A DNA stretch of 64,000 nt from Bradyrhizobium sp. NP1 (lineage in GTDB: Bacteria; Pseudomonadota; Alphaproteobacteria; Rhizobiales; Xanthobacteraceae). Every line of letters begins with the position of its first letter. The stretch's first letter is position 1. Location of the stretch: positions 5,248,001-5,312,000 of the forward strand of contig NZ_CP127385.1 of NCBI RefSeq assembly GCF_030378205.1, given 5' to 3'. Positions 1 through 64,000 of this stretch are shown piece by piece. The notes below the pieces were generated by a model. It was given only the letters and a program-made list of their open reading frames with translations, did no database searches and was not told where the DNA came from. The translations under genes and the position numbers were made by a program.

Positions 1-147
1 AACGCACTTTCGCGCGCGGCCGGTTCAGGTAATATCTAACCTTGGACTGCGCCGGCACCCCGAAAGCCATTGGCGGAACGCGTCAATTGCCCGATCCGCC
101 CGCTATGGACGGGCGAGGAATACGGTACTCTACCGGGTGCGAATCTG

Positions 148-191
148 TTGCGTGCAATGCCAAATGACGTTGCGTGCAATCCCAAATAACA
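148..191. repeat. Tandem 22-bp direct repeat upstream of the hybrid histidine kinase
   Basis: Two abutting 22-bp units (148-169 and 170-191) match at 19 of 22 positions. Each begins with the partial palindrome TTGCGTGCAA followed by a CCAAAT-like stretch. They lie 66-109 bp before the preferred kinase start at 257. Two head-to-tail palindromic half-sites ahead of a gene suggest an operator, but the binding protein is unknown. Confidence 0.5.
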
Positions 192-256
192 GCGCATTCG
201 AGGCCGGGGTGGCGACAGTACCGACGGGCAGCGACCGCAAGATCTTCCTCTCGACC

Positions 257-2998
257 ATGCCGGCAACCCGGCGTGACCGCATGGCGGCGCTTGCCGTGGT
301 CGGCGTTTCGGCGCTGCTCTTTGCATGTGTCGCGCCCTTTGCCGGGGTGCCGCTCACGCCGATTCCAGCCTTTGTGGCGAGCTATCAATCGGCGCTGGCC
401 GTCAACGATCTGCTGACTGCGATCCTGTTGTTCGCGCAATTCTCGATTCTGCGCTCGCGCGCGCTGGCGCTGGTCGCGAGCGGATATCTGTTCACCGCCT
501 TTGCGGCGCTGGCGCACGCGCTGACCTTCCCCGGTCTGTTCACCCCGACCGGATTGTTCGGGTCCGGCCCACAGACCACGGTCTGGCTCTACATGGCCTG
601 GCACGGGGTATTTCCGCTGCTCGTGCTCGGCTATGCGCTGCTCAAGGACCGGCAGGAGGACATCGTCGCCGACGGCTCGGTCGGACGCGTCATCGCCGTC
701 TTTGTCGCGCTGGTCGCCGCGCTGATCGCCGGCATTCTCTGGACGGTCACCGGCGGCCACCAATATTTGCCGGTGCTGCTGAGCGGCGGACGCTATACGA
801 CGACCATGATCGGCGTCGTGTCCTCGATATGGGCCCTGTGTCTGGCCACCGTCGCGGTGCTGTGGCTGCGCCGGCCGCATTCCGTGCTCGATATCTGGCT
901 GATGGTCGTGCTGTGCGCCTGGCTGTTCGACGTCGCGCTGTCGGCGATCATCAACGTCGCCCGCTTCGACCTCGGCTTCTACGCCGGACGTATCTACGGG
1001 CTTTGCGCGGCAAGCTTCGTGCTCGCCGTCCTCCTGATCGAGAACGTCCTGCTGCAGGCGCAGATGTCGCGGCGGGTCGGCGCGCTGCGCCGCCAGGCCG
1101 CCTCCGACCGCGACTATTACGGCGAGCGCGAACGGCTGTTTGCCGCCGTCGTCGAATCCGCCAACGACGCCATCATCACCAAGACGCTCGATGGCCGGAT
1201 CACCGGCTGGAACCGCGCCGCCGAAAAGCTGTTCGGCTATCCGGCGGCGGAGGCCGTCGGACAGTCGATCGACATGATCGTGCCGCCGGAGCGGCGCGCC
1301 GAATTGCGCGACATACTGTGCCGCATCGGTCAGGGCGAGATCATCGAGCATTACGAAACCTTGCGCCTGCACAAAAGCGGACGGGAGATCAACGTCTCGC
1401 TCAGTATCTCGCCCTTGCGCTCGGCCTCGGGCGAGATCATCGGCGCGTCAAAGGCCGCGCGCGACATCACCGAGGTCAAGCGCACGCAGATGGCGCTGAG
1501 CCGTGAGCTCGACGAGCGACAACGCATCTTCGAGACCTCCCAGGATCTCATTGTCGTCACCGACACGGCGGGAACCTACGTTCAGGTCAGCCCGAGCGCC
1601 GTGGCCATTCTCGGCTACCAGCCTGAGGAAATGGTCGGCCGCAGCGCTGTCGATTTCATTCATGCCGACGACCTCGAGCACACCCGGACGGAAATGCGCT
1701 CGGCGCGCCAGGGCCGGCAGATTCGCAATTTCGAGACCCGCTACATCCACAAGGATGGGCAGGCGGTGATGCTGAACTGGACCGGATCCTGGTCGGAGCC
1801 GGCGCGGCGCTACTTCTTCATCGGCCGCGACCTCACGGAAAAGCAGGCCGCCGAGGCGCAGTTCCGGCAGGCCCAGAAGATGGACGCAGTCGGGCAGCTG
1901 ACCGGCGGCGTCGCGCACGACTTCAACAACATCCTGACCGTGATCACGGGGACGATCGGAATCCTGCAGGAGGCGGTCACGGACCGCCCGGAGCTGGTCT
2001 CGATCGCGAAGCTGATCGACGACGCGGCCGAGCGCGGCGCCCACCTCACCAAGCACCTGCTTGCCTTCGCCCGCAAGCAGCCGCTGCAACCGCGCGAGAT
2101 CGACCTCAACGCGCTGGTCGTCGATGCCGCCAAGCTGCTGCGGCCGACGCTCGGCGAGCAGATCGAGATCTCGCCGCTGCTGGCCCAGGACGCGTGGGCC
2201 GCGCTGGTCGATCCGAACCAGCTCATCACCGCGATCCTCAACCTCGCACTCAACGCGCGCGACGCGATGCCCGACGGCGGCAAGCTCGTGATCGAGACAC
2301 GCAACGTCTATCTCGACGAGGGCTATGCGAGCATGCACAGCGAGGTCACGCCGGGCAATTACGTGATGGTCGCGGTAAGCGATACCGGCAGCGGGATTCC
2401 GGCGGCGATGCTGGAGCGGGTATTCGATCCCTTCTTCACCACTAAGGAGGTCGGCAAGGGCACAGGCCTCGGCCTGTCCATGGTGTTCGGCTTCGTCAAG
2501 CAGTCGGGCGGCCACATCAAGATCTACAGCGAGGAAGGCCACGGCACGACCGTCCGCATCTATTTGCCGCGATCGAGCGGGCTGGAAATGACCGCCGCCG
2601 AGGTGGTCGCGTCGGCGGAGGCCAGGGGCGGCAACGAATGCGTGCTCGTGGTCGAGGACGACCGGCTGGTGCGCCAATATGTGCTGACCCAGATCCGGAG
2701 CCTCGGCTACGCGACGCTGGAGGCCGAAAACGCGACCGAGGCGCTGTCGATCATCGACGGTAATCCGGACATCGACCTGCTGTTCACCGACGTCATCATG
2801 CCGGGCCCGATGAACGGCCGCCAGCTCGTCGACGAAGCGCTGAGGCGCCGCCCCGCGCTGAAGACGCTGTTCACGTCGGGCTATACCGAGAACGCGATCG
2901 TCCACCACGGCCGGCTCGATTCCGGCGTCTTGCTGCTGGCAAAACCCTATCGTAAAGCCGAGCTGGCGCAGATGATCAGGACGGCGCTGGACAACTGA
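257..2998 (+). CDS. Hybrid sensor histidine kinase (MASE4-PAS-PAS-HisKA-HATPase-REC)
   Basis: Membrane-bound hybrid two-component kinase of 913 aa. Residues about 10-270 form a MASE4-like block of membrane helices. Two PAS domains follow (about 293-410 and 423-540; the first contains ITGWNRAAEKLFGY). The HisKA motif GGVAHDFNN places the phosphoacceptor His at 554. The ATPase domain (about 646-771) has NARDAMPDGG, DTGSGIP and GTGLGLS. A C-terminal receiver (about 792-911) has acceptor Asp 845 in FTDVIMPG. The frame stays open to 137, but the added N-terminus is not family-like and would cover a tandem repeat, so ATG 257 is preferred; ATG 281 is also possible. The signal and the output partner are not evident. 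Confidence 0.9.
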   Translation: MPATRRDRMAALAVVGVSALLFACVAPFAGVPLTPIPAFVASYQSALAVNDLLTAILLFAQFSILRSRALALVASGYLFTAFAALAHALTFPGLFTPTGLFGSGPQTTVWLYMAWHGVFPLLVLGYALLKDRQEDIVADGSVGRVIAVFVALVAALIAGILWTVTGGHQYLPVLLSGGRYTTTMIGVVSSIWALCLATVAVLWLRRPHSVLDIWLMVVLCAWLFDVALSAIINVARFDLGFYAGRIYGLCAASFVLAVLLIENVLLQAQMSRRVGALRRQAASDRDYYGERERLFAAVVESANDAIITKTLDGRITGWNRAAEKLFGYPAAEAVGQSIDMIVPPERRAELRDILCRIGQGEIIEHYETLRLHKSGREINVSLSISPLRSASGEIIGASKAARDITEVKRTQMALSRELDERQRIFETSQDLIVVTDTAGTYVQVSPSAVAILGYQPEEMVGRSAVDFIHADDLEHTRTEMRSARQGRQIRNFETRYIHKDGQAVMLNWTGSWSEPARRYFFIGRDLTEKQAAEAQFRQAQKMDAVGQLTGGVAHDFNNILTVITGTIGILQEAVTDRPELVSIAKLIDDAAERGAHLTKHLLAFARKQPLQPREIDLNALVVDAAKLLRPTLGEQIEISPLLAQDAWAALVDPNQLITAILNLALNARDAMPDGGKLVIETRNVYLDEGYASMHSEVTPGNYVMVAVSDTGSGIPAAMLERVFDPFFTTKEVGKGTGLGLSMVFGFVKQSGGHIKIYSEEGHGTTVRIYLPRSSGLEMTAAEVVASAEARGGNECVLVVEDDRLVRQYVLTQIRSLGYATLEAENATEALSIIDGNPDIDLLFTDVIMPGPMNGRQLVDEALRRRPALKTLFTSGYTENAIVHHGRLDSGVLLLAKPYRKAELAQMIRTALDN

Positions 2999-3009
2999 CG
3001 GAAGACGGC

Positions 3010-4005
3010 TTGAACAATCTCATCACCGACATATCCGGCGTTCGCGTCGGCCATGCCGACGATGCGCGGCTCGCCTCCGGCGTCACCGCCATCGTATTCG
3101 ACAGACCGGTCGTGGCCGCAGTCGACGTGCGCGGCGGCGGGCCGGGCACGCGCGAAAGCGCGGCGCTCGATCCCGCCAACACGGTCGAGGGAATCGATGC
3201 GATCGCGCTTGGCGGCGGCTCGGCCTTTGGGCTCGACGCCGCCGGCGGCATCCAGGCGCTGCTCGCCGAGCAGGGCCGCGGCTTCGCCGTGCGCGACGCG
3301 CGGATCCCGATCGTGCCGGGCGCGATCATCTTCGATCTCTTGAACGGCGGCGACAAGGCGTGGGGACGCTTCGCGCCGTACCGCGATCTCGGTTACGCCG
3401 CCGCCGGCGCGGCAGCCGCGGATTTCGCGCTCGGCAGCGTCGGCGCCGGGCTCGGCGCCACCACCGCGACCCTGAAGGGCGGCGTGGGCTCCGCATCGGC
3501 GGTGACGCAGGCGGGCGTCACGGTCGGTGCGCTAGCGGTCGTCAATGCGGTCGGCAGCGTCACCGTCGGCGACGGGCCGTGGTTCTGGGCGGCGCCGTTC
3601 GAGGTGAACGGCGAATTTGGCGGGCGTGGCCTGCCCGCCCGCTTCACGCCGGACATGCTGGCGCCGCGGCTGAAGGGCGGCCCCGCGGCGCAAGCGAGCG
3701 AGAACACCACCCTGGTCGTGGTGGCGACCGACGCCGCGCTGAACAAGCCGCAGGCCAAGCGCCTTGCCATGATTGCCCAGACCGGCATGGCGCGCGCGAT
3801 CTATCCGGTGCATGCGCCGCTCGACGGCGACGTGGTGTTCGCCGCGGCAACGGGGCAGAAGCCCGTCGACCCGCTCTACGGCCTGACCGAGCTCGGCATG
3901 GTCGCGGCGAACGTCGTGGCGCGTGCCATCGCCCGCAGCGTGTTCACGGCGACCGCCTTGCCGTTCCCCGGCGCGCTGCCGTCCTGGCAGGATCGTTTCA
4001 GCTAG
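3010..4005 (+). CDS. P1 (S58/DmpA) family peptidase
   Basis: 331-aa member of the self-processing Ntn-hydrolase group that includes DmpA aminopeptidase and the nylon-oligomer hydrolase NylC. The N-terminal DISGVRVGHADD, the GGGPGTRES and the LGGGSAFGLDAA motifs are typical. By analogy with NylC, autocleavage is expected between Asn232 and Thr233 in ENTTL, freeing Thr as nucleophile; this is inferred from the motif. Translation starts at TTG 3010, only 11 nt after the kinase stop, so co-transcription with the sensor kinase is likely. The substrate is unknown; the family acts on N-terminal residues or small amides. Confidence 0.9.
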   Translation: MNNLITDISGVRVGHADDARLASGVTAIVFDRPVVAAVDVRGGGPGTRESAALDPANTVEGIDAIALGGGSAFGLDAAGGIQALLAEQGRGFAVRDARIPIVPGAIIFDLLNGGDKAWGRFAPYRDLGYAAAGAAAADFALGSVGAGLGATTATLKGGVGSASAVTQAGVTVGALAVVNAVGSVTVGDGPWFWAAPFEVNGEFGGRGLPARFTPDMLAPRLKGGPAAQASENTTLVVVATDAALNKPQAKRLAMIAQTGMARAIYPVHAPLDGDVVFAAATGQKPVDPLYGLTELGMVAANVVARAIARSVFTATALPFPGALPSWQDRFS

Positions 4006-4031
4006 CCGGTGCGGCGATCAACGAGGCGGCG

Positions 4032-4808
4032 TCAGGCAGCGACTGACAGCGAGGCGCCGGCCGATGCCGACAGGCTCTGCGCCTCACGCTGGATCAACTG
4101 CTCGATGAAATTGTAGGACGAGGTCGCGGACGCCGAGGCCGATGATGATGCTGCCGGAGTCGTCAGCGTCACCTTCGAGCCGTCGGCATAGGTGATCGAG
4201 GTGGTGGTCGAGCCGTCGCTGTTGGCGACGACGTTGTTGGACGCGCCGGAGATCGCCTGCAGCAGTGGATCGGCATTGGCGTTGCCTGCGCCGTCGCCCG
4301 AGCCGCCGGCATGCCCGACGTGATGGCCGTGATTGTGACCGCCCGCGCCCTTCAGCGCCTTCGTCAGCTCGTCGAGGCTGACGCTGCCATCGCCGTTGGC
4401 GTCCAGCTTGTTGAAGACGTCGTCGGCCTGGGCGACGTTGGTGCCGCCGGCCCCGAGCGCGTTCTCGAATTCGGACTTGGTGATCTGACCGTCGCCATTG
4501 GCATCGATCTGCGAGAACAGGTCCTTGAGCGCGTCGGCCGGGCTCATCGGTGCGGCATCCGTCGAACCCGACTGGCTCTGCGCCGCGATCAGCGCGCTCA
4601 TGGTCTGCGGCGAGATCTGGGAAAAGCCGCTGGTGGAAGTGGGCTGCGCTGCGGGGGCGCCGGAGGGGGCCGCACCGCCTGTGACGTCGAAGGGCGTCGT
4701 GCCGGCGGCGGACTGCCCGCCTGCCGGCTGGCCGGATGCGGATTTCGACGCGGTGAGCGATTGCAGGACATCGAGCGCCGAGGACAGCGCACCAAGGGCA
4801 GGCAACAT
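4032..4808 (-). CDS. EF-hand calcium-binding protein
   Basis: 258-aa Ala/Ser/Gly-rich protein with two canonical EF-hand loops, DANGDGQITKSE (about 102-113) and DANGDGSVSLDE (about 135-146), each with acidic ligands at positions 1, 3, 5 and 12. A His/Gly-rich linker (GGHNHGHHVGHAGGSGDG) follows the second loop and could bind metal. The C-terminal third is low-complexity Ser/Thr/Ala. No clear Sec signal is seen. ATG 4808 is preferred because GGAG lies about 10 nt upstream; the longer open frame is an unrelated extension. It converges on the peptidase gene with only 26 bp between stops. Probably a Ca2+ sensor or buffer; the partner is unknown. Confidence 0.85.
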   Translation of the reverse strand: MLPALGALSSALDVLQSLTASKSASGQPAGGQSAAGTTPFDVTGGAAPSGAPAAQPTSTSGFSQISPQTMSALIAAQSQSGSTDAAPMSPADALKDLFSQIDANGDGQITKSEFENALGAGGTNVAQADDVFNKLDANGDGSVSLDELTKALKGAGGHNHGHHVGHAGGSGDGAGNANADPLLQAISGASNNVVANSDGSTTTSITYADGSKVTLTTPAASSSASASATSSYNFIEQLIQREAQSLSASAGASLSVAA

Positions 4809-5052
4809 GACCACTACTCCAACTGGCCCGGACAGGTGGGCCCCGCCCCAACCGAGCAAGCACCGTGCCAGAGGACGGAACCCAGCAAAATCGAGGGCTT
4901 CCCGCGACACCCCGTGGCCGCGGGCCGGGCAATTGATGCCGCGGGCGGCAGAATTTTCCCCCGAGGAACAAGTCGGCGCCCGCATTGCCGGCCGCGCCGA
5001 CGCGTGTTAGGCGGGGCCATTGCGTCTTCTCCAACCTGGTCCGGGCAAGCCG

Positions 5053-5754
5053 ATGTCCCAGCCCTTCACGCCACGCCCGCTCGTCATCGCGCCGTCGATC
5101 CTGGCGTCCGACTTCGCCAAGCTGGGCGAAGAGGTTCGCGCCGTGGACGAAGCCGGCGCCGACTGGATCCATCTCGACGTGATGGACGGCCATTTCGTGC
5201 CGAACATTTCCTATGGCCCCGACGTCATCAAGGCGCTGCGCCCGCACACAAGGAAGATCTTCGACGCGCATCTGATGATCGCGCCCTGCGACCCCTATCT
5301 GGAAGCCTTTGCCAAGGCGGGCTGCGACCACATCACGGTCCATGCCGAGGCCGGCCCGCATTTGCACCGCTCGTTGCAGGCGATCCGCGCGCTCGGCAAG
5401 AAGGCCGGCGTGTCGCTCAATCCGGCGACGCCGGCAAGCGCCATCGAATATGTGATCGACCTGATCGACCTCGTGCTGGTGATGTCGGTCAATCCGGGGT
5501 TCGGCGGCCAGGCCTTCATCCCCTCCGCGCTCGGCAAGATCAGCGACATTCGCGCCATGACCGCGGGCCGGCCGATCGACATCGAGGTCGATGGTGGCGT
5601 CGCGCCCGAGGTCGCCGGCGAGCTTGCCGCGGCCGGCGCCAACGCCTTCGTCGCGGGCTCGTCGGTATTCAAGGGCGGCACCAAAGAGGCCTACAAGGCC
5701 AACATCGCCGCGATCCGGGAACGGGCCCTGCTCGCCCGCGGCGAAGCGGTCTAG
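5053..5754 (+). CDS. rpe: Ribulose-phosphate 3-epimerase
   Basis: 233-aa TIM-barrel enzyme that interconverts D-ribulose 5-phosphate and D-xylulose 5-phosphate in the pentose phosphate and Calvin cycles. Family motifs are in order: [10 protein letters not shown] near the N-terminus, [17 protein letters not shown] with the metal/catalytic Asp, [15 protein letters not shown], and VDGGVAPE at the phosphate-binding end. The length is normal. ATG 5053 is preferred to the upstream TTG 5020 because MSQPF directly precedes the conserved core. It stands alone, divergent from the EF-hand gene. Confidence 0.96.
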
Positions 5755-5770
5755 GTCCGTACTCTCGGCG

Positions 5771-5860
5771 CTAAAATCGCTCAGGCCGCAGCAAGGCGTA
5801 GATCAAGTAGAATAGTAGGCCTGCAGCGACGAGAGCTGCGAGTGAATAATCGAAAATCAT
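5771..5860 (-). CDS. kdpF: KdpF-like small subunit of the K+-transporting ATPase (orphan)
   Basis: A 29-aa single-span hydrophobic peptide starting MIFDYSLAALVAAG and ending YALLRPERF. Both ends match the alphaproteobacterial KdpF pattern. A strong Shine-Dalgarno (GAGGAGA, 5 nt spacing) precedes the ATG, which argues for real translation. KdpF stabilises the KdpABC potassium pump in the inner membrane and normally sits directly before kdpA. Here the downstream DNA on the same strand is the 3' end of rpe, so no kdpABC follows. It is either a relic of a lost operon or a free-standing regulatory peptide. Confidence 0.8.
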   Translation of the reverse strand: MIFDYSLAALVAAGLLFYLIYALLRPERF

Positions 5861-6162
5861 TTTCGTTCTCCTCAGCCAGCCCAGTCCAAGAGACTTCATA
5901 ACGACATCTGGGTTGAGGTGCTCCTTGTCGCGCTTGTTTTCCGGCCGGCGGTCCGGAAAAGAAGCTTGCGACGGATCGACAACAATAGCGCCTGGCCGAG
6001 CGTTGCATATATGTTTTCGAGATGGGAGTTACGGCAACGTCATAGGAAAGTAATAAGCGCCCGGCGCTCTGACGCGAGCTACGCACGAAGCGAGCCCAAA
6101 GCGAGGCGCTTGACGCCAGCTTGGATAACTCGCACATCCACGCGAACCGTCCAACGAGGGCC
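5861..6162. other. Intergenic region between kdpF and the tail-anchored protein gene
   Basis: About 300 bp between divergent genes. It must hold promoters for both sides, but no consensus sigma70 box, repeat or small gene could be fixed. Base composition is lower in G+C than in rpe, continuing into the next two genes. Confidence 0.5.
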
Positions 6163-6639
6163 ATGAATGCCCGGGATTTTGCATCGCAAATCGGTCGGAT
6201 AATTATGGCCTCACGCCCGAGCACCCGCATCGCCCGAAAAGCCCGCTCCAAAGCAGAGTCGGATTTTGCCACATGGCTTATGATGGCCAAGCTCGGTAGC
6301 TTCGATGACTTGCCTCCAAACGCGCAAGGGTTCTTGATGAACTATCGAGCCAGGCTCGAGCGAATGAGCGAGGCCGAGTCGAAAGCGCTGGCAGTTCACG
6401 AGATCTACGCCTGCTATTTTAGCGAGATGGGAGGCGTTGGCGCGGCGCCAGAACTAGAAGCCCCTGCTACATCCGGGGATACTATCGTCGCGCGTTCTCA
6501 GGGACCGCGCAGACCTCCGCCGGCTCGACTGGCCGCAACCCCTTCCGACAGGTCAACCGCCCGAAAATCCGTGCCGGCCCTGCTGATTTTCGCAGCCATC
6601 GTGGCTCTGATCGCCGCCTACAGGTTTCTGACGAATTGA
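6163..6639 (+). CDS. Hypothetical protein with a C-terminal membrane anchor
   Basis: Unrecognised 158-aa protein. The N-terminal half is charged and probably helical (RIARKARSKAESDFATW; ARLERMSEAESKALAVHEIY). A Pro/Ala/Arg-rich linker follows, then one hydrophobic span at the extreme C-terminus (LLIFAAIVALIAAYRFL), giving a tail-anchored layout. ATG 6163 is chosen for the GAGGG about 6 nt upstream; the frame is open to 6121. It lies 36 bp before the cNMP-binding membrane protein on the same strand, so the two may be co-transcribed. Both are lower in G+C than the surrounding core genes. Confidence 0.6.
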   Translation: MNARDFASQIGRIIMASRPSTRIARKARSKAESDFATWLMMAKLGSFDDLPPNAQGFLMNYRARLERMSEAESKALAVHEIYACYFSEMGGVGAAPELEAPATSGDTIVARSQGPRRPPPARLAATPSDRSTARKSVPALLIFAAIVALIAAYRFLTN

Positions 6640-6675
6640 GCCAGTGTACCATCAGCCTCACAAAGAGATGATCCA

Positions 6676-7491
6676 ATGGAGCTCTATGCAGACCTTTCGG
6701 CAATACTGAACCGCATCCTCGATACGGCCGCGGACAATTTCAGGGTCGCAAAGATTTTGATTCAACTGGGTCTCGATCCCAGCAACGTCACCTACGATGC
6801 CCTGTTGAATCGGCTGCTCGAAATTGTGCTGGCCAACATAACGCTTGCCAACATGTTCGCATTGATTGGCGCCATCTTCTTTGTCGCTACCTTGCTGATG
6901 CAGACGATGGTGCCGCTGCGCGTGGCCAATATGGCAGGCTGCACATTCTTCGCGACTTTTGGCGCGCTTTCCGGAAACATCACCACTTTTCTGCTGTATC
7001 TGCTGTTGCTGCCGATCAATGCCGTTCGCCTCCGTCAAATGCTCAGGCTCGTTAGGAAGGCGCGTAACGCGGCGCAGGGTGACATGTCGATGGAATGGCT
7101 CAAACCGTTCATGACCGAACGCAGATATCGGCGGGGCGACAGATTATTCAGGAAGGGTGATGCGGCTACCGAAATGTTTCTCACCGTCACGGGGAGATTC
7201 CTGGTCAAGGAAATCGGCGTCGAGCTTCCACCAGGGCGTCTCATGGGAGAACTTGGCTTCCTCACCCCCAACAACCAACGAACCGGGACGGTCGAATGCA
7301 TCGATGACGGACAAGTTCTCACCATAACCTATGATAGGCTGCTTGAACTCTACTTTCAAAATCCGCAATTCGGCTATTACTTTCTCGTCCTGACCAGCCA
7401 GCGCCTGCTGGAAAACATCGCGCGGCTCGAAAGAGTCATAGCGCAACAAAATGCCGGACCGCAGACTACGGCTGCCGGTGATGCGCCTTGA
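6676..7491 (+). CDS. Popeye-like membrane protein with cyclic nucleotide-binding domain
   Basis: 271-aa protein. Hydrophobic spans at about 52-75, 78-93 and 95-115 are followed by a basic helix (RQMLRLVRKARNA), then a cNMP-binding fold (about 140-260) with RRGDRLFRKGDAATEMFL and the cassette-like PPGRLMGELGFL. Membrane helices followed directly by a cNMP domain is the arrangement of Popeye proteins, not of Crp regulators, and no DNA-binding helix-turn-helix is present. The typical phosphate-binding Arg of the cassette (RxAT) appears replaced: GFLTPNNQRTGTV keeps an Arg nearby. The expected role is a membrane cAMP/cGMP receptor; the ligand is untested. Confidence 0.75.
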   Translation: MELYADLSAILNRILDTAADNFRVAKILIQLGLDPSNVTYDALLNRLLEIVLANITLANMFALIGAIFFVATLLMQTMVPLRVANMAGCTFFATFGALSGNITTFLLYLLLLPINAVRLRQMLRLVRKARNAAQGDMSMEWLKPFMTERRYRRGDRLFRKGDAATEMFLTVTGRFLVKEIGVELPPGRLMGELGFLTPNNQRTGTVECIDDGQVLTITYDRLLELYFQNPQFGYYFLVLTSQRLLENIARLERVIAQQNAGPQTTAAGDAP

Positions 7492-7558
7492 GATCGATGT
7501 TTTTCCGCACTTCGCAAGAACAGGCGTCCGAAGGCAGTGCGCGGCTCCCAAAAGGCCG

Positions 7559-7690
7559 CTAAAGCGCGATGGGATTAAATTGAATCGCCTTCGCGCTTTA
7601 GATTTTTGATTGAGCATGATCTCCGCGCAAACGCGTTTTCGCGTTTGTCGCGACGGAAAACCGCTGCACACTTTTCCGGATCATGCTCTA
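7559..7690. repeat. Dispersed three-hairpin intergenic element, copy 1
   Basis: About 130 bp, repeated near-identically at 58078-58207. The first hairpin has arms CTAAAGCGCGAT / CGCGCTTTAG. A long outer stem GAGCATGATC / GATCATGCTC encloses an inner stem GCAAACGCG / CGCGTTTG. It lies between two convergent genes, and its last three bases form the TAG stop (minus strand) of the kinase-USP gene. Consistent with a rhizobial REP-type element that may also end transcription. Confidence 0.8.
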
Positions 7691-9142
7691 GGGGGTCGGA
7701 GGCATATCCCGCTGCTCCGCCGGCTCCTCCTGCGCCCCCTCCCCGGCGAGGCGCGGCGGCCGCACCACCGTCACCGTGCAGGCGGCCTCGGAGGCGACCT
7801 TGGAGGCGACGCTGCCGAGCAGCGTACGCATCATCGAATTCTGCCGCGCCCCGATGATGATGTGGTCGACCTGGTTGGCATTGGCGAATTCGACGATCGC
7901 CGACGCCGGATCGATCGCCTCCAGCACGTGGGCCGTAAGCCGGCTGTCGTCGAGCTTGAGGGGCTGCGCCCAGTGATGCAGCGCGACCAGCCGTCCGACA
8001 TGCTTGTTGTTGCCGGATTCGTCGAGCGTGCGGTCGATGGTGATGCGGCCGAGCTTCAGCACATTGACGCAGGCGAGCCGCGCCGCCGGCAGCGTCGCCA
8101 GGATCTGCTGGGTCGTGACTCGCAGCGCCTCGTTCAGCGGCACCGAGCCTTCCTCGGTGTCGAGCGCGACCACCACGATCGGGCTGGAGGCGAGCTGGGC
8201 CGCGACGTCGGATTTCGGCCTTGGCAGTTGCAGGCCGCGGTTGAAGCGGCGCCGCCAGACGGTCGAGAGCGGATCGCGCTTCAGCCGTTCCGACCGCGCG
8301 GTCAGCTTGATCTGCCCGGGATGGGCGAGATCGAAGGCGAGCTGCGAGGCCGTGGGATAGCGCCAGACCGGCTCGATCTCCAGGCACCGCAGCACGACCT
8401 CCTGCAGCCAGGGCGGATAATCGGCCTTGAGAGCGCGCGGCGGGTATGGATCGCGCCACAACCGCCGGCGCATGCCGCGCAGCGTCTCGGTCTCGCCGAA
8501 CGGCCGTACCCCGGTGGTGAAGAAATAGAGCAGCACGCCGAGCGAGAACAGGTCGCTGCGCGGATCGTCGCGCACGCCCAGCAGGCGCTCCGGCGCCATG
8601 TAGGGCGCGGTCCCGTAAGGCAGGCGAAATTCCTCCTGCAACAGGTCCGGCAGGTGATTGTGATGCGACAGGCCGAAATCGATCAGCACTGCCTCGCCCG
8701 AGGGACGAAACATGATGCTCGACGGCTTGATGTCGTGATGGATGACGTTCTGCCGGTGCAGGTCGGCGAGCGCGGTCGCGATTTTCGCGACCATCTCCCT
8801 CGCCTCTTCATAGGCCAACGGCAGGTCGGGCAGCCGGCGGTACAGCGTTTGCCCGGCAATCTGCTCCATCACGACATAGGCCTGGCGCGCGAAATCGCCG
8901 GTGCCGAAACAGGCCGGCACGTGCGGGCCGGAGAGCCGCGGCAGGATCATCTGCTCCATCTCGAAACTGACGATCGCGGCCGGATCTTCCCCTTCCGCGA
9001 CCCGCGGGATCTTCATCAGCAGCGGCACCTCGACGCCGGGATGGGTGACGCTCCACAGCGTCGCCATGCCGCCGGAATGGACGCATTCGCCGACGGTAAA
9101 GCCGTCGATGACTGCGCCTGGCTCGATCCTCGGCCTCGCCAT
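7688..9142 (-). CDS. Ser/Thr protein kinase fused to a universal stress protein domain
   Basis: 484-aa fusion. The N-terminal Hanks-type kinase (about 1-290) has a glycine loop GECVHSGGMATLW, Lys in LLMKIPR, catalytic loop HHDIKPSS, LIDFG and GTAPYMAPE. The Mg-binding Asn expected five residues after the catalytic Asp is Ser. The C-terminal USP domain (about 317-470) begins IVVVALDTEEG and ends GARQNSMMRTLLGSVASKV, where the usual second Gly of the ATP motif is Gln. ATG 9142 begins MARPRIEPG; the same frame is open far upstream across the phosphoesterase gene but carries no homologous protein there. It starts 5 nt after the phosphoesterase stop, so the two form an operon. Confidence 0.88.
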   Translation of the reverse strand: MARPRIEPGAVIDGFTVGECVHSGGMATLWSVTHPGVEVPLLMKIPRVAEGEDPAAIVSFEMEQMILPRLSGPHVPACFGTGDFARQAYVVMEQIAGQTLYRRLPDLPLAYEEAREMVAKIATALADLHRQNVIHHDIKPSSIMFRPSGEAVLIDFGLSHHNHLPDLLQEEFRLPYGTAPYMAPERLLGVRDDPRSDLFSLGVLLYFFTTGVRPFGETETLRGMRRRLWRDPYPPRALKADYPPWLQEVVLRCLEIEPVWRYPTASQLAFDLAHPGQIKLTARSERLKRDPLSTVWRRRFNRGLQLPRPKSDVAAQLASSPIVVVALDTEEGSVPLNEALRVTTQQILATLPAARLACVNVLKLGRITIDRTLDESGNNKHVGRLVALHHWAQPLKLDDSRLTAHVLEAIDPASAIVEFANANQVDHIIIGARQNSMMRTLLGSVASKVASEAACTVTVVRPPRLAGEGAQEEPAEQRDMPPTP

Positions 9143-9147
9143 CGCGC

Positions 9148-9888
9148 TTAGCGCCCGATCGCCAGACGATCGGCCAGCCAGGACGGCAGGCCGTTTTCGC
9201 GGATGCGCCGGGCCGCCAGCTCGATGTCGTATGGCACGCGGCAATAGGTGATCTCGCCCGATGTCGTGTCGAACAGGACAAAACAGGCGGCCGGATTGCG
9301 GTCGCGCGGCTGCCCGACCGAGCCGAGCACGGCAAGCCACTGCCGGCCCTTCAGGAGCTGCACCGGCACGCCGGCCACCGGCACAAAGCTCGTCATCTTG
9401 GCCGCCGCCGACATCGAGTAGAGCGCGGGCACATGGATATGGCCACAGAACGTCACATGCGCCGACGTCGCCACCATGCTGCGGACTGCGTCCGCCGGGT
9501 CCTGCACATAGCGCCAACGCTGGGGATTCGAGGCCTCGGCATGGACGTAGAGGCGATCCTCCTCGGCAGCCGTCAGCGGCAGATCGGCAAGGAAACGGCG
9601 CTGGGCCGCGCCGAGCCGGCCCCGCGTCCATTCGATCGCGGCCTGGGCCTCGGCGTTCATGGTCGCGCTGAATTCCGAGATCGCGCTGTCGTGATTCCCC
9701 CTGATGGCGACGGCGCCGGCCTCGCAAAGCCCCATCACGGTGTCCACCGTCCATTCCGGATCGGCGCCATAGCCGACATAGTCGCCGAGCAGGATCATCC
9801 GCTCCGCGCCCCGCGCCCGCGCGGCCTCCAGACAGGCGGCGAAAGCCTGCCGGTTGGCGTGAATGTCGGCGAAGATGGCGAGCAGCAC
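9148..9888 (-). CDS. Calcineurin-like metallophosphoesterase
   Basis: 246-aa metallophosphoesterase with the full dinuclear-metal motif series: FADIHAN (DxH), GDYVGYG (GDxxG), GNHD, a His in LYVHAEA, and GHIH near the end. It resembles YfcE/Ap4A-hydrolase-like bacterial enzymes; the substrate (phosphoprotein, cyclic nucleotide or dinucleotide) cannot be told from sequence. GTG 9888 is chosen because GGAGG sits 5 nt upstream and gives the usual N-terminus (VLLAIFADIHANRQ). It is the first gene of an operon with the kinase-USP gene, so the pair may set opposing phosphorylation states. Confidence 0.88.
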   Translation of the reverse strand: MLLAIFADIHANRQAFAACLEAARARGAERMILLGDYVGYGADPEWTVDTVMGLCEAGAVAIRGNHDSAISEFSATMNAEAQAAIEWTRGRLGAAQRRFLADLPLTAAEEDRLYVHAEASNPQRWRYVQDPADAVRSMVATSAHVTFCGHIHVPALYSMSAAAKMTSFVPVAGVPVQLLKGRQWLAVLGSVGQPRDRNPAACFVLFDTTSGEITYCRVPYDIELAARRIRENGLPSWLADRLAIGR

Positions 9889-10058
9889 GGCTTCCTCCAC
9901 GGCCCACAAACACCGGCCGCCCGCCGGCCGGTTTGACCGGGGTCAAAGACCATGCGCCAACCGCATCGGGTTTTCCACCCATCCCGCTCCCGCCGGGTGG
10001 TTTCCGCCATCGCGATCTGCTAAAGCGCGGCGTAAAAACTCACATCCGAGAGCTGCCC

Positions 10059-11366
10059 ATGATCCCCCGCTACACCCGCCCGGAAATGGCCTCCATCTGG
10101 GAGGCGCAGACGCGTTTCAAGATCTGGTTCGAGATCGAGGCGCATGCGGCGGATGCGCTGGCAGAACTCGGCGTCATCCCCAAGGAAGCCGCCAAGACGA
10201 TCTGGGCCAAGGCCAGGGACGCCACCTTCGACGTTGCGCGGATCGACGAGATCGAGCGGGAGACCAGGCACGACGTCATCGCTTTCCTGACCCATCTCGC
10301 CGAGATCGTCGGGCCGGAAGCGCGCTTCGTGCACCAGGGCATGACCTCCTCCGACGTGCTGGACACCTGCCTCAACGTGCAGCTCGTGCGCGCCGCCGAT
10401 CTCTTGATCGCCGATGTCGACAAGGTGCTCGCCGCGCTGAAGAAGCGCGCCTTCGAGCACAAGATGACGCCTTCGATCGGTCGCTCCCACGGCATCCATG
10501 CCGAGCCCGTCACTTTCGGATTGAAGCTTGCCTACGCCTATGCGGAATTCTCCCGCGCCCGCGAGCGGCTGGTATCGGCCCGCAAGGAAGTCGCGACCTG
10601 CGCCATTTCCGGCGCGGTCGGCACCTTCGCCCAGATCGACCCGCGCGTCGAAGCCCATGTCGCCAAAGCCATGGGCCTCATCGTCGAGCCGATCTCGACC
10701 CAGGTGATCCCGCGCGACCGCCATGCGATGTATTTTGCCACCCTTGGCGTGGTTGCGTCCTCGATCGAGCGGCTGGCGACCGAGATCCGTCACATGCAGC
10801 GCACCGAGGTGCTGGAGGCGGAGGAGTTCTTCTCCGAGGGCCAGAAGGGCTCGTCGGCGATGCCGCACAAGCGCAACCCGGTGCTCTCGGAAAACCTCAC
10901 CGGCCTGGCGCGCATGGTGCGCGCCTATGTGACGCCGGCGCTGGAAAACGTCGTGCTCTGGCACGAGCGCGACATCTCGCATTCTTCCGTCGAGCGGATG
11001 ATCGGCCCCGATGCAACGGTGACGCTGGATTTCGCGCTCAACCGGCTGGCCGGCCTGATCGACAAGCTCCTGGTCTATCCGGCCAACATGCAGAAGAACC
11101 TCGACCGCCTCGGCGGGCTCGTGCATTCGCAGCGTGTCCTGATCGCGCTGACGCAGAAGGGCGCGAGCCGCGAGGATGCCTACCGCTTCGTGCAGCGCAA
11201 CGCGATGCCGGTGTGGCGCGGTGAAGGCGACTTCAAGACGCTGCTGAAGAACGACGCCGACGTGAAGAAATATTTGAGCGACGCCGAGATCGAGGAGCAG
11301 TTCGACCTCGGCTATCACCTCAAGCACGTCGACACGATCTTCCGCCGCGTGTTCGGCAAGGCGTGA
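10059..11366 (+). CDS. purB: Adenylosuccinate lyase
   Basis: 435-aa cytoplasmic enzyme of the fumarase/aspartase superfamily. It cleaves SAICAR to AICAR and adenylosuccinate to AMP, two steps of purine synthesis. Diagnostic segments: FVHQGMTSSDVLDT, GRSHGIHAEPVTFG with catalytic His, and the superfamily signature GSSAMPHKRNP. The start MIPRYTRPEMASIW at 10059 fits the family; the longer frame from 9933 is an extension. It is separated from the purCSQL genes by 20 kb. Its stop lies 7 bp from the convergent DUF2235 gene. Confidence 0.97.
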   Translation: MIPRYTRPEMASIWEAQTRFKIWFEIEAHAADALAELGVIPKEAAKTIWAKARDATFDVARIDEIERETRHDVIAFLTHLAEIVGPEARFVHQGMTSSDVLDTCLNVQLVRAADLLIADVDKVLAALKKRAFEHKMTPSIGRSHGIHAEPVTFGLKLAYAYAEFSRARERLVSARKEVATCAISGAVGTFAQIDPRVEAHVAKAMGLIVEPISTQVIPRDRHAMYFATLGVVASSIERLATEIRHMQRTEVLEAEEFFSEGQKGSSAMPHKRNPVLSENLTGLARMVRAYVTPALENVVLWHERDISHSSVERMIGPDATVTLDFALNRLAGLIDKLLVYPANMQKNLDRLGGLVHSQRVLIALTQKGASREDAYRFVQRNAMPVWRGEGDFKTLLKNDADVKKYLSDAEIEEQFDLGYHLKHVDTIFRRVFGKA

Positions 11367-11372
11367 GGCGGC

Positions 11373-13805
11373 CTATAGTTTTTTCAGCGTAACGGTCGCC
11401 GATCCCAGGTTGTTGTCGTAGAAGGCCGTGAACAACCACGGGAAGAAGATCGAGGTGTCGTTGACGTAGACGAACACCTCGCCGTCGCTGCGGGCAGTGA
11501 AATTCGCAACCCAGCGGCGGCCATCCGCGGGGTCCTGCCTGAACGCAGGCAGATGTTCCTCGAATCCCGTGCTGCCGACGCGCAGGATCGGCGCGAACCA
11601 GTTCGACCAGATCAGCCGCTTGAACGGCACACCCGGTAATTGCGTCCAGCGCGAGCGGGCAAATCCGGTCGGATCGGTCGGGATGTCCCGATCGATCCAG
11701 GGATCGTCGGCAGGCACCGTCAGCGCGACCTGGTACTGCTCGCCGTGTTTGACCTTGAGGCCCGTGGGATAGCACAGTTTTTTTGTGCGGAAGACGTTGT
11801 CGTAGTTGGCCGACGCCTGAGCCTGGATTTCGGTTTCTCTCACCTCGAGCCCGCCGCCAGTGCTCTTGCAGATCAGGCCGAGCGTGTTCGCGGTGCCGAA
11901 CGCAAGCCACCAGAACAGCCACCACATGATGGCGGCCGGCAGGATCCAGTGCGTCAGCAGATAGAACGCTGCGCGGTACTCGCTGCGCCGGCGCAAGCGA
12001 TAGACGAATGCCCGCCAGCCGGTCAGTTCGCGATAGCCCCGCGGCGAATACCAGGCGATGCGGGCGACGTCGCGCACCGTCTGTCGCAGCACCGTCCCGG
12101 CGTACAGGAACAGGGCGGCAGCGACGCCGCCGATCAGCACGAAGCCGGGCGCGTTGCGAAAGGCGACGAACCAGGGATCGAGCATGCCCGGCAGGAACGA
12201 GGCGGCCGCATTGACGACCGGATTGACGAAGGAGCCGACCAGGTCGAGCCCGAAGCCCGGCGCATAGATCACGAAGAACGGAATGGCGGCGACGAACAGC
12301 GTGGCGAACACGGTGAGGAAATAGGCGACGCGGCGCAGCCAGATCCAGTCCCAGACGTCATCCTGGACATGGGAGCGCAGCTCACCCTGGTCCGGCGCAT
12401 GCGTCCCTTCGACCGCCGTTGCGGCCTCGTCGAGATATCTGTAGTGCGCGGGAATGACGACGGGCGCGTAGCGGTCGGTGCCCGCAAGCATGCGCTGGAA
12501 CACTGCCCCGTGGATCGTCGGATTCGGCGGGGCCGGCACCCTGCCCGCGACCCTGTCGCGCAGGCTCGGATGCAGGTCCGCCAGGATCTCGCGTTGTGGA
12601 TCTTTCCGGTGGAACAGCATGCGCCAGATCCGCCGTGCATCGTCGCGCAGCGACAGCTTGTAGGGCGGCTCGCTGTAGATCTCGAGCAGGTTGCGCGGCT
12701 TGTAGCGATAGTAGCCCGCCAGACCCTTGCGGGAATCGTTGAGCTTGTCGTACGGATCGATCCGGGGATCGAGCACGGCGTCGCGCTGATCGTCGAGATA
12801 GAGCAGCCCATAGGGCCTGGCGCGATCCATCATCCAGTCCAGCGCAACGTAGGACAGCCCGTTCTGCGGATAGCCGCCGCCGATATCCGAATGCACGCCG
12901 GTGAACCAGACCTGGCTGATGCGCTCGCGATCGCAAGCCGGCAGGTCGGTCCGCAAATGCGGCGGCGGATCGGCGCGCCTTGCCGCCGCGCCGCGCGGAT
13001 CGTAGTTGATGTCGAACAGCCAGGTCTTCTTCGCACTCCCCTCGACCTCGGCCGCGCCGCGAACATAGCGCTCGTCCCAGATCACCGGGCTGAAGGCGTC
13101 GCGCTCCTCCTCCAAGGCGAGCGCATGGCAGGCGCGATGGACCTTCGCGTTCATGAACTGGTCCGGCATCGACAATGGCCAGATCCAGTAGTCGATGGCG
13201 CGCGTCATCTCCTGGATCGGCCCGCCATAGGCGGCGACCGTGTCCCAGACTCCCACGAAGCGGATGCTCTCGACATCGATCATCGCTTCGACGCGCACGG
13301 CCTTGCCCGTGATGCGGCGCCAGAGGCGGATCAGGACGTCACGAAAGCCGCGCAGGTCGATGCCGAAATGGCCGAGAAACTTCAGGATGCCGCCGTTGAA
13401 GCGGCGGCGATAGGCGCGGTAGGCGTCGGCGGCAAAGCGCGCCAGATCCGCCTCGTTGTTGTCGTAGGGAACGAGCCCCTGCGTAGCGATCAGTCCCGCC
13501 ACGATGCGGATGGTGAAGGCGCCGCGGCTGAAACCGAAGCAGTAGATGCTGTCGCCGGGCCGGTAGTTGCGGCAACAGAAGCTGTAGATCGCAAGCACGT
13601 TGCGCTTCAGTCCGAAGCCGAAAACGCCCCCCAGAATCGCGAACAGCTTGAACGATGAGGTGCCGACGCCGTCGTCATAGAAGGCGATCTGGCGTTCGAC
13701 ATCGCGCAGGTCGAGAACCTGAAACAGGCGCCAGACATTGGTCTTGAGGAGCGCGGCCGCGCTGTTGCCGGTGCCGTCCGACAACAGGACGATGTTCCTC
13801 GCCAT
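11373..13805 (-). CDS. DUF2235 (Tle1-like alpha/beta hydrolase) membrane protein
   Basis: 810-aa protein. The N-terminal half is a DUF2235 hydrolase domain: SDGTGNS at the start, nucleophile elbow GFSRGAFT near residue 100, VGVWDTVAAYG, and SDIGGGYP near the catalytic Asp. The C-terminal half carries three hydrophobic regions (YFLTVFATLFVAAIPFFVIY and two more) and a soluble tail. Some family members are type VI secretion phospholipases (Tle1), but no vgrG, PAAR or immunity gene lies beside it, so a housekeeping membrane-lipid role is equally possible. ATG 13805 is preferred (GGGAGG just upstream). Confidence 0.85.
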   Translation of the reverse strand: MARNIVLLSDGTGNSAAALLKTNVWRLFQVLDLRDVERQIAFYDDGVGTSSFKLFAILGGVFGFGLKRNVLAIYSFCCRNYRPGDSIYCFGFSRGAFTIRIVAGLIATQGLVPYDNNEADLARFAADAYRAYRRRFNGGILKFLGHFGIDLRGFRDVLIRLWRRITGKAVRVEAMIDVESIRFVGVWDTVAAYGGPIQEMTRAIDYWIWPLSMPDQFMNAKVHRACHALALEEERDAFSPVIWDERYVRGAAEVEGSAKKTWLFDINYDPRGAAARRADPPPHLRTDLPACDRERISQVWFTGVHSDIGGGYPQNGLSYVALDWMMDRARPYGLLYLDDQRDAVLDPRIDPYDKLNDSRKGLAGYYRYKPRNLLEIYSEPPYKLSLRDDARRIWRMLFHRKDPQREILADLHPSLRDRVAGRVPAPPNPTIHGAVFQRMLAGTDRYAPVVIPAHYRYLDEAATAVEGTHAPDQGELRSHVQDDVWDWIWLRRVAYFLTVFATLFVAAIPFFVIYAPGFGLDLVGSFVNPVVNAAASFLPGMLDPWFVAFRNAPGFVLIGGVAAALFLYAGTVLRQTVRDVARIAWYSPRGYRELTGWRAFVYRLRRRSEYRAAFYLLTHWILPAAIMWWLFWWLAFGTANTLGLICKSTGGGLEVRETEIQAQASANYDNVFRTKKLCYPTGLKVKHGEQYQVALTVPADDPWIDRDIPTDPTGFARSRWTQLPGVPFKRLIWSNWFAPILRVGSTGFEEHLPAFRQDPADGRRWVANFTARSDGEVFVYVNDTSIFFPWLFTAFYDNNLGSATVTLKKL

Positions 13806-13914
13806 GGCCTCCCCCGCCCCGGATCTGTCGTCCTTCAGGCTGAAGCCAAATTGCGGGGAAAGCAAGCTGCCATCAAAAGCGGGAACGCGACAAGCCGCGA
13901 GCAGCGTGCTCGCC

Positions 13915-14466
13915 TCAGCTCGACGTGCCCCTGATCATCCGCAGCGCCACCTGGTCACGCTTGACGAAATGATGCCAGATTGCCGCGGCGACGTGCAGCA
14001 CGACCAGCGCCAGCAGCACATAGGCGAACAGGATGTGGCGATCCTCGTAGGCGTTCGCCGCCGCCTTGTCGGGCGAGGTGAACTGCGGCACGTTGAACAG
14101 GCCGAAAAAGCTCGCATAGCTCGGCGTGTGCGCGCCCGAATGCGCCCAGCCGAGCATCGCGACAAGGATGGTGCAGCCATAGAGCAGCCAGTGATTGACC
14201 TGAGCCACCAAGCTCTGCCAGCGCGGCATATCCTTTGGCATCGCCGGGGTCGGATTGACGCCGCGCCAGAGCAGGCGGATCACCGTCAGCAACAGCACGA
14301 GATAGCCGATGTCGGCGTGGATCGAGCGATAGAACAGGCGGTCGGCGCGCGCTGGAATGTGATTCATCCACCAGCCATAGGCGATCATGCCGATGATCGC
14401 GATGCCCAGAATCCAGTGAAAGGCGCGCGAGATTGTGCCCCAGTTCGACCGCGAATTACGTATCAT
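13915..14466 (-). CDS. Cytochrome b561 family protein
   Basis: 183-aa four-helix inner-membrane cytochrome. Candidate haem-ligand histidines lie in each helix: FHWILGI (helix 1), IHADIGY (helix 2), NHWLLYG (helix 3) and LHVAAAIWHHF (helix 4). Proteins of this family (YodB/CybB type) pass electrons from quinol to periplasmic acceptors or oxidise superoxide to oxygen. ATG 14466 starts MIRNSRSNW; the longer frame to 14652 overlaps the murI start and is not family-like. Single-gene unit, 109 bp upstream of DUF2235 on the same strand. Confidence 0.9.
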   Translation of the reverse strand: MIRNSRSNWGTISRAFHWILGIAIIGMIAYGWWMNHIPARADRLFYRSIHADIGYLVLLLTVIRLLWRGVNPTPAMPKDMPRWQSLVAQVNHWLLYGCTILVAMLGWAHSGAHTPSYASFFGLFNVPQFTSPDKAAANAYEDRHILFAYVLLALVVLHVAAAIWHHFVKRDQVALRMIRGTSS

Positions 14467-14636
14467 TGGCTGCGAAATCCCCCGACCCTGCCCCACGACG
14501 CGCCCTGATAGCCTCCCGCGGCAGCCAAGGCGACTTGAATCGTTCCAAAATCGGCCGGATGCGGCCGATCCCGGGCCGCGCCTTGGAGTTGCCAAAAACA
14601 ACTGAATGGTAACCGCGGATCGGCTAAAATCGTACC

Positions 14637-15434
14637 GTGGCAGGCTTTCCAACCATTCTGGTATTCGATTCCGGTCTCGGCGGCCTCACCGTGCTGCGCG
14701 AGATCGTCGCAGCGCGCCCGGACGCGCATTACGTCTACGTCGCCGACGATGCGTTCTTCCCCTATGGCCATCACGGCGAGGACGCGATCGTCGCGCGCGT
14801 GGTGCCGCTGATCGGCGACCTGATCGCAGCCCATCGTCCAGACCTCGTGGTGATCGCCTGCAACACCGCCTCCACCCTCGTGATGTCCTATCTGCGCGAG
14901 GCCTACAAAATTCCCTTTGTCGGCACCGTGCCGGCCATCAAGCCGGCCTGCGCGCAGTCGAGGACCAAGCGCGTCTCCGTGCTCGGCACCAAGGGCACCG
15001 TGAAGCGCGAATATACCAGGGCCCTGATCCGCGACTTCGCGCAGGGTTGCGAGGTGACGCTGGTGGGCTCGCCCGAGCTTGCTTCACTGGCGGAAGCCGC
15101 GCTCAGCGGCCACGAGGTCGGCGACGGGGAGATCCTCGCCGAGCTCGAACCGTGCTTCGTCGGCGCGGCCGACGACGAAACCGCGCGCACCGACACCATC
15201 GTGCTCGCCTGCACGCATTATCCGCTCTTGCTCGAGCGCCTGACCCGCCTTGCACCCTGGCCAGTCGACTGGATCGATCCGGCGCCTGCGATCGCGCGCC
15301 GCGTGGTCGATCTGATCGGCAAGCCCGGCCGCCAGAGCGACAAGGCCGGTGCCGAGATGATCTTCACCTCGAACCGGCCGCACACGCTGAGCCGCGCCCT
15401 GATGCCGTTCTTCGGCGGCCGCGTGCCCGCCTGA
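14637..15434 (+). CDS. murI: Glutamate racemase
   Basis: 265-aa cofactor-independent racemase that makes D-glutamate for peptidoglycan. It has the two-Cys catalytic pair: Cys in VIACNTAST (about 75) and Cys in LACTHYP (about 192). The N-terminal FDSGLGGLTVL motif holds the catalytic Asp/Ser region. Translation starts at GTG 14637 (MAGFPTI), the only plausible start before the conserved core. It is followed 22 bp later by an aldolase gene with its own Shine-Dalgarno. Confidence 0.96.
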   Translation: MAGFPTILVFDSGLGGLTVLREIVAARPDAHYVYVADDAFFPYGHHGEDAIVARVVPLIGDLIAAHRPDLVVIACNTASTLVMSYLREAYKIPFVGTVPAIKPACAQSRTKRVSVLGTKGTVKREYTRALIRDFAQGCEVTLVGSPELASLAEAALSGHEVGDGEILAELEPCFVGAADDETARTDTIVLACTHYPLLLERLTRLAPWPVDWIDPAPAIARRVVDLIGKPGRQSDKAGAEMIFTSNRPHTLSRALMPFFGGRVPA

Positions 15435-15456
15435 TCCAGTTCTTGCCGGAGGCGTC

Positions 15457-16233
15457 ATGTCTGCGACACCGATCCCGCTCAACCGTCTGCGGCAGGAATG
15501 GCGCGAGGGCCGTCCCACCTTCGGGGCGATCGCGACGATCCCGAGCATCCAGACCGTGCAGATCATGGCGCGCTCCGGGCTCGACTGGATCATCGTCGAT
15601 CTCGAGCATGGTCCGATCGACCTCTCCGCTGCGCATGGGATGATCACGGCGACATCGGGCACGCCCTGCGTGCCGTTCGCGCGGATCGCCGCCAACGAGC
15701 CATGGCTCGCCAAGGCGCCGATGGATATCGGCGCGCTCGGCATCAATTTTCCGATGATCTGCAGCCGCGAAGAAGCCGAGAAGGCGGTGCGTGCCGTGCG
15801 CTATCCGCCCAGGGGCGAGCGGCTCTGGGGGCCGTTCCACACCCCGTTCCGCTGGGGCGTCTCGATGGCCGACTACATGGCGACCGCCGACGACGACATG
15901 ATCTGCATGATCACGATCGAGCATGTCGAGGCGGTGAACCGCATCGACGAGATCATGGCAACGCCCGGCATCGACGTTGCCGTGATCGGGCCCGGCGATC
16001 TCGCGACCTCGATCAACAAGCGCGGCCAGATGGACGATCCCGAGCTGCTCGAGCTGATGGCCCGTGCGGAAGCCGGCATCCTCAAAAGCGGCGTCGTGAT
16101 CGGCGGTGTGGCCCGCACCGCGGAGCAGGCCAACCGCATGATCGACCGCGGCTACCTTGCGCTCGCGCTGGGCTTCGATTGGTCGCTGTTCCAGCGCGGC
16201 ATCGCCGCAAGCCTCGAGGGCATCCGGCGCTAG
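15457..16233 (+). CDS. HpcH/HpaI-type class II aldolase
   Basis: 258-aa aldolase/citrate-lyase family protein that cleaves or forms 4-hydroxy-2-oxoacids with a divalent metal. Family landmarks: GLDWIIVDLEHGPID, ITIEHVEAVNRID with metal-binding Glu, and VAVIGPGDLATSI with metal-binding Asp. The start is firm: GGAGG sits 5 nt before ATG 15457. The substrate cannot be fixed; homologues act on 2-keto-3-deoxy sugar acids or hydroxy-ketoheptanedioate, but no sugar or aromatic pathway genes are near. Confidence 0.9.
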   Translation: MSATPIPLNRLRQEWREGRPTFGAIATIPSIQTVQIMARSGLDWIIVDLEHGPIDLSAAHGMITATSGTPCVPFARIAANEPWLAKAPMDIGALGINFPMICSREEAEKAVRAVRYPPRGERLWGPFHTPFRWGVSMADYMATADDDMICMITIEHVEAVNRIDEIMATPGIDVAVIGPGDLATSINKRGQMDDPELLELMARAEAGILKSGVVIGGVARTAEQANRMIDRGYLALALGFDWSLFQRGIAASLEGIRR

Positions 16234-16283
16234 CCGTCCCACCGGTCAGCTGCTTCACCCCGCTTCCTGCAGGCGCGGCGCTG

Positions 16284-16361
16284 CTAGTGGAGCGGATTTG
16301 ACGTTCGCTTCCCGTTTGCCGCGATTCCCTTATGCGAACGTCAAATCCAAAGCTCCACTAG
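16284..16361. repeat. Long imperfect palindrome (hairpin) after the aldolase gene
   Basis: The arms CTAGTGGAGC and GGATTTGACGTTCGC are mirrored by GCGAACGTCAAATCC and GCTCCACTAG, giving about 25 paired positions around a 25-nt loop with a small AAA bulge. No U-tract follows, so it is more like a REP-type palindrome than a simple terminator. Confidence 0.75.
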
Positions 16362-16387
16362 AAACAATAACTTGCCAGCGGCCCTTT

Positions 16388-16440
16388 GATTCCAACATTC
16401 GCAAAAGAGCCTGCTACAACGGGATGCGAATGTTAGAATC
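16388..16440. repeat. Inverted repeat before the cupin gene
   Basis: GATTCCAACATTCGC (16388-16402) and GCGAATGTTAGAATC (16426-16440) pair at 14 of 15 positions across a 23-nt spacer. It ends 36 bp before the cupin ATG, so it may be an operator or leader hairpin for that gene, or a second palindromic repeat beside the one at 16284. Confidence 0.6.
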
Positions 16441-16476
16441 GGACCACCAGGCTCCCCGGTCTTCAGGAGGAAGTTC

Positions 16477-16866
16477 ATGCTCAAGAAGTTTGTTTTAGCA
16501 TTTTCCATCACGGCGCTCGCATTCGCCGGCGCCGCCATCGCCCAGCAAGGCGGCATCAAGCGCACCCCACTGCAGAAGGTCGAATTCCCCGACGGGTATG
16601 TCACAGTGACCGGCATCGCCGAGATTCCGGCCGGCGGCGCCGCGGGGCGTCACACCCATCCCGGAATCGAGACCGGCTACGTGCTGGAGGGCGAAGCCGA
16701 TCTCTTGATCGAGGGGCAGCCGCCGCTGCACCTGAAGGCCGGCGATTCCTACCAGATTCCGGCGGGCGCCATTCACGATGCCAAGGTGTCGGGCGACAAG
16801 TCGACGAAAGTGCTGGGAGTCTATGTGGTGGACAAGACCAGGCCGCTGGCCTCGCCCGCGCCTTGA
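16477..16866 (+). CDS. Secreted cupin-domain protein
   Basis: 129-aa small single-cupin protein with a Sec signal peptide (MLKKFVLAFSITALAFAGAAIAQ, cleavage near AIAQ). The cupin metal motif 1 is visible as RHTHPGIETGYVLEGE and motif 2 as YQIPAGAIHDAKV, supplying His and Glu ligands. AGGAGG lies 6 nt before the ATG. Periplasmic cupins of this size are mostly uncharacterised. It follows two inverted repeats and is monocistronic by spacing. Confidence 0.88.
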   Translation: MLKKFVLAFSITALAFAGAAIAQQGGIKRTPLQKVEFPDGYVTVTGIAEIPAGGAAGRHTHPGIETGYVLEGEADLLIEGQPPLHLKAGDSYQIPAGAIHDAKVSGDKSTKVLGVYVVDKTRPLASPAP

Positions 16867-16965
16867 TCCACGCTGGCGCAAGCCCCGTCGTATCGTGCTA
16901 GACAGAGAGCGTGAGCGCCAGCGCTCGCGCCTTCCCCGTTCCTAGCTGCGATAGATCAAAGACCA

Positions 16966-17793
16966 ATGAAAACCTTGCGCGGACGCACAGCCTTTGTCAC
17001 AGGCGCGGCCTCCGGCATCGGGCGCGCCATCGCGCTCGCGCTGGCCGCCGAAGGCGTCAACCTGATTCTGTCCGATCGAAATACAGAGGGGCTCGCGGCC
17101 ACCGAACGGGACGCTGCGGCGCTAGGGGTCGACGTCATGTCGGCGCTGTGCGACCTGACGCGCCCGGACGACATTACCGCAATGCTCGACCGGCTGTTTT
17201 CGGACCGGCCGCTGCATATCCTCGTCAACTGCGCCGGGATCGCTCTGTTCGGCCAGCAGCGCGTGATGCGCGAGGCGGATTGGCGCGCCCTGATGGCGGT
17301 CAACCTGCTGGCGCCGATCCAGATCACGACGCAGCTGATGGACGTCCTGGCGCGCAGCGAGGAGGCCCATATCGTCAACATCGCGAGCATTCTGGGGCTG
17401 GTGCCGTGGCGGCAGCTTGCGGCCTATCAGGCCAGCAAGTTCGGCCTGGTCGGTTTCACGCTCGGCATGCGCAACGACTATCACCGGCACAATTTCGGCG
17501 TCAGCGCCGTCTGTCCGGGCCTGGTGCAGACGCCGATGACCGATCTCGAGGGCGCCCAGACCCACGGCCGCCCGCCCAGGCTGCCGGCCTGGGTCTTCAC
17601 GACCCCCGAGAACATCGCCCAGGCTACGATCCGGGCCATCCGGTACGACAAGGGACTGGTGGTCGTCCCTGCGCTGGCCCGCGTCGTCTGGCGCCTCAAC
17701 CGGCTGTTCCCGGGGCTCATCCGGCTTGTGGGCCGCGAGGGCTGGCGGTCGCGCGGGCCTATCCTGCCCCCGGACAATGGCTCACGAGGCTAA
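16966..17793 (+). CDS. Short-chain dehydrogenase/reductase
   Basis: 275-aa classical SDR. Rossmann motif TGAASGIG near residue 12 for NAD(P) binding, NCAG at about 86, and the catalytic triad with Ser in NIASILG and YQASK (Tyr and Lys four apart). The C-terminal extension ALARVVWRLNRLFPGLIRL is hydrophobic and may form a membrane or substrate clamp. Asp in the LSDRN segment after the second strand suggests NAD preference. The substrate is not evident; no metabolic partner is adjacent. Confidence 0.9.
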   Translation: MKTLRGRTAFVTGAASGIGRAIALALAAEGVNLILSDRNTEGLAATERDAAALGVDVMSALCDLTRPDDITAMLDRLFSDRPLHILVNCAGIALFGQQRVMREADWRALMAVNLLAPIQITTQLMDVLARSEEAHIVNIASILGLVPWRQLAAYQASKFGLVGFTLGMRNDYHRHNFGVSAVCPGLVQTPMTDLEGAQTHGRPPRLPAWVFTTPENIAQATIRAIRYDKGLVVVPALARVVWRLNRLFPGLIRLVGREGWRSRGPILPPDNGSRG

Positions 17794-17839
17794 AGGGCGG
17801 TTCCAGCGGCATTTACCCGTCAAATAAGGCCAAAACGGT

Positions 17840-17868
17840 TTGACAGCGCGGCCATTTCTGCCTAGAAA
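17840..17868 (+). promoter_or_regulatory. Sigma70-type promoter for rpsD
   Basis: TTGACA (17840-17845), a 17-bp spacer, then TAGAAA (17863-17868). It lies about 165 bp upstream of the rpsD start and is the best -35/-10 match seen in this interval. Confidence 0.65.
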
Positions 17869-17878
17869 CCGCCCTGCT

Positions 17879-17900
17879 CGCGGGCCGGTTTCGGCCCGCG
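17879..17900 (+). other. Hairpin in the rpsD leader
   Basis: CGCGGGCCG and CGGCCCGCG form a 9-bp stem with a four-base loop just downstream of the predicted transcription start, inside an mRNA leader of about 155 nt. S4 represses its own operon in other bacteria by binding leader RNA, so this is a candidate autoregulatory structure; binding is inference. Confidence 0.4.
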
Positions 17901-18033
17901 TTGCGTTTCGCGACCCGTGGTCCGTCCCCTCACGCTTTGGGGGCCGGATCTGTCGGCTTTCAGGGAATTTCCCTGTGAGGCACAGGAGGGCGCGTTTCCT
18001 CAAAACCCGTCAGAACTAGAGAAAGAGGACGCG

Positions 18034-18651
18034 ATGACCAAGCGCAGTGAGGCGAAATACAAGATCGATCGCCGCATGGGCCAGAACATCTGGGGCCGCC
18101 CGAAGAGCCCCGTGAACCGCAGGGAATACGGCCCGGGCCAGCACGGCCAGCGCCGCAAGGGAAAGCTCTCCGACTTCGGCGTGCAGCTCCGCGCCAAGCA
18201 GAAGCTCAAGGGCTATTACGCCAACATCAGCGAGCGCCAGTTCCACGGCGTCTATGTCGAGGCCAGCCGCCTGAAGGGCGACACCGGCGAGAACCTGGTC
18301 GGGCTTCTGGAGCGCCGGCTCGATTCGGTGGTCTATCGCGCCAAGTTCGTGTCCACGATGTTCGCTGCTCGCCAGTTCATCAACCACGGCCACGTCAAGG
18401 TGAACGGCCGCAAGGTCAATATCAGCAGCTATCAGGTCAAGGTCGGCGACGTCGTCGAGGTCAAGGATGCCTCCAGGCAGCTCGCCCATGTGCTGGAAGC
18501 GACCCAGCTTCCAGAGCGCGACGTGCCTGACTATCTCGAGGTCGATCACTCCAAGATGACGGCAAAGTTCGGCCGCGTTCCCGGCCTCTCCGACGTGCCT
18601 TATCCGGTGCAGATGGAGCCGCATCTGATCGTCGAATTCTATTCGCGCTGA
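18034..18651 (+). CDS. rpsD: 30S ribosomal protein S4
   Basis: 205-aa primary 16S rRNA-binding protein of the small subunit, normal length. The N-terminus [21 protein letters not shown] and the S4 RNA-binding domain ([36 protein letters not shown]) are diagnostic. ATG 18034 has a purine-rich AAAGAGG upstream; the longer frame from 17917 lies in the leader. It stands alone rather than in an rpsM-rpsK-rpoA operon, as is usual in Rhizobiales. A strong intrinsic terminator follows. Confidence 0.98.
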
Positions 18652-18674
18652 TCAATCGCAATTGACGCAATCAA

Positions 18675-18705
18675 GGGCCCCGGTTTTGCCGGGGCCTTTT
18701 TGTTT
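18675..18705 (+). terminator. Intrinsic terminator of rpsD
   Basis: GGCCCCGG and CCGGGGCC form a GC-rich stem with a TTTTG loop, followed by TTTTTGTTT. It begins 24 bp after the rpsD stop. Confidence 0.92.
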
Positions 18706-18740
18706 GAGTAAGATCGCGGGCAAAACAACGAGACCTCGCC

Positions 18741-19808
18741 ATGCTCTATACCCCTCCCCCGCGCGATCCGAACGCCCCGCCCGTCCGCGTCAACCTGCTA
18801 TCGGACACGCAGACCCGCCCGACGGCGGCGATGCGCGAGGCAATGGCGCGCGCCGACGTCGGTGACGAGCAGATCGGCGACGATCCGACCGTCAACCTCT
18901 TGTGCGAGCGCGTCGCCGATCTCCTCGGCAAGGAAGCCGCGGTGTTCATGCCCTCGGGCACCATGTGCAACGTCGCGGCGACGCTGGTGCATTGCCGGCC
19001 CGGCGACGAGATCCTGGCGCACGAGACGGCGCATGTCATTGCACGCGAGGGCGGCGCCCATGCGGCGCTGGGCGGCTTCCAGATCACGCCGCTGAAGGGA
19101 CCCGGCGGCCAGTTCGCGCCGGAGACGTTCCGCGCGGCGCTGCATCCGCGCACCCGCTACCAGCCGCCGCAGACGGTGGTCAGCGTCGAGCAGACCGCCA
19201 ATATCGGCGGTGGCACGATCTGGAAAAAGGCTGCGCTCGACGAGATCGTGAAAATCGCCAGACAGCACGGCCTGTCCACCCACATGGACGGCGCACGGCT
19301 GCTCAACGCCTGCGTCGCGACGGGCATCGCCGCACGCGACATGGCCGCGGGCTGGGATTCCGCCTGGATCGACTTCTCCAAGGGCCTGGGTGCGCCGATC
19401 GGCGGCGTGATCGCGGGCTCCAGTGAATTCATCGACGGGGTGTGGCAGTGGAAGCAGCGGCTCGGCGGCTCGATGCGCCAGGCCGGCGTCTGCGCGGCCG
19501 CCTGCATTTTCGCGCTCGACCACCACGTCGATCGGCTGGCCGACGATCACGCCAATGCGCGGGCGCTGGCGCGCGGGCTGTCGCAGATCAGCGGCGTCGA
19601 GGTGCAGGAGCCCGAGACCAACCTCGTCTTCTTCAAGCCCGACGGGTCGGGCGTCGGCGGCGACAGGATGGTTTCCGAGCTGCGCAAGCGCGGCGTGCTG
19701 CTCGCGATGATGGACGGCCGCATCCGCGCCTGCACCCACCTCGATGTGACAGCCGCCATGATCGAGGAAACGCTCGGCCATGTGCGCGAGATCGCGCGCG
19801 GCGCGTAA
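18741..19808 (+). CDS. Low-specificity L-threonine aldolase
   Basis: 355-aa PLP enzyme of fold type I (GntG/LtaE family) that cleaves threonine or allo-threonine to glycine and acetaldehyde. Motifs: LLSDTQTRPT at the N-terminus, HETAHVIAREGGA, a PLP-binding Asp region HMDGARLLNA, and the Schiff-base Lys in FSKGLGAPIGG (about 214). It sits on its own after the rpsD terminator. Its product glycine is the substrate of the gcv system elsewhere in this window. Confidence 0.93.
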   Translation: MLYTPPPRDPNAPPVRVNLLSDTQTRPTAAMREAMARADVGDEQIGDDPTVNLLCERVADLLGKEAAVFMPSGTMCNVAATLVHCRPGDEILAHETAHVIAREGGAHAALGGFQITPLKGPGGQFAPETFRAALHPRTRYQPPQTVVSVEQTANIGGGTIWKKAALDEIVKIARQHGLSTHMDGARLLNACVATGIAARDMAAGWDSAWIDFSKGLGAPIGGVIAGSSEFIDGVWQWKQRLGGSMRQAGVCAAACIFALDHHVDRLADDHANARALARGLSQISGVEVQEPETNLVFFKPDGSGVGGDRMVSELRKRGVLLAMMDGRIRACTHLDVTAAMIEETLGHVREIARGA

Positions 19809-19816
19809 GCTTATCC

Positions 19817-21088
19817 CTACCGCCCCATCGCCTGATAGATCAGCGTCTTCAGCGCAAGCTGGATCCTCCCGCGCTGCGAGGGCGTCTGCACCATGAAGAC
19901 CACGAACATGTCGTCCTCGGGGTCGATGAAGAAGAAGGTGCCCCCGACGCCGTCCCAGCGGTATTCGCCAAGCGGCCATTGCGTGTTCGGCGGCACCGAG
20001 GTGCGCACCGCAAAGCCGAGACCAAAGCCGGAATTCGCTCCGGGGTAATAGGCCCAGTCATGCGCGACGCCGGTTTCCGGGCCGATATGGTCCGAGGTCA
20101 TCAGCGCGATGGTTTCGCGCTTCAGATAGCGCCGGCCTTCATAGCTGCCGCCATCGAGCAGCATCTGGCAGAAGCGCGCGTAATCGCCGACCGTGCCGAC
20201 CATTCCCGCGCCGCCGGACTCGGCCTTTCGCGCCTGCAAGGGATCGCGGAGCTGCGTGACCGGACTGATCGCGCGGTCGTCGGGCATCGGCTCCGCGATG
20301 CGCGGCCGCTTCGCGCTGTCGGCGACATAGAAGGCAGTCTCGTTCATGCCGAGCGGATCGAGCAGCCGCTCCTTCTCGAACTGGTACAGCGATCTTGCCG
20401 AGATCACCTCGATCACGCGGCCGAGCACGTCGGTCGAATGGCCATAGTCCCAGAGCGTGCCCGGCTGCTCGGCGAGCGGCAGGGTTGTGATCCGCGCCGC
20501 AAACTCGGCGTTGGTGAGGTCGGCGTTGAAGAGGTCGGCCTCGGCATAGCGCTTGCGCACGAGGTTCTCGCCCGCGAAGCCGTAAGTCAGCCCCGAGGTG
20601 TGGCGCAGCAGATCCAGGATCGTGATCGGGCGCTTCAGCGGCTCCGCTGTCAGCGCCAGCTTGCCGTCCTCGCCGCGCTTCTCGACCCCGACCTTCATGT
20701 CGGCAAAGGCCGGGATGTATTTCGAGACGGGATCGCCGAGCCCGAGCTTGCCCTCCTCGACCAGCATCATCGCCGCGACCGAGGTGATCGGCTTCGACAT
20801 CGAATAGAGGCGGAAGATGGTGTCGACGCTCATCGACAGGTCGGTCGCAATGTCGCGGACGCCGAAATTCTCGTAATAGACCGGCTTGCCGTGCTGCTGG
20901 ATCAAGAGGATCGCGCCGGGGATCTTGCCGGTCGCAACCTCGTTCCTGATGTAGGCGGAGACGCGGTCGAGCCCCTCGTGCGAAAAGCTGCGCGCCCCGG
21001 GCGCGGCCACCTCTGCCGCGGCGCTGCCCGCGCCGATCAGCAGCGCCAGCGCCGCGATGGCGCTGCCGCTAATTCTCCAGGGCTTCAT
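19817..21088 (-). CDS. Serine hydrolase of the beta-lactamase/class C family (paralogue 1)
   Basis: 423-aa exported serine hydrolase. A signal peptide spans about residues 1-25 (ending GAGSAAAE). The catalytic SxxK is in YSMSKPIT (about 98), the second catalytic Tyr is probably in LWDYGHSTDV, and a C-terminal WDGVGGTFFFID replaces the KTG triad region. Members hydrolyse esters, D-amino acid peptides or lactams. It overlaps the end of the upstream paralogue by 20 bp, so translation is probably coupled. Similar to that paralogue along its whole length, indicating tandem duplication. Confidence 0.9.
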   Translation of the reverse strand: MKPWRISGSAIAALALLIGAGSAAAEVAAPGARSFSHEGLDRVSAYIRNEVATGKIPGAILLIQQHGKPVYYENFGVRDIATDLSMSVDTIFRLYSMSKPITSVAAMMLVEEGKLGLGDPVSKYIPAFADMKVGVEKRGEDGKLALTAEPLKRPITILDLLRHTSGLTYGFAGENLVRKRYAEADLFNADLTNAEFAARITTLPLAEQPGTLWDYGHSTDVLGRVIEVISARSLYQFEKERLLDPLGMNETAFYVADSAKRPRIAEPMPDDRAISPVTQLRDPLQARKAESGGAGMVGTVGDYARFCQMLLDGGSYEGRRYLKRETIALMTSDHIGPETGVAHDWAYYPGANSGFGLGFAVRTSVPPNTQWPLGEYRWDGVGGTFFFIDPEDDMFVVFMVQTPSQRGRIQLALKTLIYQAMGR

Positions 21089-22355
21089 AGATCAGCTGCT
21101 TGACCGTGCGCTGAATGCGCTGGCGTTCCGACGGCGTCTGCTCCAGCAGCACGAAGAACAGGTCCTGCTTGCGGTCGACCACAAAGTAACAGCCGCTGGC
21201 ACCGTCCCATTTCAATTCGCCGAGCGAGCCCGGCGGTGGCGGGTTGGCGTTGCCGGCGTTGGTGCGGATGGCAAGCCCAAGCCCGAAGCCAAAACCGTCG
21301 CCGGGGAAATAGAAGAAGTCGCGCCCGACACCAGCACCAGGACCGACCTGGTCCGTCGTCATCAATTGGAACGCCTTCGGGTTCAGATAAGTCTTGCCCT
21401 CGAAGGTGCCGCCGTTGAGCAGCATCTGGGTGAACCGCGAAAAATCCGCCATGGTCGAGACCATGCCGCCGCTCGCTGACTGCCACTTCTTCACCACGGT
21501 CGGGTCGTTGACGCGGCCGACCCGGAAGTCGCTGTCGTTGGGCATCGGCTGCGCCAGCCGCGACTTGCTTTCGGGATCGGTCACGAAGAAGCCGGTATCC
21601 TTCATCCCGAGGGGACCAAGCAGCTTCTCGCGCTCGATCTCGATCAGCGATTTGCCGGAGACGATTTCCATCACCCGCGCCAGCACGTCGGTGGAATGGC
21701 CGTATTGCCAGAGCGTCCCGGGCTGGTCGTGCAGCGGCAGCTTTGCGATCCGCTCGGCGAATTCGGCAAGGTCGAAATCGCCGCCATAGAGATTGGACGC
21801 GGCATACGCCTTGCGCACCAGGCTGTCGCCATAGAAGCCGTAGGTGATCCCCGAAGTGTGGCGCATCAGGTCGAGCACCGTCGGCGGCCGGTTCGGCGGC
21901 ACGAGATCGAGGGTCTTGCTGCCGTCGGCGCCTGTCTTCTCCCAGCCGACCTTCACATTGGCAAAGGACGGGATGTATTTCGAGACGGGGTCGTCGAGCC
22001 TGAACTTGCCCTCGTCGAGCAGCATCACTGCGACCACGCTGGTGAGGGCCTTGGTCATCGAGAACAGGCGGAAGATGGTACGGTCGGTCATCGGCTGCTT
22101 GGAGACGACGTCCTGCACGCCGATGAACTCGTGAAAGACCGGCTTGCCATGCTGCTGGATCAAGAGGGCCGCGCCGGGAATTTTTCCGGTCGCAACCTCA
22201 TTGCGGAGGAAATCGCCGACCTTGGCGAGCTTCTCGGGGTTGAAATGCGCGCCCGCGGGGATGTCGAAGGTGCCCTCCGCCCGCAGCGACAACGGCGCGG
22301 CCGGCACGAGCAATACGCCGGCCAGAAGCGAAAACAGGAAATGCCGCAAATTCAT
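21069..22355 (-). CDS. Serine hydrolase of the beta-lactamase/class C family (paralogue 2)
   Basis: 428-aa exported serine hydrolase and first gene of the tandem pair. Signal peptide about residues 1-26 (LLVPAAPLSLRAEG). SxxK in FSMTKALT (about 99), Tyr in LWQYGHSTDV, and WDGASGCYFVVD near the C-terminus. ATG 22355 follows GAGGG with about 6-nt spacing; the open extension to 22406 is not a signal peptide. Shared blocks such as EVATGKIPGA, LLIQQHGKPV and DPVSKYIP show recent common origin with the downstream gene. Confidence 0.9.
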   Translation of the reverse strand: MNLRHFLFSLLAGVLLVPAAPLSLRAEGTFDIPAGAHFNPEKLAKVGDFLRNEVATGKIPGAALLIQQHGKPVFHEFIGVQDVVSKQPMTDRTIFRLFSMTKALTSVVAVMLLDEGKFRLDDPVSKYIPSFANVKVGWEKTGADGSKTLDLVPPNRPPTVLDLMRHTSGITYGFYGDSLVRKAYAASNLYGGDFDLAEFAERIAKLPLHDQPGTLWQYGHSTDVLARVMEIVSGKSLIEIEREKLLGPLGMKDTGFFVTDPESKSRLAQPMPNDSDFRVGRVNDPTVVKKWQSASGGMVSTMADFSRFTQMLLNGGTFEGKTYLNPKAFQLMTTDQVGPGAGVGRDFFYFPGDGFGFGLGLAIRTNAGNANPPPPGSLGELKWDGASGCYFVVDRKQDLFFVLLEQTPSERQRIQRTVKQLIYEALEN

Positions 22356-22421
22356 CTGCCTACCCTCTGAAATTGGGGGCAGTGTAGCGGCCGCGTCATG
22401 CCGCACAAGGGCTGCTAGAGC

Positions 22422-22952
22422 CTAGAGCCGTGTGATCGCCTGATCATGCAGCCGCGCGCTTTCCTGCGAGAAGCAGCAGAAAATGACCTGTTCAAGCGAC
22501 GGCGCGCGAGACAGCGCCTCCACCGTCGTTGCGATCGCAATGCCGGCGGCACGCTCCGCCGGGAAACGATAGACGCCGGTGGAAATGGCGGGAAAGGCAA
22601 TCGAGGCCAGGCCGTGGGCCGCGCCCAATTCGATGGCGCGGCGGTAGCAGGAGGCGAGCAATTCGTCCTCGCGATGGCTCCCGCCATGCCACACGGGACC
22701 GACAGCATGGATGACGTGGCGGGCCGGCAGGCGATATCCAGCCGTGATTTTCGCATCGCCCGTGGCGCAGCCGTCGAGCGTGCGGCACTCCGCCAGCAGG
22801 TCAGGACCGGCAGCGCGATGAATGGCGCCATCGACGCCGCCTCCGCCCAGAAGCGACGTGTTGGCCGCGTTGACGATGGCGTCAACGCGCAACGTGGTGA
22901 TGTCGGCAACGATGGTTTGAAGCTGCGTCTGTCCGACCTGACGCGCGATCAA
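22422..22952 (-). CDS. Macrodomain protein, O-acetyl-ADP-ribose deacetylase type
   Basis: 176-aa single macrodomain resembling YmdB/MacroD. It has the ADP-ribose pocket signatures VDAIVNAANTSLLGGGGVDGAIHRAAG and AFPAISTGVYRFP, with catalytic Asn and Asp positions kept. Such enzymes remove acetyl from O-acetyl-ADP-ribose or ADP-ribose from proteins. Translation probably begins at TTG 22952, 3 nt after the grxD stop; no ATG precedes the conserved core. Co-transcription with grxD is likely. Confidence 0.88.
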   Translation of the reverse strand: MIARQVGQTQLQTIVADITTLRVDAIVNAANTSLLGGGGVDGAIHRAAGPDLLAECRTLDGCATGDAKITAGYRLPARHVIHAVGPVWHGGSHREDELLASCYRRAIELGAAHGLASIAFPAISTGVYRFPAERAAGIAIATTVEALSRAPSLEQVIFCCFSQESARLHDQAITRL

Positions 22953-22955
22953 GGC

Positions 22956-23288
22956 TTACGCCGCGGCGTCGACCGGAACGCCCTTGTCGGCAAAGAGCTG
23001 CTGCAATTCGCCGGACTGGAACATCTCGCGGATGATGTCGCAGCCGCCGACGAACTCACCCTTGACGTAGAGCTGGGGGATGGTCGGCCAGTTCGAATAG
23101 ACCTTGATGCCGTTGCGCAGCTCGGCCGACTCCAGGACGTTCAGGCCCTTATAACCGACACCGATATGGTCGAGGATCTGCACCACCTGCCCGGAGAAAC
23201 CGCACTGCGGAAATTGCGGTGTGCCCTTCATGAACAGCACGACGTCGTTGGACTTCACTTCATTGTCGATGAATTGCTCGATGCTCAT
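22956..23288 (-). CDS. grxD: Monothiol glutaredoxin Grx4
   Basis: 110-aa monothiol glutaredoxin with CGFS active site (Cys29), glutathione-binding [17 protein letters not shown] and typical length. Grx4 dimers carry a labile [2Fe-2S] cluster and pass it on together with BolA. The bolA gene lies about 3.8 kb upstream on the same strand rather than next to it, with ltrA and the oppositely oriented egtB-egtD between them. It is followed by the macrodomain gene. Confidence 0.96.
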
Positions 23289-23612
23289 TTTCGCTTCCTC
23301 TTTGGGCGCGCAGGCCCCGGTCGGTCAGGGCACGCCTGTCACAATCGGCGCGGGCCGGCTCACCCTGTCTAACCCGACATTACCCATATATGTAGCCCAA
23401 ACCGTTGTGCATCCAAAGCAAAATGGCGCGATGCCGGCATCCGGAAAGGCCACCCTGAAGCCCTCCCGCCGGCCCCCACCCATAGTCTGACGGTACTAAT
23501 ATCAAGGCCGGGGGAGGCTTTTTTCCTGAAACGGAGTTCCTATCTAGGACGGGCTGCGCGTTCGGAACCAGTTCACCGAAGCAACGTTCTCCCCCCTTGA
23601 ACGGAGACCACC
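23289..23612. other. Divergent intergenic region between grxD and egtB
   Basis: 324 bp that must carry promoters for both genes. No clear small gene, repeat or consensus promoter was found. GGAGA lies 7 nt before the egtB GTG. Confidence 0.5.
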
Positions 23613-24863
23613 GTGACGACACCATCCGCTGCGGCCACGCTCGCCTCCCCCAGTCAGTCACTTTTTTCTGATTCCGGCACCCTCGCCCAGGATCTGGTCG
23701 AAGCCTTCCTCGCCGTCCGCGGCGAGACCGAGCGTCGCGCCGCTTCGCTTTCGGCCGAGGACCAGCTCATCCAGTCGATGCCGGACGCGAGCCCAGCGAA
23801 GTGGCACCGCGCCCATACCACCTGGTTCTTCGAGCAATTCCTGCTCGGCGAGCACAGCGCGGGCTACACGCCTTTCCATCCCGACTACGCTTTCCTGTTC
23901 AACTCCTACTACGTCAGTGCGGGCCCGCGACATGCACGACATCGGCGCGGCGACCTCACGCGCCCTGGCGCTGACGCGATCACCGCCTATCGCCGCCATG
24001 TCGATGCGGCGGTGGTGAAGTTCTTCCACGAGGCGTCTGAGGAAAAGCTGCGCACCATCCGGCCGCTGGTCGAGGTCGGGCTCAACCACGAGCAGCAGCA
24101 CCAGGAATTGATGCTGACCGACATCCTGCATGCCTTCGCGCAGAACCCGATCCTGCCGGCCTACGATCCTGCCTGGCGTTTCCCGGCGGCGACCCGTGCC
24201 GGCGGCGAATGGGTCGCGTTGCAGGAAGGCATTCACTCGATCGGTCACGGCGACGACAGTTTCCATTTCGACAATGAGAAGCCGGCGCACCGCGCCCTCG
24301 TCGGCCCGGTGAGGCTCAGCCGCAACCTCGTCACCAATGCCGACTGGCTCGACTTCATCAAGGATGGCGGCTACCGCACGGCGACTCTTTGGCTGATGGA
24401 CGGCTTTGCCGCCGCAAGCAACGAAGGCTGGCAGGCGCCCGGCCACTGGCGCGAGATCGACGGCCGATGGCACGTGATGACGCTCGGCGGCCTGCGCCCG
24501 GTCGATCCGGCGGCTGCGGTTTGCCATGTCAGCTACTACGAGGCGGACGCGTTTGCCCGCTGGGCGGGAAAGCACCTTCCGACCGAGATGGAATGGGAGG
24601 TCGCCGCGCGGGCCGGCCAGCTCAACGACGCATTCGGCATCGTGTGGCAATGGACCCGCAGTGCGTACACGCCCTATCCCGGCTATCGCGCCGCCGACGG
24701 CGCGCTCGGCGAATACAACGGCAAGTTCATGGTCAACCAGCTCGTGCTGCGCGGCTCATCGCTTGCAACCCCCGACGGCCACAGCCGTATCACATATCGC
24801 AACTTCTTCTATCCGCACCATCGCTGGCAATTCACCGGATTGCGCCTCGCCGATTACGACTGA
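23613..24863 (+). CDS. egtB: Ergothioneine biosynthesis sulfoxide synthase EgtB
   Basis: 416-aa non-haem iron enzyme that joins hercynine to a thiol (gamma-glutamylcysteine or cysteine) with oxygen. The N-terminal DinB-like half supplies the iron ligands: His in KWHRAHTTWFFEQFLL and HxxxH in NHEQQHQEL. The C-terminal FGE-sulfatase-like half holds WQWTRSAYTPYPGY, LRGSSLATP and RNFFYPHHRWQFTGLRL. It starts at GTG 23613 with GGAGA upstream. It forms a two-gene operon with egtD (47 bp gap). Confidence 0.94.
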   Translation: MTTPSAAATLASPSQSLFSDSGTLAQDLVEAFLAVRGETERRAASLSAEDQLIQSMPDASPAKWHRAHTTWFFEQFLLGEHSAGYTPFHPDYAFLFNSYYVSAGPRHARHRRGDLTRPGADAITAYRRHVDAAVVKFFHEASEEKLRTIRPLVEVGLNHEQQHQELMLTDILHAFAQNPILPAYDPAWRFPAATRAGGEWVALQEGIHSIGHGDDSFHFDNEKPAHRALVGPVRLSRNLVTNADWLDFIKDGGYRTATLWLMDGFAAASNEGWQAPGHWREIDGRWHVMTLGGLRPVDPAAAVCHVSYYEADAFARWAGKHLPTEMEWEVAARAGQLNDAFGIVWQWTRSAYTPYPGYRAADGALGEYNGKFMVNQLVLRGSSLATPDGHSRITYRNFFYPHHRWQFTGLRLADYD

Positions 24864-24910
24864 TCGTTCTCAGCTATTTTCGCGCCGGAAAGCGCGTTCA
24901 GGAGAGTATC

Positions 24911-25882
24911 ATGAATGTGCATGCCACAGCATTGGCCCACGCGCATCTTCCCGACGCACAGACGTCCGCCTTCGCGCGCGACGCCGTCGAGGACCTGTCG
25001 CAGAGCCCGAAACGGCTGTCGCCAAAGTATTTTTACGATGCCGCGGGCTCCGAGCTGTTCGAGGCGATCACGCGGCTGCCCGAATATTATCCGACCCGCA
25101 CCGAGCTCTCGATCCTGACGCAGCGCGGTGGCGAGATCGCGAAAATCCTTCCCGAGGGCGCGGCACTGATCGAATTCGGCGCAGGCGCAACCACCAAGGC
25201 GCGGCTATTGCTGAAGCGCTGCCGCTTCGGCGCCTATGTGCCGGTCGACATCTCCGGCGACTTCATCACGGCACAGGCGAATGGCTTGCGGAAGGATTTT
25301 CCCGATCTCGCCGTCCATCACGTCGTCGCCGACTTCACCACGCCGTTTGCACTGCCCGCCGATATCGCGGGCATGCCGAAGGTCGGCTTCTTCCCGGGCT
25401 CGACGCTCGGCAATTTCGAGCCGCACGAAGCCTGCGCCTTCCTGCGCAGCGCCCGCGCGATTCTCGGCGAGGGCGCACAAATGATCATCGGCGTCGACCT
25501 GGAGAAGGACGAACGCGTGCTCTACAACGCCTATAACGACGCGGCGGGCGTCACCGCGCGCTTCAACCTCAATGTGCTGGTGCGCATCAACCGCGAGCTC
25601 GGCGGCAATTTCGATCTCTCCTCCTTCACCCATCGCGCGATCTACAACCGCGAGCGGCACCGTATCGAGATGCATCTGATCAGCAAGAAGCAGCAGACCG
25701 TGCGCATGCTCGGCACCAGCTTCGCTTTCCGTTCCGGCGAAAGCATCCATACCGAGAACAGCTACAAATACAGCATCGAGCGCTTCGCGGCGCTGGCGCG
25801 CGGCGCGGGCTGGACGGTCAGGAAATCATGGACCGACGAAGCGAAGATGTTCTCGGTTCATGCGCTCTCGGCTTCCGATTGA
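24911..25882 (+). CDS. egtD: L-histidine N(alpha)-methyltransferase EgtD
   Basis: 323-aa SAM-dependent enzyme that trimethylates histidine to hercynine, the first step of ergothioneine synthesis. Family marks: PKYFYDAAGSELFEAITRLPEYYPTR, SAM loop LIEFGAGATTKA, FFPGSTLGNFEP and the C-terminal TENSYKYSIERF. ATG 24911 with AGGAGAG 5 nt upstream is chosen over a much longer spurious frame. Its 3' end overlaps the convergent ltrA gene by 25 bp. No egtA, egtC or egtE is adjacent. Confidence 0.95.
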   Translation: MNVHATALAHAHLPDAQTSAFARDAVEDLSQSPKRLSPKYFYDAAGSELFEAITRLPEYYPTRTELSILTQRGGEIAKILPEGAALIEFGAGATTKARLLLKRCRFGAYVPVDISGDFITAQANGLRKDFPDLAVHHVVADFTTPFALPADIAGMPKVGFFPGSTLGNFEPHEACAFLRSARAILGEGAQMIIGVDLEKDERVLYNAYNDAAGVTARFNLNVLVRINRELGGNFDLSSFTHRAIYNRERHRIEMHLISKKQQTVRMLGTSFAFRSGESIHTENSYKYSIERFAALARGAGWTVRKSWTDEAKMFSVHALSASD

Positions 25883-27063
25883 GCCTCGGCGCTACCGGAC
25901 CCGAGCGACACCGCTTCCCACACCGCGACCACGATCAGCAGCGCCGTGGTCAGAACCGACAGGGCGAGCGGCGACAGCTCCGCCGCAAACCAGGCCAGCA
26001 CGATGAAGGCGACGATGCCGACGATGTGAGATAGCTGCAGGAAGCCGCGGACGCTGTGCTTGAACAGGATGGTGCCGACCAGGAACAGCAACGGGCCGCC
26101 GATCGCGCTGACGATCGTCCGGAGATCGGAATGGCCGGACGGGTGCTTCAATACCAGCTCGTCGGCGACCGCGGTCAGGATGATGCCGCCGACGATCGGC
26201 ATGTGCAGATAGGTATAGGCAAGCCGCGCGAGCCGGCCCGTGTCGGACGATTTCGAGATCAGCTCCGTGCCGGCTTCCGCGCCTTTGTGGAAATAGATCC
26301 ACCACATCGCGATCGAGCCGACCAGGGCCGCGAGGAACGCGGTAACGGTCTCGGCGGTCCACGGCAGCTCCGAGAAGGTCGCGGCGTTGACGACGACGGC
26401 CTCGCCGAGCGCGATGATGATGAAGCCGGCGCAGCGCTCGGCCATGTGGCCGCCCTCGACCGCCCAGGCCGCGATCGATGAGCCGCCATAGCGGGGGACC
26501 CAGAACCGCGCGGCGGGCGCGACATATTCGATCGCGAGCGCAATGCTCCAGAGCACGAGCCGTGCCCGCCCCTCGGCGAGCCCGCCCCACAGCCAGAACA
26601 CCGCAGACCCCGACAGCCAGATCAGGATGCGGATCGCATTCCAGCGCACGGCCGTCAGGTGCGCCGGCGTCGAGATCAGCCAGAACGCGGTGCGGCCGAT
26701 CTGCATCGCGGCATAGGCCGAAGCAAACCAGACGCCGCGCGTCTCGAAGGCCGACGGGATCGAGGTCGACAGCACGAGGCCGCCGAGCATCATGAAGAAC
26801 AGGAGCAGCCGGACGGGCATGAGCTCGGGATTGAGCCAATTGGTCACCCAGGCGGTGAAGACCCAAACCCACCAGACCGCGAGGAAGAGGATCGTGACCT
26901 CGATCCCGCCGATGACCGTGAAGCGGCCGAGCAGCGTGTGCGAAATCTGGGTGACCGCGTAGACGAAGACGAGGTCGAAGAACAGCTCGGCGTAGGTGAC
27001 CCGGTTATGCTGGTTCGGCAACACCGGGCGGAACATCGCACCGCGTGATTCGTTCGCGCTCAT
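25858..27063 (-). CDS. Low temperature requirement protein A (LtrA) family membrane protein
   Basis: 401-aa polytopic inner-membrane protein with roughly ten hydrophobic helices. The N-terminal NRVTYAELFFDLVFVYAVTQISHTL is the LtrA signature, and ERCAGFIIIALGEAVVV and GGHMAERC are conserved loops. The family was named for a Listeria cold-growth mutant; its biochemical role is unknown. ATG 27063 is chosen over an in-frame TTG 6 nt upstream. The start lies 27 bp after bolA, suggesting co-transcription. Confidence 0.88.
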   Translation of the reverse strand: MSANESRGAMFRPVLPNQHNRVTYAELFFDLVFVYAVTQISHTLLGRFTVIGGIEVTILFLAVWWVWVFTAWVTNWLNPELMPVRLLLFFMMLGGLVLSTSIPSAFETRGVWFASAYAAMQIGRTAFWLISTPAHLTAVRWNAIRILIWLSGSAVFWLWGGLAEGRARLVLWSIALAIEYVAPAARFWVPRYGGSSIAAWAVEGGHMAERCAGFIIIALGEAVVVNAATFSELPWTAETVTAFLAALVGSIAMWWIYFHKGAEAGTELISKSSDTGRLARLAYTYLHMPIVGGIILTAVADELVLKHPSGHSDLRTIVSAIGGPLLFLVGTILFKHSVRGFLQLSHIVGIVAFIVLAWFAAELSPLALSVLTTALLIVVAVWEAVSLGSGSAEAQSEAESA

Positions 27064-27090
27064 CGGCAAGCCCCCGATCCGGAGCCCGCG

Positions 27091-27327
27091 CTAGCGCTCG
27101 GGCACCCCGGTTTGCAGCGCGAGCGCGTGCAGTACCCCGCCCATCTGGCCGCGCAGCGACTGGTAGACGATCTGGTGCTGCTGGACGCGCGTCTTGCCGC
27201 GGAACGATTCCGATATCACGGTTGCGGCATAGTGGTCGCCGTCGCCCGCGAGATCCCGGATGGTCACCTCGGCATCGGGAATCGCCGCCTTGATCATCGA
27301 TTCGATATCGTGGGCGTCCATCGGCAT
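27091..27327 (-). CDS. bolA: BolA family protein
   Basis: 78-aa BolA-like protein. MDAHDIESMIKAAIPDAEV, the loop DGDHYAATVISESFRGKT and the QQHQIVYQSL helix with its invariant His (cluster ligand with Grx) fit the family. It partners monothiol Grx in [2Fe-2S] handling and iron sensing. ATG 27327 is used, with AGGAG about 11 nt upstream; ATG 27321 is also possible. Operon-like with ltrA; the partner grxD lies about 3.8 kb downstream. Confidence 0.92.
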   Translation of the reverse strand: MPMDAHDIESMIKAAIPDAEVTIRDLAGDGDHYAATVISESFRGKTRVQQHQIVYQSLRGQMGGVLHALALQTGVPER

Positions 27328-27508
27328 CCCAGCTGGTCTCCTGTTCTGGTGGTTTGCGCCTGCCTTGCGCGGTTGTGATCGCCAGAACTTAGCGCGATCG
27401 CCCTTCTAGGTCACCCTTTCCTTCACTATATTTGTTGCCCGAAAGCGGAAGCTGCGACATCACGTCCGCGCGATTTTCGCGCGCACTCACCCGAAGAGGC
27501 GCATCGTC

Positions 27509-27868
27509 ATGAAAGTCCCCGGCCCCGACCACCCCATCACCGTCACCCCGAACACCAAGCGCGTGCGCGTCACCATCGACGGCGTCGTCATCGCCGACAC
27601 CACCCACGCGCTGACCCTGAAGGAGGCGAGCTACCCGGCAGTGCAATATGTGCCGCGGCAGGATACCAATATGGAGCTGCTGCGGCGCACCGACCGCACC
27701 ACGCACTGCCCGTACAAGGGCGATGCGGCCTACTTCTCGATCGTCGCCAACGGCAAGACGCTGGAGAACTCGATCTGGAGCTACGAGACGCCGTTCCCGG
27801 CGATGATGGAGATCACCGGCCGGTTGGCGTTCTATCCGGACAAGGTGAAGATCGAGGAAGTGGCGTAG
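27509..27868 (+). CDS. DUF427 domain protein
   Basis: 119-aa small cytoplasmic protein of the DUF427 family. Conserved features: VTIDGVVIADTTHALTLKEASYPAVQYVPR, CPYKGDAAYFSI and the C-terminal FYPDKVKIE. The fold is a beta-tent; no enzymatic activity is established. An AAGAGGC stretch precedes the ATG. Monocistronic, divergent from bolA. Confidence 0.9.
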   Translation: MKVPGPDHPITVTPNTKRVRVTIDGVVIADTTHALTLKEASYPAVQYVPRQDTNMELLRRTDRTTHCPYKGDAAYFSIVANGKTLENSIWSYETPFPAMMEITGRLAFYPDKVKIEEVA

Positions 27869-27899
27869 CTGCTGACACGCCGAGGCCAACGCCCACGGG

Positions 27900-27920
27900 C
27901 CTGGAATCGGAGATTCCAGG
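27900..27920. repeat. Short perfect inverted repeat after the DUF427 gene
   Basis: CCTGGAATC and GATTCCAGG form a 9-bp perfect stem with a 3-nt loop. A TTTTTT run follows 14 nt later, so it may work as a weak terminator for the DUF427 gene, which converges with the DUF1328 gene. Confidence 0.5.
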
Positions 27921-27954
27921 TCCACGAGCCGGCTTTTTTGCAAAGGGCTGCGCG

Positions 27955-28128
27955 CTAGACCCTGAAGATCGTGAGCCCCAGGATCAACAGCACCAGGAAG
28001 ATCACGACGAAGATATAGAACAGGACACGCGCGACGTCGGCGATGGCCGCCGAAATACCGGTGAAGCCGAGAATGCCGGCCACGATCGATATCAGGAAGA
28101 AGATCAGCGCCCACTTCAATAGCGTCAT
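27955..28128 (-). CDS. DUF1328 small membrane protein
   Basis: 57-aa protein made of two hydrophobic helices ([20 protein letters not shown] and [18 protein letters not shown]) joined by [12 protein letters not shown], the DUF1328/YtjA pattern. AGGAG lies 7 nt before the ATG. Function unknown; family members are often induced by general stress. A GGAAC...GGTTA pair upstream vaguely recalls an EcfG promoter, but its spacing is about one base too long. Confidence 0.9.
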
Positions 28129-28219
28129 CGCGCGCTCCTGCGGCCAGCCATCCTTGAATTCGCCCGGTTAACCTCCGGTCGGGGGGGGCTTGTTCCGCGA
28201 TGTTCTCGCAGTTGCGCCG

Positions 28220-28603
28220 TCATTGCCCGACCCGGGCCGGGAAGCCCGGATGCTGCGGATCATCGCCCGGCAGGCCGCTCGGGGCGGCACCGGTGCCGAT
28301 CGTGCCAGGGGTGGTCGTGTTCGGCACGCCCGGCTGGTTGCGCAGGGTGGGCTTGACCCCGCCGTTCATGGTCGGGCCGGCGCCAAGGCCGGTCGTGGTG
28401 CCCGGCACCGTGCCATGAGCCATGCCAGGAGCGGCCGCGTTCGGAGTCGTCGTTCCCACCGGCGGCGTGGTGCCCATGCCGGGCGGCACGACGCCTTGCG
28501 CGCCGGCACCCGTCCCCGCGCCTTGCGCGGATACGCCGGCGGCGGTGGCGACAATCAAGGCCGCTGCCGCGAGAAGTGCAGCCGAAGGTGATCGCGTGCG
28601 CAT
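28220..28603 (-). CDS. Secreted Gly/Pro/Thr-rich low-complexity protein
   Basis: 127-aa protein with a Sec signal peptide (RTRSPSAALLAAAALIVATAAGVSAQG, cleavage near VSAQ). The mature part is unstructured and rich in Gly, Pro and Thr with repeated GTTTP/PGT patterns (GMGTTPPVGTTTPN, GTVPGTTTGLG). No known domain. ATG 28603 is the first Met of the signal peptide. Probably periplasmic or cell-surface; function unknown. Confidence 0.7.
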   Translation of the reverse strand: MRTRSPSAALLAAAALIVATAAGVSAQGAGTGAGAQGVVPPGMGTTPPVGTTTPNAAAPGMAHGTVPGTTTGLGAGPTMNGGVKPTLRNQPGVPNTTTPGTIGTGAAPSGLPGDDPQHPGFPARVGQ

Positions 28604-28776
28604 GACAACTCTCCGATTCCGTTGCATTCAATTCAACGTCCACGGAATTTTGCCGTTCCTGCCGCGAGTGCCCGCGCCGCGATCACAACGGCGTTCAGCC
28701 GAAGCGGCAAATCCTCCTTGCTGAATCGGGTTCCCGACGGCAACATCGCCCGCAACTATCGGGCCAGGGAACGCAG

Positions 28777-29961
28777 ATGACGACGATCTCGCAAGCGGCT
28801 GCGCCGGTCGGCGTCATGGCAGCACCAAGGACGAAGGCGCGCAACGCCGCGCTCGATCGCGCCCGCACCCTCCTGACGCTGGTGGTGCTGCTCCACCACT
28901 CCGTCATTCCCTATACCTATTTCGGTCATACCGATCCCAAGTCGTGGATCGGCTTCGACATGATCGTGCTCGCCACCGACAGCTTCTTCATGCCGATGTT
29001 CTTTTTGTTGTCGGGGCTGTTTGTGTGGCCGGGCCTTGCGCGCAAAGGGGTCCAGAAATATTTGGCCGACCGCGTGCTCCGGCTTGGCCTGCCTTTCGCA
29101 ATCTGCGCACTCACGATCATTCCGATCGCCTACTATGCCGTTTCGCTGCGCCAGTCGCCGGATGTGACCTTCTCGGCGTTCTGGTGGAAAACCGTCACCG
29201 TCGGACCATGGCCGAGCGGACCGATCTGGTTTCTCTGGGTCCTGTTCTCGTTCGACATCATTGCATGCTTGGCATATCTGATCTCGCCCAGGCTTCTCGA
29301 TCCGATCAATCGCCTGTCGCTGCGCGGCTTTCAGCAGCCCGCCGCATTCTTCGCGGTGATGCTTGCTGTTACCGCCGCGCTCTACATCCCCGGAAGAATC
29401 TACTACGGGGCGGGCAGCTGGTTCGAGTTCGGCCCGTTCTCGGTCCAGCACGGCCGCTTGCTGCTCTATGCGTCGTACTTCTTCTTTGGCGCAGGCATAG
29501 GGCTTGCGAATCTAGATCGTGGCGTGTTCGGCGCGGAAAGCCGGCTCGCGAGGACCGGCTGGGGCTGGGCGATCACAGCCCTCGTTCCGTATTGCCTGAT
29601 GTGGGTGCTGATCTACATCAAGCGCGAAATCCTGGGAAATCCGACGTGGCTGCCTGATTGGTACGAGGGAAGCTACGGCTTCTTCTTTGCCGCGTTCAGC
29701 ATAGCCATCATGTTTACGATCCTGGCGTTCTTCCTGAGATTCAAACGATCAGGCTGGAGGATTCTCGATCCGATGCAGCCGGATGCCTACGGCATGTTCC
29801 TGGTGCATTATCCGATCGTGCTCTGGCTGCAATATTGGATGTTCGACTTCGATATTCCCGCCATTGCCAAGGCGCTGATCGCCTTCGTGCTCACGGTCGT
29901 CTTGAGCTGGGCCGCAACCGCGGCGCTGCGGCGGATTCCGGGCGCGACCCAAGTGCTCTAG
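28777..29961 (+). CDS. Acyltransferase 3 family membrane protein
   Basis: 394-aa polytopic protein with about ten membrane helices. The N-terminal ALDRARTLLTLVVLLHHSVIPY holds the family's catalytic His region, and a conserved YGMFLVHYPIVLWLQY occurs near the C-terminus. Such enzymes O-acylate sugars of glycans, antibiotics or lipids using an acyl donor. No polysaccharide cluster is adjacent, so the substrate is open. Resembles OpgC/glucan acyltransferases in layout only. Confidence 0.88.
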   Translation: MTTISQAAAPVGVMAAPRTKARNAALDRARTLLTLVVLLHHSVIPYTYFGHTDPKSWIGFDMIVLATDSFFMPMFFLLSGLFVWPGLARKGVQKYLADRVLRLGLPFAICALTIIPIAYYAVSLRQSPDVTFSAFWWKTVTVGPWPSGPIWFLWVLFSFDIIACLAYLISPRLLDPINRLSLRGFQQPAAFFAVMLAVTAALYIPGRIYYGAGSWFEFGPFSVQHGRLLLYASYFFFGAGIGLANLDRGVFGAESRLARTGWGWAITALVPYCLMWVLIYIKREILGNPTWLPDWYEGSYGFFFAAFSIAIMFTILAFFLRFKRSGWRILDPMQPDAYGMFLVHYPIVLWLQYWMFDFDIPAIAKALIAFVLTVVLSWAATAALRRIPGATQVL

Positions 29962-30137
29962 CTTGACTCCAGTGCCGCGATCCGGCCGGGCGGCTTCGGC
30001 CGCCTCGCCGTGGCTGGCATCAAACCTGCATGGCCTCAGCCAACCTGACGGCGCGCGATATCGATAGATCGGACGGCGTCTATGCGCAGCTGATGATTGA
30101 GGACCGCCAGAGCGCGACCGCGGCCCGCACAAAGGCT

Positions 30138-30168
30138 TTGGGGGAACGTCCGCGTTGGGGGAACGTCC
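30138..30168. repeat. Two 14-bp direct repeats
   Basis: TTGGGGGAACGTCC occurs at 30138-30151 and again at 30155-30168, a 17-bp period. It lies just upstream of a possible 24-aa peptide gene. It may be a regulator site or simple local duplication. Confidence 0.5.
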
Positions 30169-30194
30169 AGGACAATCGCAGGAAAGGACAGCCG

Positions 30195-30269
30195 ATGGGA
30201 CTATCCGCCATTCTGATCGCCACCGCTCTGAGCCTGACCATGCTGGTCGCGGTGGCGGATTTGTCCTGA
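30195..30269 (+). CDS. Possible 24-aa hydrophobic peptide
   Basis: MGLSAILIATALSLTMLVAV and four further residues form one membrane-spanning helix. A purine-rich AGGAAAGGA is placed 5 nt before ATG. Too short to judge by homology; it is the only candidate gene in the 324-bp gap (29962-30285). The same frame is open to 30030, but that part has no recognisable features. Confidence 0.3.
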   Translation: MGLSAILIATALSLTMLVAVADLS

Positions 30270-30285
30270 ATCCAGGCGCGGTGCG

Positions 30286-32490
<2,205 letters not shown>

Positions 32491-32678
32491 GGTCACTTCT
32501 TAGGGAGATCGGCTCCTCGCGGAAAGGGCTTTTGCAGGGCATTGGCGCCCTGTCCAGAGCTTTGAGGAAGCGGTGCGGCAGCCCCGGCCTGCCCGGGATT
32601 TAAGGGCTGGAACCGCAATTGGAAGGGCACCGGCGCGGCCGCAACCCGGCCGTGCGCCCCGGTTGCGCAAGGCCTGGC

Positions 32679-33644
32679 CTACTTCTGGTCGGCCAGGAGC
32701 CTGCGGTATTTCTCGACATCGCGCATCACGATCTGCTGCAGCACGTCGGCCGCGTGCTCATTGGCGTCGGGGGCCGCGGTGGAAAGGTCGGCAAAGCGCT
32801 TCTTCACCGGCTCGCTTTCGACCGCGGCTCGCGCAGCCGCATTCAGCCTGGCAATGATCTCGGGCGGCGTGCCCTTCGGGGCGAACAGGCCGTTCCAGCC
32901 CTGCGCCTCGAATTCGGGCAGGCCCGCTTCCGCCGAAGTCGGCAACTCGGGCACGCTCGCCAGCCGCACGGTCGAGCCGACCACGAGACCCCGGACGAGC
33001 TTGTCGTCGATCGCCTGCGAGACAGAGGCGGCCGCATCGCAGACGCCATCGATCTGGCCGCCGATCGCGTCGGTGAGCGCGGGCGCAGCCCCGCGATAGC
33101 CGACCAGCGTCACGTCGATGCCGGCGGCCTGCACGAAGCTCTTGCAGATCAGGAAATTCGAGGAGCCGACGCCGGCATGGCCGAGATTGATCTTGCCTGG
33201 ATTCTTCCTGGCATAGTCGATGAATTCCCTGACGCTTGCGGCCGGAAAATCCTTGCGCAGCGCGATCACGCCATAGGTCTTCGCCACCATCGCAACCGGC
33301 GCGAAGGAATCCGGCGTGAACGGCAGTTTCGGGTAGATCGTATAGGAGGCAGCACTTGTGCCGGCATTGCCGATCGCGATCGTGTAGCCGTCCGCCTCGG
33401 CGCGCGCGGCACGCGCCAGCGCCGTCGAGCCGCCGGCGCCCGCGACATTCTCGATCACCACCGCCTGCCCAAGCGCAACCCCCATCTGGTCGGCGACCGC
33501 GCGCGCGATCACATCGGAGGTGCCGCCGGCCGCGAACGGCACGATCATCGTGATGGGATGTTTCGGAAATTCGTCGCCGCGTGCGGCGGCAGCGAAGCAA
33601 AGCGTGGCGCCGAGCGCGACCAGCAGCCGAGCGAAAGAATTCAC
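32679..33644 (-). CDS. Tripartite tricarboxylate transporter substrate-binding protein (TctC/Bug family)
   Basis: 321-aa periplasmic binding protein with signal peptide ([20 protein letters not shown], cleavage near ARG-D). Family marks: [51 protein letters not shown] and [13 protein letters not shown]. Bug proteins bind carboxylates. Its ATG overlaps the purQ stop (ATGA, 4 bp), so it is translationally coupled in the pur operon between purQ and purL. No TctA/TctB membrane partner is present in this window. Confidence 0.93.
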
Positions 33645-34342
33645 GCGGCGCGTTCCAGATGCGCCACGAGCCCGGCAAACAGGCCGCGCCCGTCGGTGCA
33701 GCCCATGATGGTTTCGACGTGGTTTTCCGGATGCGGCATCATGCCGAGCACATTGCCTTGCTCGTTGACGATGCCGGCGATCGAATGGGCGGCGCCATTG
33801 ATGTTGGAAGGCTCATCCACCACACCCTCCGGCGAGCAGTAGCGGTAGAGCACCCGCCCCTCGCCTTCGAGGCGCTTCAAGGTTTCCTCGTCGGCCTCGT
33901 AATTGCCCTCGCCATGCGCGACCGGGACGCGAATCACCTGCCCGGCGTTGTAGCCGCGCGTGAACGGCGTGTCGGATCGCTCGACGCGCATATGCACGTC
34001 GTGGCAGATGAATTTCAGCCCGGCATTGCGCATCAACACGCCCGGCAGAAGCCCCGCCTCGCACAGGATCTGGAAACCGTTGCAGACGCCGAGCACGAGG
34101 CCGCCGCCCTTGGCAAAGTCGCGGACCGCGTCCATCACCGGGGCGCGCGCGGCGATTGCGCCGCAGCGCAGGTAGTCGCCGTAGGAAAAGCCGCCGGGCA
34201 CCACGACAAGGTCGGTCCCCTTGGGCAGCGCCGTCTCGGCATGCCAGACCATCGCCGCCTCCTTGCCCGAGACAAGTTTCAGCGCACGCGCCATGTCGCG
34301 TTCGCGATTGATGCCGGGAAAGACGAGGACGGCGGATTTCAT
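33641..34342 (-). CDS. purQ: Phosphoribosylformylglycinamidine synthase, glutaminase subunit
   Basis: 233-aa class I glutamine amidotransferase supplying ammonia to PurL. The nucleophile is Cys in [10 protein letters not shown]; the His-Glu pair lies in MMPHPENH. N-terminal [17 protein letters not shown] is typical. The start overlaps the purS stop by one base and its stop overlaps the tctC start, indicating tight coupling. Confidence 0.96.
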
Positions 34343-34581
34343 TATAGGAGTTCGACCCGATAGTTTTCGATCACGGTGTTGGCGAGCAGCTTGTCGGCGG
34401 CGGCTTTCAGCGCCGCTTCCGCTTTCGTCCTGTCGGAGCCTGCAAGCTCGATGTCGAACACCTTGCCCTGGCGGACGCTCGCGATGCCATCGACGCCGAG
34501 CGATTTCAGCGCTCCCTCGATGGCCTTGCCCTGCGGGTCGAGAATGCTGGATTTCAGCGTGACGGTGACGCGCGCTTTCAC
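34342..34581 (-). CDS. purS: Phosphoribosylformylglycinamidine synthase, PurS subunit
   Basis: 79-aa small bridging subunit of the FGAM synthase complex. [28 protein letters not shown] and [11 protein letters not shown] match the family; length normal. It lies between purC (37-bp gap) and purQ (1-bp overlap). Confidence 0.95.
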
Positions 34582-34618
34582 TTCACTTCCCTTTAGCTTT
34601 TGCCTTGGCTTTTGCCTC

Positions 34619-35386
34619 TTAGCTCTTGACCAGCACCGGACCCGAACCCGCCGGCCGCTCGTTCTCCATCAGGATGCCGAGCCGCTTCGCCACCTCGGTA
34701 TAGGCCTCCAGCAGCCCGCCGAGGTCGCGGCGGAAGCGATCCTTGTCGAGCTTCTCGTTCGACTTGATGTCCCACAGCCGGCAGGAGTCCGGCGAGATCT
34801 CGTCGGCGACGATGATCCGCATCATTTCGTTCTCGAACAGCCGGCCGCACTCCATCTTGAAGTCGACGAGGCGGATGCCGATGCCGAGGAAAAGGCCGGT
34901 CAGGAAATCGTTGACGCGGATGGCGAGCGCCATGATGTCGTCGATCTCCTGCGGCGTCGCCCAGCCGAAGGCGGTGATGTGCTCTTCCGACACCATGGGG
35001 TCATTGAGCTGGTCGTTCTTGTAGTAGAACTCGATGATCGAGCGCGGCAGCTGCGTGCCCTCCTCGATGCCGAGCCGCTGCGACAGCGAGCCCGCCGCAA
35101 CATTTCTGACGACGACCTCCAAAGGCACGATCTCAACCTCGCGAATCAGTTGCTCGCGCATGTTGAGACGGCGGATGAAGTGGGTCGGCACCCCGATATC
35201 GTTGAGGTGCTGAAACAGGTACTCCGAGATCCGGTTGTTGAGGACGCCCTTGCCCTCGATCACCTGGTGCTTCTTGGCATTGAAGGCGGTCGCGTCATCC
35301 TTGAAGTGCTGGATCAGGGTTCCCGGCTCCGGACCTTCGTAAAGGACCTTCGCCTTGCCTTCGTAGATGCGGCGCCGACGGCTCAT
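34619..35386 (-). CDS. purC: Phosphoribosylaminoimidazole-succinocarboxamide synthase
   Basis: 255-aa SAICAR synthetase, joining CAIR and aspartate with ATP. Motifs: [46 protein letters not shown] and [13 protein letters not shown]. Starts at ATG 35386 ([10 protein letters not shown]); the frame is open to 35545 but the extension is not family-like. First gene of the purC-purS-purQ-tctC-purL cluster. Confidence 0.97.
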
Positions 35387-35696
35387 TGGGATGTACCGTG
35401 TTTTGTTGAAATCCATGAATCTGGTGTGCTCCGGCTGACAAGGACCAAAACCCACGACGGAGCTGCCGTGAAGGCCAGGAACCTGAGGAAACAGAACAAG
35501 AACCGAGCCTGTTGGCAACCTATCTGATTGGCCTTTCCAGCACAATCGATCCCGCTCTCAAGAAGCCGAGTTTTACCGCCTTCAGTGCGGCATTACGGCC
35601 GTTGTTCCGGCTGTTTTCAGCAATTATCTAAGTGCCCTCACCAGCGGCCGCAACACGGCTGCTTTTTCCTCTCCGGCCAGGAATCGGACCCCCGCC
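35387..35696. other. Divergent intergenic region between purC and the zeta-subunit gene
   Basis: 310 bp expected to hold the pur operon promoter and that of the zeta gene. No purine riboswitch consensus, PurR-like palindrome or small gene could be recognised by eye. Confidence 0.5.
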
Positions 35697-36020
35697 ATGA
35701 CCACCTTCGACAAGCGTGAGGAAGCCTTCGAGAAGAAGTTCGCGCTGGACGAGGAACAGAAATTCAAGGCGATCGCGCGCCGCAACAAGCTGGTCGGCCT
35801 GTGGGCCGCCGAGAAGCTCGGCCTCGCGGGCGAGCAGGCCAGCGACTACGCCAGAAGCGTGGTCGCTTCCGAATTCGACGGCACAGGCGATGCCAGCGTC
35901 CTGCGCAAGGTGCTGGCCGATCTTTCGGCCAAGGGTATCGCGGTGAGCGAGGACGAGCTTGCCGCGAGGATGAACGAGCTGATGGCGCAGGCGGTCGCAC
36001 AGGTGAAGGCCGGAAAGTAG
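35697..36020 (+). CDS. F1FO-ATPase inhibitor zeta subunit (DUF1476)
   Basis: 107-aa small protein. MTTFDKREEAFEKKFALDEEQKFKAIARRNKLVGLWAAEKLGL matches the alphaproteobacterial zeta inhibitor first described in Paracoccus. The N-terminal segment blocks rotation of the F1 motor against ATP hydrolysis; the remainder is a four-helix bundle. Monocistronic, away from the atp operon as usual. Confidence 0.92.
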   Translation: MTTFDKREEAFEKKFALDEEQKFKAIARRNKLVGLWAAEKLGLAGEQASDYARSVVASEFDGTGDASVLRKVLADLSAKGIAVSEDELAARMNELMAQAVAQVKAGK

Positions 36021-36054
36021 GCACGGCAGCGGCGCTGGGCTTTCGCCGCGCAGG

Positions 36055-36441
36055 TTACTTCAGGGTAATCTGCAGGCTCATTGTGCCGTTGACGGTGAGG
36101 CCTTCCTGCTGCTGCTGACCATATTGCCGGCCGATATTGCTATTGATCGATTCCAGCCGGCAATCCCTGGCGAGAACATCGCGCAGCAGGTCGCATTCGC
36201 GGGCCGCCAACTCATAGACCATCCGGCGCGCGCGATCGCGCAGCTTCTGCGCCTCTTCGCCCTCGCCGGATGGCCCTGCCACGAAGAAATTTATCGTACT
36301 CTGGACGCGCACCGAACCCTCCTGGCGCGGCGAAGGACTCGACTGCTCGACGATGATCCGTTGTCCGGTCTGGGCCAAGGCAGGAAGGGTCAGGAGCAGC
36401 AGGCCGATTCCTGCCGGAACGAGGCGCGTGTGCAGTGTCAT
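36055..36441 (-). CDS. Hypothetical exported protein
   Basis: 128-aa protein with a signal peptide (LVPAGIGLLLLTLPALAQTG, cleavage after ALAQ). The mature part includes VQSTINFFVAG, a charged helix EEAQKLRDRARRMVYELAARECDLL with one Cys, a second Cys in RDCRLESINSN, and a Gln run. The two Cys may form a disulfide. No family recognised. It converges with the zeta gene. Confidence 0.65.
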   Translation of the reverse strand: MTLHTRLVPAGIGLLLLTLPALAQTGQRIIVEQSSPSPRQEGSVRVQSTINFFVAGPSGEGEEAQKLRDRARRMVYELAARECDLLRDVLARDCRLESINSNIGRQYGQQQQEGLTVNGTMSLQITLK

Positions 36442-36552
36442 GGCGATGCCTTGTGCTTGAAGCGACGCGCAAGTTCATAACCACCTCCGGTTGCGACAAT
36501 GCAAATCCCAGTCGGCGAAAACCGGCTCGTCACTTCACTGGGCGTTAACCGC

Positions 36553-37041
36553 CTACCCCTCCTTGAATCCGTATTCCGGCACATTGCCGCTCGCGCCGTA
36601 ATATTTGTACGGCAGGAACTTGCCGGACATCGTGATCTTGACGCGATCGCCCTTCGGATTGGGCAGGCGCTCCATCACCATGTCGAAATCGATCGCCGAC
36701 ATGATGCCGTCACCGAACTCCTCCTCGATCAGCGCCTTCCACGCCGGCCCGTTGATCATCACGAGCTCGTAGAAGCGGTAGATCAGGGGATCGGTCGGTG
36801 GCATCGGCACGCCCTCGCCCCGCATCGGCGTCTCGTTGAGCATCGCGGTTTCGGATTTCGAAAGGCCGAACAGTTCGCCGGCATTGGCGGCCTGCGGCTT
36901 GGTCAGCTTCATCTGGCCGAGGATCGCGCCGACGATCAGCACCTCGGAATAGCCGCCGATCTTCTCGCAGATATATTTCCAGCTCCAGCCCTTCTCGCGC
37001 TTGATGTCGAGCAGCTTTTCGGTGAGGTCGCTTCGTTTCAT
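36553..37041 (-). CDS. cynS: Cyanate hydratase (cyanase)
   Basis: 162-aa decameric enzyme converting cyanate and bicarbonate to ammonia and CO2 (through carbamate). The catalytic residues are visible: Arg and Glu three apart in YRFYELV and Ser in GIMSAIDFDM. N-terminal POU-like helix (LLDIKREKGWSWKYICEKIGG). ATG 37041 with GGGAGA 6 nt upstream. Last gene of a unit with the three ABC transporter genes, 22 bp after the ATPase gene. Confidence 0.96.
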   Translation of the reverse strand: MKRSDLTEKLLDIKREKGWSWKYICEKIGGYSEVLIVGAILGQMKLTKPQAANAGELFGLSKSETAMLNETPMRGEGVPMPPTDPLIYRFYELVMINGPAWKALIEEEFGDGIMSAIDFDMVMERLPNPKGDRVKITMSGKFLPYKYYGASGNVPEYGFKEG

Positions 37042-37063
37042 CTGTCGTCTCCCTGGGTGAGGT

Positions 37064-37975
37064 CTAGCGTGCGGCGGCCTGCGCGGGACTGGCTTCGATC
37101 GCCTTCGGCGGCGCGACGATGGTCGGCTCGCCGCGGCCGATGCGCGCGACCGGCACGTGGCGCGGATCGTGGCCGGGCTTCTCGGCGGCAAAGTTTCGGC
37201 TGCGGCTGACCAGAAAATCGACGATATGGTTGCGCAGCGCATAGTAAAGGGGATGGCGGTGCAGATCGGTGCGGCCGCGATCCTTGGGCAACGGGTTCTC
37301 CACGATCTCGGCAAGCACGGCGCCCGGACCGTTGGTCATCAGAAAGATGCGGTCCGCGAGATAGATGGCCTCGTCCACGTCATGGGTGATCATGAACGCG
37401 GTCTGGCCGGTTTCCAGGCAAATGCGGCGGACCTCGTCCTGCAGCGTGCCGCGGGTCAGCGCATCGAGCGCGGAGAACGGCTCGTCCATCAGCATGATCT
37501 TCGGCGAGATCGACAGCGCCCGCGCGATGCCGACGCGCTGCTTCATGCCTCCCGACAGTTCGGACGGATGCTTGTGCTCGGAACCGGACAGCCCGACAAG
37601 GTCGATGAAGCGCTGCGCGTGCGCCCGCACCCGGGCACGATCCCATTTGCGCCATTTCGACGACACCGCATAGGCGACATTGCCGAGCACGCTGCGCCAG
37701 GGCAACAGCGCATGGCTCTGGAAGATCACGGCGCGATCGAGGCTCGTGCCCTCGATCGCCTGCCCGTCCACGATCACGGCGCCCTCGCTCGGTTCGTCGA
37801 GGCCGGCCAGGATGTTGAGCACCGTGGTCTTGCCACAGCCGGAATGGCCGATCACGCAGGCGAACTCGCCGCGTTCCATCGACAGCCACAGATTTTCGAA
37901 CACGGTGGTGGCGCCACTGCCCGCGCCCGGATAGCGCCTGGCGATGCCCTCGATGGAAATGAATTTGTCGCTCAC
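37064..37975 (-). CDS. cynD: Nitrate/cyanate-type ABC transporter ATP-binding protein
   Basis: 303-aa NrtD/SsuB/TauB-type ATPase. Walker A GHSGCGKTT, signature LSGGMKQRVGIARAL, Walker B IMLMDEPFSALD, switch His in MITHDVDEAI. A C-terminal tail of about 45 residues (HVPVARIGRGEP onwards) follows the usual end. GTG 37975 is preferred, with AGGAG 7 nt upstream, overlapping the spacing to the permease stop. Linked to cynS, so cyanate (or nitrate/bicarbonate) uptake is inferred. Confidence 0.9.
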   Translation of the reverse strand: MSDKFISIEGIARRYPGAGSGATTVFENLWLSMERGEFACVIGHSGCGKTTVLNILAGLDEPSEGAVIVDGQAIEGTSLDRAVIFQSHALLPWRSVLGNVAYAVSSKWRKWDRARVRAHAQRFIDLVGLSGSEHKHPSELSGGMKQRVGIARALSISPKIMLMDEPFSALDALTRGTLQDEVRRICLETGQTAFMITHDVDEAIYLADRIFLMTNGPGAVLAEIVENPLPKDRGRTDLHRHPLYYALRNHIVDFLVSRSRNFAAEKPGHDPRHVPVARIGRGEPTIVAPPKAIEASPAQAAAR

Positions 37976-37979
37976 CGCC

Positions 37980-38819
37980 TCACTCCTGAAACGTGACCAT
38001 GCGCGCAAGGCGCGCCAGGACCTGATCGAGCAGCATGCCGACGATGCCGATCAGCAGGATCGCGATGATCACATTGGTGATCGAGAGGTTGTTCCATTCG
38101 TTCCACACGAAGTAGCCGATGCCGGTGCCGCCGACCAGCATCTCGGCGGCGACGATCACGAGCCAGGCGATGCCGATCGAAATCCGCATGCCCGTGAGGA
38201 TGGTCGGCGCCGCGGCCGGCAGGATCACGGTGAAGGCGCGCCTGATGGTGCCGACCTCGAGCGTGCGCGCGACGTTGATCCATTCCTTGCGCACGCTGGC
38301 GACGCCGAAGGCGGTGTTGAGCAGCATCGGCCAGACCGAGCAGATGAAAATCACGAAAATCGCCGAGATGCTGGAATCCTTGATCGTGTAGAGCGCAAGC
38401 GGCATCCATGCGAGCGGCGAAATCGGTTTCAGCACCTGGATAAACGGATCGAACGCCTGGCTGATCAGGGGCGACATGCCGATCAGGAAACCGAGTGGAA
38501 TGGCGACGATCACGGCGAGCAAATAGCCGAGCCCGACGCGCGCGATGGAATAGCCGAGCTGGATGCCGATTCCCTTGTCGTTCGGCCCGTTGTCGTAGAA
38601 CGGCCGCTTGACGTGCTCCCAGAGTTTTGTCGCGACGTCGAGCGGACCTGGCATCGCCGACTTGCCTTGCGTCGCGGTGACACCCATCAGCCTGGCGTAT
38701 TCCGGGCTCATGCTGGCGACCGTCGCGGTCGAACGCGTGGCGAGATGCCAGATGCCGAGCAGGCCCAGAAACAGCGCCACCGACACGATCGCCGCGCGGA
38801 AGCGAAGCGAGGCGATCAT
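37980..38819 (-). CDS. cynB: Nitrate/cyanate-type ABC transporter permease
   Basis: 279-aa inner-membrane permease of the NrtB/SsuC/TauC family with about six helices and the ATPase-contact loop ARTLEVGTIRRAFTVILPAAAP. A periplasmic stretch after helix 1 (ATVASMSPEYARLMG) is typical of NrtB-like proteins. ATG 38819 starts MIASLRFRAAIV. Its Shine-Dalgarno (GGAGGGGGAG) lies inside the repeat element at 38820-38950. Part of the cyn unit. Confidence 0.9.
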   Translation of the reverse strand: MIASLRFRAAIVSVALFLGLLGIWHLATRSTATVASMSPEYARLMGVTATQGKSAMPGPLDVATKLWEHVKRPFYDNGPNDKGIGIQLGYSIARVGLGYLLAVIVAIPLGFLIGMSPLISQAFDPFIQVLKPISPLAWMPLALYTIKDSSISAIFVIFICSVWPMLLNTAFGVASVRKEWINVARTLEVGTIRRAFTVILPAAAPTILTGMRISIGIAWLVIVAAEMLVGGTGIGYFVWNEWNNLSITNVIIAILLIGIVGMLLDQVLARLARMVTFQE

Positions 38820-38950
38820 CTCCCCCTCCCCGTTTGCGGGGAGAGTGGGGACTTCCACAGACCGAGCCGGCCCTGGGTCCCCCTCACCCGGATTGCTGCG
38901 CAATCCGACCTCTTCCCGCAAGCGGGGCGAGGTGAAGAGGGTCCGATCAC
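38820..38950. repeat. Palindromic intergenic repeat between permease and binding-protein genes
   Basis: A C-rich/G-rich element with small hairpins (CTCCCCGTTTGCGGGGAG; GGATTGCTGCGCAATCC; CTTCCCGCAAGCGGGGCGAGG) filling the gap between two genes of one operon. It has the look of a rhizobial REP-like element. Its end forms the ribosome binding site of the permease gene. Confidence 0.65.
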
Positions 38951-38958
38951 AAAGCCCC

Positions 38959-40344
38959 TCACGACGCCTTCCTGATCTTGAAGCTGGCGAGATAGTCGTC
39001 GGGCGCGGCCGGGTCGAAGGTCTTGCCCATCACCGAGAACGACTTGTACGCGGTCGATGGCGGCGCAAGTCCCATCTCGGCCATGACCTTTTTCGTGTCG
39101 GTCGCGAGATAGACCTGTTCGGCGATCTGCCTGTAGTCGACCTCGCCCTTGATCTGGCCCCAGCGCTTCATCTGCGTCAGCATCCAGACCGCGAACGACT
39201 GCCAGGGGAATGGATCGAAATCGACGCGCTTGGGATCGGTCTTCACCTCGCCGAGACCATCGGCATATGTCCCGGTCAGGACCTGCTCCAGCACCGTCAC
39301 GGGCGCGTTGAGATAATTTGCCGGCGCGATCGCCTCCGCGATCTGCTTGCGGTTCTCGGCCTTCGAGGCATAGGCGGTCGCGTCCACGATCGCGCGCGTC
39401 AGCGCCGCGAAGGAATTCGGCGATCCCGTGATGAATTCGCGGCTGGCGGCGAAGCTGCAGCAGGGATGGCCGTCCCAGATCTCCTTGGACAGGATATGCA
39501 GGAAGCCGACGCCGTCATAGATCGCGCGCTGGCACACATTGTCGGGCGCGAGGAAGCCGTCGATGTTGTCGGCGCGCAGGTTCGCGACCATCTCCGGCGG
39601 CGGGACCGAGCGCAACTGCACGTCGGTGTCCGGGTCGAGCCCGTGCTCGGCGAGATAGTAGCGCAGGAGATAATTGTGCATCGAGTAGTCGAACGGAATG
39701 GCGAACTTCATGCCCTTCCAGTCTTTCGGGTCACGCTTGTCCTTGTGCTTGACCGCCAGCGTGATGCCCTGCCCGTTGATGTTCTCGATCGCGGGCACGA
39801 TGAAGGGAATCGGCTGCGCGCCCAAGCCCAGCGTGATCGCGATCGGCATCGGCGCCAGCATGTGGGAGGCGTCGTATTCCTTGTTGATGGTCTTGTCGCG
39901 AACCACCGCCCAGCCCGCGGTTTTGACGACCTCGACGTTGAGACCGTGCTTCGCATAGAAGCCGAGGGGCGCGGCCATGATGATCGGGGTCGCGCAGGTG
40001 ATCGGAATGAAGCCGACCTTGAGGTCCTTCTTTTCCGGCGCTCCCGCTTCCGCAAAGGCCTCAGTCGCGAGCTTCAGGGGGAAGAACTGCGAGAGTGAGG
40101 CAAGCGCGGTGGAGACGCCGACCGATTTGAGGAAGGCGCGCCGTGCGGCGTCCCTGGGAAACACAGCGCGCATGACGGCGGAAGCGACCACGCCCTCGTA
40201 GCGCTTCTCCTCGCTCGTGACTGCCTCGCAGCGCAAGCCACGTCCGGCATGGTCATGCTCGGCCGGGGAACGATGCCGGCCGCAGATGCAGCCGGCACGG
40301 GTGAGCTCGCGGTCGAAATTGAAGGGATCGTCGAAGGTCGACAT
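38959..40344 (-). CDS. cynA: Nitrate/cyanate-type ABC transporter substrate-binding protein
   Basis: 461-aa NrtA/CmpA/CynA-family binding protein. The N-terminal 60 residues carry CICGRH and other Cys/His; then a twin-arginine type signal ARRAFLKSVG (about 68) precedes the mature protein. KVGFIPITCATPIIMA, LNVEVVKTAGWAVVRD and DGFLAPDNVCQRAI are family segments. First gene of the cynA-cynB-cynD-cynS unit. Linkage to cyanase favours cyanate; nitrate or bicarbonate cannot be excluded. Confidence 0.9.
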   Translation of the reverse strand: MSTFDDPFNFDRELTRAGCICGRHRSPAEHDHAGRGLRCEAVTSEEKRYEGVVASAVMRAVFPRDAARRAFLKSVGVSTALASLSQFFPLKLATEAFAEAGAPEKKDLKVGFIPITCATPIIMAAPLGFYAKHGLNVEVVKTAGWAVVRDKTINKEYDASHMLAPMPIAITLGLGAQPIPFIVPAIENINGQGITLAVKHKDKRDPKDWKGMKFAIPFDYSMHNYLLRYYLAEHGLDPDTDVQLRSVPPPEMVANLRADNIDGFLAPDNVCQRAIYDGVGFLHILSKEIWDGHPCCSFAASREFITGSPNSFAALTRAIVDATAYASKAENRKQIAEAIAPANYLNAPVTVLEQVLTGTYADGLGEVKTDPKRVDFDPFPWQSFAVWMLTQMKRWGQIKGEVDYRQIAEQVYLATDTKKVMAEMGLAPPSTAYKSFSVMGKTFDPAAPDDYLASFKIRKAS

Positions 40345-40399
40345 GCTGCGCCTCTTTGTCGCATCGGGAGCACGAAGCCGCGCTTCACTCCCGAAAATT

Positions 40400-40434
40400 C
40401 ACCGCCCGGCCGCCTTTTTCGGCGGCGGGCGGTG
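40400..40434 (-). terminator. Intrinsic terminator downstream of the rhodanese gene
   Basis: On the minus strand a stem of CACCGCCCG-CCGCC and GGCGG-CCGGGCGGTG with a GAAAAA loop is followed by AATTTT. It separates the OsmC/dehydrogenase/rhodanese genes from the cyn unit. Confidence 0.7.
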
Positions 40435-40449
40435 TGCAACATGCACGTT

Positions 40450-41328
40450 CTATGCCGCTTTGCCCGTTACATGGGCAGCGCTCGGCAGGCCCTCGTCGAT
40501 CGGCAGCGACGGGTCGCGCGACCACTCATTCCAGGAGCCGAAATACATGCGGACGTCGTTCACGCCGGCGTTCTTCAGCGCGAGGAAGGTGTTCGAGGCG
40601 CGCGCCCCCTTGAAGCAGTAGAGATAGACCGCCGTGCTCTGCGAGATGCCGACGGTGGCGCATTCGGCCAGGATCTCGTCCTTGGATTTGAAGCGCGGAC
40701 CTTCCGCCGTCGGCTTCATCATGCGGTACCATTCGAGCCAGACCGCGCCGGGGATGCGGCCCTTGCGCGGGCAGAAATCCTTGCCATAGGGCGAGGAGCT
40801 TTCGCCGATCCACTCGTCGACGTCACGCACGTCGAGGATGGCGACGCCGGGCTTGCCGACCGCAGCGAGCATGGTCTTGGCGTCGATCAGGATGTCGGAT
40901 GCTTCCGGCACGATCGCAAACGACGCTTTCGCAGGGCTGGGCACCTCCTTGGTCACCGGCAGGCCGGCGACGATCCAGGCATCGATGCCGCCATGCAGCA
41001 CCCGGACCTTGGGATAGCCGAGCATGGTCAGGAGATAGTAGCCGCGGCAGGATTGGCCGAAGCCGGAATTCATCGACTGCTCGTAGATGACGGCGGTTTC
41101 CTTGCCCGAGAGTCCGGCCGCGCCGAACGCGTCGGCGAACTTCGTCTTCAGCTCGTGCATGCCGTCAGGCGTCGAGGTCGCAAGAAAGGTGAAGATCTCG
41201 TGCACATTGACGGCACCCGGGAGATGGCCCGCGCCGTAGGCCTCGGGATTGCGGGTGTCGATGATGACACACGGCTCTTTCTTGACGAGATCGGCGAGTT
41301 CGCCGGCAGAAATCAGAACGTCCGTCAT
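40450..41328 (-). CDS. Tandem-rhodanese sulfurtransferase
   Basis: 292-aa SseA/thiosulfate sulfurtransferase family protein with two rhodanese domains. The first (about 5-130) has IIDTRNPEAYGAGHLPGAVNV and is probably structural. The second (about 155-280) has ILDVRDVDEW, RIPGAVWLEW and the active Cys in YLYCFKGARAS. These enzymes move sulfane sulfur to cyanide or thiols. ATG 41328 with AGGAGAGG upstream. It follows the acyl-CoA dehydrogenase gene by 58 bp. Confidence 0.93.
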   Translation of the reverse strand: MTDVLISAGELADLVKKEPCVIIDTRNPEAYGAGHLPGAVNVHEIFTFLATSTPDGMHELKTKFADAFGAAGLSGKETAVIYEQSMNSGFGQSCRGYYLLTMLGYPKVRVLHGGIDAWIVAGLPVTKEVPSPAKASFAIVPEASDILIDAKTMLAAVGKPGVAILDVRDVDEWIGESSSPYGKDFCPRKGRIPGAVWLEWYRMMKPTAEGPRFKSKDEILAECATVGISQSTAVYLYCFKGARASNTFLALKNAGVNDVRMYFGSWNEWSRDPSLPIDEGLPSAAHVTGKAA

Positions 41329-41386
41329 GGCAGGCCTCTCCTGTGTTTTGGGTGGATGGGGTCGAAACGAAGTTCCTCTCAAAAAC

Positions 41387-42502
41387 TCAGCCGTCCGCGA
41401 GCATCTTGCGAAGGTGCTTGGTGGCGGGCGTCACGATGGCGACGAAATAGGCCTCGCGCAGGCGACGCTGGGCACGGTGGCTCCTGAGGTAGCCGCGCGC
41501 GCCGCAATGGAGCATCGCCGCGTGCGCGGCCGCGACGCTGGCGTCGCCAAGCCTCAGTCTCAACGCCACCACGCGCCGCCAGTAGCTGTCGTCGGTGTTG
41601 TAGGGGTCGCTCGCGAGCGTCATCGCCTCGCGCTCGAATTCGGAATGCAGCTCGCGAAACTGCTGCGGCTGCTGCGGCAAATAGCGGTTGACGTGGCCGA
41701 GCGGCGCATTGACCTCGTCCATGATCCGGATGCAGTCGCGGATCACGCCCAGCGCCATGCCGGCCTGCAGCAGGATGAATCCGGCCCGGATCTTCTTCAC
41801 GAAAGGCGCGGCCGGCGCCGCCAGGATCAGTTCGTCCGGCACGAAGGCGTCGCGGAATTGCACGCCATAGGTGCCGGTGCCGTCCATGGCGAGGAACGGC
41901 TTGCAGGGCGCAAGCGTGACAGCCGGATCGGAGCAGTCGGCAAGGAACATCACGGTGTCGCCGGGCTCGTCCTCGCGCTCGAAAATGGTGCCGAAGAAGT
42001 GGCCCTCGCCCAGATTGGATACCCAGGGCAGCGCCCCGCGCACCAGATAGCCGCCGTCGACCTTTCTGCCCTTCAGCTTCAGCTTCTCGATGCCGAAGAA
42101 GCACTTCATCGGATTCGACAGGCCGGTGCCGCCGAGCAGCCTTCCGCTCGAAAAGCCGTCGCCGAAACGCGTTGCGAGCTTCAGGTTGGTGGAATTGGCG
42201 GCGTACCAGACCAGCGTGCTCTGGCACCAGGCCATGAAGGCAGTGGCGCCGCAGACCTCGCCGAGCGCCGCGATCGACTGGATCGCGCAGCGCAGGTCGG
42301 CGGGCCCCTCCTGCGGGACGTGGCTGCTCCAGGCACCGACCTCGCCGAGCCGGCGCAGCAGTTCGTCCGGATAGACGGAGCCGGCATCGATCGCGGCGGC
42401 AAGCGGCGCCAGCTCCTCGCGCGCCAGCCGAGCGACCTCGTCGGCAATCGAAGGTGCGGGCTGCTCGATAGCTTCGACCCGCGACATAGCCAGTGAACCC
42501 AT
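41387..42502 (-). CDS. Acyl-CoA dehydrogenase family flavoprotein
   Basis: 371-aa protein with the acyl-CoA dehydrogenase arrangement: helical N-domain, central beta domain (GGTGLSNPMK, FFGIEKLKLKGRKVDGGYLVRGALPWVSNLGEG) and C-terminal helical bundle (ALGVIRDCIRIMDE). The usual catalytic Glu is not obvious, so it may be a flavin mono-oxygenase-like member (SfnC/DszC type) instead of a beta-oxidation enzyme. ATG 42502 follows GGAGG at 6 nt. It sits between OsmC and rhodanese genes, suggesting sulfur or thiol metabolism. Confidence 0.85.
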   Translation of the reverse strand: MGSLAMSRVEAIEQPAPSIADEVARLAREELAPLAAAIDAGSVYPDELLRRLGEVGAWSSHVPQEGPADLRCAIQSIAALGEVCGATAFMAWCQSTLVWYAANSTNLKLATRFGDGFSSGRLLGGTGLSNPMKCFFGIEKLKLKGRKVDGGYLVRGALPWVSNLGEGHFFGTIFEREDEPGDTVMFLADCSDPAVTLAPCKPFLAMDGTGTYGVQFRDAFVPDELILAAPAAPFVKKIRAGFILLQAGMALGVIRDCIRIMDEVNAPLGHVNRYLPQQPQQFRELHSEFEREAMTLASDPYNTDDSYWRRVVALRLRLGDASVAAAHAAMLHCGARGYLRSHRAQRRLREAYFVAIVTPATKHLRKMLADG

Positions 42503-42537
42503 GACAGTCCTCCGCACCTTCTGCGTTTTGCCGCCTG

Positions 42538-43080
42538 CTAGATGCCGACCTCGAGGTTGACGGGACGGCTGAAGGTGTTGGCCACCGGCGACCATTTCTT
42601 CACATGGGCGACGAGCGCCTCGATCTCCGATTGCGGAACGCCCTCGCATTCCATGTCGACCTTGACCCGCACGTCGGTGAAGCCGACCGGCTTATCGCTG
42701 GTGTCGCCGGTGCCCCAGACCGCGGTGATGTTGAGATCGCCTTCGAGCTCGAGCTCGAGCTTGTTGACGACCCAGCCGCGGTGCACGGCGTTGGCGTGCA
42801 GGCCGACCGCAAGGCACGAGCCAAGCGCGGCGAGCGAGGCTTCCGAGGGATTGGGCGCGGTGTCGTCGCCGAGCAGGCCTGGCGGCTCGTCGACGATGTA
42901 GGGCGCGAGGTTGCGGATGTAGTTGGCGTGGCGGAACTTGCCCTCGGCCACGGTCCTGCATTTCAGGGTCTTGATCACCTTCGGGTTGGCCTTGCCGTTG
43001 GCGATCAGCTGCTCCAGCCCCTGCTTGTCGATGGGGGCGAGGCAGCCTGTCAGCACTGTCTTTTGAGCGACCGCAGTCAT
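42538..43080 (-). CDS. OsmC/Ohr family protein
   Basis: 180-aa OsmC-like protein. The conserved Cys is in ASLAALGSCLAVGLHANAV; a second Cys lies upstream in TLKCRTVAEGKFRH. Members reduce organic hydroperoxides or process thiols. GGGAGA lies 6 nt before ATG 43080. First gene of a set with the acyl-CoA dehydrogenase and rhodanese genes, divergent from a TetR regulator, with a palindromic site just upstream. Confidence 0.9.
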   Translation of the reverse strand: MTAVAQKTVLTGCLAPIDKQGLEQLIANGKANPKVIKTLKCRTVAEGKFRHANYIRNLAPYIVDEPPGLLGDDTAPNPSEASLAALGSCLAVGLHANAVHRGWVVNKLELELEGDLNITAVWGTGDTSDKPVGFTDVRVKVDMECEGVPQSEIEALVAHVKKWSPVANTFSRPVNLEVGI

Positions 43081-43116
43081 CAGTTTTCTCCCTGGGAGCC
43101 GAAGGAATGCTTGAGG

Positions 43117-43130
43117 ATACCGAACGGTCT
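43117..43130. promoter_or_regulatory. Candidate TetR-family operator
   Basis: ATACCGAACGGTCT is a near-palindrome with core ACCG-N2-CGGT, the shape of NemR-like TetR operators. A further half-site (AGACCGT) lies at 43152-43158. It is 37-50 bp upstream of the OsmC start and in front of the divergent tetR gene. Confidence 0.5.
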
Positions 43131-43324
43131 GTTTCCTGCACGAAGCGTGCCAGACCGTCCTCGTGGGAAAAAGCGAGACGATGCGGCCGCTTACGCCGCC
43201 CTGCCCTCGGATTGACCAGCGGCGTCCTGCTCAAAGCCGATGCAATTGCCGCCTAGGTGCGGGCATTTCGGGCAGGTCAAGATGCGGCTTGCTGAAGGGA
43301 TCGCGCTCCGATTAAGTTGTACGC

Positions 43325-43984
43325 ATGGGCAAGACATCTTCGAGGAAGAAGCCGGCCGCGACATTTGCTGCAAGCGACGACGAGAGCGCGCGCGGGCGCC
43401 TGCTGAACGCGGCGACGCACCTGTTCTGCAAGGACGGCATCAACGCCACCGGCATCGACGCCATCATCAACGAGGCCGGGACCGCGAAGACCACGCTCTA
43501 CAAGCTGTTCGGCTCCAAGACCAATCTCGTGCACGCGGTGCTGGAGAGCGAAGGCCGGCAGTGGCGCGAATGGTTCATCGGCGCGATCGAAGACGGCGGC
43601 GGCGACGCGCAGACCAAGCTGTCGCGGATTTTCCCCGCCTTGAAACGCTGGTTTGCCGAGGAGCGCTTCTACGGCTGCCCCTTCATCAATGCGGTCGCCG
43701 AGCACGACAAGGACCAGAAGCAGTTCCGCAACGTCGCGCTGAGGCACAAGAAGGTCGTGCTGGCGCACATCGAAAGGCTGGCCGGCGAGATGGTAGCGGC
43801 GCAGCCGGCCACGCTCGCCCATCAGCTTGCGCTCCTGATCGACGGCGCGATCGTGGCCGCCATGGTGTCGCGCGACCCCGGCGTCGCTGACACCGCGGGG
43901 CTTGCGGCCGCCTCCCTGCTCGGGCCGTCGCGTGCGAAGAAGCCGAAGCGGATCGGCGCGGCCGAGCAGCTCGCCGCGATCTAG
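43325..43984 (+). CDS. TetR family transcriptional regulator
   Basis: 219-aa repressor-type protein. The helix-turn-helix occupies about residues 22-68 (RGRLLNAATHLFCKDGINATGIDAIINEAGTAKTTLYKLFGSK). The C-terminal ligand domain begins near LKRWFAEERFYGCPFINAVAEHD, as in the YcdC/AcrR-like C-terminal family. Divergently placed to the OsmC/dehydrogenase/rhodanese genes with 244 bp between, so it probably controls them and itself. Ligand unknown. Confidence 0.92.
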   Translation: MGKTSSRKKPAATFAASDDESARGRLLNAATHLFCKDGINATGIDAIINEAGTAKTTLYKLFGSKTNLVHAVLESEGRQWREWFIGAIEDGGGDAQTKLSRIFPALKRWFAEERFYGCPFINAVAEHDKDQKQFRNVALRHKKVVLAHIERLAGEMVAAQPATLAHQLALLIDGAIVAAMVSRDPGVADTAGLAAASLLGPSRAKKPKRIGAAEQLAAI

Positions 43985-44038
43985 CTAGCGAGTGGTTCGA
44001 TTCTGGGATTCGCTGGCCGGCGGCGACCCGCCGCGCGC

Positions 44039-44530
44039 CTATTTGAGCGCGTCGGCAACCTTGGCGATGCCGGCATTGGCGCAGACCTCGTCCTTCTCGC
44101 CGCCGGGGGCACCCGACACCCCGACCCCGCCGATCACCTCGTTGCCGGCCTTGAGCGGCACGCCGCCGCCGACGCCGACGACGTTCGGGATCTGGCGCAG
44201 GAAGGCGAAGGCCGGATCCTCCATCTGCTTCATCGTGGCGAGCGAGGTCTGATTGCGGGTGCGCGCGGTGTAGGCCTTCATCCGCGCGAAATCCATGGTG
44301 TGCGGCCCGGTGCCGTCGCCGCGCACGGAAGCCGCGACATTGCCGCCCTTGTCGACGATGACGACGGAGACCTTGTAACCGTCCCTGGTGCACTGATCGA
44401 GCGCGCCCTGCATGATCGCCATCGCCATCGTCATGGAGACGTTCTTTTCGACCTGCGGGGCCTGTGCAAGCGCGGGCCCGGCGACGAGGATGGATGTGGA
44501 CGCGACAAACGCAACGGCAACACGACGCAT
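44039..44530 (-). CDS. GlcG/HbpS (DUF336) family exported protein
   Basis: 163-aa haem-binding-protein-like family member. Signal peptide MRRVAVAFVASTSILVAGPALAQ. Core ALDQCTRDGYKVSVVIVDKGGNVAASVRGDGTG, ARMKAYTARTRNQTS and GGVPLKAGNEVIGGVGVSGAPGGEKDEVCA is typical. In Streptomyces HbpS binds haem and iron, but most bacterial members are uncharacterised. Two Cys (DQC and EVC) may pair. Alone between the TetR gene and the diguanylate cyclase. Confidence 0.92.
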   Translation of the reverse strand: MRRVAVAFVASTSILVAGPALAQAPQVEKNVSMTMAMAIMQGALDQCTRDGYKVSVVIVDKGGNVAASVRGDGTGPHTMDFARMKAYTARTRNQTSLATMKQMEDPAFAFLRQIPNVVGVGGGVPLKAGNEVIGGVGVSGAPGGEKDEVCANAGIAKVADALK

Positions 44531-44777
44531 GGTTGGCCTCCCCTAGAGGTTTATGGTTGCAAGCGCCTTGTTGAACCCTGCGGCCTGCCGATTAGTCCCG
44601 CATCCGCCGGCATAATTTCAGCAGGCCTGCCCACCGGGGCCCGCCGCGGCAGCGGTCGCGCATGCGATGCGCGGGCCGGTTTACCTGATGTCAAGCACAG
44701 CAGGCGAACGGCCGCCGTCTTAAAAGCCTGTTAGGACCGCTCGGCTTTGTTCCCGCAAATCACGGGGATGGTCGTTC

Positions 44778-46017
44778 ATGCAGTCCGTAAGCGGGTCCTA
44801 CAGCCTGCCGCGCTGGCGTATCACGCGCTGGCTCGCCGACGCCGGTCCGAGTGCACCGGACGAGATTCGGGCAGCGCTGATCGCCGGGCTCTACGGCTCC
44901 CTGCCGGTATTCGCTGCCGGCGCCATCAATACGGTCGCAGTCGCGGGCGCGATCGCCCTACGGCGGCCGAACGCGATCTTCATCGCCTGGTTCGCGACCG
45001 AATTGTCGATCTGCGCTGCCCGCCTGATCCTGCTCGTGATCGCCCACCGTGCCGCCCGCGCCGGACGACCGACACCGACCGACCTGCACCTTTTGCTGGC
45101 AGTCGCCTGGAGCGGCAGCGTCGGCTTCGGCCTGTTCGCGAGCCTGGCAAGCGGCGACTGGGCCGTGGCGCTGCTCGCATGCATTTCTGCCGCCGCCATG
45201 GTCGGCGGCATCTGCTTCCGCAATTTCAGCGCGCCGCGGCTTGCCGGCGATGATCCTGACCAGCCTTGGCCCCATCATCCCCGGCGTGCTGCTTGCCGGC
45301 GAGCCACTGCTCGGCATCGTATTCCTGCAGGTGCCGCTCTATCTCGCGGCGATGACGGCGGCCGCCTTCAGGCTCAACAAGCTCCTGGTCGCCACCATGC
45401 GCGCCGAGCGCGAGAATGGCCATCTCGCCCATCACGACACGCTGACGGGCCTGCGCAATCGCGCGGGCTTCGTCGATGCGCTCCGGCAGCGGCTCACTGC
45501 GGCGGGCGCGGACCGGCAGTCCTTCGCCCTGCTGTTCTTCGACCTCGATAATTTCAAGCCGATCAACGACACCTACGGCCATGGTGCCGGCGACAAGGTG
45601 CTCCGGCTCGTCGCGGGGCGGCTGCGCCGTGCGCTGCCCGAAGGCGACGTCGTTGCGCGGATGGGCGGCGACGAATTCGTGGTGCTGACGAACAATGTCA
45701 CCGCCGATGAGGCGCTTGCAGTCGGACAGCGCATCATCGGCACCGTGACGATGGCCTACGAGCTCGGTGACGGCGTCCGCGCCAACGTCGGCGTCAGCGT
45801 CGGCGTTGCGATGTCGCCCGAGCATGGCGTGCACGCCGACGAGCTGCTGGCGGTGGCCGACGCCGCGCTCTACGAGGCGAAATCCAGGGGCAAATCCTGC
45901 TGCTGCATGGCGTCGGTCGAGACCAACGTGGCCGCCTTGCGCCGGCTCAAGCACGACCGCCGGACGGATGCCGGAACCACGATCACGGCCCGACCGCGCG
46001 GCAACGCCAGCGCCTAA
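44778..46017 (+). pseudogene. Membrane diguanylate cyclase broken by a frameshift
   Basis: The first frame (from ATG 44778) encodes a membrane sensor with about four hydrophobic segments up to ICFRNFSAPRLAG, then turns into nonsense. The family-like continuation (MILTSLGPIIPGVLLAGEPLL) resumes at 45250 in another frame, runs through two more helices, and reads HHDTLTGLRNR, FFDLDNFKPINDTYGH and the catalytic MGGDEF to the stop at 46017. One extra base near 45247-45249 explains the break. No RxxD inhibitory site precedes GGDEF. The GGDEF half could be made from ATG 45250, but no Shine-Dalgarno is visible. A sequencing error is also possible. Confidence 0.8.
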
Positions 46018-47246
46018 GGGGCAGCCGACAGATTCGAGGCCAGCCGGTCGAGTTCGGCCGAAAGATCGCGCTCGACGTCTGCGACACGCAGCTCGATGAC
46101 CCGATAGTCGCGGCTTTCCAGCCAGGCTCGCCGCGCCACCCGATCGGCGGCGACCACATCCGTCTCATCCCGATTGACCAGCTCGATCGCCAGCCGATGC
46201 ACGAAGGAGACGAAATCCGGGATGTGCCGGCCAACCGGGGTCTGGCGCTTGAACTGGCCCGCAAAGCGGCGGTCGCGCGTCAGAGCCTGCCACAGCAGGC
46301 GCTCGGCATCCGTCGGATTGCGCCGGAGCAGGCGCGCGAGCCCCCGCACCGAGCCCGCGGAATCGGAAGCCGGCGCGCCCTGCCCGTGCCCGGCGAGCAG
46401 CGCCCGCAGCCGCGTCGCCTGCGCGCCGTCGAGCACGCCGCCCTTGGCCGGGCCCTTGCGGCCCTCGGCGATGGCCATGATCACCCCGTGCAGGGTGTGC
46501 ATGTCCTGCTTGGTCGGCTCCATCCGGAAAAAGATGTTGCGCAGGTTCACCAACATGGTGTCGCGTTTTTCGGCCGGCCGCAGGAACTCGACGCGATCGA
46601 GCTCGCGAACGAGATTCTCGAAGAACGCGTCCAGCTGGTGCTGCGAGGCGCGTACCGAGCGCTCCGGCATCGCGAAGGGCAGCGCGCCGCCGGTCGCAAG
46701 CTTGAACCATTCATAGCCCATCAGCAGCACGGCCTGCGCCAGGTTCAGCGAGGCGAAGCCAGGGTTGACCGGAAAGGTGATGATGCGGTTGGCGCGCGCC
46801 ACCTCCTCATTGGTGAGCCCCCAGCGCTCGCGGCCGAACAGGATGCCGGCTTTGCCGCCGGCGGCGATATGGCCCGAGATCTCGGCCGCCGCCGCATCGG
46901 GTGCCATCACCGGCTTGGCCTGGTCGTGGGCGCGCGCCGTCGTGGCGAACAGCAAATCGAGGTCGGCGACCGCCTGCTCGACTGTGTCGAACAATTCGAC
47001 CCGGGACAGGATATGGTCGGCTCCGGCGGCGGCGCGCTCGGCGCTGACGTTGGGCCAGCCATCGCGCGGATTGACGAGGCGCAGCCGCGACAGCGCGAAA
47101 TTGCCCATCGCGCGCGCCGCCATGCCGATGTTCTCGCCAAGCTGCGGCTCGACCAGGATGACGACCGGGCTGTCGAGGTCAAAGCCGGTCTTGCTCTTGT
47201 CGGTGCCCGCACCGGTCATGTCGCGACTTTTCCGATTCCCTGTCAT
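46014..47246 (-). CDS. TrmJ-type tRNA 2'-O-methyltransferase fused to a DUF559 nuclease-like domain
   Basis: 410 aa. Residues about 25-285 form a SpoU/TrmH-class (SPOUT) methyltransferase: VVILVEPQLGENIGMAARAMGNF, RLVNPRDGWPN, GILFGRERWGLTNEE and the knot motif ASLNLAQAVLLMGYEW, matching TrmJ, which methylates position 32 of tRNA. Residues about 305-405 are a DUF559 (Vsr-like) domain: LARLLRRNPTDAERLLWQAL, GRHIPDFVSFVHRLAIELV and a C-terminal RVIELRVADVERDL. The usual DGGQH after IEL reads VNRDET, so nuclease activity is doubtful. ATG 47219 is an alternative start. Convergent with the GGDEF gene, overlapping by 4 bp. Confidence 0.88.
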   Translation of the reverse strand: MTGNRKSRDMTGAGTDKSKTGFDLDSPVVILVEPQLGENIGMAARAMGNFALSRLRLVNPRDGWPNVSAERAAAGADHILSRVELFDTVEQAVADLDLLFATTARAHDQAKPVMAPDAAAAEISGHIAAGGKAGILFGRERWGLTNEEVARANRIITFPVNPGFASLNLAQAVLLMGYEWFKLATGGALPFAMPERSVRASQHQLDAFFENLVRELDRVEFLRPAEKRDTMLVNLRNIFFRMEPTKQDMHTLHGVIMAIAEGRKGPAKGGVLDGAQATRLRALLAGHGQGAPASDSAGSVRGLARLLRRNPTDAERLLWQALTRDRRFAGQFKRQTPVGRHIPDFVSFVHRLAIELVNRDETDVVAADRVARRAWLESRDYRVIELRVADVERDLSAELDRLASNLSAAP

Positions 47247-47567
47247 GGCCTTGGATCGGGCTCTCAAGAGACCGATCCAGCGAGGCGGCTCCTGCCCCTG
47301 TTGCCTTTCCGGCAAAATTTCTCAAGCGAAATAATGGGGTTAGATTCGGCTTTTGACCGCCTTTTGGAACGCGCGGACACGCGGCGTGCGTTCTCCTCGG
47401 ACAGAACCGGGGGCGAGGACGCCCACAGCCCGCGCCCTGAACCAAAAGATGAGGCAAAACTGCATAATCGCTCACCTTTCGCCCGCGCTTTCGCGGTGCT
47501 ATAGCCGCGCGGATATTCACGCATTCCACGCGCCAAACGCGCCGTTCCCAAGAAGGCCTTCCCAATC

Positions 47568-48782
47568 ATGGCAAAAATCAAGGTGAGCAACCCCGTCGTC
47601 GAACTCGATGGCGACGAGATGACCCGGATCATCTGGCAGTCCATCAAGGACAAGCTGATCCTGCCGTTCCTCGACGTTCAGCTCATCTATTTCGACCTCG
47701 GGATCGAGTATCGCGACAAGACCAACGACCAGGTCACCGTGGATGCCGCCAACGCGATCAAGAAGGTCGGCGTCGGCGTCAAATGCGCCACCATCACCCC
47801 GGACGAAGCGCGGGTGAAGGAGTTCAACCTGAAGGAAATGTGGAAGTCGCCGAACGGCACCATCCGCAACATCCTGGGCGGTGTGATCTTCCGCGAGCCG
47901 ATCATCTGCAAGAACGTGCCGCGGCTGGTGCCCGGCTGGACCAAGCCGATCATTATCGGCCGTCATGCCTATGGCGACCAGTACCGCGCCACCGACATCA
48001 GGTTCCCGGGCAAGGGCACGCTGTCGCTGAAATTCGTCGGCGAGGACGGCACCGTGATCGAGAAGGAAGTGTTCAAGGCGCCCGGTTCCGGCGTCGCGAT
48101 GGAGATGTACAACCTCGACGATTCCATTATCGACTTCGCCCGCGCCTCCCTCAACTACGGCCTGATGCGCGGCTATCCGGTCTATCTCTCGACCAAGAAC
48201 ACGATCCTCAAGGTCTATGACGGCCGCTTCAAGGACATCTTCCAGGAGATCTATGATCGCGAGTTCAAGAAGGAGTTCGAGGCCAAGGGCCTGACCTACG
48301 AGCACCGCCTGATCGACGATATGGTCGCGTCCGCGCTGAAATGGTCCGGCGGCTACGTCTGGGCCTGCAAGAACTATGACGGCGACGTGCAGTCGGACAC
48401 CGTGGCGCAGGGCTACGGCTCGCTCGGCCTGATGACCTCGGTGCTGCTCACCCCGGACGGCAAGACCGTGGAAGCCGAAGCCGCCCACGGCACGGTGACG
48501 CGGCACTACCGCGAGCACCAGAAGGGCAAGGAGACCTCGACCAACTCGATCGCCTCGATCTTCGCCTGGACGCGAGGTCTCGCGCATCGCGCCAAGCTCG
48601 ACAACAACGCGGAGCTGGCGAAGTTCGCTTCCACGCTCGAGAAGGTCTGCGTCGAGACCGTGGAGTCCGGCTACATGACCAAGGACCTGGCTCTCCTCGT
48701 CGGCGCCGACCAGCGCTGGCTCTCCACCACCGGTTTCCTCGACAAGGTCGCGGAAAATCTTCAGAAGGCGATGGCGGCGTAA
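47568..48782 (+). CDS. icd: NADP-dependent isocitrate dehydrogenase
   Basis: 404-aa enzyme of the TCA cycle, oxidising isocitrate to 2-oxoglutarate and CO2. It belongs to the eukaryote-like homodimeric subfamily: [54 protein letters not shown] and [18 protein letters not shown] with metal and cofactor contacts. Monocistronic, divergent from trmJ. Confidence 0.97.
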
Positions 48783-48810
48783 GCCGCCATCCGCCGTCGT
48801 CCGACCACGC

Positions 48811-48897
48811 GTCATTTGCGAGCGCACGCGAAGCAATCCAGAGATTCAAGGCCAGGCGTGCTGGATTGCTTCGTCGCTCTCGTTCTCGCAATGACGA
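48811..48897. repeat. REP-type palindrome after icd
   Basis: Outer arms resembling CGTCATTTGCGAGCG and CTCGCAATGACG, inner arms GAAGCAATCCAG and CTGGATTGCTTC. This is the familiar rhizobial palindrome class with core GCAATCCAG/CTGGATTGC. It lies between icd and the DUF3455 gene. Confidence 0.8.
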
Positions 48898-48919
48898 GGC
48901 CCACATCCGGGAGCGCACG

Positions 48920-49426
48920 ATGCCATCTTCAGGAAATGCCGCACTCGTCTTGTCGCTGCTGCTCGGCCTGACCGTCGGCGCATCAGCCGAGACCCCCCTG
49001 CCCGCAGCCCTCACGGCCGCCGGCGAGACCGCGGTCCTCACCGTGCATGCGCGTGGCGACCAGATCTATCAGTGCAAGGCCGGCGACAACCAGCAGGCGG
49101 CCTGGACCTTCATCGAGCCGATCGCCACGCTCGAGGCCGACGGCAAGCTCGTCGGCCGCCATTCGGCAGGTCCCACCTGGGAGCTTTCCGACGGCAGCGC
49201 CGTGGTCGGCAAGGCGGTGGCGAATGCGCCCGGCACCAACGCCAACGCGATTGCCTGGCTGAAGCTCGAGGTCACCTCGCACAAGGGCAGCGGCAAGCTC
49301 GACGGCGTCACCACCGTGCAGCGGATCAACACGGTCGGCGGCAAGCTCGACGGCGCCTGCGACCGGCCGGGCCAGACCCGCAGCATGCCCTACACCGCCG
49401 ACTACGTGTTCCTGCGCAAGGGCTGA
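48920..49426 (+). CDS. DUF3455 exported protein
   Basis: 168-aa protein with a signal peptide (NAALVLSLLLGLTVGASAE). DUF3455-like features: HARGDQIYQCKAG, WTFIEPIATLEADGKLVGRHSAGPTWEL, GSGKLDGVTTVQRINTVGG and the ending YTADYVFLRK. Two Cys (QIYQC, DGAC) may pair in the periplasm. Function unknown. ATG 48920 starts at the signal peptide, with GGAG 6 nt upstream. Confidence 0.88.
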   Translation: MPSSGNAALVLSLLLGLTVGASAETPLPAALTAAGETAVLTVHARGDQIYQCKAGDNQQAAWTFIEPIATLEADGKLVGRHSAGPTWELSDGSAVVGKAVANAPGTNANAIAWLKLEVTSHKGSGKLDGVTTVQRINTVGGKLDGACDRPGQTRSMPYTADYVFLRKG

Positions 49427-49460
49427 GCGGCGGCCGGTCAAGGCGCGGCCGCAGCCGGAT

Positions 49461-49943
49461 TCAGGTGAGAGCCTTCACCAGTCTCGGCTCGCGCTGATGG
49501 ATGCCGCGAAACTCGGACTCGCGGACCGTGCCGTCGCGCCGGTATCCTGCGGCCTCGTAGACGGCGATCGCCCTTTCGTTCTGCTCATGCGTGTAGAGGA
49601 AGACTTCGCGGCAGCCTGCAGCCCGCAAGACATCATGTGCGGCTGCCAGCAGCGCGCGTCCGATGCCGCGGCCGGCATGCTCGGGATGCACGAACAGCAG
49701 GTACATCTCGCCTTCTGTGGGATGCACGGCAACGAAGCCGGTCAGCCGATCCGCCTCATTGATTGCGACCAGCAGGGCATTCGGCGGCGCGTGCCGGGCC
49801 ACCTCTTCGTCCCACTCCTCCGGCGGGAACATCGGCCGCTCGGCGAGCTCGCCGAGATATTTCCACCCCTCGCGCACGGCCGCGTCGAACACAGCGCCGA
49901 TCGCCTGCGCATCGTCAGCTTCGGCGCGCCTGATGGTGATCAC
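49461..49943 (-). CDS. GNAT family N-acetyltransferase
   Basis: 160-aa acetyltransferase. Acetyl-CoA motif A is VHPEHAGRGIGRALLAAA; motif B region is NERAIAVYEAAGYRRDG. Starts at GTG 49943 with GGAG 7 nt upstream. Substrate not predictable. It is the gene downstream of the alaS 3' end on the same strand. Confidence 0.92.
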   Translation of the reverse strand: MITIRRAEADDAQAIGAVFDAAVREGWKYLGELAERPMFPPEEWDEEVARHAPPNALLVAINEADRLTGFVAVHPTEGEMYLLFVHPEHAGRGIGRALLAAAHDVLRAAGCREVFLYTHEQNERAIAVYEAAGYRRDGTVRESEFRGIHQREPRLVKALT

Positions 49944-50021
49944 GGCCGCTCCGTTTCCTGCGCTCCGGATGACGGGTCCAGCCCGTGACCGACATCCCGA
50001 AAGCGCAGTGTGAGGATCGTC

Positions 50022-50129
50022 TCAGGCGTCAGCCATCGCCTTTTCAATCGCCGAGAGCGCGGCGTCCGCCTTGGCGCCGTCGGGCCCGCCCGCCTGTGCC
50101 ATGTCCGGCCGCCCGCCGCACAAGGCCAT
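50022..50129 (-). pseudogene. Displaced native alaS C-terminal fragment
   Basis: Reading on the minus strand, this frame encodes [21 protein letters not shown] continuing [11 protein letters not shown] and a TGA stop. That is a second AlaS C-terminus, parallel to the [18 protein letters not shown] segment that now ends the intact gene only 9 bp upstream. It has high-G+C codon use like the surrounding core genes, unlike the tract now ending alaS. Interpreted as the original gene end left after a foreign alaS tail was recombined in. Confidence 0.8.
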
Positions 50130-50137
50130 AATCTCCA

Positions 50138-52834
50138 TTACTCACTCTTGGCTGTGACGGAGATGGGCTGAACTAGCTGCTTGATCTTCTCAAGCGCCTC
50201 CCTAGCACCTGCCGGGTTATTTCCGCCTCCCTGAGCAAAGTCCGGCCTTCCGCCGCCTTTGGAGCCCCCTAAAAATGGGACGCCAGCTTGTACCAACTGC
50301 ACGGCGTTATTGGACGACGTGAGATTAGACGTCACCGACACAACTAGACCTGCTTTGCCGTCATCCGAACTCGTAGTCAGAATGACTACCCCAGAATCAA
50401 GCCGCCTCTTGTAGTCATCAGCAATGCTGCGAAGATCACTAATTTTCACATTGTGTAACTCTTTCGCAATCACCTTCACTCCATGAATCTCTTCTATGTC
50501 GGAAGTAGTACCCGCAGAAGTACCGCCCATTGCGAGCTTCTTCCGAGCGTCCGACAACTCGCGCTCTAGCTTTCTGCGCTCCTCCATCAACGAGGCAATA
50601 CGCTCCGGCACATCGTCCAGCGTCGTGCGCAGCTCGTGGGCTGCGGCCTTTGCCAGCGCCATGGTGTCGTTAGCATGCTTACGCGCATGTCGCCCCGTCA
50701 GGGCCTCGATACGGCGGACACCAGAGGACACCGCGGCCTCGCTGGTGATCGAAATGAGCCCGATATCTCCGGTGCGCCTGACATGGGTGCCGCCGCAGAG
50801 CTCGACCGACCAGCCGAGCGCGTTCTGACCGTGCTCGCGGTCGCCATTGCCCATCGACACCACGCGGACCTCGTCGCCATATTTCTCGCCGAACAGGGCG
50901 CGAGCGCCGGCTTCGCGGGCCTCGTCCAGCCCCATCAGCCGCGTCGTCACCTCGTCATTCTCCAGCACCACCTCATTGGCGATGTCCTCGACGCGGGTGA
51001 GTTCTTCCGGGCTGATCGGCTTCGGATGCACGAAGTCGAAGCGCAGGCGGTCCGGCGCGACCAGCGAGCCGCGCTGGGCGATGTGGTCGCCCAGGACCTG
51101 CCGCAATGCTTCGTGCAGAATATGTGTTGCCGAATGATTTTTCCGAATGTCACTTCGTCGACTATGGTCGACCTCGAGCCTTATCGCATCGTTCAATCTG
51201 ATGCCGCCCTTGATGACCTTGACGTTGTGAACAATAAGATCATCTGCCTCTTTGTGACACGTAAGGACCTGCGCGATGGTCTCACCATCAGACGCCCGCT
51301 TGATCCAGCCTACATCGCTTACTTGGCCGCCAGACTCGGCATAAAATGGGGTTTGGTTTACTATTATCTCACCGGCTTCACCGCCCCTCAATTCATTGAT
51401 CTCAGGGCCACCCTTTATAATTGCTGTGACGATACCTTCGCTGGTCTCGGTGTCGTACCCAAGAAACTCCGTCGCACCGAGCCTTTCGCGCAACGGAAAC
51501 CAATAGTCCGCAGTTTTTGTGTCGCCGCTGCCCGCCCAGGCAGCGCGCGCCTTCTCGCGCTGGCGGTCCATCGCATCGGTGAACGAGGTGATGTCAACGC
51601 CGACGCCGCGCGACTTCAGCGCGTCCTGCGTCAGATCGAGCGGGAAGCCGTAGGTGTCGTACAGCGTGAAGGCGGTGTCGCCGTCGAACATGTCGCCTTT
51701 CTTCAGGCCGGCGCTCTTTTCATCGAGAATCGCAAGCCCGCGCGCCAGCGTTTTGCGGAAGCGCGTCTCTTCCAGCCGCAGCGTCTCCTCGATCAGCTTC
51801 TCGGCGCGCACCAGCTCCGGATAGGCCTGCCCCATCTCGCGCACCAGCGCCCAGACCAGGCGATGCATCAGGGGGTCATGCGCACCCAAAAGCTGCGCAT
51901 GGCGCATCGCGCGGCGCATGATTCGGCGCAGCACATAGCCGCGGCCTTCGTTCGACGGCAGCACGCCGTCCGCGATCAGGAAGGCCGAAGAGCGCAGATG
52001 GTCGGCGATGACCCGGAACGACGCGACGGTCTGCTGCTTCGGTCCATGCCCGAGGGCGGAAGCGGTCGCATCGATCAAATGACGGAAAAGATCGGTGTCG
52101 AAGACGCTGTCGACGCCCTGCAGGATGCAGGCCATGCGCTCCAGCCCCATGCCGGTGTCGATCGAGGGGCGCGGCAGCGGCACGCGCTCTTCCTTCGTCA
52201 CCTGCTCGAATTGCATGAACACGAGGTTCCAGAATTCGAGGAAGCGGTCGCCGTCCTCCTCGGGGCTGCCCGGAGGTCCGCCCCAGATGTGGTCACCCCG
52301 GTCGATGAAGATCTCCGAGCACGGGCCGCACGGGCCGGTGTCGCCCATCGCCCAGAAATTGTCCGAGGTCGCGATGCGGATGATGCGGTCGTCGGAGAAG
52401 CCTGCGATTTTCTTCCAGTAGCGCGCCGCGTCATCGTCATTGTGGTAGATGGTGACGAGCAGCTTGTCCTTCTTCAGCCCGAAATCCTTGGTGATCAGGT
52501 CCCAGGCGAGCTCGATCGCGCGTTCCTTGAAGTAGTCGCCGAAGGAGAAGTTGCCGAGCATCTCGAAGAAGGTGAGATGGCGCGCGGTGTAGCCGACATT
52601 GTCGAGGTCGTTGTGCTTGCCGCCGGCGCGGACGCATTTCTGCGAGGTGGTGGCACGCTGATAGGGGCGCTTCTCGACGCCCGTGAAGACGTTCTTGAAC
52701 TGCACCATGCCGGCATTGGTGAACATCAGGGTCGGGTCGTTGCGCGGCACGAGCGGAGACGACGGCACGATCTCGTGACCGTTCCGGGCAAAGAAATTGA
52801 GAAAAGTCGACCTGATCTCGTTGACGCCGCTCAT
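50138..52834 (-). CDS. alaS: Alanyl-tRNA synthetase, mosaic gene
   Basis: 898-aa class II synthetase charging tRNA-Ala. Aminoacylation core: [39 protein letters not shown]. Editing domain with zinc-type ligands: [12 protein letters not shown] and ELCGGTH. The C-Ala domain ends VSVTAKSE. ATG 52834 (MSGVNEIRS) is used. Two stretches, about 50138-50600 (residues about 745-898) and 51120-51530 (about 435-571), are visibly lower in G+C and codon bias than the rest, yet the reading frame is unbroken. A second, native-like C-terminus lies downstream. This points to import of homologous DNA from a different lineage. Confidence 0.95.
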
Positions 52835-53040
52835 GTTCATCCAATCGGGAAAATAGGCCGGGACCCGCTCTTTGCAGGCCATTCTCCGGGCAACAGGCTT
52901 TTAGACAAGGCCAACCCTGCTGTCCAGAAACTGTGCTGGCGGATCATGGACTTGAACGTCGTCCGGACGTCCTTCGGGGGTCCGGTCGGGCCGCCCTTGG
53001 GCGGTGCATCAAAGGGCCGTTGATAGCGGTCTGACCCGCG

Positions 53041-53069
53041 TTGACAGGCTTGGCGGCATCGTGTTCTGC
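53041..53069 (+). promoter_or_regulatory. Possible promoter of the glycine riboswitch-gcv operon
   Basis: A perfect TTGACA (53041-53046) with a 17-bp spacer leads to TTCTGC, a weak -10. It lies just before the riboswitch and on the correct strand. Confidence 0.5.
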
Positions 53070-53084
53070 TCCCATCTGTAACGG

Positions 53085-53265
53085 ACAGTCACGTCGGGAG
53101 AGACCGGCTTTGATGCCGGCGCCGAAGGAGCAACCGCCCCGGAAACTCTCAGGCAAAAGGACCGCGTGACGCTGACGACATCTGGAAAGAGGCGCCGACG
53201 GGCTTGGTCCCTGAGGCGTCCGCCGACGGGATAATACTCTCAGGCAAAGCGACAGATGGGGCTCT
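53085..53265 (+). ncRNA. Tandem glycine riboswitch
   Basis: Two consecutive aptamers. The first (about 53090-53167) has GGGAGAG, GCCGAAGGAGCAA and AACTCTCAGGCAAAAGGACCG. The second (about 53178-53262) has GGAAAGAGGC, GCCGACGGGATAATACTCTCAGGCAAAGCGACAGATGGGG. These match the conserved gcvT-type glycine aptamer cores in order, with a short linker. It sits 41 bp before gcvT, where glycine binding is expected to turn the operon on. The gap to the ATG has a GC-rich GGGATCGTCCC element that could take part in the switch. Confidence 0.93.
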
Positions 53266-53306
53266 GACCGGTTTTCGGGATCGTCCCGGGAACCTGCGAG
53301 GGCTCC

Positions 53307-54458
53307 ATGATGCTTGCGCGAGACGGCCAGACTCCCCTTGAACGCACCCCCCTCCACGGGCTGCACCTTTCGCTCGGCGCCAGGATGGTGCCGTTCGCGG
53401 GCTATGACATGCCCGTGCAATACCCGGCGGGCGTGCTGCGGGAACATCTGCATACAAGAGAGAAGGCCGGCCTGTTCGACGTCTCCCATATGGGCCAGCT
53501 TGCGCTGCGGGCGAAATCCGGCCGGCTGGAAGATGCAGCGCGCGCGCTGGAGCGGCTGGTGCCGCAGGACATCGTCGCGATTGCCCCGGGCCGGCAGCGC
53601 TACGCCCAGTTCACCAACGAGGCGGGCGGCATCCTCGACGACCTCATGGTCGCGAATTTCGGCGATCACCTGTTCGTCGTGGTCAACGCCGCCTGCAAGG
53701 ACGCGGATGAGGCGCACTTAAGGAAACATCTCTCCGAGACCTGCGTGATCGAGTCGCTTCCCGACCGCGCGCTGCTGGCGCTACAGGGGCCGAAAGCCGA
53801 GCAGGTGCTCGCGACGTTCAGCCCCGACGTCGCCGCCATGCGTTTCATGGATGCGGGTCCGCGCAAGGTCGACGGGCTCGCCTGCTTCGTCTCGCGCTCC
53901 GGCTATACCGGCGAGGACGGTTTCGAAATCTCGGTTCCGGCCGAGCACGCGGAAAGCTTCGCGAAGAAGCTGCTCGACAACAGTGACGTGCTGCCGATCG
54001 GGCTCGGCGCCCGTGACAGCCTCAGGCTGGAGGCTGGGCTCTGTCTTTATGGCCACGACATCGACACCACGACGACGCCGGTCGAGGCGGCGCTGGAATG
54101 GTCGGTGCAGAAGAGCCGGCGCGCCGATGGCGCACGCGCCGGCGGATTTTTCGGCGCGGACAAGATCCTGGCCCAGTTCGCGGCCGGCGCGCCGCGCCGC
54201 CGCGTCGGTCTCAGGGCCGAAGGCCGCGCGCCGGTGCGCGAAGGCGCATCGCTTTTCGCCGATGCCATCTCGGCGGAGGCGATCGGCAAGGTCACCTCGG
54301 GCGGCTTCGGCCCTACTCTCAATGCGCCAGTCGCGATGGGCTACGTGCCGACGTCGCTCGCCGGCCTCGGCACAAAACTGTTTGCGGAAGTGCGCGGCCA
54401 GAGGCTGCCGCTCACGGTTGCCGCCACGCCCTTCATCCAGAACACCTACAAACGTTAA
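53307..54458 (+). CDS. gcvT: Glycine cleavage system aminomethyltransferase (T protein)
   Basis: 383-aa folate-dependent enzyme that releases ammonia from the aminomethyl-lipoyl H protein and makes methylene-THF. Motifs: LHGLHLSLGARMVPFAGYDMPVQY, GLFDVSHMGQL, SRSGYTGEDGFEI, LGARDSLRLEAGLCLYGHDID. Two adjacent ATGs (53307, 53310). First gene of gcvT-gcvH-gcvP behind a glycine riboswitch. Confidence 0.96.
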   Translation: MMLARDGQTPLERTPLHGLHLSLGARMVPFAGYDMPVQYPAGVLREHLHTREKAGLFDVSHMGQLALRAKSGRLEDAARALERLVPQDIVAIAPGRQRYAQFTNEAGGILDDLMVANFGDHLFVVVNAACKDADEAHLRKHLSETCVIESLPDRALLALQGPKAEQVLATFSPDVAAMRFMDAGPRKVDGLACFVSRSGYTGEDGFEISVPAEHAESFAKKLLDNSDVLPIGLGARDSLRLEAGLCLYGHDIDTTTTPVEAALEWSVQKSRRADGARAGGFFGADKILAQFAAGAPRRRVGLRAEGRAPVREGASLFADAISAEAIGKVTSGGFGPTLNAPVAMGYVPTSLAGLGTKLFAEVRGQRLPLTVAATPFIQNTYKR

Positions 54459-54467
54459 GGGATCATC

Positions 54468-54833
54468 ATGACCACGCTGTTCACCTCCGACCACGAATGG
54501 CTGAAAATCGAGGGCGATGTCGCGACCATCGGTATCACCGACTACGCCCAGTCGCAGCTCGGCGACGTCGTGTTCGTCGAGCTGCCGAAGGTCGGCCGCA
54601 CGCTGAAGAAGGCCGAGGCCGCCGCCGTGGTCGAATCCGTGAAAGCCGCCTCCGACGTCTATGCGCCGATCTCGGGCGAGGTGCTCGAGGTCAACGAGGC
54701 GCTGTCGGGCGAGCCTGCGCTGGTCAATTCGGATGCCGGCGGCAAGGCCTGGTTCTTCAAGATCAAGATCGCGGACCGAAGCGAGCTCGGCGGGCTGATG
54801 GATGAGGCCGCCTACAAGGCGCACACGGCGTGA
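54468..54833 (+). CDS. gcvH: Glycine cleavage system H protein
   Basis: 121-aa lipoyl carrier of the glycine cleavage complex. The lipoylated Lys is in [15 protein letters not shown]-terminal [23 protein letters not shown] is typical. It starts 9 nt after gcvT and so is co-transcribed. Confidence 0.97.
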
Positions 54834-54864
54834 CGTCATGAAGCGATCTGCAACACCACACTCA

Positions 54865-54970
54865 CTGTCATCGTCCGTGAAGGCGGACGATCCAGTACGC
54901 CGAGGCCGCTCGGTTCAGTCACGGATGGCTGTGTTTACTGGATGCCCCGCATGCGCGGGGCATGACGACG
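54865..54970. repeat. REP-type palindromic element between gcvH and gcvP
   Basis: Outer TGTCATCGTC and GGGGCATGACGACG ends, with inner pairs CGTCCG/CGGACG, ATCCAGTA/TACTGGAT and GCCCCGC/GCGGGGC. It fills most of the gap inside the operon and reaches to within about 20 bp of the gcvP start. Confidence 0.75.
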
Positions 54971-54988
54971 TATAGGAAAGAACTGCCC

Positions 54989-57858
<2,870 letters not shown>

Positions 57859-57862
<4 letters not shown>

Positions 57863-57968
57863 CGCGATAAAGCGTCATCCCCGGAGTGACGTGATAGAGC
57901 GTCATCCCCCCGGGTGACGCGATAAAACGTCATCCCCCGGGTGACGTGATAAAGGCGTCATCCCGCGG
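57859..57968. repeat. Four tandem 27-28 bp repeats at the gcvP stop
   Basis: Units at 57859-57885, 57886-57913, 57914-57940 and 57941-57968. Each reads GTGACG-(C/T)GATA-...-CGTCATCCC and is itself a small inverted repeat (TGACG...CGTCA). Units 1 and 3 have GACGCG, units 2 and 4 GACGTG, so the array may have grown by doubling of a two-unit block. The gcvP TGA lies in unit 1. The rest of the gap to recA (57969-58303) holds another palindrome near 57990 (CCCGGGATCTCCGAGATTCCGGG), the dispersed element and the recA terminator. Confidence 0.85.
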
Positions 57969-58077
57969 CGCGCGCATCAGCGCGAACCCGGGATCTCCGA
58001 GATTCCGGGATTGGTCCTTCGGATCTTTCGGGACCACGGCTTCGCCGTCGCGCTCCCGCGGGCCCTCGCCGGCGGCC

Positions 58078-58207
58078 CTAAAGCGCGATGAGATCAGGTT
58101 GAATCGTCATCGCGCTTTAGGTTCTTGATTGAGCATGATCTCCGCGCAAACGCGTTCCGCGTTTGTCGCGAGGGAAAACCGCTACACACTTTTCCGGATC
58201 ATGCCCT
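58078..58207. repeat. Dispersed three-hairpin intergenic element, copy 2
   Basis: Near-identical to 7559-7690: the same CTAAAGCGCGATG...CATCGCGCTTTAG hairpin, GAGCATGATC...GATCATGC outer stem and GCAAACGCG/CGCGTTTG inner stem. It sits between convergent gcvP and recA, the same context as copy 1. Confidence 0.85.
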
Positions 58208-58221
58208 CGCGGTCGAAGCCC

Positions 58222-58272
58222 AAAACGAAACGGGCGCCAAAGACGTCGGCAACTCAACGTCCTCGGCGCCCG
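58222..58272 (-). terminator. Probable intrinsic terminator of recA
   Basis: On the minus strand CGGGCGCCGAGGACGTT pairs with a GACGTC...GGCGCCCG arm (some mismatches) and is followed by TTTCGTTTT. It starts about 32 bp after the recA stop. Confidence 0.65.
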
Positions 58273-58303
58273 CGCGGGGATTGCCCCCGATTCAAAGTGA
58301 CGC

Positions 58304-59395
<1,092 letters not shown>

Positions 59396-59488
59396 CGGGC
59401 TGGCTCCTTATGACGGGGATTCGCGGGCGGGACAAACGGACTTGGCGAGGCGCTCTCAAGTTGAGGCAATGTACCCCATTTGTTCTCA

Positions 59489-59503
59489 GTTCGCAATATG
59501 TTC
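59489..59503 (-). promoter_or_regulatory. LexA (SOS) box upstream of recA
   Basis: GTTCGCAATATGTTC on the plus strand (GAACATATTGCGAAC for recA) fits the alphaproteobacterial LexA site GAAC-N7-GAAC/GTTC-N7-GTTC exactly. A further GTTC is 8 bases earlier (59482). Confidence 0.85.
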
Positions 59504-59799
59504 TTTTTGCGAATTCCCCTCTGCGGGTATCGGAATCGAAAGGGGCCGCCCTTCAGCGACCCCTTGCCGGTTAAAATTATTGCGGAATGAAAAGCCTGCC
59601 CCCGGCAAGACCAACTTAGAGTTTTCCACAGGCTTTGAAATCCCGAAAACTACTGTTCGTAGCACTGTCCTAATTTGCCGTTGCGGGTGTCCTAACTAGG
59701 ACAGCACCGCGATTGTGGGTGCTGGCCGTATTTGACCCCGGTGTCCTGGTTTGAATCTGCTAGTGTCCTCATTTGTCTCGGCCATGGCGGAGAGCGGCC

Positions 59800-59976
59800 A
59801 TGCGGGCACTTGAGGTATTTGCGATCTACGTGGTGCCATTTCTGCTGCTGGGCTTGGCCATCAAGCTCATAATGAAGCGGTACGCGGTCGATCTAACTGA
59901 TATTCAAAAGCAGGCTGGCCCTAACCGCAAAGCGCGGAGGGTGTTCCTCTTGGGCGGCTGGCGCAAAGAAGAGTAA
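59800..59976 (+). CDS. Small single-span membrane protein
   Basis: 58-aa protein: one hydrophobic helix (FAIYVVPFLLLGLAIKLIM) followed by a basic tail (KQAGPNRKARRVFLLGGWRKEE). GGAGAG precedes ATG 59800 by 6 nt. It ends in a strong hairpin terminator and is flanked by direct repeats. Unrecognised; lower in G+C than recA. Confidence 0.6.
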   Translation: MRALEVFAIYVVPFLLLGLAIKLIMKRYAVDLTDIQKQAGPNRKARRVFLLGGWRKEE

Positions 59977-60006
59977 GGCCGCCTCAGTTGGCGGCCTCTT
60001 TCATTT
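59975..60006 (+). terminator. Intrinsic terminator of the small membrane gene
   Basis: AGGCCGCC and GGCGGCCT pair around a TCAGTT loop and are followed by CTTTCATTTT; the stem begins at the stop codon. Confidence 0.8.
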
Positions 60007-60129
60007 TGCAGGCACCTGCAATTCTCCTTATCGACGTCGACTAGATCAAAGCTCCCTTCTAGGAGTTGCAGCCACAAGCTTTTGTGCTGGCCGTATTTGA
60101 CCCACCCCTGAGTTGATCTTGGGAGTGTC

Positions 60130-60300
60130 CTAATCTGTCTCCGGCGGCGGCTTTGAAACTATGTCAAGGTCTCCCAAAGTGCCCTTCCATCCGCACTTCG
60201 GACACTGGATCGGTGCGCTCGACTCTTCGCCAGAATCGAAGCCGCAGACGGGACAGACAAAGCGCACCTTGAGACGCTTAACGATCTTTTCCCAAGCCAT
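60130..60300 (-). CDS. Small zinc-ribbon protein
   Basis: 56-aa protein starting MAWEKIVKRLKVRF with two CxxC knuckles, CPVCG and CPKCGW, 17 residues apart, which should hold one zinc. The C-terminus is TLGDLDIVSKPPPETD. The TAG stop lies within a GTGTCCTAATCTG repeat motif, so the original C-terminus may have been changed by that repeat. Could be a rubredoxin-like or nucleic-acid binding ribbon; function unknown. Confidence 0.65.
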   Translation of the reverse strand: MAWEKIVKRLKVRFVCPVCGFDSGEESSAPIQCPKCGWKGTLGDLDIVSKPPPETD

Positions 60301-60401
60301 CTAAATTCACCCAGGGGCCGTGCCCCAAATCGCCCTGTCAACGAACGCGCATTTGCTGCCATTATGTCCGCGCTTGAAATGAGCGCCGTGGAGGAATGGA
60401 C

Positions 60402-60626
60402 ATGAAGATTTTTGTCGTAGCATTGGTATTTTTGAGTTCTGTGGCTCTGACGACAGCGGCATCGGCAGATAAAATGAACGGCAAGGGCAATTGCTCGGGA
60501 GGGGTCTGCACTACCACCACCAGCCAGGGGATGAGGTGTCCGACGGGAACATGCTCGAGGGCCGGAACGCCGTTTGCTCAAGACGTCAAATATTGCGCCG
60601 CCGCGAACTGCAAGGGCGCCAAATAG
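60402..60626 (+). CDS. Small six-cysteine secreted protein
   Basis: 74-aa protein with signal peptide (MKIFVVALVFLSSVALTTAA, cleavage near ASA-D). The mature 50 residues contain six Cys in three CxnC pairs: NCSGGVC, RCPTGTC and YCAAANC. The pattern suggests a disulfide-locked miniprotein. GGAGGA lies 7 nt before ATG 60402. Function unknown; candidates are a periplasmic metal binder or a secreted effector-like peptide. Confidence 0.65.
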   Translation: MKIFVVALVFLSSVALTTAASADKMNGKGNCSGGVCTTTTSQGMRCPTGTCSRAGTPFAQDVKYCAAANCKGAK

Positions 60627-61545
60627 GGCGATCAAACAAGTTGCAAACAATGAAGAGGCCGCCCCGGTTGGCGGCCTCTGCCGTCTCGGCGAACTGTCGG
60701 CGTCGGCAATGGCGTCGTGAAGATGAGCACTCCACCGGGGCAATTACCGATGCGCCGGATCCATACATGCCTGCCAGTTCGGCGAATACTCCATCGCCGT
60801 CACTGCCGGAGGAGCAGTTGCGAATGTCCGGACACCACGACCGCTGCGCTTCGCGCGCGTCCCTTGAAAAAGGCCGCTGAGTGATCAGCGGCCTCCGGGT
60901 GAAAATGTGTTCGGAATGAAATCCCCCTACTCCCGGTAATCGATAGCTAAATGGAAATCGCGGCTCTTGGGGAGTCGAAACTGTTGTTCCGATCTGCGGA
61001 ACAAGTCGGACGTTGCCGCAACGCAACAGCAGCGACGGCCCCTCCTCAGCGCCTCCGCATGCTCAGGACACCCTGCCGACACTGCGACCACACCCAGAAG
61101 TGAGCGGGCTGTGTTCACGCGTGAACAATGCAGCCGCGCAGAACAGGCTAGCATGGTGCTGCTCCCGGGATGTCCTCCTCTTCACCCGCGAGCCATTGCC
61201 CAAGCGGTCCCGGCGCCAACGCGTCGGGGCCGTTTTGCTTGGAGCTGATGAAGTACAGGCGCAAAGGCCCTGCGCGATCCCTGTGCATGGGTGCCGGCAG
61301 CGGATGCTGCGGCGCGCTTTGACCCCGCACTGCGGGATAGGCGTTTTCCGGAATGCCTTGTCTGAGAACCCGGCAGTTCTTCGTGGAAAACACGGCTTCG
61401 TTGCATCATCGGCTGTGGTCGCTGCACCACCGACACGGCAAGGTGCTGCGACAAAGCGGCATCTGGATCCAGCCTGTAAGCCTTCTGTCAGGATTGCGCC
61501 TTAGCGTGTCGCAGCGAATCACAGGAATGCCACGGCCCAGGCGCC
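60627..61545. other. 919-bp region with no supported gene
   Basis: Apart from hairpins at 60655-60678 and 60871-60894 (AGGCCGCTGA/TCAGCGGCCT) and a perfect 16-bp palindrome TGTTCACGCGTGAACA at 61112-61127, nothing could be supported. Open frames here (for example 61013-61504) have compositions unlike proteins and no recognisable motifs. It may be decayed accessory DNA. Confidence 0.5.
60655..60678 (+). terminator. Hairpin after the six-cysteine gene
   Basis: GAGGCCGCC and GGCGGCCTC form a 9-bp stem around CCGGTT. No clear U-tract follows, so termination is uncertain. Almost the same stem as at 59975. Confidence 0.55.
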
Positions 61546-61797
61546 ATGGAAGAGCAGCGCATCGCCCCTCGTCATCGCGTTCTCAAGGCCGGGACCGTCG
61601 AGTTCGGCGGTGACGCCCTTCCCTGCACCGTGAGAAACCTGTCGGCGACCGGCGCCGCCCTCGAGATCAACTCGCCGCTGTGGTTTCCCGATCGCTTCGT
61701 GCTGGCGATCGCCAGCGAGGGATTGCGCAAGCCCTGCCACATCGTCTGGCGCAAGGAGAAGCGGATCGGCATCGCCTTTGACGAAGCGCCTCGCTGA
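61546..61797 (+). CDS. PilZ domain protein (single domain)
   Basis: 83-aa stand-alone PilZ protein. c-di-GMP motifs: an RxxxR-like start RIAPRHRV and the N/DxSxxG element NLSATGAAL. Then HIVWRKEKRIGIAF closes the barrel. A typical rhizobial small PilZ; probable c-di-GMP receptor, target unknown. Confidence 0.85.
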   Translation: MEEQRIAPRHRVLKAGTVEFGGDALPCTVRNLSATGAALEINSPLWFPDRFVLAIASEGLRKPCHIVWRKEKRIGIAFDEAPR

Positions 61798-61926
61798 ACC
61801 GAGCGCCGCGCAGCCAGCCCCGCGCGAGCGAGCCGTCGGACTAGCGCGATCACGGACCGATCAAAACGCGCCGTCAGCGCGCCTGGCGTCTTGGAATGGT
61901 CGTGATGTCGGCGCATAATGCCCGCC

Positions 61927-62112
61927 ATGCGAAAGGGCGACGTCATCTGCGAGGAATGCGGGGCAGGCTTCCGCCGCATCGAGCTCGGTTCGCGGCGCGG
62001 CATGCCTGCCGAGTTTCGTTGCCCGCTCTGCAACCATCTGCTCGAGAAGCATGACGGCTCGACCGAGGTTGCCTATCGGCTGACGGTTGCGCCGGAAAAG
62101 ATATTCGAATAG
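61927..62112 (+). CDS. Small zinc-ribbon hypothetical protein
   Basis: 61-aa protein MRKGDVICEECGAGFRRIEL with CEEC and CPLC knuckles 18 residues apart, ending STEVAYRLTVAPEKIF. A conserved type of small protein in Bradyrhizobium-like genomes as far as can be recalled. ATG 61918 is an alternative start. Function unknown. Confidence 0.7.
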   Translation: MRKGDVICEECGAGFRRIELGSRRGMPAEFRCPLCNHLLEKHDGSTEVAYRLTVAPEKIFE

Positions 62113-62194
62113 CGCGCGTGCCGGAAATCGGCGAGTGGATGCCAGGCGGTCGCGCGCTCGCGCCAAAAATTCTCCGATCGTGCCTCTCTTTGGA

Positions 62195-62431
62195 ATGGAC
62201 GAGACCATGTCGCAGGATCATGCTCACGCGATGGGACAGGATCACTTGATGGGCGTCTGCCCGCATTGCGGGCGCAAGCTGGCGCGCGCGCCGCTGCCTT
62301 CGGCTGCGGGCGTCGTGGTCATGCAGTGCGCCGTCTGCGATCCGTTCGATCCGCTGAAATCCGATCACGTGACTGGCTGGTTGAAGGGTGAGCTCGGCCG
62401 CGCCCGCGAAACGGCCGCCCCGCCCAAATAG
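62195..62431 (+). CDS. Small Cys-knuckle hypothetical protein
   Basis: 78-aa protein with N-terminal His/Met/Asp-rich stretch (MSQDHAHAMGQDHLMG) then CPHCG and CAVCD knuckles, ending WLKGELGRARETAAPPK. Probably binds one metal. ATG 62207 (MSQDHAH) is an alternative start. Function unknown. Confidence 0.6.
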   Translation: MDETMSQDHAHAMGQDHLMGVCPHCGRKLARAPLPSAAGVVVMQCAVCDPFDPLKSDHVTGWLKGELGRARETAAPPK

Positions 62432-62465
62432 CCGGCCATCAACAACGCGCGATCGGCACGCCGCT

Positions 62466-62801
62466 TCAGCGCGGCGCCGCGGTCGCCTTGCCGGAATCCG
62501 CGTCGGCGCGCGCGAAGGGCTGCCGCAGCTCCTTTGCACTGAGGAAGCGTGCGCCGACCAATTCACCGCGCCGCCACACCAGCGCACATACCCTGATGAC
62601 TTCGCCGCCGGCCGTGAACGCCACGCCGAAAATCTTCGCTACCGGCAGCGAGCCGACGTCGAGGCATACGCCATCGTGCGAGACGTCGAGAATCAAGCAC
62701 TCGATCCATGGCGCGTCCGGCGCCGGAATCAGGAATCCCGGCTTGCAGATCTCGATCCGCATATGCTTGCGATCGCCCAGGTCTTTGCGGTGTCTGGCCA
62801 T
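62466..62801 (-). CDS. PilZ-like domain protein
   Basis: 111-aa protein, probably a divergent PilZ barrel: RKHMRIEICKPGFLI, then the DVSHDGVCLDV element (DxSxxG) and VCALVWRRGELVGARFL. The usual RxxxR is weak, so c-di-GMP binding is uncertain. Convergent with the preceding knuckle protein gene, 34 bp between stops. Confidence 0.75.
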   Translation of the reverse strand: MARHRKDLGDRKHMRIEICKPGFLIPAPDAPWIECLILDVSHDGVCLDVGSLPVAKIFGVAFTAGGEVIRVCALVWRRGELVGARFLSAKELRQPFARADADSGKATAAPR

Positions 62802-62910
62802 CGATGTCCCGCGAGGCCGGCGAGCCTGAACGCAGATATTTCAGCACCCCTTAGCGGAAAACCTCAATGTTTATCGGGTTCCTGGGCTGGAGCCAGCGCG
62901 CGGGTGGCGC

Positions 62911-63153
62911 CTAGTCGGCGCTCGGCAGGCGGCGCATGGTGAACTCGATCTTGCCGCCGGGCAGTTCACGCCAGCTTTCGACCGCGCTCATGTAGCCGGC
63001 CTTGGGATAGCGGGTCAGGAAATCGCGGGCCTTCTGGCGCGCTGTCTCGCGCGGCAGGGTGAAGGTCTCGCGCACAAAGCCGTCATGCGGCGTGCGCGCC
63101 GCCTTCCGCGCAGCGGCCATCCGGTCGGCAAGATCGCGCGGACGCGATGGCAT
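62911..63153 (-). CDS. Hypothetical basic protein
   Basis: 80-aa protein beginning MPSRPRDLADRMAAARKAART and ending SWRELPGGKIEFTMRRLPSAD; a helix-rich basic N-terminus followed by a short beta-like end. No family recognised; codon use is normal for the window, so it is likely real. Confidence 0.6.
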   Translation of the reverse strand: MPSRPRDLADRMAAARKAARTPHDGFVRETFTLPRETARQKARDFLTRYPKAGYMSAVESWRELPGGKIEFTMRRLPSAD

Positions 63154-63243
63154 GTCGCAACTCCGGTACTCACAACGACACGCCCAATATGGGCATGGCG
63201 GTAACGGAATCCGAGTCCCGCGAGCCTTGCCTGCCCAGGCCGC

Positions 63244-63567
63244 TCAGTTGGCGTTGCTGCCGGCCTTCTTCGGCTTGGCCGAGGCGGTGGCCTTGGCAGG
63301 CGGCGTCTTGGCGCTGTCCGGTCCGCGCACGCCGCCCCATGGATCCGAGGACACCTTGGCATCCGGAATCTTCTTCAATGTTTCCTTGTAGGCCTTGTCC
63401 CGCGCCTCCTCGGCGTCCTTCTCGTCCTGGGTCTTGCTGGGGCCGTCCGCCAGCAGGTTGATGTTCGGCAATTGCTGCGCGCGGGCCGGCGCGGTGGCGG
63501 CCGCAAGCCCGCCCAGCAACAGGCCCGCCAGGAACGCGGTTAACCCCGCCACGCGCACAACTCTCAT
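63244..63567 (-). CDS. Hypothetical exported Lys/Ala-rich protein
   Basis: 107-aa protein with signal peptide (MRVVRVAGLTAFLAGLLLGG, cleavage near ARA-Q). Mature part: charged helix KTQDEKDAEEARDKAYKETLKKIPDAK, then WGGVRGPDSAK and a Lys/Ala/Pro tail. Periplasmic, function unknown. GAGGGAG precedes ATG 63567 by 6 nt. Confidence 0.7.
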   Translation of the reverse strand: MRVVRVAGLTAFLAGLLLGGLAAATAPARAQQLPNINLLADGPSKTQDEKDAEEARDKAYKETLKKIPDAKVSSDPWGGVRGPDSAKTPPAKATASAKPKKAGSNAN

Positions 63568-63656
63568 GGGATGCTCCCTCGACTTCGTTTGCGGAATCAT
63601 ATCATCGCCCGCCGCCGCGGCCCAAGCGCCCAAGGCGTCGCATGGCGGGGATGCAC

Positions 63657-63788
63657 CTATAACTGGTCCGATTTGCAGGATTTGGGACCGTGAACCCAGT
63701 CGTCCCAGATCGGACCGCATTTGGTGCAGCCGCCAAGCGCAAGGCCCAGCGCGATGAAGCTGACGACAAGGACAGACCGGCGAAACAT
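63657..63788 (-). CDS. Small lipoprotein
   Basis: 43-aa protein: MFRRSVLVVSFIALGLALGG then Cys21 in a lipobox (ALGGC), and a short mature part TKCGPIWDDWVHGPKSCK with two more Cys. Likely anchored in a membrane after lipidation at Cys21. Function unknown; similar minimal lipoproteins are easily missed. Confidence 0.7.
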   Translation of the reverse strand: MFRRSVLVVSFIALGLALGGCTKCGPIWDDWVHGPKSCKSDQL

Positions 63789-63859
63789 GATACTACCCAC
63801 CCGATACGCATTCTAAGGCGGCAAGCTGGGCATTTTCAAGCCGGCGGCATCCGTTCACA

Positions 63860-64000
63860 ATGCCGCTGCGACCGATCGACGAGAAGGAAATTTCGCTGAT
63901 GCAACAACAGAATGCCGCCGATTTCGGCATCGCGGACGCAAAACGCGTGATGGGCGAGGTGTTTGCGCCCTGGGTGCAGGACCTCAGCCTCATCCTCGAG
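63860..64000 (+). CDS. Probable PaaI-type thioesterase, 5' end only
   Basis: 47 codons before the window ends. MPLRPIDEKEISLMQQQNAA is followed by VFAPWVQDLSLILE, which resembles the opening of hotdog-fold PaaI-like thioesterases (FAPWVQDL). The catalytic part lies outside, so the call is tentative. Confidence 0.5.
   Translation, partial: MPLRPIDEKEISLMQQQNAADFGIADAKRVMGEVFAPWVQDLSLILE

Follow-up and report, generated by a model that had tools for sequence, protein, structure and literature searches.

The alaS locus and its surroundings

The window, that is, the whole stretch of 64,000 nucleotides that was analysed (G000:C1:5248001-5312000), lies in a 7.7 Mb genome held in one contig. In the list of open reading frames, alaS, which encodes an alanyl-tRNA synthetase (AlaS) of 914 amino acids, occupies positions 50138-52882 on the minus strand. 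Its product carries the Pfam domains tRNA-synt_2c (residues 22-574), tRNA_SAD (672-726) and DHHA1 (802-904) in the order expected for AlaS, all above the Pfam cut-offs. It also contains HSATH at residue 583 and CGGTH at residue 696, which fit the HxxxH and CxxxH patterns that we take to be the editing motifs of AlaS, and the glycine motif GGGRPDFAQ at residue 876. A search of the genome found this gene as its sole AlaS match. Because it is the only copy, the hybrid enzyme described below is presumed to be active.

The neighbour behind alaS is icd (47568-48782, plus strand, from the same list), which is convergent with alaS, as in most surveyed regions, and bounds a variable alaS-icd interval. 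Within this interval, the alaS stop is followed by a spacer of 18 nt (50137-50120, minus strand) and then by an orphan native alaS 3' end of 98 nt including the native stop codon (50119-50022, minus strand), recognised by its DNA identity to native genes. Junction and orphan tail together are listed as an ORF of 38 amino acids (50022-50138, minus strand). Farther on lies a GNAT acetyltransferase gene (49461-49943, minus strand, assigned by Pfam), a neighbour outside the mosaic. This gene and its flank sit between the alaS remnant and a DUF3455 gene, and the gene had no match in the other 87 alaS-icd regions. A glycine riboswitch aptamer (RF00504, 53085-53173, plus strand, 66.5 bits) is ordinary, and the ORF downstream of it is presumably gcvT.

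Four blocks of different ancestry in one alaS gene

Segmentation of alaS with two states and hand-set mismatch rates, over sites conserved in 31 native genes (L006 was left out), revealed a mosaic of native, foreign, native and foreign blocks, all on the minus strand. Native block A (residues ~12-451, 52848-51531) has a mismatch of 3.2% and native block C (residues ~598-787, 51091-50523) one of 6.9%. Foreign block B (residues ~452-597, 51529-51092), located between the catalytic fragment and the editing core, has a mismatch of 32%; HSATH falls in a conserved stretch at its edge. Foreign block D, the C-Ala/DHHA1 domain (residues ~787-914, 50522-50142, stop codon at 50140-50138), has a mismatch of 43%. 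When each of the 31 controls was left out in turn, a foreign segment was called in three; in two of them it covers 8 and 20 sites where the gene begins, and in the third, L033, it lies at cds 1429-1680, inside block B. In 40-residue windows over 29 genus genes (L006, with 6 amino acids extracted, gave no values), median amino acid identity is 0.82-0.97 for residues 31-430 and 571-760 and falls to 0.47-0.68 at 421-580 and 0.40-0.62 at 781-910. GC3 is 85-91% over residues 1-425, 78% over 426-470, 57, 50 and 68% over 471-572, and 74-80% over 573-780; in the neighbouring icd it is 90%. For residues 781-820, 821-860 and 861-914 it is 45, 55 and 61%, and G+C is 45-59% in the 120-bp windows starting from 50120 to 50480. 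An earlier, sequence-only reading of this DNA had noticed that alaS ends in a lower-G+C tract, and these values confirm it. It had placed the start of the tract at 50640 (residue 745), which the segmentation moves to 50522 (residue ~787). It was also right that C-Ala was replaced, but C-Ala is not the sole replaced part, since residues ~452-597 are foreign as well, with native sequence between. The tail border at residue 787 lies just ahead of DHHA1 (802). The start of block B, at 452, is just past the solved AlaRS catalytic fragment 3hxu, which aligns up to residue 448. Both exchanges therefore follow domain borders.

Trees of each block were built from 62-70 proteins (A, residues 20-425; B, 431-572; C, 576-755; D, 765-914; L116 was dropped as short), and several of their supports are below 95. 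In block A, the window is inside a 28-row Bradyrhizobium clade (SH-aLRT 98), and in block C it shares a clade of 38 rows with the full set of 23 Bradyrhizobium loci (support 92). In block B, it is on the divergent side (support 94) with type-2 rows and none of the 23 Bradyrhizobium loci, next to P0005, P0121, P0122, P0124, P0004 and P0181, the last of which is labelled Bradyrhizobium sp. R2.2-H. In block D, the window and P0002-P0006 form a 6-row clade (support 98), in which P0006 has a long branch and odd composition. This clade nests in a 14-row clade (99) with MAG proteins, e.g., P0018, labelled Pseudolabrys, and is apart from all 23 Bradyrhizobium loci (support 100). The isolate Pseudolabrys sp. 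Root1462 (L048) is on the ordinary side of the tail tree, and thus the label 'Pseudolabrys-like' for the tail rests on the labels of MAGs (P0018, P0019 and others). AU tests rejected the grouping of the window with native Bradyrhizobium in block D (p 3.1e-7; L182 and L184 were excluded from the native group) and with the Bradyrhizobium loci in block B (p 4.8e-7), and its grouping with Pseudolabrys-like rows in block A (p 2.8e-5) and block C (p 2.2e-4). These p values are nominal, because the groups were picked after inspection of the trees. Trees and AU tests together thus assign the native blocks to Bradyrhizobium and group the tail with proteins from metagenomes and from MAGs labelled Pseudolabrys. 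It was also observed that the block A tree splits the genus into two clades, and that identity to the window is bimodal across the genus for AlaS residues 121-250, at ~92% or ~72% (the low group includes, e.g., L121, L122, L186 and L187). The bimodality, noted over residues 121-430, and the split in the tree hint at another exchanged block.

Among the best 120 of 1094 matches to the full tail, P0002, a metagenome protein, is closest to the window (83%), followed by P0003 and P0004 (81% each), P0005 (73%) and P0006 (71%). The others reach at most 71%, and tails from Pseudolabrys-labelled MAGs are mostly 60-63%. No closer donor of the tail was found among 391 sampled family genomes, of which 368 matched, the best besides the window being G569 at 63%; nor did the window genome hold a second alaS as a source of the tail. 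Within the genus, a native tail query matches 261 of the 265 genomes, and none of the 265 except the window genome shows its tail type. By its per-genome E-value G000 stands apart, as do G008, G149 and G246, whose odd tail is of another kind; G204, G227 and G236 are truncated by contig ends. The odd AlaS tails of G149, G008 and G246 (L182, L184 and L185) are 60-61% identical to the native query over its length, and these proteins are otherwise Bradyrhizobium-like. No old tail was seen behind them.

The sequence-only reading had proposed that C-Ala came by recombination from another AlaS lineage. The mismatch of 43%, the trees and the AU test (p 3e-7) support this. It had further reasoned that a tail and downstream peptide shared by all close relatives, or the same placement of the two segments, would speak against the proposal; none of the other genus genomes has the tail, and the two segments are placed apart, the tail by trees and the AU test and the remnant by native DNA identity. 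We give almost no credence to an origin without transfer, by divergence of the tail in place or by its duplication within the lineage. G110 does have a tail duplicated at 99% identity, but between the tail of the window and native genes 43% of conserved sites differ, native placement is rejected (p 3e-7), the relatives with 71-83% identity are outside the sampled genus genomes, and GC3 changes abruptly. A frameshift or divergence in place was also considered as the source of the tail and rejected, as the tail and C-Ala of P0002-P0006 share in-frame homology (71-83%) and native placement is rejected.

Block B was matched in 263 of the 265 genus genomes, and G212 (73%) and G270 (67%) stand out, the rest being at most 62% among the matches listed. 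Closeness to the window extends to both B and D in P0004 and P0005, but is limited to D in P0002 and P0006 and to B in P0121 and P0122. Since B and D thus occur apart in relatives, two events are possible for these blocks. In A, B and C, the companions of P0006 (labelled B. oligotrophicum) are P0109, P0115 and P0062 (Bradyrhizobium), whereas in D it joins the window, on its long branch. This split placement points to an independent acquisition of the tail. P0004, P0005 and P0006 carry relatives of the foreign tail on Bradyrhizobium-like N-termini, and for this reason the immediate donor may have been another Bradyrhizobium. Ultimately, the tail stems from outside the ordinary type of the genus.

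The orphan tail and the two joints

Directly behind the hybrid gene, positions 50119-50022 are 85-91% identical over 88-99 nt to Bradyrhizobium alaS 3' ends in the 25 best matches and run to the native stop, so that the native AlaS C-terminus already suspected after the alaS stop is indeed there. The best match is L015/G020 (90.9% over 99 nt). In each of the 25 best matches, some of which come from the same genome, native homology ends at 50119 on the alaS side. As a peptide of 31 amino acids, the remnant is 90% identical to the native tail with an E-value of 8.3e-10, which means that the match is not due to chance. It differs from L015 at 9 sites (1/1/7 by codon position), from L011 at 11 (1/1/9), from L016 at 14 (1/2/11) and from L010 at 18 (0/4/14); the count for L002 (48 differences) was out of register and was not used. 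The remnant remains in the native frame to the native stop and is therefore young.

The ATG of the 38-amino-acid ORF overlaps the alaS stop (TAATG). This ORF is in the native frame and the differences in the remnant sit at third positions, as they would if the orphan tail were a translated peptide, coupled through the overlap, that aids the hybrid enzyme. We regard this as hardly credible, because a recent origin accounts for the third-position bias, the old tails of other genomes are partly decayed (78-91% identity outside G110), and the ORF covers only the end of the domain: its DHHA1 match is weak (profile positions 72-101 of 102) and slightly below the Pfam cut-off.

Comparison with L015 defines what was exchanged. 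Native cds ~2340-2614 (L015 numbering) is gone, and 2615-2712 is kept behind a complete foreign end. Native sequence restarts within the glycine codons preceding RPDMAQ, 18 nt past the foreign stop; the spacer is presumably the 3' flank of the donor. The left joint of the tail (~50522) is in frame and inside long homology, and the right joint is at a non-homologous position. Because the native DNA starts again 98 nt short of its own stop and the gene end is thereby doubled, the right joint is illegitimate. Homeologous recombination, as the sequence-only reading had it, thus describes the left joint, which was made by homology, but not the right joint, which is not a homeologous crossover. A homologous joint at one end and an illegitimate joint at the other are what the account in PMC3240628 gives for homology-facilitated illegitimate recombination (HFIR). 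That account describes a laboratory reaction, whereas the window case is deduced from its product and concerns natural divergent alleles.

We therefore propose, with a probability of roughly 70%, that HFIR, seen as C-terminal displacement, made the hybrid alaS and the orphan tail. Incoming DNA with the 3' part of a divergent alaS would have hit a native Bradyrhizobium alaS. On the left side, a homologous crossover would have taken place within alaS around codon 787, where the C-Ala domain begins. On the right side, donor DNA 18 nt past its own stop would have entered the glycine-rich codons of the native gene, 98 nt ahead of the native stop, by a joint that needed no long homology. Such an exchange would yield a hybrid AlaS followed by an orphan native tail; that both joints of the tail go back to a single event is inferred. 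Residues ~452-597 were exchanged too, either as part of this discontinuous event or independently of it. As described in PMC13344027, natural transformation in B. subtilis gives discontinuous donor segments, so that B and D could share one exchange. Close donor segments with recipient DNA between them are reported there, as B and D flank C. In contrast to those genomes of ~90% identity, the blocks of the window are far more divergent and may have two donors.

Old alaS ends in other Bradyrhizobium genomes

The native tail query found a second alaS 3' end in six of the 265 genus genomes, namely G000, G023 (three matches), G110, G204, G242 and G275. In five of the six, the extra pieces are downstream of alaS on the same strand; in G204, they are split over two contigs. 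Old 3' ends of the displacement type, on the same strand, are thus present in the window, G110, G023 (two), G242 and G275. The old tail of G110 has 315 nt, is 99% identical to the new one and lies 3.8 kb downstream. G023 has two, 1.5 and 8.0 kb downstream; G275 has one of 87 nt at 1.1 kb and G242 one of 76 nt at 3.8 kb. The same architecture therefore recurs in these genomes, and in G110, G023 and G242 the new tail is separated from the old by 1.5-6 kb of other DNA. A Pfam scan of eight proteins from G110, G242 and G023 and of two window neighbours showed part of what this DNA encodes. In G110 it holds DarT, macro-domain and SocA/Panacea genes, which are intact and flanked by the duplicated alaS end (L111, 3197-7634) and are absent from the other 87 surveyed regions. 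In G242 it holds SnoaL and oxidoreductase genes. In G023 (L190, 2693-11095), the two old tails follow each other with different DNA between them. The first is preceded by an ion channel gene with a cNMP domain and the second by a CusB/HlyD-type gene, which looks like the outcome of two rounds of displacement.

Such cargo bears on how the short spacer of the window arose. Kilobases of cargo could have come with the foreign tail, a later deletion leaving 18 nt, and the other genus genomes with cargo between new and old tails agree with this. However, there is no trace of cargo in the 18 nt, and the undecayed remnant demands that insertion and deletion were both recent, so that an extra step is needed; we consider this history unlikely compared with direct joining by HFIR. 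Another explanation is a site-specific mobile element, now lost, that used the alaS 3' end as its attachment site and brought the replacement end. In its favour, there are integrative elements which rebuild the 3' end of the gene they target. Nevertheless, the old tails begin at differing points, about 315, 230, 137, 161, 75 and 98 nt before the stop, without a constant att core, and no integrase family was found among the eight cargo proteins and two window neighbours scanned. Block B, 0.5 kb upstream, cannot derive from such an element either. Overall, the mobile-element explanation is very improbable, and HFIR remains our preferred reading.

Empty sites in relatives, found for G110 and for G242/G054, also speak for HFIR. 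The DNA behind the old tail of G110 lies directly behind alaS in G038 (95%, offset 2). In G052, the flank of G242/G054 has its match 139-187 nt behind alaS. Of the 88 regions, 56 (G023 itself included) match the ion-channel stretch of G023, which begins 11 nt behind alaS in G108 and G070. For the window, no empty site was found, as the flank behind the remnant is unmatched in the other 87 regions. The flank behind the old tail is common to G242, G275 and G054, and these may represent one event. At least three events, those of the window, G110 and G023, were independent, and the G242 group is likely a fourth.

The survey of the alaS-icd interval comprised 89 regions, of which 88 were analysed (L250 of G027 was dropped, with no tail in the stretch fetched); G023, G110, G242 and G275 entered this survey because the native tail query had found them. 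None of 79 further analysable regions passed E 1e-6 with its own or a native tail. Only G054 is borderline, and it was not counted (30 nt, E 3.7e-7 with the window remnant and 1.8e-6 with its own tail). Queries made of five 420-nt segments of cds 1-2220 matched in 0 of 88 regions, indicating that only pieces of the 3' end recur. As a control, icd was searched in the same intervals, and a second 3' end was found in one of 84 loci. In this locus (L310 of G216), the full icd is followed, after 785 nt, by an old icd end of 75 nt with 80% identity. Since icd shows the same kind of remnant, alaS may not be unique in this respect. Among the 54 window ORFs of at least 120 amino acids, no same-strand C-terminal echo was found within 5 kb at E 1e-3. 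Strongly diverged tails escape this test; even alaS went unnoticed, because its new tail is foreign.

The displaced ends resemble those of known toxin systems. Kirchberger et al. (2017, PMC5361080) describe C-terminal displacement in T6SS effectors, in which old 3' ends are pushed downstream and for which HFIR was proposed, and cite the same for Rhs genes. In the cases covered there, as in alaS, a constant 5' part is joined to a new 3' part anchored on one side, with old ends downstream. The difference is that those genes encode polymorphic toxins with immunity genes, whereas alaS encodes an essential synthetase whose exchanged domain presumably keeps its function and whose cargo is unrelated or absent. 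The exchanged end is DHHA1/C-Ala rather than a toxin with its immunity gene, so that alaS works like the Rhs/T6SS toxin class and stands outside it. C-Ala is described in PMC10036535 as a tRNA-elbow-binding module. Homeoalleles of aminoacyl-tRNA synthetases, divergent genes of the same function that spread by transfer, are discussed by Andam and Gogarten (2011, PMC3191353); there they are whole genes, and in the window alaS they are segments of one gene. No report of this alaS locus was found in the open-licence PMC literature. The transfer of synthetase genes is a known phenomenon, and so are displacement scars; alaS adds a variation in which the two come together at an essential gene, repeatedly within one genus.

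C-Ala and the neighbouring AlaRS linker are exchangeable between lineages at about 40-60% amino acid identity without loss of the gene. The undecayed remnant keeps the ancestral sequence beside its replacement, and from this the polarity and relative age of the exchange can be read. A tentative extension, which we consider less likely than not, is that in Bradyrhizobium the 3' end of alaS captures DNA repeatedly and without an integrase, and that linker and C-Ala blocks circulate between lineages as sub-gene alleles. If this is true, DNA that brings its own alaS end would recombine by homology inside alaS, and whatever stands behind the incoming end, be it DarT/macro genes, efflux genes, an ion channel or nothing, would be trapped between the tails. 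An essential synthetase would in this way be reshuffled domain by domain. Displacement of 3' ends is known from polymorphic toxins, where diversity is selected. Its repeated occurrence at an essential housekeeping gene suggests a general, integrase-free route of gene capture.
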